A DNA stretch of 40,540 nt. Source: Nitrospira sp. (GTDB lineage: Bacteria; Nitrospirota; Nitrospiria; Nitrospirales; Nitrospiraceae). A model generated the notes under the pieces. The model worked only from the letters and a program-made list of their open reading frames with translations, had not been told where the DNA came from and ran no database searches. The position numbers were made by a program, and so were the translations under genes. Numbering within the stretch: the stretch's first letter is position 1; each line of letters opens with the position of its first letter. Shown piece after piece: positions 1 through 40,540 of the stretch. Location of the stretch: NCBI GenBank assembly GCA_005116965.1, contig SWDG01000027.1, positions 356,508 to 397,047 of the forward strand, read 5' to 3'.

Positions 1-507
1 GATTGGTACCGTCTCCTATACTTAGATCGGAAGATGGACGTCTGGGTGGTCTACATGATGGGACTGCTCGAGGTGTTGCCCGAGCATGCTGTGAAAGACC
101 TGCTCAAGCGCTTTCCCTTATCCGAACAGGAAGCGACCAAACTCAAAATGGCCCGCGTGGGCTGTCATAACATGATCCGTCGACTCGCATCGAAACGACC
201 CCTCAAACCGGCAGAGGTCTACCATCTCTTGTCGGGACTATCCGATGAAACGCTCTTGATCCTCATGGCGAAGAGCAAAGGGGAAACAGTCAAGCGCCAG
301 GTCTCAGCGTTCCTCACGACCTATCAGCATGTGAAGCCAATTCTGACGGGTACTGACCTGAAAGCCATGGGCTTGAAACCAGGCCCGCAGTTCAAGAAAA
401 TCCTCGACCGATTGCTCGCCGCACATCTGAACGGCGACGTAAGAACTGAAGCAGAAGAACGGCAGTTCCTTCATCAGCTGGTTCAAGACCCCAAGGGAGG
501 TGTGTGA
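1..507 (+). CDS. tRNA nucleotidyltransferase/poly(A) polymerase-like protein, C-terminal part (5' truncated by window)
   Basis: The reading frame is open from base 1 with no start codon, so only the last 168 residues are present. The segment is helical and resembles the C-terminal RNA-binding region of CCA-adding tRNA nucleotidyltransferases of the poly(A) polymerase family. Visible features are the stretches RPLKPAEVYHLL and LTGTDLKAMGLKPGP, followed by a helical end with LDRLLAAHLNGDV. In that family this region holds the tRNA while an N-terminal nucleotidyltransferase head, not in the window, adds CCA or A residues. The family assignment is by pattern memory; the catalytic part cannot be checked. 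The gene ends 294 bp before nuoA and runs in the same direction. Confidence 0.7.
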   Translation, partial: DWYRLLYLDRKMDVWVVYMMGLLEVLPEHAVKDLLKRFPLSEQEATKLKMARVGCHNMIRRLASKRPLKPAEVYHLLSGLSDETLLILMAKSKGETVKRQVSAFLTTYQHVKPILTGTDLKAMGLKPGPQFKKILDRLLAAHLNGDVRTEAEERQFLHQLVQDPKGGV

Positions 508-752
508 CGGATCGGAAACACACACATACGGATGGGAATGCCACGCATAGGATCATCAGTTCGACGGCCTTAGTGGCTGACCTACAGAAATCGTAGCGCA
601 CCAGCCAGAATAGTCTCCCCATAATTATTCTCTCGCGCCACCGCTCGCAGCAGTTCACCCCATAAACAATCGTAAAATTATGCTTTTTTAGAGCCAGGCC
701 CCTCTCAGCATGATATCCAAGAGTTGGGAAGGCCCTCATTGCCCTCAATAAA
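508..752 (+). other. Intergenic region upstream of the nuo operon
   Basis: No plausible gene is seen between the tRNA nucleotidyltransferase-like gene and the repeat block before nuoA. The stretch 622-690 is clearly A+T-richer than the genes around it and is the most likely place for the nuo promoter. I could not find a convincing -35/-10 pair with normal spacing. A short GTGTGT...ACACAC inverted repeat (about 500-525) straddles the upstream stop codon. It is too weak to call a terminator. Confidence 0.4.
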
Positions 753-803
753 TAGCTGGTTATTGCCGATAGTTAGCTATTGCAGGTGGTTAGTTATTGT
801 CAT
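753..803 (+). repeat. Three tandem 17-bp repeats ending in the nuoA start codon
   Basis: The copies begin at 753, 770 and 787, exactly 17 bp apart. All three share the core T-x-G-x-T-x-G-x-TATTG, and most other positions agree in two of three copies. The last copy runs into the nuoA ATG at 802, so the repeats occupy the whole ribosome-binding region and no Shine-Dalgarno sequence is seen. A regulator-binding array, or a repeat tract that varies in copy number, are both possible. Confidence 0.6.
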
Positions 804-1266
804 GGTAGATGACGCGATTTGGCAGATCTGTATCTATGGCTTGTGTGTCGGCGTGGTGATTGCCGTCATGCTGGGACTTCCACCTTTGCTTGGCGAGCGT
901 CACTGGAAAAAGGCTGAGCGTCGCTCTGAAAGCGCAACCGGCGTTCCCTATGAATGTGGGATTCGGCCCACTGGCAACGCTCAAGTCCGCCCACCGGTGC
1001 AATATTATTTGATCGCCATGTTCTTCGTTATTTTCGATGTGGAAGCAGCGTATCTGTATGCCTGGGCCGTCGCGGTACCCGAGACTGGCTGGCTTGGTTT
1101 TATTGAAGTGACGATCTTTGTGGCCATTCTGTTGGCATCTCTTGCGTATTTATGGCTCACCGGAGCGCTGGACTGGCATGCACAGTCTCAACGTCCACGA
1201 GTCCGTCACCGCCAGAGCCCAACCATGCAGGAGTCAAAGGAGCTCTACGATGACCGAGTGGCGTAA
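802..1266 (+). CDS. nuoA: NADH-quinone oxidoreductase subunit A
   Basis: NuoA is a three-helix membrane subunit of complex I next to the quinone site. The 154-residue product has the family signature region [16 protein letters not shown] followed by [19 protein letters not shown], the conserved acidic helix, and then a third helix. The frame is open further upstream to 724. I chose ATG 802 because it gives a normal NuoA N-terminus, while the upstream extension is encoded by the 17-bp repeats. The C-terminal tail after the last helix (about 35 polar residues) is longer than usual. The 3' end overlaps nuoB by 17 bp, which suggests coupled translation. It is the first gene of the 13-gene nuo operon. 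Confidence 0.9.
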
Positions 1267-1957
1267 CGGACGACTGGAGGGGGTACGGATCACCGATGGT
1301 GGCGATGGTTCGTTGACCTCTGTCGTTGGCGACTCGGTCCTCTTTGCAAAGCTCCAAGATCTCTTAGCATGGGGACGGAAGAATTCATTGTGGCCGTTGA
1401 ACTTCGGCTTGTCATGCTGTTTCGTCGAAATGGCGACAAGTTTGACCAGCGTCTATGACGTCTCTCGATTTGGCGCAGAAGTCGTCCGCGGTTCACCACG
1501 GCAGGCCGACGTGTTGGTCGTATCCGGGACGGTGTTTCTGAAGGTGGCGCCTGTCATCAAGCAGCTCTACGAGCAGATGCTGGAGCCGCGTTGGGTGATT
1601 TCGATGGGCTCCTGCTCAAACTCCGGAGGGATGTTCGACGCCTATTCTGTCGTACAAGGCGTCGACAAATTCATTCCCGTGGACGTGTATATGCCGGGAT
1701 GCCCACCGCCGCCCCATGCCTTTATGGAATGTTTGCTGCTCCTCCAGAACATGGTTGGGTCAGAGCGCCGTCCCTTGAGCTGGCACTTCGGTCCACAGGA
1801 GGTTCAGAGACCCATTATGCCCTCGCTGCGTGATGCAAAACGAGCCGAGCGAATGAGCCAACGTGAATATCCCGGTATCGATGTGCTTCCGCGGACCGAC
1901 CTTCTCTCGCCCCATTTTGCAGGGCAGCCGGACGGTCGCCCGAAAGGCAAGTCATGA
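1250..1957 (+). CDS. nuoB: NADH-quinone oxidoreductase subunit B (cluster N2)
   Basis: NuoB carries [4Fe-4S] cluster N2, which passes electrons to quinone. The four expected cysteines are present: the tandem pair C56-C57 in [10 protein letters not shown]122 in [10 protein letters not shown] and C151 in [11 protein letters not shown] 1250 was preferred over the longer open frame (from 1118) because AAGGAG lies about 8 nt upstream and the N-terminus then matches the family. The 235-residue length includes an extended C-terminal tail after the conserved core. The gene overlaps nuoA at its 5' end and nuoCD at its 3' end (ATGA). Confidence 0.95.
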
Positions 1958-3756
1958 CTCCACGACTGTCGGCCACGCGAGACATCCCAATCGGCGAACA
2001 CACAGGACTCGTGGTGGAGTTGCTAGCCCGCTTTGGCTCTGACGGATATATAACCGCTGTGCAATCCACCAAGGATGAGATTCCAACCATCTGGGTTGAG
2101 AAACATCGGCTTCATGAAATTCTCCGCTATGTTAAATCCGAACTGACTCGCCCGTTTCCCATGCTGTTTGACCTAAGTGCGACCGACGAGCGGCTTCGTC
2201 GCCATCATGACGGATTACCGATCGGAAGTTTTACCGTGTTTTATCATCTCTTTTCCTTTGATCGGAACCAATCACTCCGCATCAAGGTGGCGCTGGAGAG
2301 TGAGACACTTTCTCTGCCGTCGAGCATCGATCTGTGGCCAAACGCCGATTGGTATGAACGAGAAATCTTTGACATGTTCGGGATTCGTTTCGACGGACAC
2401 CCCTTTCTCCGCCGTCTTCTCATGCCTTCGTGGTGGGAAGGGTATCCGCTTCGGAAGGATCATCCCTCGCGTGCGACAGAAGTCGGGCAGTTCCAAATGC
2501 CGCCGGAGAAACTGGTCGTGGCACAGGACGCGCTGCAATTCAAGCCCGAGGATTGGGGGTTAGCCCGCACCCACCACGATCAGGATTCAGATTTCGACTA
2601 TATGTTCATCAACCTTGGTCCAGCCCATACTGGTACGCACGGGGTGCTTCGACTCGTGGCGCAACTCGCGGGCGAGGAAATCATCCATATCGTCCCGGAT
2701 ATCGGCTTTCACCATCGTTCCCAGGAAAAGATCGCCGAGCGGCAAACCTGGCATTCGTTCATTCCGTACACCGATCGTGTGGACTACCTCCAGGGTGTAC
2801 TGAACGAAATGCCGTACTGTCTCTCCGTCGAGCGATTGGCGGGGATTACGGTGCCACCACGAGCACAAGTCATCCGCGTCATGATGTCTGAATTCTATCG
2901 AATCGCCAGTCATCTCGTCTGGTACGGGACCTTTGCGGGCGACATTGGTGCCTTGTCACCAGTCTTTTACATGTTCAACGATCGAGAACGTATCCTTTCG
3001 ATCACCGAAGCCATTTGTGGTGGCCGCATGCATCCCAATTGGCTCCGGATCGGTGGAGTTGCACGAGATCTTCCGATTGGATGGGACACACTGGTTCGCC
3101 AGTTCATCGATTGGTTTCCCAGCCGACTCGATGATTATGAGCAACTGGTGATGGACAATCCGATTCTCAAGCAGCGGACCGTCGGGATCGGGGTCTTGTC
3201 TCTCGATGATGCCATCGCGTGGGGTGCCACTGGTCCGATGCTGCGTGCCTGCGGCTTGCCGTGGGATTTGCGCAAGGTCCGTCCGTACTCCGGCTATGAG
3301 CAGTTCGACTTTGAGGTCCCGGTTGCTTCAAACGGCGATTGTTATGACCGAGCGCTGGTGCATGTCTTGGAATTGCGTCAGTCGCTACGGATTATTCGCC
3401 AATGCCTCGACTCCATGCCATCCGGTCCCTATACGTCACTCGATGCTCTTGCGACTCCTCCGCTGAAAACACACACGATGCAGGACATCGAAACGCTCAT
3501 CAATCATTTCGTCGGAGTGAGCTGGGGCCCGGTGCTTCCTCCCGGTGAAGCGGAAGTTCCCACCGAATCGTCGAAAGGACAGACCAGTTATTACTTGACG
3601 AGCGATGGGTCGCAGCTGTCGTACCGGACGAGAATTCGGACCCCCTCTTTTGCCCATATCCAGATGGTGCCCCTGATGGCACGTGGCGAGTTGCTCTCGG
3701 ATCTCCTGGCCGTGCTGGGGAGTGTGGACTATGTGTTATCCGATGTGGATCGATGA
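1954..3756 (+). CDS. nuoCD: NADH-quinone oxidoreductase fused subunits C and D
   Basis: This 600-residue protein joins the 30-kDa (NuoC) and 49-kDa (NuoD) subunits of the peripheral arm. Residues of about 1-190 match NuoC, including [18 protein letters not shown] and LRRLLMP. From about residue 200 it is NuoD, with [15 protein letters not shown], the quinone-pocket histidine region, and the family C-terminal end VLSDVDR. The C-D fusion is known from enterobacterial-type complex I and fits the E. coli-like gene order here. The start overlaps the nuoB stop as ATGA. The gene is followed by a 98-bp gap that holds the first heptad inverted repeat. Confidence 0.95.
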
Positions 3757-3764
3757 GCAGTCAT

Positions 3765-3826
3765 GTTTCAAGTTTCTGGTTTCGAGTTTCAAAATGACAT
3801 GAAACCTTCAACTTTAAATTTGAAAC
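3765..3826. repeat. Heptad-periodic inverted repeat, copy A (nuoCD-nuoE gap)
   Basis: Four GTTTC units start at 3765, 3772, 3779 and 3786, exactly 7 nt apart. After a 10-nt spacer, GAAAC units at 3801 and 3822 bound a right arm with the same 7-nt register; its two middle units are degenerate. GTTTC pairs with GAAAC, so the transcript can fold into a long, regularly bulged hairpin. The same architecture occurs in two other nuo gaps. Confidence 0.75.
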
Positions 3827-3854
3827 AATTGCTCTGCGAAATACGAGGAACGTC

Positions 3855-4319
3855 ATGCTGAGCGAGATTGAACGCCGAGAGCTTGAAGACGCTGTGAAGC
3901 ATTATCCTGACAAACGGGGGGCGGCTATCGATGCCCTGCTGACCATCCAGCGACGACGTGGCTGGATCTCGGATGACACGCTCTTCGAGATTGCCCAATT
4001 TCTTGAGATCACGGCCGAGGATCTGGATAGTGTCGCCACGTTCTACAACCTCGTCTTTCGAAAACCGGTCGGTCGGCATGTCGCATTCATGTGCGACAGT
4101 ATCAGTTGTTGGATCAAGGGATGCGAGCAAGTTCAGGAACAGATCAAGAAACTCTATGACGTGGATTTAGGTCAGACAACGTCTGATGGACGTCTGACTG
4201 TCTTGCCGATTGCGTGCTTAGGGCAATGCGAACGGGCACCGGCCCTGTTGATCGATCAGGATGTATATGGCAACGTCACGCCCGAAAAGATCGAACAGAT
4301 CGTGGAGAAATACAAATAG
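3855..4319 (+). CDS. nuoE: NADH-quinone oxidoreductase subunit E ([2Fe-2S] N1a)
   Basis: NuoE is the 24-kDa thioredoxin-like subunit of the NADH module. The 154-residue product has the four [2Fe-2S] ligands C80 and C85 (CDSISC) and C121 and C125 (CLGQC), with the family ATFYNLVFRKPVGRH stretch before them. AGGA lies about 9 nt before the start ATG. It is separated from nuoCD by a gap with a heptad repeat, and nuoF follows after 26 bp. The presence of E, F and G shows that this complex uses NADH directly, unlike 11-subunit forms without an NADH module. Confidence 0.95.
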   Translation: MLSEIERRELEDAVKHYPDKRGAAIDALLTIQRRRGWISDDTLFEIAQFLEITAEDLDSVATFYNLVFRKPVGRHVAFMCDSISCWIKGCEQVQEQIKKLYDVDLGQTTSDGRLTVLPIACLGQCERAPALLIDQDVYGNVTPEKIEQIVEKYK

Positions 4320-4345
4320 TCCAAGATATCCGTCATCGACTGAAC

Positions 4346-5650
4346 ATGGAACGACCACTCACTCAACATATTCATCCGGATGGTACGACGCGCACATTGC
4401 GTGAGTACGTCAAAACGGGTGGATATCGCTGCTTGCAACGGCTCTCCAGCGGGCTGGCCCCCAAGGACCTGCAGCGGCTGGTGACCGATGCCGGATTGCG
4501 CGGCAGGGGCGGGGGTGGGTTTCTGACCGGTACCAAGTGGAGCTTCGTGCCGATGGGTGCCGACGCGCCGAAACCCAAGTATATCGTCGCCAATGGCGAT
4601 GAGATGGAACCGGGCACATTTAAGGATCGTGTGCTGATGGAGGGCGACCCCCATGGCCTGGTCGAAGGGATGATCCTTGCTGGCTATGCCATCGACGCAG
4701 AGGTTGGCTACATCTTTCTGCGTGGGGAATACCATCTGTCGGCCCAACGACTGACCGAGGCGATTGCAGAGGCCTACGCAGCGGGGTATTTGGGTACGCC
4801 TCTTCCTGGAACGGGGTTTCGCTTTGACCTCCATCTGCATGCCAGTGCCGGCCGGTATATTTGTGGCGAAGAAACCGCGTTGATTAATGCACTGGAAGGC
4901 AAGCGAGCAGTCCCCCGCGCAAAGCCTCCCTTTCCGCAGACGGTCGGCTTATGGGGGAAACCGACGGTCGTGCAGAACGTCGAGACCCTCTACAACATCC
5001 CACATATCGTCAATCAGGGATCTGACTGGTATCACCGATTGAGTCGGACTCAAGACGGTGGCACGAAGATCTACGGTATCAGTGGTCGTGTCGCCAATCC
5101 TGGATGGTGGGAATTGCCGCTCGGCACCACTGCGCGTGAGGTCTTAGAGCAACATGCCGGAGGGATGGCTGATGGCGTTTGCTTTCGGGGCTTGTTGCCA
5201 GGCGGTATCTCCACGGCATTTATGACTGAAGAACACTTGGACCTCCCCCTAGATTTCTCTTCGATCCCGCCCGAGATTGGTCGTCTTGGTACTGCCACCA
5301 TGATTGTGCTGGACGATCACACCTGTCCCGTGGGGTTCGTGTTGAATCTCGAGAAGTTCTTTGCCCGAGAATCCTGTGGCTGGTGTACGCCTTGTCGGGA
5401 AGGGTTGCCGTGGGTCGCGAAACTTTTAATGTCCTTCGAGGAGGGACGTGCGACCAGCGAGGATTTGTCGCTTCTCAAGATGCATACCAAGTGGCTGGCG
5501 CCAGGACACACCTTCTGCGGTCTCGCACCAGGTGCAATGGCCCCGTTGCAATCGGCCTTGAAGTACTTTCACGATGACTTTGAGCGCCACATCTCGACGC
5601 GCGGATGTCCCTGGAGCAAGAAGTCGTCACAACAGAAGGTGTTGGTCTAG
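4346..5650 (+). CDS. nuoF: NADH-quinone oxidoreductase subunit F (FMN, NADH-binding, cluster N3)
   Basis: NuoF oxidises NADH with FMN and feeds electrons to cluster N3. The glycine-rich NADH loop GRGGGGFLTGTKW is at residues 53-65, the FMN region NGDEMEPGTFKDR at about 83-95, and YICGEETALINALEG follows in mid-protein. N3 ligands are C344, C347 and C350 (CGWCTPC) and C391, with the family spacing of 40 residues before the last cysteine. ATG 4346 gives the standard N-terminus; the longer frame from 4214 overlaps nuoE and was rejected. The protein has 434 residues, a normal length. nuoG starts 4 bp after its stop. Confidence 0.95.
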   Translation: MERPLTQHIHPDGTTRTLREYVKTGGYRCLQRLSSGLAPKDLQRLVTDAGLRGRGGGGFLTGTKWSFVPMGADAPKPKYIVANGDEMEPGTFKDRVLMEGDPHGLVEGMILAGYAIDAEVGYIFLRGEYHLSAQRLTEAIAEAYAAGYLGTPLPGTGFRFDLHLHASAGRYICGEETALINALEGKRAVPRAKPPFPQTVGLWGKPTVVQNVETLYNIPHIVNQGSDWYHRLSRTQDGGTKIYGISGRVANPGWWELPLGTTAREVLEQHAGGMADGVCFRGLLPGGISTAFMTEEHLDLPLDFSSIPPEIGRLGTATMIVLDDHTCPVGFVLNLEKFFARESCGWCTPCREGLPWVAKLLMSFEEGRATSEDLSLLKMHTKWLAPGHTFCGLAPGAMAPLQSALKYFHDDFERHISTRGCPWSKKSSQQKVLV

Positions 5651-5654
5651 ACCC

Positions 5655-8414
5655 ATGGCAACCATTATCGTCGATAACAAGTCATATACTGTGGATGAGC
5701 AACAGAATGTGCTCGCCGCCTGTCTGGGACATGGGCTGAACGTGCCCTATTTCTGCTGGCATCCGGCCATGGGATCGGTCGGAGCCTGCCGCCAGTGTGC
5801 GGTCAAACAGTTCAAAGACGACCGCGATCAGTCTGGTCGACTGGTGATGTCCTGCATGACACCAGCGACGAACGGCACACGGATCTCGATCGATGATCCA
5901 GAGGCCAAGGCCTTTCGTGCATCAGTCATTGAGTGGCTGATGGTGAACCATCCACACGACTGCCCAGTCTGTGACGAAGGAGGGGAGTGCCATTTACAAG
6001 ACATGACAGTCATGACCAGGCATGTCTACCGCCGCTACCGCTATCAAAAACGAACCCATCGCAATCAGGCTCTCGGCCCATTCATTCGGCATGAGATGAA
6101 TCGGTGTATTCAATGTTACCGCTGCGTACGATACTACCGAGATTATGCGGGTGGACGTGACCTCAACGTGTTTGGTTCGCATGACGCCGTCTACTTCGGC
6201 CGGGAACAGGATGGCACGCTGGAGAATGAATTCAGTGGAAATCTGGTGGAGGTCTGTCCGACTGGAGTCTTCACGGACAAAACCTTTTTTCACCACTACA
6301 CGAGAAAATGGGATCTGCAAGCAGCCCAATCGATCTGCCCACATTGCAGCCTTGGCTGCAATACCACCGCCGGTGAACGATCTGGGACTCTGCGTCGGAT
6401 CACCAATCGGTTTAACAGTCAGGTGAACGGCTACTTTTTGTGCGATCGAGGACGGTTTGGGTATGAGTATGTCAATAGTCCGCATCGCATCAAGCGGGCC
6501 GTGGTGAGGCCAGATTGTGATCGTACCAAGCCGGGACAGCCAGAGGAAGTGCCACAGGCTATCGAGATCGCCGCAGATCGCTTACGACGCGCGCGCGGTG
6601 TTGTGGGCCTTGGGTCGCCTCGCGCCTCGCTCGAGGCCAATGTGGCCCTGCGATCTTTAGTCGACCCGCAGCACTTTTATCAGGGGGTCGATGAACAGGA
6701 ACGCCAACTTCTCTCCACGATCCTTAAGATATTTCAGACTGGACCGGTGCCGTCGGCGTCTATTCACGATGCCGAACAGTCAGATGCCGTTTTCGTTCTT
6801 GGAGCGGATCTCTTGAACGAGGCGCCACGCTTGGCGCTGGCTCTTCTCCAGTCCATTCGGCAAGAGCCGATGGAACAGGTCGATGAATTGAAGATTCCTC
6901 GATGGGATGAGGCGGCTGTGCGCAACGCGGTGCAAAACCGACGAGGCCCTCTGTTCCTCGCTGGGTATCAGCGTACGTGGTTTCATGAGTACGCCACTGA
7001 CACCTACTTCGCCGCGCCGGACGATATTGCCAGGTTGGGATTTGCCGTGGCTGGATCGATCGGTCAAGGGACACCTTCAGTTCCTGATCTCAGTCCCGAG
7101 GTCAAGGATCTCACACAGCGTATTGCTGAGGCCCTGACCCATGCCCAACGCCCACTGATCATTGCCGGAACGAAAAGCGGCTCCCAGGCAACGATAGAGG
7201 CAGCAGCCAATGTGGCCTGGGCCCTGCATCAACAAGGGAAACAGCCACGACTCAGCTTTGTGCTTCCAGAGTGTAATAGCGCAGGCCTCGCCTTGCTCGG
7301 TGGCGGACGCTTGAATGACGCGTTCGATGCGATCCGTCAGGGAAAGGCCGATACCGTGATTGTGCTGGAGAATGACTTGTATCGTCGCGCGGAGGCGGCG
7401 AACGTCGATGCCTTCCTTGAGACAGCGCAAACGGTTGTTGTCATCGATTCGGTTGAACATCGCACGACGGCGCATGCCGATGTGCTGCTTCCGTCTGCCA
7501 CAGGTCCGGAATCCGATGGGACATTTGTCAATCAAGAAGGCCGAGCCCAGCGTTTTTACCAGGTATTTGTCCCAGATGGTGACGTCAAAGAGAGCTGGCG
7601 GTGGCTGAGTGAGCTTGGCCGTGCAACTTCACAGGAGGGTGGGAGTGAATCCGGAGTGGCGGCCTGGCGCAACTTCGACGATGCGGTCTCCGCAACAGCG
7701 ACAGCGGCTCCTGCGCTGGCACGCATCGGAGAGGTCGCACCGTCAGCGAGTTTTCGTTTGGTAGGTCAAAAAGTTCCCAGGCAGTCTGAGCGATACAGTG
7801 GGCGTACGTCACTGATCTCTCATTTGACTATGCACGAACCGCCTCCTCCCGTTGATCATGATTCGCCGCTTGGATTTACGATGGAAGGATATCGAGGACC
7901 GCTTCCGTCACCGCTGATTTCCCAATTCTGGGCTCCTGGCTGGAATTCTATCCAGGCTGTGAATACGTATCAAGACGAAGTCGGTGGGCCATTGCGCGAT
8001 GAAATGCCGGGAGTCCGGCTCATCGAACCAGTTGCCACGAAGGCATCCGGTTGGTTCACCACCATTCCACGCGCGTTTCAGCCAACCGCTCATCAATGGT
8101 TGCTGCTTCCTCTATCCGCCGTGTTTGGAAGCGACGAACTCAGCAACCGATCTCCGGCGATTGCCGAACGGATTGGCAAGCCGTTCCTGTCCTTGCATCC
8201 ATCAGATGGAGCGCGGTTGACCCTTGAGGACCACAGCACCGTTGATCTGGTGTTGCAGGGGACGACGTACCGCCTTGTTGTGCACCTCGATCCTTCTACA
8301 CCTGTGGGGACAGCAGGTCTCTCCCTTGTGCCTGAGGTATCTGGCGTCAGCATGCCGGCTTGGGTTGATTTGTTGAAGGCAATTCAGACTGAACACAAGC
8401 GGAGGGCTGCATGA
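5655..8414 (+). CDS. nuoG: NADH-quinone oxidoreductase subunit G (Fe-S, molybdopterin-oxidoreductase-like)
   Basis: This 919-residue protein starts with a plant-ferredoxin-like [2Fe-2S] domain (C34, C45, C48, C67). It is followed by the N5/N4 region, with HPHDCPVCDEGGECHLQD and CIQCYRC. The extra cluster N7 motif found in only some bacteria is present: CPHCSLGC, then 27 residues, then a further Cys in FLCDRGRFG. The rest is the degenerate molybdopterin-oxidoreductase-like fold that binds no cofactor in complex I. ATG 5655 is 4 bp after nuoF; the longer frame from 5574 lies inside nuoF and was rejected. The 3' end overlaps nuoH (ATGA). Confidence 0.95.
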   Translation: MATIIVDNKSYTVDEQQNVLAACLGHGLNVPYFCWHPAMGSVGACRQCAVKQFKDDRDQSGRLVMSCMTPATNGTRISIDDPEAKAFRASVIEWLMVNHPHDCPVCDEGGECHLQDMTVMTRHVYRRYRYQKRTHRNQALGPFIRHEMNRCIQCYRCVRYYRDYAGGRDLNVFGSHDAVYFGREQDGTLENEFSGNLVEVCPTGVFTDKTFFHHYTRKWDLQAAQSICPHCSLGCNTTAGERSGTLRRITNRFNSQVNGYFLCDRGRFGYEYVNSPHRIKRAVVRPDCDRTKPGQPEEVPQAIEIAADRLRRARGVVGLGSPRASLEANVALRSLVDPQHFYQGVDEQERQLLSTILKIFQTGPVPSASIHDAEQSDAVFVLGADLLNEAPRLALALLQSIRQEPMEQVDELKIPRWDEAAVRNAVQNRRGPLFLAGYQRTWFHEYATDTYFAAPDDIARLGFAVAGSIGQGTPSVPDLSPEVKDLTQRIAEALTHAQRPLIIAGTKSGSQATIEAAANVAWALHQQGKQPRLSFVLPECNSAGLALLGGGRLNDAFDAIRQGKADTVIVLENDLYRRAEAANVDAFLETAQTVVVIDSVEHRTTAHADVLLPSATGPESDGTFVNQEGRAQRFYQVFVPDGDVKESWRWLSELGRATSQEGGSESGVAAWRNFDDAVSATATAAPALARIGEVAPSASFRLVGQKVPRQSERYSGRTSLISHLTMHEPPPPVDHDSPLGFTMEGYRGPLPSPLISQFWAPGWNSIQAVNTYQDEVGGPLRDEMPGVRLIEPVATKASGWFTTIPRAFQPTAHQWLLLPLSAVFGSDELSNRSPAIAERIGKPFLSLHPSDGARLTLEDHSTVDLVLQGTTYRLVVHLDPSTPVGTAGLSLVPEVSGVSMPAWVDLLKAIQTEHKRRAA

Positions 8415-9367
8415 TCGATTGGAGCCATACCGCACTCACCATCGCCGTCATTCTTGGCAGCTGTCTGACCTTGGCCGGAATGCTGATCTGGGTTGAACGT
8501 CGACTGCTCGGAGTGTGGCAAGAACGATACGGCCCCAACCGTCTGGGGCCAGGCGGGTGCCTGCAATCACTGGCGGATATGATCAAGATCTTTACGAAAG
8601 AAGACTGGATCCCGCCCTTCGCTGACAAAGCAGTGTTCGTCATTACGCCGGCCATCGTCGTGATCACGGCACTCATGTCGTTCGCGGTGATACCGATCGC
8701 GCCCAACTTCGTGGTCGCTGATCTCAATGTGGGCGTCCTGTTCTTTTTAGCCATGTCGAGCCTTGCCGCCTACAGTGTCATTATTGGGGGATGGGCTTCC
8801 AACAACAAATTCGCGTTTCTCGGCAGCCTCCGGGCCATTGCACAGCTGTTGAGCTATGAAGTCTTCATGGGAATCTCGCTGATGGGAGCTGTAATTTTGG
8901 CAGGCTCGTTCAACCTGAGCGATATTGTGAACGCGCAACAGCATCAATGGTTTGTGATCCCTCAGTTCTTGGGGTTTCTTGGGTTTTTCATGGCGGGACT
9001 GGCTGAAGCGCACCGCACCCCGTTCGATATGCCTGAGGCGGAAGCGGAGCTCGTTGCCGGCTACCACTCCGAGTACAGTGGGATGAAATTTGGGATGTTC
9101 TTTGTCGGCGAATACCTAAGCATCCTTCTTCTTTCAGCGATGACCGTCATTCTTTTCTTCGGTGGATGGCACGGACCCTGGTTGCCGCCGGTGGTGTGGT
9201 TTGGCTTGAAAATGTTCGGCTTCATCGCCTTGATCATCCTGATTCGCGCGGCCTGGCCTCGATACCGCTTTGATCAGCTCCTGTCATTCGGGTGGAAGGT
9301 CGTGATGCCACTCGCGTTGATCAATCTGTTGGTGACGGGCGGGGTGGTGTTGTGGAGAGCAGGATAG
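8411..9367 (+). CDS. nuoH: NADH-quinone oxidoreductase subunit H
   Basis: NuoH is the eight-helix membrane subunit that forms the roof of the quinone chamber and links the peripheral arm to the proton pumps. The 318-residue product has the family stretches WVERRLLGVWQERYGPNRLGP and AEAHRTPFDMPEAEAELVAGY, and YRFDQLLSFGWKVVMPLALIN near the end. Acidic residues of the E-channel loop are visible in the second stretch. The start overlaps the nuoG stop. A 78-bp gap with no recognisable element precedes nuoI. Confidence 0.95.
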   Translation: MIDWSHTALTIAVILGSCLTLAGMLIWVERRLLGVWQERYGPNRLGPGGCLQSLADMIKIFTKEDWIPPFADKAVFVITPAIVVITALMSFAVIPIAPNFVVADLNVGVLFFLAMSSLAAYSVIIGGWASNNKFAFLGSLRAIAQLLSYEVFMGISLMGAVILAGSFNLSDIVNAQQHQWFVIPQFLGFLGFFMAGLAEAHRTPFDMPEAEAELVAGYHSEYSGMKFGMFFVGEYLSILLLSAMTVILFFGGWHGPWLPPVVWFGLKMFGFIALIILIRAAWPRYRFDQLLSFGWKVVMPLALINLLVTGGVVLWRAG

Positions 9368-9445
9368 CAGGGATTCACGATGTGACAGTGAGCTTGGATC
9401 GGATGTGATGCAAAGGGGAATCATTTCTGTAGAACGGCTGTACGT

Positions 9446-9988
9446 ATGATGAACACGTGGATATACGCCCGGAATCTCGTCGTAGGGTTGTGGATCGTCT
9501 TTAAACGGACCTTCACGAAGCCGGTGACGGTTCAGTATCCGGAAGAGCAACCCTATTTGCCGCCACGTTGGCGTGGACGCATCGTCCTGACCAGAGATCC
9601 CGATGGAGAAGAGCGGTGTGTGGCTTGTTACCTCTGCTCTGCAGCCTGTCCTGTTGATTGCATTTCGCTTCAGGCTGCGGACAATCCAGAGGCTCACGAG
9701 CGCCGTTATCCGGAGTTCTTCCGAATCAACTTTTCGCGCTGCATTTACTGTGGCATGTGCGAAGAAGCCTGTCCGACCAATGCGATCCAGCTGATTCCAG
9801 ATTTCGAACAGAGTGAATATGCACGTCGGAATCTGGTCTATGAGAAAGAAGACCTCCTCATCAGCGGGACCGGTAAGTATCACGACTATAATTTTTATCG
9901 AATGGCCGGCGTAAGGACTCGCGACAAAGACAAGGGAGAAGGTGAACACGAACTTCCACCGGTGGATGTGAAGAGTTTGATGCCGTAA
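9446..9988 (+). CDS. nuoI: NADH-quinone oxidoreductase subunit I (clusters N6a/N6b)
   Basis: NuoI is the 8Fe ferredoxin-like subunit that carries electrons to N2. Two complete CxxCxxCxxxCP motifs are present: C58, C61, C64 and C68 in [12 protein letters not shown], and C99, C102, C105 and C109 in [12 protein letters not shown]. An N-terminal amphipathic segment with [19 protein letters not shown] fits membrane attachment. The protein has 180 residues, a normal length. The start is the first of two adjacent ATG codons at 9446. It is followed by a 149-bp gap that contains the second heptad repeat. Confidence 0.95.
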
Positions 9989-10035
9989 TAGGGACGTGAC
10001 GCGTCGCTCGTGAAGCGATGGATGCGTTGTAGCAT

Positions 10036-10098
10036 GTTTCGGGTTTCTAGTTTCTCATTTCGAGAGTAACGCGAAACATGAAACGTTTAACTCGAAAC
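10036..10098. repeat. Heptad-periodic inverted repeat, copy B (nuoI-nuoJ gap)
   Basis: GTTTC units start at 10036, 10043 and 10050, with ATTTC at 10057, again exactly 7 nt apart. After an 11-nt spacer, GAAAC units lie at 10073, 10080 and 10094, with a degenerate unit at 10087. The third right-arm unit is also the degenerate one in copies A and C. The element sits between nuoI and nuoJ, inside the operon. Confidence 0.75.
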
Positions 10099-10137
10099 CC
10101 TTGACCCAACAGAGACACACGTCGAGGTATGTAAGCC

Positions 10138-10641
10138 ATGGAAGTTTTATTCTATATCGCTGCCGCGGTGACTGTCTTGGCGACGCTACGCGTCATCACG
10201 CATGTGCATGCGGTCCACGCGCTGCTCTATCTGGTCGTCGCGCTGATCGCGTTGTCACTGATTTTCTATTTACTCGGTGCACAGTTTGCCGCCGCGCTTG
10301 AAATCATTATTTACGGCGGTGCCATTATGGTGCTCTTCATCTTTGTTGTGATGCTCCTAGGGCCACTCGCGGTTGAACAGGAACGGACGTGGCTCTCACC
10401 CAGTGCATGGGTAGGGCCTAGCATCCTGGCCCTGGTGCTTCTGGGAGAAGTGGGATATCTCATTGCTTCCGGGGACCATCCCACCATGGCAGTCACAGAA
10501 CCTAGGCAGAAAGCGATCTCTATTGCCCTCTATGGACCCTACATCATTGGGGTGGAATTGGCGTCCATGCTGTTGTTGCCTGGGTTGATCGGCGCCTATC
10601 ATTTAGGGCGTCGTCTATCGAGTGAGGCCCGTTCATGCTGA
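10138..10641 (+). CDS. nuoJ: NADH-quinone oxidoreductase subunit J
   Basis: NuoJ is a five-helix membrane subunit next to NuoA and NuoK. The 167-residue product has the conserved third helix [21 protein letters not shown], in which the pi-bulge that gates water and proton movement is known in the family. Earlier helices carry [20 protein letters not shown]. The protein is somewhat short because of a small C-terminal region, but no domain is missing. Its 3' end overlaps nuoK by 7 bp. Confidence 0.93.
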
Positions 10642-10934
10642 GTACGCCTGCACTGGTATTGGCCATCATATTGTTTGGGCTCGGATTGATCGGCTTATTG
10701 AGTCGGCGAAACATCCTCTACATGCTCCTCTCGCTCGAAATCATGTTGAATGCTGCCGCGCTCGCGTTCATTGCCGGAGGGGCCCGTTGGGGACAAGTCG
10801 ATGGGGAGATCATGTTCCTGTTCATTCTCACCCTGGCAGCAGCTGAAGTGTCTGTGGCACTGGGGATTGTGCTGCAGCTGTCGTATCGGTTCCGGACCTT
10901 GGACGCTGATGCATTCTGTGAAATGAGAGGGTAA
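10635..10934 (+). CDS. nuoK: NADH-quinone oxidoreductase subunit K
   Basis: NuoK is a three-helix antiporter-like subunit (MrpC-related). The 99-residue product has the conserved segments [20 protein letters not shown] and [16 protein letters not shown]. The two membrane glutamates required for proton pumping in the family, one in [11 protein letters not shown] and one in LAAAEVSV, are present. The length is normal. It overlaps nuoJ and is followed by a 136-bp gap that holds the third heptad repeat. Confidence 0.95.
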
Positions 10935-10966
10935 CCCACGTGAACGATCAGTTGAAGAACGAAGGC

Positions 10967-11039
10967 GTTTCTTGTTTCGAGTTTCTGGTTTCATGGTGCG
11001 ATTTGTCCGGTTTGAAACATGAAACTCGTGACGCGAAAC
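10967..11039. repeat. Heptad-periodic inverted repeat, copy C (nuoK-nuoL gap)
   Basis: GTTTC units start at 10967, 10974, 10981 and 10988, exactly 7 nt apart. After a longer 21-nt spacer, GAAAC units lie at 11014, 11021 and 11035, with GTGAC at 11028 as the degenerate third unit. This is the best-preserved copy: four perfect left units and three perfect right units. It lies 31 nt before the nuoL start codon. Confidence 0.78.
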
Positions 11040-11070
11040 GTTTTCTCGTTGGCGAAGAACGAGAGACGAG

Positions 11071-12960
11071 ATGATTAGCTTACTTTGGCTTATCCCAGCA
11101 CTCCCGCTCGCAGGTTTTCTGCTGTTGGCCCTGTGTGGTGGACGGTTGAGCCGACACCACATCGCGTGGGTCGGGTGCGGTTCAGTGGGGACAGCCGCCG
11201 TGACGACCGCGCTTGTCGCCGCAGATTTTTTCCGTGGCTTTCCCACTCGCGAGTCTTACCAGCAAACGTTATGGAATTGGATCGACACGTCTGGAATGAC
11301 GGTCGGCATTTCCTGGAATCTAGATGCGTTGTCACTCTTGATGGTGACGGTGATCACCGGCATCGGTTTCTTGATCCATCTGTACTCCGCTGAGTACATG
11401 GCTCACGATGATGACTACGCCAGGTTTTTCGCCTACATGAATCTCTTCGTGGCCGCTATGCTGACACTGGTGTTGGCCGACAATCTCCTTCTGCTCTATC
11501 TGGGCTGGGAAGGGGTCGGACTCTGCAGCTATCTGTTGATTGGATTTTGGTATCGCGAACCCGAGTACGGCACGGCCGCGCAGAAGGCCTTCATCGTGAC
11601 TCGCATCGGAGATACGGCGTTGGCCATCGGGCTCTTCATCCTCTTCACGCAATTCAAAACCTTATCGATTCAACAGGTCCAGAGTCTGGCGACGGAGGCC
11701 TGGCCAGTGGGTTCGAACCTGGCCATGATCGTGGCCGTGCTCTTCTTGATCGGGGCGGTTGGAAAGTCGGCGCAATTGCCGCTTCAAGTGTGGTTACCGG
11801 ACGCGATGGCAGGCCCCACTCCCGTCAGTGCGCTGATCCATGCGGCCACGATGGTGACAGCAGGGGTCTACCTTATTGCCCGCATGCATCATCTGTTTGA
11901 GCTCGCACCGATGGTACAAGAGGGTATTGCGGTGCTCGGCCTCGTGACGTTGCTGCTTGCAGCAACCAGCGCCTTGGTGCAGCAGGACATTAAGCGGGTG
12001 CTCGCTTATTCGACGATGAGCCAGATCGGCTACATGTTTCTGGCGCTCGGCGTCGGAGCCTGGTCCGCCGCGCTCTTTCATTTCCTCACCCATTCCTGCT
12101 TCAAAGCCTTACTCTTCCTGGCGGCTGGATCAGTCATTCACAGTCTCCACCATGAACAGAACATCTTCAAGATGGGTGGCCTTCGGCGGCATCTGCCCTG
12201 GACATTTTGGACATTCTTAATCGGCGCTGCGGCTATGTCTGGTGTCCCTCTCATCACATCCGGGTTTTACAGCAAAGATTGGATCCTATGGTCGGTCTGG
12301 TCTTCCCCCCTCAGCCATCGGTGGATCTGGTTTGGTGCGCTACTCGGGGCCATGCTGACCGGGCTCTACAGTTTCCGGCTGATCTTTCGGGTCTTTTTCG
12401 GAGAAGTTCGTACACAACCGACCAGCGAATCAGGTTTGGCCATGCGCCTGCCTCTGTTGGTGCTGGCCTTCTTGGCGCTCACAGTTGGTTTTCTCGAGAT
12501 GCCCCACACACTCGGGAATATCACTCTGTTTAGCCACTACCTGTCGCATGCGCTCCCAACGACAGCGCTGCTTCCTGGGATGGAAGAATCGAGCGAAGTC
12601 CGTGAACAGCTGGCAGTGACCGTCGCGGCGCTGCTTGGAATCGGCCTTGCCGCGCTCCTGTTCCTGCCTGGCTCCCTCTTTGGTGCCCGAAGGACAGATC
12701 AATCCACGACTCACCCTTCGATGACCTTGTTGCAAGGAGGGTGGGGGTTCGATCGACTGTATGATCGGCTGTTCGTGCGGCCCTGGTTTGCTATCACCAG
12801 AAATTCTAGTGATATGGTCGATCGCGGGTACGAGTGGCTGGCCGTCTGCGCCGAGTCCTGTCATGGCTGGTTGAGTCACACCCAGACGGGGCAGGTCCGG
12901 TGGTATGCCGCCAGCATTGCAGTTGGAACGCTGATGTTACTTGGTCTATTTGCGATGTGA
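11071..12960 (+). CDS. nuoL: NADH-quinone oxidoreductase subunit L (proton pump)
   Basis: NuoL is the distal antiporter-like pump subunit. The 629-residue product shows the family core: the helix with YLGWEGVGLCSYLLIGFWY (essential Glu in WEG), KSAQLPLQVWLPDAM (essential Lys), and ALIHAATMVTAGVYL. A long C-terminal extension of about 150 residues, with RLYDRLFVRPW, matches the lateral helix HL and the final membrane helix. The N-terminus MISLLWLIPALPLAGFLLLA is a normal first helix, unlike NuoM downstream. The stop TGA lies directly before the repeat fragment that now begins nuoM. Confidence 0.95.
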   Translation: MISLLWLIPALPLAGFLLLALCGGRLSRHHIAWVGCGSVGTAAVTTALVAADFFRGFPTRESYQQTLWNWIDTSGMTVGISWNLDALSLLMVTVITGIGFLIHLYSAEYMAHDDDYARFFAYMNLFVAAMLTLVLADNLLLLYLGWEGVGLCSYLLIGFWYREPEYGTAAQKAFIVTRIGDTALAIGLFILFTQFKTLSIQQVQSLATEAWPVGSNLAMIVAVLFLIGAVGKSAQLPLQVWLPDAMAGPTPVSALIHAATMVTAGVYLIARMHHLFELAPMVQEGIAVLGLVTLLLAATSALVQQDIKRVLAYSTMSQIGYMFLALGVGAWSAALFHFLTHSCFKALLFLAAGSVIHSLHHEQNIFKMGGLRRHLPWTFWTFLIGAAAMSGVPLITSGFYSKDWILWSVWSSPLSHRWIWFGALLGAMLTGLYSFRLIFRVFFGEVRTQPTSESGLAMRLPLLVLAFLALTVGFLEMPHTLGNITLFSHYLSHALPTTALLPGMEESSEVREQLAVTVAALLGIGLAALLFLPGSLFGARRTDQSTTHPSMTLLQGGWGFDRLYDRLFVRPWFAITRNSSDMVDRGYEWLAVCAESCHGWLSHTQTGQVRWYAASIAVGTLMLLGLFAM

Positions 12961-13050
12961 CAGGATGCTGAAAAAGTCCTCCAGCGGCGTTCTCGCATCG
13001 CTCAGAGGCTCACCGTACCGAAGCGTACGCCTCGCCCCTTCGCTTGCTGC
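12961..13050 (+). repeat. Left part of a dispersed palindromic repeat, fused to the nuoM 5' end
   Basis: The stretch begins with CAGGATGCTGAAAAAGTCC directly after the nuoL stop and continues through a G+C-rich inverted repeat centred on GTACCGAAGCGTAC, with flanking GAGGC and GCCTC. I remember near-identical sequence as a high-copy intergenic repeat of Nitrospira that ends in the mirror image (…CATCCTG). Here that right end is missing, and sequence of nuoM type starts at about 13050. No second copy was seen in this window. Confidence 0.6.
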
Positions 13051-14497
13051 GGCGATTGATTTCATGCTGGCGCTTCTGCTCGGAGGACAACATTCCGCAG
13101 TACAGCCATCAGGACAGGGGGCATGGCTTGTAGAAAGCCACACCAGTTGGATTCCTCGTTGGGGCATCAGTCTCCATCTTGGCCTCGATGGACTGAGCGT
13201 CGTCCTTATTCTATTGACGGCCTTCGTCGGAATCGTGGCCACGATTGCCTCATGGACAGACATCCAGAGTCGCGTCGGATTGTTTCACAGTCAGGTCCTG
13301 CTTGCCCTGGGGGGTGTCATCGGAGTGTTTTTGGCCATCGACCTGTTTCTGTTTTTCTTCTTTTGGGAGCTCATGCTCATCCCCATGTATCTCTTGATCG
13401 TCATCTGGGGCCATGCACAGCGCCGGCATGCCTCGTTTAAGTTCTTTCTCTTTACGCAGGCCGGGAGCTTGGTGCTGCTTGTTGCGATTGTGGCGCTCGC
13501 GCTCCTGCATCAACAGACCACTGGGCGACCAAGTTTCGACTATGCCGATCTGATGGGACTGACCCTGACCAGTGAGATAGCTCGATGGTTGATGCTGGCA
13601 TTTCTCATCGGGTTTCTCGTGAAGCTGCCGGCCCCTCCCTTTCATACGTGGCTACCGGATACCTACGCAGAGGCTCCCACCGGGGCCACGATCATCCTCG
13701 CGGGGATCTTAGCGAAGACGGGCGCCTATGGGTTGTTGCGATTCACACTTCCGATGTTTCCCGAGGCCCTAAGCGAGGTCGCGCCCATCGCCATGGGGCT
13801 CGGTGTGGCCGGGATTCTCTATGCAGCGGTATTGGCCTGTGCCCAAACAGATATCAAACGACTGGTGGCCTACAGCAGCATCAGCCACATGGGGTTCATC
13901 CTGCTCGGCGCCTTCGCCGGCACGGAGCTGGCGTTGCAGGGAGTGATGATGCAGATGGTGGCGCATGGGCTGAGTACTGGTGGCCTCTTCCTGCTGGCCG
14001 GCGCACTTGAGGAGCGGTATCAGACAAGGGACATGGGTCAGATGGGAGGACTCTGGAGCGTGACGCCACGTCTAGCCACGATGGCGCTTTTCTTTGCCTG
14101 CGCGTCATTGGGATTACCAGGGCTGGCGAATTTTATTGGTGAGTTCCTCGTGCTCTTTGGATCCTATGCGACTCAACCGGTCATGATCATTCTGGCATCC
14201 CTCGGCATGGTGATGGCGGCCATCTATTCCCTGGGTATGATGCAGCGCACATTCTTTGGCCGACAACAAGACAGCCGTACAGCCCCAGACCTGTCGAATG
14301 TCGCATTTGGAACCTTACTGTTCATCGCAGGTCTGCAGATCTGGCTGGGGCTCTATCCGAAGGCCGTGTTGACCACGACGAAGCCGGTCATGGAACAACT
14401 GATACAGCATGCAGTAGTGTCTGCCAATCCAACTCACGTGCCATCAGAATCCCTGCTGTCGTCCCACATCGTGACCTCGCAGGGGGGTCCCCCATGA
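12965..14497 (+). CDS. nuoM: NADH-quinone oxidoreductase subunit M, with N-terminal helix 1 apparently replaced
   Basis: NuoM is the second antiporter-like pump. From about residue 30 onward it is normal, with PRWGISLHLGLDGLSVVL, FFFFWELMLIPMYLL (essential Glu), VKLPAPPFHTWLPDTYAEAP (essential Lys) and AQTDIKRLVAYSSISHMGF. The family's first helix (in E. coli a hydrophobic stretch of about 27 residues) is absent. In its place stand polar residues KKSSSGVLASLRGSPYRSVR, encoded by the repeat fragment at 12961-13050. ATG 12965 lies inside the repeat and has no good ribosome-binding site. A TTG at 12941 and an internal ATG at 13063 are the alternatives. The product may be defective, or the region may be misassembled. 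The 3' end overlaps nuoN. Confidence 0.85.
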   Translation: MLKKSSSGVLASLRGSPYRSVRLAPSLAAAIDFMLALLLGGQHSAVQPSGQGAWLVESHTSWIPRWGISLHLGLDGLSVVLILLTAFVGIVATIASWTDIQSRVGLFHSQVLLALGGVIGVFLAIDLFLFFFFWELMLIPMYLLIVIWGHAQRRHASFKFFLFTQAGSLVLLVAIVALALLHQQTTGRPSFDYADLMGLTLTSEIARWLMLAFLIGFLVKLPAPPFHTWLPDTYAEAPTGATIILAGILAKTGAYGLLRFTLPMFPEALSEVAPIAMGLGVAGILYAAVLACAQTDIKRLVAYSSISHMGFILLGAFAGTELALQGVMMQMVAHGLSTGGLFLLAGALEERYQTRDMGQMGGLWSVTPRLATMALFFACASLGLPGLANFIGEFLVLFGSYATQPVMIILASLGMVMAAIYSLGMMQRTFFGRQQDSRTAPDLSNVAFGTLLFIAGLQIWLGLYPKAVLTTTKPVMEQLIQHAVVSANPTHVPSESLLSSHIVTSQGGPP

Positions 14498-15981
14498 TCC
14501 TCCAGGATTTCATCGCTCTGTCGCCCATTCTGGATCTCGGGGCCTTCTGCCTCGTGACGATGCTTGCGATTGCCTTCAGACGGAATCATGCAAGGATTGC
14601 GGTCTGTGCGTTTCTATCGTGCCTGTTGACCCTCGTGACGTTGCCCTGGGCAGCCACGGTGGCGCCACGAGCCGTGACAACCTTGCTGGTCGTGGATGGA
14701 CATGCCTTGTTGTATATGGGGCTCATATTGAGTGCGACGATGGTCATCATTGCACTGTCGTACCGATACCTGAACAGTCAGTTTCATGAGAAAGACGGTG
14801 TCGAGGAATATTACCTACTCCTACTACTTGCCACGTTCGGGGGATTGGTCCTGACCACTGCCGCGCACTTCGTATCATTTTTTCTCGGGTTTGAACTCCT
14901 TGGGCTGTCTCTCTGCAGTCTGATCGGTTATTTACGAACCCGACGAAACCCACTTGAAGCCGCAGTGAAGTACCTGCTGCTCTCCATCACGGCATCAGCA
15001 TTCCTCCTATTTGGTCTGGCCTTGCTGTATTTCGAAAGCGGGGCCATGACCTTCCACGAGATTGGCGTGAGTGTAAAACAGTGGCAGACAGTTCCAGCAC
15101 TGTGGCTGGGAGGATTGATCCTCGTCCTGGTCGGCATCGCATTGAAGCTCGGTCTTGCCCCGTTTCACATGTGGATTCCCGATGTGTATCAGGGAGCACC
15201 GACTCCCATCACGACATACATCGCAACGGTCTCCAAGGCAGCGGTGATGGCACTGCTACTCCGCCTTGCCACTGAGGTCGGGATATTGGAACTGCCACCC
15301 GTTGTGCACCTGTTCAGTCTTCTGGCTGTTCTCTCGATGGTCACAGGAAATGTGCTTGCGCTCTTGCAACAGAATGTCAAACGTCTCCTGGCCTATTCGT
15401 CGATTGCCCACTTCGGCTACGTGCTCGTGGCCTTGCTGGCCGGTGGTCCTCCCGCTGCGGAAGCCGTCACCTTCTATGTGATCGTCTATTGTGCCATGTC
15501 GTTAGGGGCTTTTGGCGTCGTCACAGTCTATTCGAGTGAGGGAGGGGACAAGGACCATGTCGAGGACTATCAAGGCTTGTTTTGGACTCGTCCTTGGCTC
15601 GCGGGCATGTTGGCACTGAGCCTGTTGTCGTTGGCCGGCATCCCAGTGACGGCAGGATTCATCGGGAAGTTTTATGCGATCACGGCCGGTGTTGATGCTG
15701 GCCTATGGTGGCTCGTGTTGGCGCTGATTGGGAACAGCGTCGTGAGTCTCTACTATTACCTTCGATTGTTCGTGACCCTGTTCGGTGAGGTAGCAGTACA
15801 GGAAGCACTTCCTCAACAGGGGACGGTGCAACGGTCAGAGTTCGTCAGTTGGACGGCCGTATGCTCGCTCGGATTTGTTGCATCGATCATCCTCGTACTA
15901 GGAGTCTATCCAGAACCGCTGATCCAACTCATCCGTGATTCCGTGAGCAACTTGCTCATGGTGGCCGTGCAGAGACCATGA
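14494..15981 (+). CDS. nuoN: NADH-quinone oxidoreductase subunit N (proton pump)
   Basis: NuoN is the proximal antiporter-like pump and the last gene of the operon. The 495-residue product shows FFLGFELLGLSLCSLIGYL with the key Glu, and KLGLAPFHMWIPDVYQGAPT with the key Lys. LLQQNVKRLLAYSSIAHFGY and SLAGIPVTAGFIGKFYAI follow. The start overlaps the nuoM stop (ATGA). No terminator hairpin was found after the stop; the sequence passes straight into the accessory region. Confidence 0.95.
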   Translation: MILQDFIALSPILDLGAFCLVTMLAIAFRRNHARIAVCAFLSCLLTLVTLPWAATVAPRAVTTLLVVDGHALLYMGLILSATMVIIALSYRYLNSQFHEKDGVEEYYLLLLLATFGGLVLTTAAHFVSFFLGFELLGLSLCSLIGYLRTRRNPLEAAVKYLLLSITASAFLLFGLALLYFESGAMTFHEIGVSVKQWQTVPALWLGGLILVLVGIALKLGLAPFHMWIPDVYQGAPTPITTYIATVSKAAVMALLLRLATEVGILELPPVVHLFSLLAVLSMVTGNVLALLQQNVKRLLAYSSIAHFGYVLVALLAGGPPAAEAVTFYVIVYCAMSLGAFGVVTVYSSEGGDKDHVEDYQGLFWTRPWLAGMLALSLLSLAGIPVTAGFIGKFYAITAGVDAGLWWLVLALIGNSVVSLYYYLRLFVTLFGEVAVQEALPQQGTVQRSEFVSWTAVCSLGFVASIILVLGVYPEPLIQLIRDSVSNLLMVAVQRP

Positions 15982-16020
15982 ATCATCCTGAATTCCGCAG
16001 GTGGTTGTTCTTGATATAGA

Positions 16021-16245
16021 ATGCGCGGCCAAATTCTTCTGTCTGGACAGGAGTTTGACATGCGAGTCCGTCAGCTCCCCGCGTCATCGCTTTACCCGAA
16101 GATCCACTTCACGTTTACTGACCATCCGCTTATGGTGTGGGCCGATGCGATTCTGCTCCGGCTTGGTGCGCCATCGGGAGATGGCGTTGGTGAGGCCAGG
16201 CTACCACTTATCACACTGCCCGAATTTCTGGAGTCCCCTCTCTAG
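16021..16245 (+). pseudogene. 74-residue open frame, possible N-terminal remnant of a transposase
   Basis: A short frame follows nuoN by 39 bp. The segment YPKIHFTFTDHPLMVWADAI resembles, from memory, the N-terminus of DDE transposases of the IS1380 type, which begin with a similar 'D-x-PL-x-x-W/H' helix. After about residue 50 the likeness stops and the frame ends at 16245, as expected for a truncated copy. No terminal inverted repeats or target duplications were found. A genuine small protein cannot be excluded. Confidence 0.35.
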
Positions 16246-16263
16246 ACGGGACTCATCAATGAT

Positions 16264-16292
16264 TTGACCTCAAAGTTAGTCGAAGTGATACT
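16264..16292 (+). promoter_or_regulatory. Sigma70-type promoter of the zinc-ribbon-repeat gene
   Basis: TTGACC (16264-16269), a 17-bp spacer and GATACT (16287-16292) form a good -35/-10 pair. The ATG of the next gene begins 8 nt after the -10 box. Transcription would therefore start at or within 1-2 nt of the start codon, giving a leaderless mRNA. No Shine-Dalgarno sequence is present. Confidence 0.6.
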
Positions 16293-16300
16293 TAGAACTA

Positions 16301-17554
16301 ATGGCTAAGGTTACTGCCACAGAAGTACTTAAGCGGATCGAACATAAATTTGGGCTTGGTGTTTTAGCCTTTGATGAAAGCTCATATAAGGGAACTCAAA
16401 AGCGAGCTTTATTTGCTTGCCTGGTAAATCCTGCACACGGCTCTTGGGAGGCTTTGGCGAATAACGTACTGAGAGGACAAGGTTGTCCTCAATGTGGGCG
16501 AGAACGTGTGCTCGCTGCTGTCATGGCGCGGAGTGGGGTTACGAGCTTAGAACTTCAATCTGATCTCTCACAACTAGGATACCTCGCCGACCTAGACCCT
16601 GAACGAACCTATTACGGAAAAGAAATAATTTCCGTCATCTGCTCAAGCCATGGGCCGTTCACGACACGACTGAGCTACATCCGACAAGGCAAAGGTTGTC
16701 CTCGCTGTGCTTTGGAAAAGACGCGGGCAAGGGCTCAGGAGAAATCAGCAAAAGCGCGAGAACGTTTTGAGACAGAAATTATAGGGACGCATGGCCCCAA
16801 AATCATCGATTTAAGTCGCACTTCCTATTTAAACTCAAAAATTAAGGTAGAGGTTGGCTGTCTTAGAGAACCCGCGCATGGTTTTTGGCTTGTGCTTCCG
16901 TCTAATCTGAAGAAAGGACGCGGCTGCCCTAAGTGCGCTGCTGCACAAAGATCCAAGATACGTGTTAAAGGGAATGCCACCAAGTTTAAAGAGAGCGTTA
17001 TTAAACGGCATGGGTCAGGAGTAGTTGACCTTTCGCATGCTACCTACACCTCTGGTAATGCAATAATCATGGTTGGTTGCCTTCGGAATCCAGCACATGG
17101 TTGGTGGAATACGACACCAACCTATCTGCTTTCCGGAAGGGGTTGCCCTAAGTGCGCAAGGGGGAAGCGAGCCGATTTTCAAAACCAACGAAGGCTAAAA
17201 GCCGCCTTAATTCTCCAGCACAAGGTAAACGAAATTTTCGGGTTAATGGCAATTGACACGTCAGTCGGCACCTACTTGTCGGCATTGGAGCCCATGAAGG
17301 TGCGGTGTTTAATTGATGAGACCCATGGCTCTTGGATGGTCCGACCGGGAAACCTTCTATCTGGATTTGGGTGTCCCCGTTGTGGGACGGCTCGCATTGC
17401 ACAAAAATTGGCTAGTGCGGCAAAAAACAAGTTCGTGTCACGTGTAACCGAGGCACATGGCGTCGGAGTCATCGAGGTCGATGAAGCGATCCAGATCGCC
17501 AAGAAGAGAAGACCGACAAGACCGACTTCTAGCCGTTCGACGCACTACCTCTGA
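16301..17554 (+). CDS. Tandem zinc-ribbon repeat protein (five complete repeats, sixth cut off)
   Basis: The 417-residue product consists of five repeats of about 70 residues. Each ends in G-x-GCPxC. The candidate zinc ligands are C40/H46/C62/C65, C114/H117/C133/C136, C187/H193/C209/C212, C260/H266/C282/C285 and C336/H342/C358/C361, with exactly 15 residues between the His and the CxxC pair in every repeat. A sixth repeat starts at residue 376 and loses similarity at about 396, followed by a basic tail, so the 3' end is probably truncated. Similar ribbons occur in phage and nuclease-linked proteins, but no nuclease motif is seen here. The gene is A+T-richer than its surroundings, which suggests transfer. 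DNA or RNA binding is inference. It meets the next gene tail to tail with a 10-bp overlap. Confidence 0.75.
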   Translation: MAKVTATEVLKRIEHKFGLGVLAFDESSYKGTQKRALFACLVNPAHGSWEALANNVLRGQGCPQCGRERVLAAVMARSGVTSLELQSDLSQLGYLADLDPERTYYGKEIISVICSSHGPFTTRLSYIRQGKGCPRCALEKTRARAQEKSAKARERFETEIIGTHGPKIIDLSRTSYLNSKIKVEVGCLREPAHGFWLVLPSNLKKGRGCPKCAAAQRSKIRVKGNATKFKESVIKRHGSGVVDLSHATYTSGNAIIMVGCLRNPAHGWWNTTPTYLLSGRGCPKCARGKRADFQNQRRLKAALILQHKVNEIFGLMAIDTSVGTYLSALEPMKVRCLIDETHGSWMVRPGNLLSGFGCPRCGTARIAQKLASAAKNKFVSRVTEAHGVGVIEVDEAIQIAKKRRPTRPTSSRSTHYL

Positions 17555-18234
17555 TTCCGGACGTGGTCGGCGCCGCCCAAGATGCCTCGCCGAAGGGTGG
17601 CCGCCGCGCGATTCTGTTCGTCAGGTTGAATCAACGCAAACAACGGCACCGGCTGAGGGACCTCTCCTGGCGGCATCGACAGCATCGCTGGAAAATCGAT
17701 CAGCGGCGAAAGCGTGGCTTGGCTGGCAATGCGCAGCCGGAAGGCCATCAACACATCCCGCAACCGTTGGGTCTTCTCTTCTTCTGATATTGATTGATCA
17801 GGCACAATCCCGACTTCCCAAAGCGGCTTCGTCACCGTGACTGGAAAGGTCAGGCCGAGTTTTTGCGCATCCGTTGACACATCGATCAAAAATCCGTCTT
17901 GAATCGCCTGTTGGCGATTCGCGATCAGCTGGCTGGCCGGGATATCGGTCCGCATCTCCAGCACATTGCCTGAATGAGTGGGGTTTTCGAGTTTCGGTTC
18001 TGCTGCTGTCGGTAACGCTGGAACCGTTTCAAGAGGCGACTTTTCGCCTGGAGTGTTTTGATTGGGTGTCACAACAGTCTCATCCGGCAAAGCGGGAAGC
18101 GCATGGATGAGGCCTTCATACACTCGCTTGGCTGATTCAGACCAAACGGGATTACAGGGTCGACCAGCGAACGCTGCTTCGGCGGCTTTTCGTTCATCAT
18201 GAGTCAGGACTCGTGGGGTACGTGTCGTATCCAT
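17545..18234 (-). CDS. DUF6573-like protein of plasmid/integrative-element type
   Basis: This is a 229-residue hypothetical protein. The C-terminal half, ANRQQAIQDGFLIDVSTDAQ followed by FPVTVTKPLWE, RLRDVLMAFRLRI and a later PLFALIQPDEQ, resembles the DUF6573 family, which is common on plasmids and integrative elements. The N-terminal part contains AAFAGRPCNPVWSESAKRVY and then a proline-rich linker. No catalytic motif is visible and the function is unknown. I chose ATG 18234; a TTG two codons upstream at 18240 is the alternative. Its position beside a truncated transferred gene and an MFS fragment supports an accessory origin. Confidence 0.6.
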   Translation of the reverse strand: MDTTRTPRVLTHDERKAAEAAFAGRPCNPVWSESAKRVYEGLIHALPALPDETVVTPNQNTPGEKSPLETVPALPTAAEPKLENPTHSGNVLEMRTDIPASQLIANRQQAIQDGFLIDVSTDAQKLGLTFPVTVTKPLWEVGIVPDQSISEEEKTQRLRDVLMAFRLRIASQATLSPLIDFPAMLSMPPGEVPQPVPLFALIQPDEQNRAAATLRRGILGGADHVRNQR

Positions 18235-18272
18235 GATCAATTAGATAAGCCCGGACTCTACCAAGTCAAGAG

Positions 18273-18470
18273 CTAGCCAGAAAGGCATCTGCCTTTCGTT
18301 TCTGGGGAGAACAAAATCACAATAAGTTCGAGAAGATAGGTCAACGCGACGGTGCTGGCTGCATGTCTGAACGTGCCCAATGTTGTGACCAGCCAACCGA
18401 TCAGAAGGAGGGAAGCCGACGCCAAGACGCGCCTCGCGTTAAAACAGAATCCGGCTCCTGTCGCTCGTAA
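18273..18470 (-). pseudogene. C-terminal remnant of an MFS transporter (65 codons)
   Basis: The minus strand reads without interruption for 65 codons from just after a TAG at 18471-18473 to a TAG at 18273-18275. It starts with LRATGAGFCFNARRVLA, continues with a hydrophobic segment LLLIGWLVTTLG and another helix TYLLELIVILF, and ends SPETKGRCLSG. The R-x-TG-x-GFC-x-N loop and the terminal PETKGR are hallmarks of the last two helices of major facilitator transporters. No upstream part exists: the next 35 bp lead into the J-domain gene on the other strand. This is a decayed 3' fragment, probably left by a deletion. Confidence 0.7.
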
Positions 18471-18520
18471 CTACGTCGGGTACAATCGGAGTCCAGGTGA
18501 AGGACTTTGAAGCGCCATGT

Positions 18521-18526
18521 TATAGT
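18521..18526 (+). promoter_or_regulatory. Candidate -10 box of the J-domain gene
   Basis: TATAGT lies 7 nt before the ATG at 18534. The -35 region at the expected distance (GTGAAG, 18497-18502) is weak. If this box is used, the transcript would start at the first ATG, a leaderless arrangement also suggested for other genes here. Confidence 0.35.
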
Positions 18527-18542
18527 TCCGCGCATGCTTCGG

Positions 18543-19172
18543 ATGGACTACTATCAGGTGCTGGGAGTCTCCCGCGACGCGTCTGATGACGACATCAAAA
18601 AAGCCTACCGCAAGCTTGTTTTTCAGTACCATCCAGATCGCAACCCCGACAGCAAGGACGCCAACGCCAAGATCCGCGAACTCAATGCCGCCTATGAAAT
18701 CATCGGTGATGCGGAAAAGCGCCACAGCTACGACCGGTTGTCTTGGGGAGACGAGCCGCGCGCGGAGGCGGTTGATCTCGGCCTCATTCTCGACGACATC
18801 GAACAAAAACTGTTTGATGAAGGCCGGAAAGAACTGTTTTCAATCTTGATGCAGAACGTCGCGCGAGTGCGGGCGGAATTGGGCGTGATTCGAGAGCGAA
18901 CCATCCGAGAACAGGGGTACGATTCGTTCCTGGAACCGGTCGTGGCGGCAAGAGCATCTGAAATCTTGGATGAGTTCGTGACGACAGACATGAATCAGCG
19001 GAAACAACGGCTTGTCGATGTCGCCACGGACATGCTGGTGTCCCAAGGACTCGCCAAGCGAAGCGACGAAGGGGGAATTCGTTCACTCCGATCTCGTCTG
19101 GAAGAGCGTTTTCACAAAGGCCGCATCCACGGCGTGGCCTCGGCGCTGGAGCTGTTCTACGAACGCACATGA
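18543..19172 (+). CDS. J-domain (DnaJ-like) protein
   Basis: Residues 1-65 form a J domain, [20 protein letters not shown] with the HPD motif in [12 protein letters not shown], so the protein should stimulate the ATPase of an Hsp70 (DnaK) partner. It lacks the Gly/Phe region and the zinc-finger and substrate domains of true DnaJ. The remaining 140 residues are helical and charged, and I do not recognise a family. ATG 18543 gives the usual J-domain start; ATG 18534, three codons upstream, is equally possible and fits the -10 box better. The protein has 209 residues. The two-gene minus-strand unit downstream converges on it. Confidence 0.85.
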
Positions 19173-19188
19173 TAGCCGACAAGTGACA

Positions 19189-20394
19189 CTAGCGCGAGAG
19201 TGGTCCCGACACAAACTTGCCGGCTTTCATCACGCCCATAATTTTGTCCCGGTCTCGTAGGACCTCGATCCGTCGAAGGGGGTTTCCTTTTAGGATCACA
19301 AGATCGGCTTCCATTCCTTTGGTCACGGTTCCGACTGAGTCCTGAATCCCGATGAGCTGGGCTGCCGTGGCGGTTGAGGCGACAATGGCCTCCATCGGCG
19401 TCATGCCAAACGCGACCATCCGTTCAAGCTCCTGCGCGTTCTCCCCATGGTAATTGAATGGCGTGCCGGCATCTGTGCCCATGGCGATAGCGATGCCACC
19501 CTGATGGGCGGCTTTGAAGCTCGCTCGGTGGCGCTTGGTCATCGCTTTGGCCTTGTCGAGTGCACTTTCCGGGATGCCGCAGCCTGGCCGGCAGGCCGCC
19601 GTCGTCGCCAGCGCTGAAAGGGTCGGGACCATGTAGACTCCATATCGCTTCATGAGTGCTCCGGACTCGTCGTCCAACAAGGTGGCATGTTCGATCGATC
19701 GCACCCCAGCCTGAATCGCGTTCTTCATGCCGGCAGCACCGTGGGCATGGGCGGCGACTCTCTTCCCTGCTTGCTGTGCCGCATCGACTGCTGCCGCCAA
19801 CTCCTCCATCGTCATTTGGGCCTCATCCGGCGAGGTGCCGGGCGTCAGCACTCCCCCCGAGGCGATGATCTTGATGACCCCTGCGCCGGCAGCGACCTGT
19901 TCAGCCACGACCTTCCTGACTTGTTCGGTTCCTTCAACCTCTTGCCCGATGAACCGTGCGTGGCCACCGATCATGCAGATGGCGAGTCCTGCACCGACGA
20001 TGCGTGGCCCGGGCATCACGCCAGATTCGATGGCCTGTTGCAACGTGAAGATCGAATGATCCCGAGATCCCACGTCGCGCACCGTGGTAAATCCGGCGTC
20101 GATCGTCGACTTCACATGCCGAGCCGACTTCAACAACGTATAGGAAGGCTGCTCTGATTCGAGTGTGGCGACAACGTCCGGCTCTCCGCCCAAGCACAGA
20201 TGGACATGACAGTCGATGAGTCCTGGGATAATCGAGAGGCCACGTCCGTCGATACGAACAGCTCCTTTAGGAATTCTGACCTCGTTGCTTGGGCCGACTG
20301 CCGAGATTTTTGTACCGCGCACGAGGAGCGTCGCGTTATCGTGAAGGTCCCCAGTCCCATCGATGAGGCGCACGTGATAAATGGCAATCGTCAC
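19189..20394 (-). CDS. Amidohydrolase-family protein (metal-dependent, prolidase/imidazolonepropionase-like)
   Basis: This 401-residue protein is of the amidohydrolase superfamily. The metal ligands are in place: H63 and H65 (DCHVHL), K175 (VIKIIASGG), H216 or H218 (AHAHGA), H236 (SIEHATLL) and D308 (GTDAGTP). The N-terminal beta-sandwich ends in IIPGLIDCHVHL and the C-terminus closes with ADLVILKGNPL. The pattern is closest to the Xaa-Pro dipeptidase-type subgroup, but the substrate cannot be read from the sequence. There is no signal peptide, so it is probably cytoplasmic. The start codon is GTG, 3 nt after the stop of the aminotransferase gene, so the two are almost certainly co-transcribed. 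Confidence 0.85.
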   Translation of the reverse strand: MTIAIYHVRLIDGTGDLHDNATLLVRGTKISAVGPSNEVRIPKGAVRIDGRGLSIIPGLIDCHVHLCLGGEPDVVATLESEQPSYTLLKSARHVKSTIDAGFTTVRDVGSRDHSIFTLQQAIESGVMPGPRIVGAGLAICMIGGHARFIGQEVEGTEQVRKVVAEQVAAGAGVIKIIASGGVLTPGTSPDEAQMTMEELAAAVDAAQQAGKRVAAHAHGAAGMKNAIQAGVRSIEHATLLDDESGALMKRYGVYMVPTLSALATTAACRPGCGIPESALDKAKAMTKRHRASFKAAHQGGIAIAMGTDAGTPFNYHGENAQELERMVAFGMTPMEAIVASTATAAQLIGIQDSVGTVTKGMEADLVILKGNPLRRIEVLRDRDKIMGVMKAGKFVSGPLSR

Positions 20395-20397
20395 GAC

Positions 20398-21576
20398 CTA
20401 CCGTCCTCCACTATAGACATGCGCAGCCGCTTGCAGCGCAACGCCAGGAGTTGACACCCACCCACGACGAATACCGATTTCCTCCAATGCATTGAGAAGA
20501 GTCAAGACATTGGCCTCCGTGGATGATTCTCCCATCAGTCCGATTCGCCAGACCTTTCCCTTGAGTGGGCCAAGGCCTCCGCCGATTTCGATGCCGAACC
20601 TCTCCAGCAACTGGGAGCGGACGGCTGCCTCATCGATGTGTGCTGGAATGGTGACGCAGATCAGCGTCGGAAGCCGTCGATCAGGGGGAGGCAACGGATC
20701 AAGACCGAGCGCCTTCAGTCCTGCGAGCAACGCACGGCTGTTCAGTTGATGGCGGGCAAACCTGGCAGGAAGCCCTTCTTCCTCGATCAGGCGCAATGCC
20801 TCCCGCAGCGCGTACAGCATCGAAATCGGCGCCGTATGATGATAGGCACGGTTGTGCTCTGTCCAGTACTCCGCAATGAGTGACAGGTCCAGATACCAGC
20901 TTTGACAAGGGGAGCGGCGATGCTTGATGACAGAAAGGGCACGCGCACTGAGCGTCAAGGGAGCCAAGCCAGGCGGACAACTGAGACATTTTTGCGTGGC
21001 GCTGTAGCACACATCGATGCCCCATCGATCAACTTCCACGGGGATTCCACCAAGCGAGGTGACCGCATCGACGATCAGCAGCGCGTTGTACGTGCGACAC
21101 AGGGAACTAATCGGTTCGAGTGGTTGCCACGCTCCCGTCGACGTTTCTGCATGTACCAGCACAACGGCCTTCACCGGGCTCGACTGCTGAAGCGCCGCGG
21201 CAATCGTATCCGGTTCGATCACCTGCCCCCACGGAACTTCCAGTCGAATGGCCTTGCCTCCGCAGCGCTCAACGACTGTGGCAAGTCGAGTACCAAACAC
21301 ACCGTTAATGCCCACAATGACAGCGTCACCTGGTTCAACGATATTGACAATCGCCGCTTCCATACCGGCCGATCCAGTCCCGGAGACGGCAATCGCAAAC
21401 TGATTCGTCGTCGAGAAGACGCGGCGCAAGAGGGTCTGAATATCGGTCATCACTCGCAAGAATGTCGGGTCCAAATGTCCGACAAGCGGAGTGGACAAGG
21501 CTTGGAGTACCCGAGGATGCACCATGCTAGGACCGGGTCCCAGAAGCAGTCGACGTGGAGCGAGAAAACTCTCCAT
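20398..21576 (-). CDS. Class V PLP aminotransferase (alanine/serine-glyoxylate type)
   Basis: This 392-residue protein is of aminotransferase class V. The N-terminus RRLLLGPGPSMVHPRVLQAL, VSGTGSAGMEAA, LIVDAVTSLGG and the lysine in SATQKCLSCPPG are the expected features; that lysine forms the Schiff base with PLP. The motifs match alanine-glyoxylate and serine-glyoxylate aminotransferases, which produce or use glyoxylate and glycine or serine. I chose ATG 21576, which has GGAAGGAG upstream; ATG 21597 is the alternative. A TATACT -10 box lies at 21608-21613 (minus strand). It forms a two-gene unit with the amidohydrolase. Confidence 0.88.
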   Translation of the reverse strand: MESFLAPRRLLLGPGPSMVHPRVLQALSTPLVGHLDPTFLRVMTDIQTLLRRVFSTTNQFAIAVSGTGSAGMEAAIVNIVEPGDAVIVGINGVFGTRLATVVERCGGKAIRLEVPWGQVIEPDTIAAALQQSSPVKAVVLVHAETSTGAWQPLEPISSLCRTYNALLIVDAVTSLGGIPVEVDRWGIDVCYSATQKCLSCPPGLAPLTLSARALSVIKHRRSPCQSWYLDLSLIAEYWTEHNRAYHHTAPISMLYALREALRLIEEEGLPARFARHQLNSRALLAGLKALGLDPLPPPDRRLPTLICVTIPAHIDEAAVRSQLLERFGIEIGGGLGPLKGKVWRIGLMGESSTEANVLTLLNALEEIGIRRGWVSTPGVALQAAAHVYSGGR

Positions 21577-21683
21577 CACCCAATAGGCTCCTTCCATCCG
21601 CGCGGTTAGTATAGCTAAATTGACGGGGCAAGGCTATGTGAGAAATTGTCGCCGGAACTAGGCCGTAGCCACTTTGAGGGGAT

Positions 21684-21711
21684 TTGGAGGATTAGGAGCG
21701 CATGCTATATT
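21684..21711 (+). promoter_or_regulatory. Candidate promoter of the CPBP protease gene
   Basis: TTGGAG (21684-21689), a 16-bp spacer and TATATT (21706-21711) lie just before the ATG at 21721. Only 9 nt separate the -10 box from the start codon and no Shine-Dalgarno sequence is present, so the mRNA would be leaderless or nearly so. Confidence 0.45.
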
Positions 21712-21720
21712 CAGCCACCT

Positions 21721-23059
21721 ATGAGCGACCAAGCACTTTCAATCGAACGGCCATCGGATTTCCCTCAGCATGACCCGCCTATAGTCCCCGAGCCATCGAT
21801 TGCCCCGTATGGCTCTCGATGGTCTCTGGTTGTGAGTGGGGTCTGCGCCGGTATCCTGGTGGTGGCACTCGGCACGCTCCTGTGGTTTTCGGTGACCCTT
21901 CCAAAACTCCAGCGATTTGAGGACCCGGATCACGCGCTTGATCTGATGGTCAGCCGTACGTTGGACGCACAAGACAGCCTTCGTCGAGCACCGGAATGGC
22001 AGCAATGGATGGCAGACTGGACGATGGGCAGTGATGATGAAGCGAGAGAACAAGCGATTCAGTGGTACCGGGAACTGGTCGAGACGACCGATGATCCTCT
22101 CTCCACGCTTCGGCTGGCCATCTTACTCGGGGAGTTTGGGCAGGAAGCGGCGGCACTCACTGAAACCACGAGGTGGCAAGGCCGCAGCACGTCTACATTC
22201 CCATTCGGACAACTGATCGAAGCCGCATACGGGACCCAGCCACTCACCAGGACACAAGAAATAGAATTACAGGCCACGCTGGCGGAGGCGCTGCCGAGCG
22301 GATGGTTCTATGATCATCTTGCCGCAAGATTGGCAGGACGTGCGGGCAATCAGGATCTCCTCACATCCGTAAAAGAGCAGGGCGTACTCCGAGAGGATCG
22401 GGTTCAGCAATGGATCCGCCCATTGATCGGGTTCGAACTGATGTGCCTGGTGATGGGATCGATTATGCTGTTGGCGGTTGCCAGACTACGGGGACAGCGG
22501 ATGGACATCCTGCGTCTCCATGTACCCGGCGTTCCACCGCCTTGGTCTGGAGAAACTGCTGCTGCCGTCATCCTCCGTGGTGGTGCCATGGGGGTCGTCA
22601 CGACTGCAGTTTGGACGCCTGGCCTGCACCGTGCTCGCAGTGGTCGCAGCAGGACTCTGGGGTGAATGGGTCATGGGACGTGCCGCCGAGTTCCTGCATT
22701 TAAATAACCACTGGACGGAATGGTTTGATCGGGATCTCGTGTGGGGAACTCCACCCGTCATAGCCGTGAGCATACTCGAGTACGTCGTCTTCGCGCCGAT
22801 CTTCGAGGAACTTGCGTTTCGTGGATTGCTGTTCGCGATGCTTCGTCGCCGATTCGAATTCCTTCCCGCCGCCTTGATCAGTACCAGTCTCTTTGCGCTA
22901 GCCCATGGCTATAGCCTGATTGGATTCGTCAGCGTGTTTTGGAGCGGGTTCCTCTGGGCGTGGATCTACGAACGGACGGGGAGCCTGATTCCCAGCATGG
23001 TCGCCCACGCAATGAACAACTTGCTCGTGTGCCTTACGGTGATGGCGTTGCTTCGTTGA
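21721..23059 (+). pseudogene. CPBP intramembrane metalloprotease gene, interrupted by a frameshift
   Basis: The first frame (21721-22665) encodes about 290 residues with a membrane helix (WSLVVSGVCAGILVVALGTL), a helical domain and a second helix (FELMCLVMGSIMLLAVA), and ends soon after PPPWSGETAAAVILRGGAMG. The next frame continues to 23059 with the CPBP (CAAX protease/bacteriocin-processing) domain: FEELAFRGLL carries the EExxxR motif, LFALAHG the first His and HAMNN the second. The two halves belong together, and the shift probably lies at a run of five G at 22590-22594. It may be a real mutation, a sequencing error or programmed frameshifting. The 3' end overlaps the convergent SDR gene by 26 bp. 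Confidence 0.7.
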
Positions 23060-23858
23060 GCGAGTTCCTCTGCATCAGTTCAAGTGCCTCGAAGAGATCC
23101 CCATAGCGCAAACCTGTACCACCCAACTTCAGTAACTCGCACATCCGCTTGTTCAACACCCGCTTCCCTGTCGCCTGGACCTCTTGAGAGTTGGAAGATC
23201 GAATAGCCCATCGTTGCTCGACCCTCTGACAGATCTCCATCCAGGTCCTCGGATATCCATCGCTGATGTTGTAGACCTCGCCGGACTCGGCATGCGTGAG
23301 GGCTGCGAGGCAGGATGAAGCCAGATCTTCAACGTGAATCAGATTGACATATTTGGGCGAACGATTCACACGGCCTGTTCTGATCCATTCGACAGGATTG
23401 CGGCCATGGCCATAGATCCCCGCAACTCGTAAGATGATGGTTCCATATGATGTTCGTAAGAGTTCCTCGCCTTGTACGCGAGGTTTCTTCAGATCGATTT
23501 GGGCTGTTTCGTCAACCCAGGGTGGGGGGTACTCAGCTGAGTCATCGACGTCATAGGCGGAGGTACTGCCGAGCACCACCAGTCGACGGGTATGAAGAGA
23601 TGCCGCGTCAGCGAACTGCCGAACCAACTCGATCGGTATTGCGGGAAAGCACCATACGATATCGGTTGTTGTCGGAATCGCCTCCCAGGTCTCAGGTTGT
23701 GCCAAATCGAATTGTATCCGTTGGTTAGGATTCAGATGTGTGAGGTGCCGATCTGGATCCCGACTGGTGGCGAAGACCTGGGAGTAGTGGTGCTGGGCGA
23801 GCGGCAAGAGAAACTTGGCCGTGTAGCCTGATCCGAGAAGAATGAGGGAGCGATGCAC
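23034..23858 (-). CDS. SDR/NAD-dependent epimerase-like protein (YeeZ-type)
   Basis: This protein of about 274 residues has an N-terminal Rossmann strand-loop SLILLGSGYTAKFLLPLA, LVVLGSTSAYD in mid-protein, ILRVAGIYGHGRNP, and NLIHVEDLASSCLAAL followed by VYNISDG. These are typical of atypical SDR proteins related to nucleoside-diphosphate-sugar epimerases, in particular the YeeZ-like group. The classical catalytic YxxxK is not evident, so the activity is uncertain. GTG 23858 is taken as the start. A TTG two codons upstream is also in frame and sits directly after a stop. A TATGAT box ends 5 nt before the GTG. No membrane segment is present. Confidence 0.72.
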   Translation of the reverse strand: MHRSLILLGSGYTAKFLLPLAQHHYSQVFATSRDPDRHLTHLNPNQRIQFDLAQPETWEAIPTTTDIVWCFPAIPIELVRQFADAASLHTRRLVVLGSTSAYDVDDSAEYPPPWVDETAQIDLKKPRVQGEELLRTSYGTIILRVAGIYGHGRNPVEWIRTGRVNRSPKYVNLIHVEDLASSCLAALTHAESGEVYNISDGYPRTWMEICQRVEQRWAIRSSNSQEVQATGKRVLNKRMCELLKLGGTGLRYGDLFEALELMQRNSLNEATPSP

Positions 23859-23938
23859 GATCAATCATACTCCATGCTGATGGGTCCGCAGTGTGCCAGC
23901 GCGAACCCATCAGAGTCCAACGAAAAACGTCATTTTAG

Positions 23939-23967
23939 TTGGTGTACGTATTTCATCGTGCTATACG
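23939..23967 (+). promoter_or_regulatory. Promoter of the first beta-propeller lipoprotein gene
   Basis: TTGGTG (23939-23944), a 17-bp spacer and TATACG (23962-23967) form a -35/-10 pair. Transcription would start near 23974 and give a leader of about 39 nt, with AAAGGG before the ATG at 24013. Confidence 0.5.
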
Positions 23968-24012
23968 AGAACTGAGCGATCTCATACTCCGAGACACACA
24001 AAAGGGCACCAC

Positions 24013-24619
24013 ATGAAAACACGAATGTCGTCATGGCTCGCCTTGCCGTTCCTGCTGTTGACCGGCTGCCCAAGTGGAGGCGGTGGGGATGGGGGATTCG
24101 GAAACGGCGGTGGACTAAGCTCGCGAATAGCGTATGTCGCGAATAGCGGATCCAACAATGTGTCTGGGTACATGATCGCGACAACCGGAGCACTGACGAC
24201 CATTATTGGTTCTCCCTTTTCTGGCGTCACGGCCCCATCCGCGATTACTGTGTCTGCCAACAGCACATTCGTGTATGTCACCAATCAGGGTGGAGCCAAC
24301 ACTGTCTCGGCATTCAGGGTCAACAGCACGACGGGCGAGTTAACGCTTGTGGCCGGTTCACCCTTTGCGGCTGGGACCACCCCCAATGCGGTGACGGTCT
24401 CCCCCAACGGAAACTTCTTATACGTCGCCAATGGCGGTGGGAATGTGTCCGCTTACACCATCACGGCCGGCACGGGCGTACTCACGCCAGTGGCCGGTTC
24501 ACCCTTTGCGGCCGATCACAGCAGGAACTGGCGCCCTGACTCCGGTCAGTGGCGCGTTGGGAAACCCGTTTTCCGCAGGAACGACACCGTCTGCTATCGC
24601 CACGCCCGGTCAGCCGTAA
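24013..24619 (+). pseudogene. Beta-propeller (YVTN/lactonase-like) lipoprotein gene, broken by a frameshift and internal deletion
   Basis: The protein begins with a lipoprotein signal peptide (MKTRMSSWLALPFLLLTGC, lipobox LTGC) and a Gly-rich linker. Propeller blades follow with IAYVANSGSNNVSGY, VYVTNQGGANTVSAF and LYVANGGGNVSAY. The frame breaks at about 24510-24517, directly after GSPFAA. The next frame resumes with ITAGTGALTPVSGALGNPF and ends SAIATPGQP, the same ending as the intact paralogue downstream (SAIATPGRP). Several blades are missing, so loss by recombination between blade repeats, with a change of frame, explains the structure. Without correction the frame ends at 24633 with an unrelated tail. 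The product would be outer-membrane or periplasmic. Confidence 0.7.
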
Positions 24620-24640
24620 GTCTTCTTCTATAAACGAATA

Positions 24641-24675
24641 GTAGCCAGCGGCGCATGTACTGCGCCGCTGGCTAC
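24641..24675. terminator. Perfect 15-bp hairpin between the two propeller genes
   Basis: GTAGCCAGCGGCGCA (24641-24655) is mirrored perfectly at 24661-24675 around the 5-nt loop TGTAC. It lies 21 bp after the corrected end of the first propeller gene and so is placed as a terminator. No U-run follows, so a factor-assisted stop or an mRNA-stability role is also possible. Confidence 0.6.
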
Positions 24676-24750
24676 GTGCGTACAAAGACGCTGAGCCTGA
24701 CGATGGCAGGCCTTGCCGCCAACATCCAACCAACGCTCCAAACTGCGTCG

Positions 24751-24779
24751 TTGTCAGTGCTTCGTGAGGGTGGTATAAA
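24751..24779 (+). promoter_or_regulatory. Strong promoter giving a leaderless transcript
   Basis: TTGTCA (24751-24756), a 17-bp spacer and TATAAA (24774-24779) make the best sigma70-type match in the window. The ATG of the lipoprotein starts at 24786, 6 nt after the -10 box. This is where RNA polymerase would be expected to begin transcription. No ribosome-binding site is present. Confidence 0.65.
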
Positions 24780-24785
24780 ACACAT

Positions 24786-26042
24786 ATGGTCCACCGAGAC
24801 ACTCACACCACTTTGATCCTGAAGAAGGCACTACTGGGAGGGCTCTTTTCATTGGTCGTGCTCTCATCAGGCTGTGGCGACGATGGAGGAGAGGGTGGAG
24901 GAACTGGGGGAACATTAGGAGGGCTTGGAACGACATCCATTCTCTATGTCGCAAATAGCGGCTCTGATAATGTGTCGGGGTACAGCATCAATGCCACAAG
25001 CGGAATCCTCGCGGCAATTCCCGGCTCTCCGTTCTCGAATGTCTCGGGTCCTTCTGCCATGGCCGTGTCCTCCAATGGATTTTTCGCCTATGTGACGAAC
25101 GGTAGAACAAGTACGGTCGCGGCATTCAGAGTTTCTACAGAAGGCGCACTCCTATCAGTCCCAACGACGCCATCCAATCCCAATCCGGCGCCGGTCGAAG
25201 CAGCTCCAGGTGCATTGGCCATTGCTCCAAACACGAAGTATGTATATGTGGGAAATAGTGGCACGGACAAGCTGACCGCGTTTACCATCGAGGCCTCCGG
25301 CGCCTTAACCTTGATACCACAAACGACCGGCACCACAAATCCTGTATCAGTCAACGGAGCAGATCCCGCAGCTATTGCGATCACTCAAAACGGGCAATTC
25401 CTTTATGTCGCCAACAGCGGGTCCAACGATATCACGGCGTTTTCGATCGGAGCCACCGGGCTTCTCAGTCTGATCGCTCCGTCTGGAGCAAACACCAACC
25501 CTATCAAGACCAGTGTGACGGCCCCGAAAGGCATGGCCATCTCGCCGAACGGATCGTTTCTTTATGTCGCCAACAGCAGCACTCATAACGTGACGGTTTT
25601 TCAGATCGGAACAAACGGCCTCTTAACCTTGGTGCCGCCTGCAGGGGGCACGACAAATCCAATCTCCACAGGCACAGGCGGGACGACTCCCAACTCCATC
25701 ATGATCTCCCTTGATGGACGATTTCTCTATTCCGCCAATGGCGGCGGCACCATATCGGCATTCACGATCGGGAGCGACGGACTCTTAACGTTCGTACCAA
25801 GCGCGGCAGGGAATCTCAATCCCGTATCAGCCGGAGCCAATGCAAGCCCCGTAGCCCTGACGATATCACCAGATGGGCGATTCCTGTACGTGGCAACCAA
25901 CGTGACGACCCTGGGGGGGCGTGTGTCGGCTTTTACCATCACCCCCGAAACAGGGGCGCTTGTCCCGTTGACGGCTTTGCTAGGTAATCCTTTTCTAGCC
26001 GGAAGCACACCATCTGCGATTGCGACGCCTGGCCGACCATAG
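24786..26042 (+). CDS. Beta-propeller (YVTN/lactonase-like repeat) lipoprotein
   Basis: This 418-residue protein has a signal peptide ending in the lipobox LSSGC, followed by a Gly/Asp-rich linker. About seven blade units then recur, each with a strand of the type LYVANSGSNDITAF, FLYVANSSTHNVTVF or FLYSANGGGTISAF preceded by A-x-SPNG. This is the 6-phosphogluconolactonase/YVTN seven-bladed propeller pattern. Cytosolic lactonases lack lipoprotein signals, so a binding or structural role at the cell surface is more likely than sugar chemistry. It is the intact paralogue of the broken gene at 24013. The next gene is convergent, 38 bp away. Confidence 0.82.
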   Translation: MVHRDTHTTLILKKALLGGLFSLVVLSSGCGDDGGEGGGTGGTLGGLGTTSILYVANSGSDNVSGYSINATSGILAAIPGSPFSNVSGPSAMAVSSNGFFAYVTNGRTSTVAAFRVSTEGALLSVPTTPSNPNPAPVEAAPGALAIAPNTKYVYVGNSGTDKLTAFTIEASGALTLIPQTTGTTNPVSVNGADPAAIAITQNGQFLYVANSGSNDITAFSIGATGLLSLIAPSGANTNPIKTSVTAPKGMAISPNGSFLYVANSSTHNVTVFQIGTNGLLTLVPPAGGTTNPISTGTGGTTPNSIMISLDGRFLYSANGGGTISAFTIGSDGLLTFVPSAAGNLNPVSAGANASPVALTISPDGRFLYVATNVTTLGGRVSAFTITPETGALVPLTALLGNPFLAGSTPSAIATPGRP

Positions 26043-26080
26043 GTTAGGTGTCGAAACCTCTCCACTCGCTGTACTGGTTT

Positions 26081-28249
26081 TCAGCTGGCCAGGCGATTTC
26101 GGAAGCGCTCGGCTGCCATCGATGCGTCTTCGGATCGGCGATCCCGCAGGAGATGCTGCAGCTGATTCGCGGGGACCGGTTTGCTAAACAGGTAACCCTG
26201 GTAAGCGGCACAGCCTTGCATGCGAAGAAATGCCAGCTCGTCGCGAGTCTCCACTCCTTCAGCCACGACGTGAAGCTTGAGGGCGCGACCCATGCCAATG
26301 ATCGCTCGTATGATGGGGGAATCAGCTGTGCCGAGCTTGAGATCTTTGACGAACGCCCGATCGATCTTGAGCGTGTCGAGGGGAAACCGCTGAAGATACG
26401 CGAGCGATGAGTATCCCGTGCCGAAATCATCGATGGCCAAGCGAAACCCGGATTCCTTCAACTCCCTGAGCGTGGCAATGGTGGTCGACGCGTCGGTCAT
26501 CAACACGCTCTCCGTGAGTTCCAGCTCAATATCCTGAGGATTCCCGCCCTGCTCATAAACGAGTGACTTGATCTGACTGCCGATATGAGGCTGTCGGAAA
26601 TGCAGCCCGGAAAGATTGATGGACACGGCTGTCGGAGCTAACCCTCCTTTGTGCCACATCCGCTGCTGCTGCACCACGCTTGTGATCACCCATTCACTCA
26701 TCTGAATGATCAAATCCTCTTCTTCGGCCACCGGAATGAACTCAGCCGGAGAGATCAACCCACGAGTGGGATGTTGCCATCGGATGAGCGCTTCAAAGCC
26801 GACGACCTTCTCCGAAAGAATATCGACCTGTGGTTGATAGTGGAGGACGAATTGATTCGCGGCAATGGCGGCGCGTAAATCCTGTTCCAGGCTGATCCGG
26901 GCGGCCAGTGAGGTGTTCATCGCGGAGGAGTAGTATCGGTAACTGTTCTGGCCCGTGGTTTTGGCGGCTTGAAGAGCGGTTACGGCATTGCGCAGGAGAA
27001 CATCAGCATCCTCACCGTCGGCTCCAGGTATCGCGAGTCCAATATGCGCCGAAAGCGTCACGTTCGTCCCGTCGATCACAAACGGAGTACTGAGAGCGCT
27101 CATCAATGTGTGAGCCACTTTGGCAGAGTCCTCAGGCGCAGACAGATGGGTGTACAGCATCGCGAATTGATCGTCGCTCAGGCGCGCCAGGACAGGAGTT
27201 TCCGCACCGGTGGACGGTACATGTGTGACACCAGCCGAAAGGGTATGCTGGAGGCGCTCCACGACGTCCTTGATGAGCTGTTCTGCTTTTCGCGAGCCAT
27301 GCATGTCACGCAGGCGATGATACCGGTCGAGGCCTACGACGAGGAGTGCGCCGACAACATGGCTGCCGGCGCCACAGGTCATCGCCTCTGCCACGCGATG
27401 GAGGAATAAGCTTCGGTTGGGAAGATGAGTCACGCTGTCATAGTTGGCGAGAAAATAGATCTTCGCTTCCGTCGCCCGCATATCGGTGACATCCTGGACC
27501 GTTCCCACCATACACTCAGCCTGCCCGGTGTCGTCCATAATGGTCTCTCCGAGGACGTGGACGATGCGTTCAGTACCATCGTTCTGGACGAGGCGATGGT
27601 CTAGATCAAATTCTGTTCCATCCGCGACCGCCTCTCGCATGGCCTCGGCAACCAAGGCGCGATCCGCTTCGTGCACACGAGCAAGATACGAAGCCTGGGA
27701 GTGATCACACAAGGCTGGAGCGATTCCGAGGATCCGGCACGCCGCATCCGAGACGTGCATGCGGTTTTTGACGAGATCCCATTCCCATCCGCCTAATTGA
27801 GCGATTCTCTGGGCTTGAGCAAGCCGGGATTCGCTGCTGCGAAGGGCGTTGAGCATCTCACTTGCCCGAAGCATGTACCGCACGCGCTGACTCAGGATGA
27901 GCCCAGGACAAGGCTTCACGATAAAGTCGGTGGCACCCACTTCGTATGCCTGCGCGATCGAATCGATGTCATCCAGCCCCGTCATGATGAGAATAGGCAC
28001 AAATTCCCCGCGCGGCAGCTGCCGGAGTTGCTGACAGGCAACAAACCCATTCATGCCCGGCATTTGCAAGTCGAGGATGATGATGTCCGGCATCGTGACC
28101 GCGGCAAAGTCGATGGCAGCTTGCCCCGACGAGGCTTCCTCCACCCGGAGATCCTCTTGTTCCAGGCTCATCCGTGATAAGGCGCGCAACGCGGGATCAT
28201 CGTCGACGATCAGTGCGAGGGGAAGGGATGGTTGGACAAGGGACGTCAT
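26081..28249 (-). CDS. Response regulator: REC-PAS-degenerate GGDEF-EAL (c-di-GMP phosphodiesterase)
   Basis: The domains of this 722-residue protein are: REC 10-130 (acidic D16-D18, phospho-acceptor D60, K112), PAS/PAC about 145-260, GGDEF-like 265-440 and EAL 450-705. The GGDEF signature is replaced by SDDQF (358-362), so cyclase activity is not expected. The EAL domain keeps EALIRW (486-491), ELTES, DDFGTGYSS (607-615), KID (628-630) and EGVET (664-668), so c-di-GMP hydrolysis is likely. It lacks membrane segments. The start overlaps the hybrid kinase stop (ATGA) and has AGAGGAGAG upstream. It is the last gene of the operon and the probable output of the relay; phosphorylation of D60 by the kinase's HPt domain is inference. 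Confidence 0.92.
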   Translation of the reverse strand: MTSLVQPSLPLALIVDDDPALRALSRMSLEQEDLRVEEASSGQAAIDFAAVTMPDIIILDLQMPGMNGFVACQQLRQLPRGEFVPILIMTGLDDIDSIAQAYEVGATDFIVKPCPGLILSQRVRYMLRASEMLNALRSSESRLAQAQRIAQLGGWEWDLVKNRMHVSDAACRILGIAPALCDHSQASYLARVHEADRALVAEAMREAVADGTEFDLDHRLVQNDGTERIVHVLGETIMDDTGQAECMVGTVQDVTDMRATEAKIYFLANYDSVTHLPNRSLFLHRVAEAMTCGAGSHVVGALLVVGLDRYHRLRDMHGSRKAEQLIKDVVERLQHTLSAGVTHVPSTGAETPVLARLSDDQFAMLYTHLSAPEDSAKVAHTLMSALSTPFVIDGTNVTLSAHIGLAIPGADGEDADVLLRNAVTALQAAKTTGQNSYRYYSSAMNTSLAARISLEQDLRAAIAANQFVLHYQPQVDILSEKVVGFEALIRWQHPTRGLISPAEFIPVAEEEDLIIQMSEWVITSVVQQQRMWHKGGLAPTAVSINLSGLHFRQPHIGSQIKSLVYEQGGNPQDIELELTESVLMTDASTTIATLRELKESGFRLAIDDFGTGYSSLAYLQRFPLDTLKIDRAFVKDLKLGTADSPIIRAIIGMGRALKLHVVAEGVETRDELAFLRMQGCAAYQGYLFSKPVPANQLQHLLRDRRSEDASMAAERFRNRLAS

Positions 28250-31200
28250 GCGGCTCTCCTCTTGTTGAGTTCAGCTCCAAAAATCTGGCTGGCGTGGTCA
28301 AATGCCGCATCCAGTTGATCCTCCAACGGTTCGGCCTCTGTGAGCTGCCCCTGGCGACTGAGGGTCTCGAACTGCTGACAGAGCGTTGCGAGAGAGAGGG
28401 CTCCGAGGACCGCGCTTCTGCTTTTCAAGCTATGCGCAGCCTGGTTGACAGCCGTGGCATCTCCAGCAGCCATGCCGTGATGCAGCGTATCGACAAGTTG
28501 TTGTGAGTCCGCCAAATACAGCGTCAGAATTTTTGCCAGCATATCCTCTTTGCCTGGCTTTTGAAGGCTCGTGATTGACTTCCACGCCTTCACATCGACA
28601 ATCAAGGACGTCTCTACCTCTAGTTCCGGCGTCGCCGGGACCAGCGTCATCGTCGGCTGTGGAGCAGGCTGTTCGACCGTTGATGCTGTCGGAGCCGGTT
28701 GCAGCCAGGAGGTCAGCACAGCCCGCAGCCGTTCCATGGAGAAGGGCTTTGCGATGTAGTCGCTCATGCCGGCGGCTAAGCAATGTTCGCGGTCGCCCGG
28801 TGTCGCATGGGCCGTGAGCGCAATGATTGGAATGGCGGACCGAGATCCAGCCGTTTCCCATTCACGGATCACCTTGGTGGCTTCAAAACCGTCTATCTCC
28901 GGCATTTGGCAATCCATGAGAATGAGGTCATAGGCGACTCTCTTCGCCTGGTCCACCGCTTCTTGGCCGTTTTGAGCCACCGTGACGGTGCAACCCAGGG
29001 TCTGGAGCATGAGCACCGCGATCTCTTGATTGACTGGGTTGTCTTCGGCCAATAACACGTGTCCGCACAACTCCGAGGCCGAAGTCGGCGTGATCTGTGT
29101 CTGCGAGACCATCACCGATGTGTTGGTCAACCCATTGACGAGCCCATCACGCAGGGTCTGGTAACGGAGTGGCTTGGTGAGACAGTGCATCCCACCGAAT
29201 ACGGGGTCTTGTTCGACATCCGCCCGCTGCGTGAACGACACCAAGCGGAGGATGCCGGCTTCGCTCAGTGACGAATCGGAGGTCAGCGCCTGCAACAGTT
29301 CCTGGCCGGTCATGTCTGCACAGGATTCATCGACGAGAGCCAACACCTTACCGCCATCCGTGGCGAGTTCGTTCATCACGAACTCAAGAAATTCTGAGCC
29401 TGAGCTGGCCATCTTGATCGAAAGGCCCCAGTGCGTGAGATAGCGGGCCAGAATCCGACGGGTCACCGGGTGATGGACAGCCACGCATACCCGCACACCT
29501 GCCAGTACGGGATCAGCCTGGTGCTCGACCACCGTTCCAGCTTGAAGCGGAAACGGAAGGACGACCCAGAACGTGCTGCCTTGCCCGATGACACTCTCGA
29601 CTCCGATCGTCCCACCCATCAGTTCGCTCAGCTGTTTACAAATGCTGAGTCCTAGGCCGGTGCCTCCATGCACTCTGGTGGAAGAGCCGTCCACTTGGGA
29701 AAAAGACTGAAAGAGTTTCGCCTGGCCTTCGGCGCTGATGCCGGATCCTGTGTCCGTGACGGCCAGTCTGATCGTAGGTGGAGTCCCCTCACTGGAAAGA
29801 GATGGATCGAGTGCCACGGTCACACTCACGTCGCCGGCTTGGGTGAATTTGATGGCATTGCCTAATAGATTGGTGAGGATTTGTCGGACTCGGATCGGGT
29901 CGCCCATCACCGCGGTTGGGAGGGTTGGATCGTACTCCACCGACAGGGTGAGGTGTTTGCGCTGTGCGCGCTCGGCCAACTGCTCAACGGTGCGCTCGAC
30001 GAGATCTCTGAGATCGATCGGCACCGACTGGATGTCCAGTTTGCCGGCTTCGATCTTTGAAAAGTCGAGAATGTCGTTGATCAGTGTTAAGAGCGTGTCG
30101 CCGGAGTTGTGAATCGTGTCCACATAATGGCGTTGCGTGTCGGAGAGGGAAGTGCGGGCGAGAATTTCCGTCATGCCAATGACCCCGTTCATTGGCGTCC
30201 TGATTTCGTGACTCATATTGGCCAGAAACTCCGCTTTGGCCTTCGTCGCATCTTCCGCCGCGAGCTTGGCGAGGGCGAGGGCTTCCTCGGACTCACGCCG
30301 CCGCGCGGCTTCCAGCACAAGCGTCATAAAGTTCGCCAAGGCCTGTGCGAATTGCTGTTCATCCGGTGCCCAGTCTCGAGACGAGCCGACATGTTCTATG
30401 GTAATGACACCTGTCAGCTTGCCCTGAGTCTGAAACGGCGCGTCGATTCGGGCACCGATCTGCTGAGGTGCGAGACTCCCTGTGACCAGTTCTTGAAAAT
30501 TCTGGTCTTGCTGTGCCTGTGATGCAGCGAGCAGGTGTCCGCAGCTCAGTGCTTCAAAATAGATGGGATACTGTGCGCGAACCAGTTTTCCACCGAAGGC
30601 ATGCGTATTGGCCGGTCGATCGTAACTATCAAGACAATATAGGGATTGTGTCTGCTCTTCAAAAATCCACACACTGACACGATCAACGACAAGCGCCTGC
30701 GCCGCGACGGTGGTCAGCTGTTTGGCCGTAATCGGGAGAGCCCCCTCAAACACCGTGCGGTCCTGTACCAGGGCCAGCGTGGCGCTCTGTTGATGGCGAA
30801 GCCGCTCTTCCTTCGTGTGTAACGACTGATTCGTGACCTTGAGCATCGTCGCACGTTCCTCTGCCTGCTGCTTGTCGTCGACGGCCCCAATCAATTCGAT
30901 CTGCGCCTGTACCTGCGCTTTCATGGCTCGGTTCTTGGCCAGGGCTATAGCCACCTGATCGGCCAGGCGACGGGCATGGGCCAGACTGTCCGCCGGTGGC
31001 TTGTGTCTCTGTCGATAGGCCAGCACCAACACGCCGTTGACGATCTCGTTCACGATGATTGGAAACGTGACAAAGAGGGAGAGATCCGGCTTCTGCATCG
31101 ACGTCAGGTATGGCGGCAGGGTAGAGGCCGTTGTGATGAAGTAGTTGGGGTGGGCCTTCATAGCGGCGAGATGGTCGTCGGAAAACTGGCAGGGATAGGT

Positions 31201-32445
31201 CTGCGACTCATGATCTGATTGACCGTCAATGACACGCACCCATAGGACGGCGGAGCCTCCCTCTTCAGGATCGACCAAGGTCATCCCCACGGCGTCGCAC
31301 GTGATTGTGTCAGTAATGCGTGACTGTACGATCTTGATCATGGCCGCTGGTTCATGGCTCGAAAGAATCGCTTGGCTGATCGCCGAAATGGTCTCCAACA
31401 TCTGAAACTGCTGACTGAGCTTTCCGGTCATGCTATTGAACGAGCCTGCGAGATCGTGGAATTCATCGTCGCTATTCACGGTGACACGAGTCGTAAAATC
31501 GCCTGCCGCGAGGCGGGCGGTGCCTTCTTGCAAGAGTGCGACCGGTCGGAGACTGCGACGGATTTGAGACAGGCTGAGCAGAACGACTGCGCTCAATGCG
31601 GACGCGATGACAAGCAGGAACGTGTGGCGGAACTGCTCGACAGGAGCCAACGCCGATTCACGGGTTTGGCTCAGCACAACGACCCATGGTTCGACAAGAA
31701 ATGTATGCCGGAGTGGCATCGACCAAGCCCCTGCGACATACTCCTGTCTCCCGAATCGCCACATGGCCCCTTCGCCCATCGGGGCAACAGCGTCCCGGCG
31801 GCGAAAATCTGGGAGGGTGACCGGCTGTGGGAAGGTCGAATAGAGCGCTTGTCGTTCGCCGTCTTCAATCACGAGATCCGTATCCCCAGGCAGAGCTTCT
31901 TTGATCTGGGTGCTCCAGAGGGAGTTTTTCTCGATCTGGGCACTGAGGAGCCCGGCTTCCCATCGATTGCGACTGACGAGTCGGGTGAGGACCAGCTGAG
32001 GTGCGTGCTCTGGTGAAGGGTGTATCTCCAGCAAGACCTTCCCTCCCTGAAGATGGGCAACCTGAGGTTGAGTGAACTGGCCTCGCTCCACGCCCACAGT
32101 CGCTAGGAGACGGATCTCGCCAAATCGATGTCCGAGTTCTTTGACCGATGCCGTGATGGAGGTGCCCTCGGTGACCGTCCCGTCTGGCGGGAGTTCGGCA
32201 GCGATCCGGTCCAGATCGGCGGTCAAGGTCAGGAGATGGTTATACAGAACCATCCCCTGGGATTTGCTCTCTTGTTTCAGACTGGCAGAGGCTTGAATGA
32301 TGAGTTGTTCCGTGACTTGGCGGTAGAAGACCCATCCGAGAATGGAGGTCGGCACGAGGGCGCAGAACACGAACAGACCAAGAATCCGACGCGCGATACG
32401 GCTGTGGAAGAGTAAATGGGAGAACGTCGTCTGCATGGGCTCCAC
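28246..32445 (-). CDS. Hybrid sensor histidine kinase: TM-sensor-TM-HAMP-GAF-GAF-HisKA-HATPase-REC-REC-HPt
   Basis: This is a 1399-residue membrane kinase. TM helices are at about 20-41 and 274-294 with an extracytoplasmic domain between. HAMP is 295-350, and two GAF-like domains lie at about 355-505 and 560-715. HisKA has H746 in MSHEIRTPMNG; the HATPase shows NAIKFT, DTGSGIS and GGTGLGLSI. The first REC (983-1105) lacks the N-terminal acidic pair but keeps D1039 and K1091, so it is probably degenerate. The second REC (1128-1248) is complete (E1134, D1135, D1178, K1233). HPt carries H1338 in AAHSLKSRS. The layout is that of BarA/EvgS-type phosphorelays. The start is GTG 32445 (3 nt after the pseudopilin stop) or ATG 32436. 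Confidence 0.93.
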   Translation of the reverse strand: MEPMQTTFSHLLFHSRIARRILGLFVFCALVPTSILGWVFYRQVTEQLIIQASASLKQESKSQGMVLYNHLLTLTADLDRIAAELPPDGTVTEGTSITASVKELGHRFGEIRLLATVGVERGQFTQPQVAHLQGGKVLLEIHPSPEHAPQLVLTRLVSRNRWEAGLLSAQIEKNSLWSTQIKEALPGDTDLVIEDGERQALYSTFPQPVTLPDFRRRDAVAPMGEGAMWRFGRQEYVAGAWSMPLRHTFLVEPWVVVLSQTRESALAPVEQFRHTFLLVIASALSAVVLLSLSQIRRSLRPVALLQEGTARLAAGDFTTRVTVNSDDEFHDLAGSFNSMTGKLSQQFQMLETISAISQAILSSHEPAAMIKIVQSRITDTITCDAVGMTLVDPEEGGSAVLWVRVIDGQSDHESQTYPCQFSDDHLAAMKAHPNYFITTASTLPPYLTSMQKPDLSLFVTFPIIVNEIVNGVLVLAYRQRHKPPADSLAHARRLADQVAIALAKNRAMKAQVQAQIELIGAVDDKQQAEERATMLKVTNQSLHTKEERLRHQQSATLALVQDRTVFEGALPITAKQLTTVAAQALVVDRVSVWIFEEQTQSLYCLDSYDRPANTHAFGGKLVRAQYPIYFEALSCGHLLAASQAQQDQNFQELVTGSLAPQQIGARIDAPFQTQGKLTGVITIEHVGSSRDWAPDEQQFAQALANFMTLVLEAARRRESEEALALAKLAAEDATKAKAEFLANMSHEIRTPMNGVIGMTEILARTSLSDTQRHYVDTIHNSGDTLLTLINDILDFSKIEAGKLDIQSVPIDLRDLVERTVEQLAERAQRKHLTLSVEYDPTLPTAVMGDPIRVRQILTNLLGNAIKFTQAGDVSVTVALDPSLSSEGTPPTIRLAVTDTGSGISAEGQAKLFQSFSQVDGSSTRVHGGTGLGLSICKQLSELMGGTIGVESVIGQGSTFWVVLPFPLQAGTVVEHQADPVLAGVRVCVAVHHPVTRRILARYLTHWGLSIKMASSGSEFLEFVMNELATDGGKVLALVDESCADMTGQELLQALTSDSSLSEAGILRLVSFTQRADVEQDPVFGGMHCLTKPLRYQTLRDGLVNGLTNTSVMVSQTQITPTSASELCGHVLLAEDNPVNQEIAVLMLQTLGCTVTVAQNGQEAVDQAKRVAYDLILMDCQMPEIDGFEATKVIREWETAGSRSAIPIIALTAHATPGDREHCLAAGMSDYIAKPFSMERLRAVLTSWLQPAPTASTVEQPAPQPTMTLVPATPELEVETSLIVDVKAWKSITSLQKPGKEDMLAKILTLYLADSQQLVDTLHHGMAAGDATAVNQAAHSLKSRSAVLGALSLATLCQQFETLSRQGQLTEAEPLEDQLDAAFDHASQIFGAELNKRRAA

Positions 32446-32448
32446 ACA

Positions 32449-33177
32449 TTAGAAGTTTTTGGCCAAGCCGTAAAATCCGCCGTCACTCGCGCGAATGACA
32501 TCATCATGGCTCTTGGGCGGATTCAGCGGCGCAACGGTGTCTTTGTCCTTTCCCATGCTGTAGATATCGAAGTCCGAGTTGATCCGGACGAGGAACCGGT
32601 CCTTCCGTGCTCCTCCGACACCTCCACAGGGTGGGCCAACTCCACCACCATTCCCTCCGCCTCTATTGCCACCACCAGCACCTTGAACAAAATGGAGAAG
32701 ATGTTGATGGCCCCCGTTATCAATGGCGAGAGAAATATGCCCATTGCTATGCGTGAAGGGGGAGTCGGCAGCAGGAATAACTCGAGGACTGTCCTTCGTA
32801 CGTAATTTCAGTCTGGCCAAGCTTCCAATGTCCGAAATGGTCCCGCAGTTGATTTTGTAGTACTGATACGGAGTTCCCCATGGATCCAGCATGGCGCTCC
32901 GTCCGATTTCCGCGAGAGAATTTGGATATTGTTTAGCAACGAACGCAAACCGTTTGATCTCTTTCGTGAGGCCGTGGAGTTCCGAAACGGTCTTGGCCAG
33001 GCGGGCTTTTTCGACAAAGTCGAGATAGTTAGGGACGGCAAGAGAAGCTAACACCCCGACGATCGAGACCGCGAGCATGAGTTCAATGAGGGTGAAGCCT
33101 TCAGCCTGCTTGAGCACAGACTGCGGCGCTGCACAAGATGGGTGCTGTCGAATAATCCGCACTGTTCCGTTTCGCAT
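32449..33177 (-). CDS. GspG-like type II pseudopilin with a long glycine-rich insertion
   Basis: This 242-residue protein has a prepilin peptidase site G27|F28 (AEGFTLIELMLAVSIVG) with the conserved Glu at +5. A hydrophobic N-terminal helix and DPWGTPYQYYKIN (98-110) follow. It ends with the GspG-like segment DFDIYSMGKDKDTV and a tail SDGGFYGLAKNF. Between these parts an insertion of about 80 residues (111-190) includes a glycine-rich tract at 166-189 (GNRGGGNGGGVGPP) and cysteines at 111 and 184. Typical GspG proteins are about 140-150 residues and lack this. The 27-residue leader is also long. No GspE/F or other secretion genes are near; it sits between HAMP proteins and a kinase, so a sensory or assembly role in that pathway is inferred. 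Confidence 0.82.
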   Translation of the reverse strand: MRNGTVRIIRQHPSCAAPQSVLKQAEGFTLIELMLAVSIVGVLASLAVPNYLDFVEKARLAKTVSELHGLTKEIKRFAFVAKQYPNSLAEIGRSAMLDPWGTPYQYYKINCGTISDIGSLARLKLRTKDSPRVIPAADSPFTHSNGHISLAIDNGGHQHLLHFVQGAGGGNRGGGNGGGVGPPCGGVGGARKDRFLVRINSDFDIYSMGKDKDTVAPLNPPKSHDDVIRASDGGFYGLAKNF

Positions 33178-33186
33178 CCTGACCGT

Positions 33187-33930
33187 CTACCCGCTGTAGG
33201 TTTTAAATGTATCGAGGGAGGTCTTCAGTCCGGCCAGGTTCTGCTCCATTTGCTTGGCCAGAGCCGTCAAGGCTGGATCGTTCTTCATGACAGCCACTTC
33301 TTTGAACCGCGCGGTGTCGAGCGCCAGCATGACCTGCGCATGTTTCAACGTGTTGATCTTCGTTTGCAGCTGGGCGGTCATCTGATTCACAAGATCGGCT
33401 TCCGGGACAAGATAGTCACCTTCTCGAAATATGGCCCGAATACACAAGTTCCCGTCACCGATTTGGGGAAACACCCGCGTGAGACGATAGAGCGGGCCGG
33501 CGACACGTTGCATGAGCAGCAAGGAATGAATGCAATGGATCAGGACCACAACGCTCGCGCCAAGCGCCCAGGGCCAGAATCTGGCATGCAGACTGAGCAA
33601 GTCGTTGGCCACCACGGCGCGCTCCTGCCAGGAGAGGGCTGGGTTGTCGAGCGACTGCAGGAGTGGCTTGAAGACCGGGATGGCCAATAGCACGAACACG
33701 ATCAGCGAATAGGCAATCACGTGGCTCAGGACACGCGCTTGGAGCGGATGCACGAAGCTAATCAATCGGCGCTTGTGCGTGCGATCGCTGCTCGGCTTCG
33801 CTCGCGCGTCTTGCAATGGCACTGACACCAGTGCGGGACGTGGACCGGAGGATTCTTTGGAGGCGTTGGTGTCGGTTGGAGTGTCGGCACGTTGGTCGGA
33901 TGGGCTTGTCGATCGAAGTGGTTCTCCCAT
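33187..33930 (-). CDS. Two-TM HAMP-like membrane protein without output domain (paralogue 2)
   Basis: The 247-residue product has a polar N-terminal region of about 75 residues rich in Ser/Pro/Asp. A TM helix (ISFVHPLQARVLSHVIAYSL onwards) and a short loop with SWQERAVVANDLLSLHARFW follow. A second TM helix runs into QRVAGPLYRLTRVFPQIGDG, a HAMP-type start, and the rest is a helical region that probably forms a coiled coil. It resembles the protein encoded directly upstream throughout the membrane and HAMP part. No kinase, cyclase or chemoreceptor signalling domain follows. ATG 33930 is 2 nt after the upstream gene's stop; the longer frame from 33984 was rejected. Function unknown. Confidence 0.75.
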   Translation of the reverse strand: MGEPLRSTSPSDQRADTPTDTNASKESSGPRPALVSVPLQDARAKPSSDRTHKRRLISFVHPLQARVLSHVIAYSLIVFVLLAIPVFKPLLQSLDNPALSWQERAVVANDLLSLHARFWPWALGASVVVLIHCIHSLLLMQRVAGPLYRLTRVFPQIGDGNLCIRAIFREGDYLVPEADLVNQMTAQLQTKINTLKHAQVMLALDTARFKEVAVMKNDPALTALAKQMEQNLAGLKTSLDTFKTYSG

Positions 33931-33932
33931 GA

Positions 33933-34598
33933 CTACGCGGCCTCGACGGCAGTTGAGGATTTCGAACCACTCGACCCAGTACATTCGAACTGCCGTTGGA
34001 TGTGTGATGGTCGTGTCTGCAGCTCACATTCTTCCAGACAGGTCTTGAACCGTCTCATCTCCTCATCGAGCATGTGAAGGGCAGGGGTGATCTGTTCGGA
34101 AGACTGCTCCTGAATCCGCCGCGCGACGGCTTCGTAGGCTTGTGTCACGAGTGCCGACTGCAGGTTGATGGCTTGTATCCTCTTTTCAAAATGGTCCAGC
34201 ATGCAGTTCAACGCCTGTGCTTCCCGATGCAAATAGTCATGCTTCCGCAAGCGTGCCCGGTGATGCAGTTGACCGGTTCCGATCGACCGAAAGAGTGCCG
34301 TAAAACGATAGAGCGGGCCGGCAATGCGATGCATGAAGTACAGGGAATGGAGGAGCACCACGAGAAACGTGATGATCAACCAGGGCCAAATCCTCCCATT
34401 CAATTCGAGAAACTGCGTCGCAATGTCTGCACGTTGTTCCCAGGAAATAGACGAATCATAGAGCGGCTGAGCCATCGGCAGGAACACTACGGCATAGAGC
34501 GTGAGCAGGAGACAGGCAAAGTAGAGGAGGGTGGTGATCACAAACCAGTATTGAACCGGATGAACAAAGAGCTGTCTGCGGTGAAACACTCCCTTCAT
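33933..34598 (-). CDS. Two-TM HAMP-like membrane protein without output domain (paralogue 1)
   Basis: The 221-residue product starts directly with a TM helix (VQYWFVITTLLYFACLLLTL) and a loop containing SISWEQRADIATQFLELNGR. A second TM helix leads into HRIAGPLYRFTALFRSIGTG, a HAMP-type linker as found in methyl-accepting chemotaxis proteins. A helical segment of about 100 residues follows. The Met start overlaps the stop of the upstream gene (ATGA), with no clear ribosome-binding site, so translation is probably coupled. It is a tandem paralogue of the next gene. It could pass a periplasmic signal to the neighbouring kinase or organise it; this is inference. Confidence 0.75.
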   Translation of the reverse strand: MKGVFHRRQLFVHPVQYWFVITTLLYFACLLLTLYAVVFLPMAQPLYDSSISWEQRADIATQFLELNGRIWPWLIITFLVVLLHSLYFMHRIAGPLYRFTALFRSIGTGQLHHRARLRKHDYLHREAQALNCMLDHFEKRIQAINLQSALVTQAYEAVARRIQEQSSEQITPALHMLDEEMRRFKTCLEECELQTRPSHIQRQFECTGSSGSKSSTAVEAA

Positions 34599-34996
34599 GA
34601 TTGCATCGTTTTTCTCGTCCAGACGAGATGCGACTGGTTCTTGAAGGTGATGGTTTGCTCGTCGCGTCGCGAGTCGCCGTAGATCACCGTGTACAACGTA
34701 CGAGGACCATCAGGAAACACCTCGAGGCGACGAACAGCCTGCGCATCCACCTGTTCTGCTCCGACGCTGAAAGCCACGCCGGTCTTGGTAAACACGATCA
34801 TTCCGTCCTCGTATCCTTTCGCCGAGGTAACCCATGCGCCGATCAGTTCGTGTGGACAAGAGACGGCTTCGTCCCGAACCACCACGGCATAGATCAGGCC
34901 GGCCAGCATCACGCAGCCGACCGCAAGGAGGACTCTGGTCTGCCGATCGGATCCAGTGTCGACAGGCGAAGCTGTGGCTGTGGTCGCTTCTCTCAT
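34595..34996 (-). CDS. Hypothetical one-TM protein, first gene of the signalling operon
   Basis: The 133-residue product has a short polar N-terminus, one TM helix at about 21-41 (TRVLLAVGCVMLAGLIYAVV), then an extracytoplasmic domain of about 85 residues beginning CPHELIGAWVTSAKGYEDGM. That domain alternates short hydrophobic and polar stretches (MIVFTKTGVAFSVG, LYTVIYGDSRRDEQTITF) and looks like a small beta-barrel, reminiscent of lipocalin-like folds. No named family was recognised. GAGGT lies 5 nt before the start. It overlaps the next gene as ATGA and probably shares its transcript with the five genes downstream. Confidence 0.7.
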   Translation of the reverse strand: MREATTATASPVDTGSDRQTRVLLAVGCVMLAGLIYAVVVRDEAVSCPHELIGAWVTSAKGYEDGMIVFTKTGVAFSVGAEQVDAQAVRRLEVFPDGPRTLYTVIYGDSRRDEQTITFKNQSHLVWTRKTMQS

Positions 34997-35045
34997 GGGA
35001 ACCTCATCTCGTCGGACTGTGAATGACGTAGAAGGAATTCATTGC

Positions 35046-35073
35046 ATACTAACGCAGTTGTCTTATTGGTCAA
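35046..35073 (-). promoter_or_regulatory. Candidate promoter of the six-gene signalling operon
   Basis: On the minus strand, TTGACC (35073-35068), a 16-bp spacer and TAGTAT (35051-35046) form a good -35/-10 pair about 50 nt before the first start codon (34996). The leader contains a GAGGT ribosome-binding site. No second promoter was obvious inside the operon, where genes overlap or lie 2-9 nt apart. Confidence 0.5.
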
Positions 35074-35281
35074 CAACTTGGCTACTTTCAGCGGGATAAG
35101 ACAGCGGTGAGACGTGACGTTGACTGTGGAGGCTTTCACTCAGCCCATACAGGGCTGGATTTGGGCACATGGAGAACGGTGAAATCATGAGGAGGCACAC
35201 AGTCGAATGGGACTTGCGGGTTGACGCACATCAGAAGGAGAAGGTGTATGGCGGTTCGATGAGGAAGATCAGCTATGGCGT
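35074..35281. other. Intergenic region between the signalling operon and the hydrolase gene
   Basis: No established gene is seen. A plus-strand frame of 44 codons (35169-35303, MENGEIMRRHTVEWDL...) overlaps the 3' end of the hydrolase. It has no good ribosome-binding site, so I do not call it a gene. No terminator was recognised for the hydrolase. Confidence 0.4.
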
Positions 35282-36181
35282 CTATGAATCAGGCCGCTCG
35301 TGATGCTGCAACCACATCAACATGTCGCGCGTGACCTGTTCCGGCTTGTCTTCATGCAGGAAATGTCCGGCGTCGACGACCGTCATCACCGTCAGCCGGT
35401 CGACCAAATTATGCAGCCCATCAAGATTCTGACTGACGAGTGCCTGGTCCTGTACTCCCCAGATCACCAGAGTAGGGGCGTGAATGGTAGGATATCCCAA
35501 CCTCCGCTGACGCAATGCCCCGCCCCCGCGTAGGGCCGCGCGATAGTAATTCAGCATGGCTGTGAGCGCTCTTGGCTCGCAAGCTTGCCGTCGATACAGT
35601 TGAATGAGATCATCCGGCATCTGCTTCGTCATAAGCCGAAAGATCTCACCGATCACATAGCCATGGCCGGCAGACATTGCTGCTTCCGGCAGCCAGGGCA
35701 TTTGAAACAATCCCATGTACCAGGACCGATGCAACTGCCGCCAATGTCGTACTTCCCGTTCGAAGCAGGCCGGATGGGGCGCGTTCACAATGACCAATGC
35801 TTCGACGCGCCCGGCGTGCCGCATCGCGTAGTACCAGGCGATGATTCCACCCCAATCATGCCCGACCAGGATGGCGCGTTGTACCTGCGCGGCATCGAGA
35901 AGTCCGGTGACATCGTCCATCAAGGGTTCAATTCGGTAGGCGTCTATGCCCGTGGGTCGCGTCGTACCACCGTATCCCCGGAGATCAGGCGCCCAGACCC
36001 GATACCCTGCCTGTGCCAGCGGGTCAATTTGATGTTGCCATGAGATGGCGGATTCTGGAAATCCATGCAGGCAAAGTATCAGCTTCTCGCCGGACCCGGC
36101 CATGGCCACTCGAAAGGACAGTCCGTTCGCGACAATCTGTTGAAAGGTCATGTCTTGCGCATCAGCTGTATTGAGATCCAT
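35282..36181 (-). CDS. Alpha/beta hydrolase (epoxide hydrolase/haloalkane dehalogenase-like)
   Basis: This protein of about 299 residues is of the alpha/beta-hydrolase fold. LHGFPESAISW is the HGxP oxyanion loop, LVGHDWGGIIAW is the nucleophile elbow with Asp as nucleophile, and WGVQDQAL holds the acid. The C-terminal DAGHFLHEDKPE provides the catalytic His. The Asp nucleophile and the HGFPE motif point to soluble epoxide hydrolases, with haloalkane dehalogenases the other possibility. ATG 36181 is taken as the start. The frame is open to 36268, and ATG 36151, directly before TFQQIVANGLSF, is also plausible. No signal peptide is evident with these starts. It is divergent from the small gene at 36320. 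Confidence 0.85.
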   Translation of the reverse strand: MDLNTADAQDMTFQQIVANGLSFRVAMAGSGEKLILCLHGFPESAISWQHQIDPLAQAGYRVWAPDLRGYGGTTRPTGIDAYRIEPLMDDVTGLLDAAQVQRAILVGHDWGGIIAWYYAMRHAGRVEALVIVNAPHPACFEREVRHWRQLHRSWYMGLFQMPWLPEAAMSAGHGYVIGEIFRLMTKQMPDDLIQLYRRQACEPRALTAMLNYYRAALRGGGALRQRRLGYPTIHAPTLVIWGVQDQALVSQNLDGLHNLVDRLTVMTVVDAGHFLHEDKPEQVTRDMLMWLQHHERPDS

Positions 36182-36283
36182 CCACTGCCAGACTGGAAAC
36201 AAGGTCTGCACGAGGAGTCCTGCCCGCCCAGAGGAGTTGCCGCCCCGTTTGTTTACGCACCACGGCAAAAACAGAGAAAATTC

Positions 36284-36312
36284 TTTTCAGCGTATCGACT
36301 TACAGCTACACT
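36284..36312 (+). promoter_or_regulatory. Candidate promoter of the 56-residue gene
   Basis: TTTTCA (36284-36289), a 17-bp spacer and TACACT (36307-36312) precede the ATG at 36320 by 7 nt. This is the same close spacing seen for other genes here and again suggests a leaderless mRNA. Confidence 0.45.
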
Positions 36313-36319
36313 CTGGAAC

Positions 36320-36490
36320 ATGACGAAATACATGATTTGGCAAGATCAGGGTAAGTGGCGTGCCTCTCTGCAGAGCTCTCCCGACCAACAGATTCAAGCA
36401 GAGTCGTTTGAAGAGCTGCAGCTCAAGCTTGGCCACCTCTCCCGTGAGCGAACCGTCGACAAGCCTGCTCCTCTCCGGAAAATCGCCTGA
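36320..36490 (+). CDS. Small hypothetical protein (56 residues)
   Basis: The product starts MTKYMIWQDQGKWRASLQSS and continues with a predicted helix ESFEELQLKLGHLSRER, ending in a basic tail. The short beta-rich start followed by one helix recalls small HicB-like folds, but the likeness is too weak for a call, and no HicA partner is adjacent. Support for a real gene comes from a well-placed -10 box 7 nt before the ATG. The longer frame from 36065 lies over the divergent hydrolase gene and was rejected. Confidence 0.5.
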   Translation: MTKYMIWQDQGKWRASLQSSPDQQIQAESFEELQLKLGHLSRERTVDKPAPLRKIA

Positions 36491-36721
36491 GAGATTGTCT
36501 GCTGTGACGCAAGGCTGAGCCCGTGGCTTGAGACCAACGGCTCGGCCATTTGTTCGGTTAACACAGTCAGAGTTATTCTCCCTGCATTGAGCTGAACTCA
36601 GGCCTATCCTCTCGTTGGATCTTCTCCGACATCAGAGCACATGTTTTTAGGTCCAGGGAGTTGCCTGATGCCTCATCGCTTGCTTATTGAGTCTTCTTGC
36701 GAATGATGGCCGCAAGCGGCC

Positions 36722-37675
36722 TTACGATATGACCCGATGCCGTACGGCATACCGCCCAGAGAATGTCTCACCGGGAACGAGCCGCTTCAGCCCCCAGTCT
36801 GGGTGATTGAACGCATCACTTGCGCAGGTCATTGGTTCGATGGCAAGCGCGGCTCGTGGCGCGTCGGCAATGGCATCTCCGGTATACACGACCACTGCGG
36901 AAAACGCGTGATCCATTGTAATGTCAATTGCGCGATTGCGTGCCCTGTGACGTAGCGATGCCGTGGCCATTCCCTGTGCGTCGCGCTCGAGCTGTAGATA
37001 ACAATGGTTGAAGCGCTGACGACCGATCTCCCGAAATCGTCGGTAGTCACACGACGTACCGGTCACGCTCAGAACCTTGCCTGTTGGAACAAGCTGCTCG
37101 TTGAATTCCACAGAGGCGGCTCCCGGGATCTGCACCTCAGCCTCGTCGATCACAGACGTTCCAACGGTGAAGTAGGGATGAAACCCGACTCCGACCGGCG
37201 CAGCCTGTTGCCCTTCGTTTTTCACGCTGAATGTGCAGGTGAGCCCAGAGGTACCGAGGTCATACATCACTCGTATGGCGAGTGAAAAAGGATAGCCTCG
37301 TCCAGCATATGTCTCAGCATCGAGACGAATTTCAAACGTCACCTGGTTTGCGTGAACATCCTGCACCTGCCACGGCAGACTGCGAACGAACCCATGAATG
37401 GCGTTCGGCCCTTCCTTATCGTTGCATTCCAGCTGAAATTGCTGTCCATCGAAGGAGTAGCGCCCATCGCCGATGCGGCCGGGAAAGGGGATGAGCACGT
37501 CGCCCTGTCCGCCGCGTTTGTGGGTGCCACCCGAATACCCCCACACAATGTCGCTTTCTTGTCCGCTTTCATCGATGAAGAAGTACCGTCGTAACGACGC
37601 GCCCCATGGGGATACGACAGCTCGCTGATTGTGGTACGAGAGAGTGAGTTCTGTGTCTGGCGTCACGAGTGTCAT
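36722..37675 (-). CDS. galM: Aldose 1-epimerase (mutarotase)
   Basis: Aldose 1-epimerase interconverts alpha- and beta-anomers of sugars such as glucose and galactose. The 317-residue product has the family pattern: LIPFPGRIGDGRYSFDGQQF with its Arg near the substrate, NAIHGFVRSLPW with the first active-site His, GVGFHPYFTVG with the catalytic His, and LAIEPMTCASDAFNHPD with the catalytic Glu. The length is normal and there is no signal peptide. GGAG lies 10 nt before the ATG. A small GGCCGC/GCGGCC inverted repeat (36708-36721) follows the stop codon. Neighbouring genes do not form a sugar pathway, so the true substrate is open; a paralogous hexose-6-phosphate form is possible. Confidence 0.88.
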   Translation of the reverse strand: MTLVTPDTELTLSYHNQRAVVSPWGASLRRYFFIDESGQESDIVWGYSGGTHKRGGQGDVLIPFPGRIGDGRYSFDGQQFQLECNDKEGPNAIHGFVRSLPWQVQDVHANQVTFEIRLDAETYAGRGYPFSLAIRVMYDLGTSGLTCTFSVKNEGQQAAPVGVGFHPYFTVGTSVIDEAEVQIPGAASVEFNEQLVPTGKVLSVTGTSCDYRRFREIGRQRFNHCYLQLERDAQGMATASLRHRARNRAIDITMDHAFSAVVVYTGDAIADAPRAALAIEPMTCASDAFNHPDWGLKRLVPGETFSGRYAVRHRVIS

Positions 37676-37785
37676 TGTCTAGATTCTCCATGCGGGTGCG
37701 GTTGTGCCAACGTCAATTTTGGAGGGGAATCTCAGGATGTCCCATCCTGGGGTTCACCCTGACAGAGATCGACCAAAACAGCCAA

Positions 37786-38088
37786 CTATCGCACGACACC
37801 GTACCGACAGATCTGAGGTTCAGAGGCTAGAAGACCGGTCAACTGTTGCAGCGTGGCCAACAGATGAGGCGTCAGGAAATGCGCCTGTTCTGCTGCGGGG
37901 CTGGCCCATCGTTCGATAAACGCAAAGTCAGTCGGATCGGCATGGTTCTGCAAGAGCTCGTAACTCAGACAGCCAGGTTCCCGGCGAGTCGCATCAACTA
38001 AGGCAGTCAGGATCTCTCGCACCTGAACCACCTGATCGGGCTTGGCCTTGGCACGGGCAATCACACGAAGAGAGCCGTCGACTGTCAT
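37786..38088 (-). CDS. Antibiotic biosynthesis monooxygenase (ABM)-domain protein
   Basis: This 100-residue protein is of the dimeric alpha+beta barrel ABM family, related to the quinol monooxygenase YgiN. Visible pattern: LRVIARAKAKPDQVVQVREI, a helix, then REPGCLSYELLQNHADPTDF, FIERWAS and AAEQAHFLTPHL. The family's cofactor-free oxygenases act on quinols or polyketides, but many members have no known substrate. ATG 38088 is preferred because GGAG lies 7 nt upstream; ATG 38100 is the alternative. It follows the rhodanese gene closely in the same direction and is probably co-transcribed. Confidence 0.82.
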   Translation of the reverse strand: MTVDGSLRVIARAKAKPDQVVQVREILTALVDATRREPGCLSYELLQNHADPTDFAFIERWASPAAEQAHFLTPHLLATLQQLTGLLASEPQICRYGVVR

Positions 38089-38125
38089 GGGATGCTCCAT
38101 AGTTGGAATCTAAATGCGTGAACGA

Positions 38126-38593
38126 TTACTTCACAAAAGGATTGCCGGATTGCTTCCAGTCGTCAAGGTTCATGATGACCGCAGAGGTCTGCGTGAATCC
38201 AAGCTCGCCAAGGGTTTGAGCAGCAAGAGTCGCACGCTTCCCACTTTGACACTGAAGCACAATCGGACGCTCTCGGTCGGCCTTCTCCGCAGATCCGACA
38301 TGGTTCCAGATTTGAGTATCGATCACGCCGCGCGGAATATTGATCGCTCCTGGGACGTGTCCGGCTGCAAATTCTTGAGGCTCACGGACATCGACGATCA
38401 AGGCTGGTCCAGGATTCTCGACGATTTTTCGATAGTCCTCCATACCGATTGTTCTGACAGGTTTCGGTGCGGCTTGAACGTTCTGTTTGATGGTCGGCTG
38501 GAGGCTCTGAGCGAGAGCGGGAGAAGATATGGACAGGGAGGCGCCGATGAGGACAGAGACGAAACAGATGGCTAACCCATTCATGGTCTTCAT
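38126..38593 (-). CDS. Periplasmic rhodanese-domain protein
   Basis: The 155-residue product has an N-terminal signal peptide (hydrophobic core LAICFVSVLIGASLS, cleavage near ALAQ) and a single rhodanese domain. LIVDVREPQEFAAGHVPGAI is the CDC25-like region, and the active-site loop is LQCQSGKRA with Cys as the sulfur carrier. The domain ends with VIMNLDDWKQSGNPF. Single-domain periplasmic rhodaneses transfer or bind sulfane sulfur. AAGGAG lies 8 nt before the ATG. The ABM-domain gene follows, so the pair may serve a shared oxidative or sulfur-stress function; this is inference. Confidence 0.88.
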   Translation of the reverse strand: MKTMNGLAICFVSVLIGASLSISSPALAQSLQPTIKQNVQAAPKPVRTIGMEDYRKIVENPGPALIVDVREPQEFAAGHVPGAINIPRGVIDTQIWNHVGSAEKADRERPIVLQCQSGKRATLAAQTLGELGFTQTSAVIMNLDDWKQSGNPFVK

Positions 38594-38871
38594 GCAAGAA
38601 TCTCCTTCTGATGACTGTACCGTACGTGGGTTTGGGAAGAGCGCAGAAAATTCAGTGTACCCTGACTCACGCGGTTCCTCAAGGACTACGTTGTTGAGCC
38701 CTCAAAAGCGGACCCTGCCAGCTGCGTTTCCATGGTCACGATTTGTTCAGCGGTCTATCCCGAGTGGGTGAGATCCGTTCCTGCCTGCTATTGATCGCTC
38801 ATCTTCAGTGATATCGGGATTCAGCCGATACGTGATGTGGATCTTTATCTTTGATTGACTGAGGCATCCCT
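38594..38871. other. Divergent intergenic region
   Basis: This 278-bp stretch separates the rhodanese gene (minus) from the LEPR-XLL gene (plus). I found no gene, RNA or strong promoter pair in it. The last 40 bp before 38872 are A+T-richer, with TTATCTTTGATTG, and may hold the promoter of the plus-strand gene. Confidence 0.35.
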
Positions 38872-39063
38872 ATGTTCGGTTTCGGGAGAAAAAAGAAAGC
38901 ATCTCCCTCGAATGATCAGAAGGATCGCCAGATCCCAGTACCATCGGCTGGTATCAAAGGGTCACTCATGTCGCTCGAGCAACGGCTCATGTTCGACGCG
39001 GCAGCGGCAGCCACAGCTTCCGAAGTGGCGACAGAACCGAAGAACTCATTGGAAATGGTGTGA
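38872..39063 (+). CDS. LEPR-XLL-motif N-terminal fragment of a surface protein
   Basis: This 63-residue protein has a basic start MFGFGRKKKA and then SLMSLEQRLMFDAAAAATAS (31-50). The latter is the LEPR-XLL motif (here LEQRLMFD, residues 35-42) known from the N-termini of very large secreted adhesin-like proteins with VCBS, cadherin or DUF4347 domains. Those proteins normally have hundreds to thousands of residues after the motif; here a stop follows at residue 63. Either the gene is truncated or this is a stand-alone motif protein. The next frame begins at a GTG that overlaps the stop (GTGTGA), so it may be translationally coupled. Confidence 0.6.
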   Translation: MFGFGRKKKASPSNDQKDRQIPVPSAGIKGSLMSLEQRLMFDAAAAATASEVATEPKNSLEMV

Positions 39064-39455
39064 ATTCCAAAGAGCCGCAGCAATCATCCACCCAGAATGA
39101 AAAGCGTGGATCGGATGTACCAGCTGATCAGACAGACGTTCACCGCTCCGCCACAGCCGAGGCAGAGCGTAAAGACTTTCTTGAGCCCGATGACGCCATT
39201 GATCCAATAGAAAGCACTGATACATCTACCATTCTCAAGCAGACAGCAACAATGGTACTGGCCAGCGTTGTATTACAGAATGGTCTAGGAAACAACACGA
39301 AGCTCAGTCGGTTGGTTTCATGCCCTGCAGGTGCGTCAAACGTCTCTCCCAATCCGACGCCTCAGCAATCAGCCGATGATAATCGCGCTTCCGATCAAGA
39401 TAGATCGGAACATCCTCAACCTGCCGTAGAAGAAGCCGGCCAATCTGAAACCTAA
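39060..39455 (+). CDS. Hypothetical polar protein overlapping the LEPR-XLL gene
   Basis: The 131-residue frame starts at GTG 39060, overlapping the upstream TGA. It is mostly polar and rich in Asp, Glu, Gln, Ser and Thr, with one short hydrophobic stretch (TATMVLASVVLQNGLGNN) and a low-complexity end (PQQSADDNRASDQDRSEHPQ). I recognise no family. It could be the second cistron of a coupled pair, or the rest of a surface-protein gene that lost its frame. Base composition does not settle the point. Confidence 0.35.
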   Translation: MNSKEPQQSSTQNEKRGSDVPADQTDVHRSATAEAERKDFLEPDDAIDPIESTDTSTILKQTATMVLASVVLQNGLGNNTKLSRLVSCPAGASNVSPNPTPQQSADDNRASDQDRSEHPQPAVEEAGQSET

Positions 39456-39581
39456 TTGGCACGCTAATCCAATATCTATGGGCTGATGATTAGGCCTGAA
39501 GCCAGGTGACATTCTGCCATGCCCGCGGTATCCTCGGCTTCCGTTGTGGCATCGTACGTACTTACCCACAAGGAGGACTTC
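39456..39581 (+). other. Short non-coding stretch before the ComEA-like pseudogene
   Basis: No gene or repeat was recognised. The only clear signal is AGGAGG at 39571-39576, a full-consensus ribosome-binding site for the ATG at 39582. Confidence 0.4.
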
Positions 39582-39745
39582 ATGGAGCGACGAATGATGG
39601 TCATGGCCTGCGCCCTCGCATTGATCGTCGGCCTGGCTTTGCGGTAATGGCGACAATGGCGGCCGGAGAAGAAGCAACCGTGGACCTCAATAGCCCCGAG
39701 CCATCTTGAAGACAATCCCCGTCGTCGGGCCTATGTCGGGTGAGG
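39582..39745 (+). pseudogene. Decayed ComEA-like helix-hairpin-helix protein gene
   Basis: An ideal ribosome-binding site (AGGAGG, 39571-39576) precedes ATG 39582. The first frame gives a signal-peptide-like MERRMMVMACALALIVGLAL and stops at 39645-39647. A second frame continues VMATMAAGEEATVDLNSPEP to a stop at 39707-39709, and a third reads AILKTIPVVGPMSGEDPGA. Put together, signal peptide - ATVDLNS - LKTIPVVG resembles small secreted ComEA-type proteins, in which VDLN-x-A and L-x-x-IPG-I/VG start the helix-hairpin-helix. Two frame changes and early loss of the domain indicate a pseudogene. The family call comes from short motifs and is tentative. Confidence 0.45.
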
Positions 39746-39754
39746 ATCCCGGTG

Positions 39755-39789
39755 CAGTCGTCTCAAGTGCCTATCACTTGAGACGACTG
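39755..39789. terminator. Perfect 15-bp hairpin upstream of pyrophosphatase
   Basis: CAGTCGTCTCAAGTG (39755-39769) is mirrored exactly at 39775-39789 around the loop CCTAT. It has the same geometry (15-bp stem, 5-nt loop) as the hairpin at 24641-24675 but a different sequence. No U-run follows. It may end transcripts coming from the LEPR-XLL/ComEA-like region. Confidence 0.5.
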
Positions 39790-39900
39790 TGGGGTCAAAG
39801 GTAGGAAGCCATTGCTCCCACCAAGATCTTGGGGGATACTGGGGCACGATTCAGAAGCGTTGCAATTCGTCAAAATATTCAGAAAAGAACCGGAGGGGAC

Positions 39901-40540
39901 ATGAAAGAGCGGAAGGGAAAGGGAAGGGGAGAGGATACAGACAAGACAGCCGAGGTGCGCGCAGGGAGCGACCCCTTTCAACGTCTGCTCGGGCTGATGT
40001 TTAAGGCCCACCCGTGGCACGGCGTGTCTATCGGGGAAGAGGCCCCCGATGTGGTCACGGCCTACATTGAAATCGTCCCGACCGACACGGTCAAATATGA
40101 AGTGGACAAGAACAGCGGCTTTCTCAAGGTGGATCGGCCCCAACGGTTTTCAAACTTCTGTCCCGTCTACTATGGACTCATTCCGCAGACCTACTCAGGA
40201 GACCAAGTCGCCGGCATCTTTGCCAAACGAGCTCGCCGCAAAGGCATGGTCGGAGACGGCGATCCGCTTGATATCTGCGTGTTGTCGGAAAAGAGCATTC
40301 CCCACAGCGACATCCTCCTCACAGCGCTGCCGATCGGGGGATTGAGCATGGCTGACGGCGGCGAAGCCGACGACAAGATCATCGCCGTGATGCGGGACGA
40401 TGCCGTGTACGGCGGCTTCACGGACATTTCACAATGTCCGTCGGCGCTCATGGATCGCCTTCAGCATTATTTTTTGACCTATAAGAGCGCGCCAGGGACG
40501 ACACACCACAAAGTAGAAATCACCAGCGTCTATGGACGGG
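39901..40540 (+). CDS. ppa: Inorganic pyrophosphatase (3' end beyond window)
   Basis: The first 213 residues of a family I (soluble) inorganic pyrophosphatase are present. The enzyme hydrolyses PPi to phosphate and so drives biosynthetic reactions. Visible features: an N-terminal charged extension (MKERKGKGRGEDTDK), then VTAYIEIVPTDTVKYEVDKN with the substrate Lys, CPVYYGLIPQTY with the conserved Tyr, and GDGDPLDICVLSEK, the metal-binding D-x-D-P-x-D signature. The final part, LQHYFLTYKS, is also family-like. GGAGGGG lies 3 nt before ATG 39901. No stop is reached by base 40540. The gene is longer than bacterial Ppa proteins of about 175 residues because of the N-terminal extension and an insertion-rich C-terminal half. 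Confidence 0.92.
   Translation, partial: MKERKGKGRGEDTDKTAEVRAGSDPFQRLLGLMFKAHPWHGVSIGEEAPDVVTAYIEIVPTDTVKYEVDKNSGFLKVDRPQRFSNFCPVYYGLIPQTYSGDQVAGIFAKRARRKGMVGDGDPLDICVLSEKSIPHSDILLTALPIGGLSMADGGEADDKIIAVMRDDAVYGGFTDISQCPSALMDRLQHYFLTYKSAPGTTHHKVEITSVYGR

Follow-up and report, generated by a model that had tools for sequence, protein, structure and literature searches.

A truncated palindromic repeat in place of the 5' end of nuoM in a Nitrospira complex I cluster: a probable in-frame deletion chimaera

The nuoL-nuoM-nuoN region

The window analyzed here, a 40,540-nt stretch of a Nitrospira sp. genome (3.73 Mb in 27 contigs, 99.2% complete), is located on a 719-kb contig and contains a nuo cluster that looks full, from nuoA to nuoN with a fused nuoCD. 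The nuoA to nuoK genes were named from translations of open reading frames, and nuoL, nuoM and nuoN from profile matches. The layout of the nuo clusters in this genome agrees with that published for Nitrospira (PMC12342949). The features surrounding the 5' end of nuoM are the following:

11071-12960, + strand: nuoL, intact, ending in ...LLGLFAM followed by TGA (12958-12960)
12961-13053, + strand: left 93 bp of a 121-bp palindromic repeat, encoding in frame residues 1-30 of the chimaeric NuoM
12965-12967, + strand: repeat-derived ATG, separated by 4 nt from the nuoL stop, at which translation of the chimaeric nuoM probably starts
13051-13053, + strand: GGC microhomology at the deletion junction, from the alignment with four close relatives (G068, G066, G102, G088) and the repeat consensus
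13054-14497, + strand: native nuoM body, stop included, with complete codons from Ile38 (native numbering)
13064-13066, + strand: alternative in-frame ATG; a start there would lose TM1 and most of TM2
14494-15981, + strand: nuoN, intact (TIGR01770, 368 bits, cut-off 332.6)

The nuoL product matches TIGR01974 with 719 bits over profile positions 2-629 of 630 and is 94.6-96.5% identical to its counterparts in close relatives, and the nuoM body is intact from the second half of TM2 to the C-terminus, with no stops. The repeat begins at the base that follows the nuoL stop, shares the reading frame of nuoM and retains the first 93 bp of the 121-bp unit, the right ~28 bp being absent. Native nuoM resumes at 13054 (GATTGATTTC; GATTGATTTCATGCTGGCG), the same as in the relatives, so that the repeat replaces native nuoM codons 1-37, which encode TM1 and the first half of TM2. 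The GGC at the junction is common to the repeat (GCGGC/CTT; GCTGCGGC/CTT) and to native nuoM (TTGGC/GATT; GCGTTGGC/GATT). The repeat has likely been turned into coding sequence, as predicted from the open frame and from the position of the start beside the nuoL stop.

The initial annotation had placed a repeat directly after the nuoL stop, in frame with nuoM and supplying its ATG, and these claims hold; its right edge of the repeat, 13062, is ~9 bp too far. It had also tentatively attributed the arrangement to a deletion by which one half of a repeat became fused to the body of nuoM, an explanation now supported by the intact orthologues, the truncated palindrome, the 3-bp microhomology and the native flanks on both sides. 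The adjacent membrane subunits are normal, as had been noted: the family matches of both NuoL and NuoN begin at the N-terminus.

Several other features of the window were observed. The nuoK-nuoL gap (10935-11070) contains a different palindrome (z -2.1 relative to shuffled sequences) that has no second copy in the genome. Just downstream of nuoN (16301-17554), a gene encodes a protein that matches DUF4379, CapR and DUF723 and contains several treble-clef-like repeats, adjoined by a DUF6573 protein (17545-18240, - strand). Further downstream (23893-26042), two adjacent open reading frames resemble beta-propeller lipoproteins, the second of which matches Pfam Lactonase, while the reading frame of the first (23893-24633) seems to break down close to its end, perhaps through a frameshift.

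The repeat family and the direction of change

The sequence that follows the nuoL stop (CAGGATGCTGAAAAAGTCC...) yields 43 matches in its own genome at E<=0.001, the window included, most of which align to query bases 21/22-114, i.e. as far as window position 13053. The family comprises ~40 copies, and the best of the others is 91% identical to the window copy. The consensus, from a profile built from the copies, is a 121-bp palindrome (AGGATGTTGAAAAAGTCC...GGCCTTTTTGAACATCCT) whose fold spans its full length. As single-stranded DNA, an intact copy forms a strong hairpin (z -3.2 versus shuffled sequences), whereas the fragment in the window has lost it (z 0.2). With its many dispersed copies and conserved palindrome, the family belongs to the palindromic interspersed repeats (REP/MITE-like); a search of Rfam at the repeat site returned no RNA family. 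One copy (L152, 814-933) has on both sides the 10-bp sequence CTATGTGCAT, a direct repeat that could be a target-site duplication; most copies have no obvious one.

The genome also encodes two Y1_Tnp proteins, L148 and L149 (G000:C6:304834 and C6:505911), in open frames of ~290-310 codons, a length that would suffice for REP-associated tyrosine transposases; the gene at C6:304834 lies ~3 kb from a repeat copy. Five copies (L150, L151, L156, L180 and L182) overlap the ends of predicted open reading frames of >200 codons, and judging from these overlaps, protein ends of repeat origin may be frequent in this genome.

The 5' end of nuoM is intact in all 29 related genomes where it is readable (13 in one junction alignment and 19 in another, with three in both), which answers the question that the initial annotation had raised about relatives. 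In the six closest relatives (G068, G066, G102, G099, G088 and G007), which are 94-96% identical to the window over the nuoM body, the gene starts with sequences resembling MALWLLILIPILAAPLAWMGQQWSRHAPRWIVLGALAIDFILALLLGG, with few differences each, and the native ATG is located 5 nt after the nuoL stop, compared with 4 nt in the window. In the tree of nuoL, nuoM and nuoN, the window is nested inside the clade of these six intact relatives, with local supports of 0.86, and the truncation of nuoM is therefore derived. Inheritance of the repeat from the ancestor of this clade was considered and rejected, the repeat being absent from all six. No additional genome of this species emerged from the scan of GTDB r220, which returned only a near relative, Hainich-H41-bin216 (L046), and distant homologues.

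In three further, more distantly related genomes, G100 (L129), G034 (L133) and G012 (L134), the repeat occurs between nuoL and nuoM, with a conserved tail of ~70 bp behind it and nuoM intact. This arrangement is unsupported as a direct precursor of the one in the window: the three genomes fall outside the clade (G100 and G034 by the tree, G012 only by its lower identity), and the insertion is a longer, composite one. A tail-like match beside another repeat copy in G012 (C1:213422-213477) indicates that the repeat and the ~70-bp tail may form a composite element, and the nuoL-nuoM gap looks like a recurrent insertion site.

The predicted NuoM chimaera and the other nuo clusters

The product that starts at ATG 12965 would consist of 510 residues, compared with 517 in the relatives, with the repeat-encoded residues 1-30 (MLKKSSSGVLASLRGSPYRSVRLAPSLAAA) followed by the native part from I31, which corresponds to native Ile38; across the junction, the repeat-encoded RLAPSLAAA is fused to the native IDFMLALLLGG. 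This protein matches the NuoM subfamily profile TIGR01972 with 513.5 bits (cut-off 263.8), over positions 25-485 of 486 as opposed to 3-485 for the intact L046 protein. In an alignment of 38 sequences, K220, K251 and E393 are invariant and E135 is nearly invariant, and the window protein retains all four.

Both hydropathy and the AlphaFold2 model indicate that TM1 is absent, and the canonical N-terminal helix set is accordingly incomplete. The stretch LAPSLAAAIDFMLALLLGG is hydrophobic, yet weaker than native TM2: the best 19-residue sum of the rebuilt helix is ~4.3, versus 0.2-1.8 for the native one (on a dG scale). In the AlphaFold2 model, obtained with 37 homologues, residues 1-17 are unstructured (mean pLDDT of 43 for the first ten) and residues 18-41 form a helix (pLDDT ~95; pTM 0.90), an outcome favored by the predominance in the input alignment of homologues whose TM2 is normal. 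The intact L046 protein has TM1 at 2-20 and TM2 at 27-49, and beyond helix 18-41, the modeled chimaera has the helices of L046. The chimaera thus has no TM1, and its TM2 is predicted to be rebuilt, in part by codons of the repeat. The loss of helix 1 that the initial annotation had proposed is borne out by the replacement of native codons 1-37; its chimaeric N-terminus stands as well, with residues 1-30 encoded by the repeat, and the repeat codons also rebuild a hydrophobic stretch at the position of TM2.

In complex I of Escherichia coli, NuoM has 14 transmembrane helices and a periplasmic N-terminus. Because the N-terminus is natively periplasmic and TM1 is lost, the new N-terminus would be cytoplasmic and the remaining helices would keep their native orientation.

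The pairwise dN/dS values for the nuoM body are 0.14-0.29 when the window is compared with its six close relatives, overlapping with those among the relatives (0.13-0.24), and the ratios of nonsynonymous to synonymous changes unique to the window are 6:12 for nuoM, 10:23 for nuoL and 4:11 for nuoN. At the sequence level, nuoM appears to have evolved without clear relaxation of selection, a pattern that is to be read with the caveat that a very recent deletion would leave no sign of decay either.

Two more nuo loci are present in this genome, one on C27, with nuoF, nuoL, nuoM and nuoN and a full-length NuoM frame, and the other on C7, with two NuoM-type genes. The first of these is the additional cluster with a complete NuoM for which the genome was to be checked, and it also carries nuoF. 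The two loci match the canonical and 2M complexes that have been described for Nitrospirales, several genomes of which contain an additional cluster with a fused NuoCD (PMC12342949; PMC7784846). Because of these two further clusters, the truncated copy may be dispensable, and should its complex fail, another nuo cluster could compensate.

Interpretation and known parallels

Our preferred reading of the locus is a derived chimaera, created by an in-frame deletion, from which NuoM is probably still produced, and we assign a probability of roughly 0.55 to the whole scenario of repeat insertion, deletion and formation of such a chimaera. Under this scenario, the lineage leading to this genome would have acquired a 121-bp palindromic mobile-type repeat, inserted immediately behind the nuoL stop, and either a deletion via the 3-bp microhomology or the insertion itself would have removed the right arm of the repeat, the intergenic gap and nuoM codons 1-37. 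The left arm would have remained in frame, with its ATG at the site of the former native ATG, and translation from this ATG would be coupled to nuoL. The 510-residue product would then consist of 17 disordered, positively charged residues, a TM2 that is half repeat and half native, and otherwise unchanged helices. A cytoplasmic location would fit the charge of the N-terminus (K3, K4, R14, R19, R22), with the orientation of the rest maintained. With the pumping helices and the conserved residues untouched, the complex would probably still assemble and work. That the window actually encodes a functional bacterial NuoM without TM1, in which a mobile-type palindromic repeat provides the start codon and half of TM2, is a more tentative proposition, to which we give slightly less than even weight.

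The same deletion could instead have produced a young pseudogene, such that the chimaeric NuoM is not made or not assembled; this accessory complex I would then be without activity or without its distal part, and its role would fall to the other clusters. We consider this unlikely, albeit the strongest of the alternatives. It is compatible with the presence of the nuo loci on C27 (with nuoF) and C7 (with two NuoM-type genes), with the additional nuo clusters described in some Nitrospirales (PMC12342949), with the lack of a close orthologue of this NuoM in many genomes of the genus and with the presence of TM1 in every readable orthologue. However, the fusion is in frame (a one in three chance), 477 codons follow without a stop or frameshift, the neighboring genes are intact, and the selection pattern, silent if the deletion is very recent, resembles that of the intact relatives; furthermore, N-terminal losses are tolerated in ND2 and ND5 (PMC9977279).

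Still less probable is an error of assembly or sequencing, whereby a collapse or a polymerase jump at the hairpin would mimic a deletion while the cell itself has the complete palindrome and the nuoM start. Palindromes are difficult templates, and the species is represented here by a single genome. Misassembly is nevertheless unlikely: the order of nuoL and nuoM is kept, which argues against a repeat-driven misjoin; the window repeat is at most 91% identical to any other genomic copy and therefore was not borrowed from another locus; the homology at the junction is just 3 bp; and the contig is 719 kb long in an assembly that is 99% complete. Moreover, the missing ~120 bp are found on no other contig, a search of the genome itself giving nothing significant (best E of 0.06 over 25 nt). 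Finally, the preference for ATG 12965 is opposed by the in-frame ATG at 13064, from which a NuoM of 477 residues without TM1 and most of TM2 would be translated, leaving the repeat as a 5' leader only. This start is very improbable: no ribosome-binding site is apparent by eye, the codon is >100 nt from the nuoL stop and corresponds to an internal hydrophobic residue in the relatives, and the upstream in-frame ATG at 12965 occupies the native start site.

If the deletion chimaera is real, nature has in effect carried out a deletion experiment on complex I, removing TM1 from the NuoM of a complete nuo cluster, and the intact version in close relatives allows comparison. The case also extends the conversion of repeats into coding sequence to a start codon and a membrane helix. 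Its scope is limited to one genome and an accessory cluster, and both halves of the story have known parallels, although a limited literature search found no description of a bacterial NuoM that owes its start codon and half of one transmembrane helix to a repeat. This is probably a natural trimming that is tolerated, as in the known cases, rather than a new kind of system.

In particular, Drosophila ND5 lacks TMH1 and bilaterian ND2, with 11 TMHs, lacks three N-terminal ones, losses that have been described as tolerated (PMC9977279). These proteins share with the chimaera the loss of N-terminal helices outside the proton-translocating core, the fold being otherwise kept; in contrast, the present case concerns a predicted bacterial NuoM (ND4 type) in one genome, with the lost part replaced by repeat-encoded residues. 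The Rickettsia palindromic elements are likewise palindromic interspersed repeats, of ~120-150 bp, that are read in frame in a conserved protein (PMC10969869). Those elements are inserted in frame and add a peptide to an otherwise whole gene, whereas in the window, native nuoM codons 1-37 are missing and the beginning of the gene, ATG included, is provided by a truncated repeat. With REP/REPIN and MITE-type repeats, the 121-bp family shares the tens of dispersed palindromic copies and the presence of Y1_Tnp-type transposase genes in the genome.
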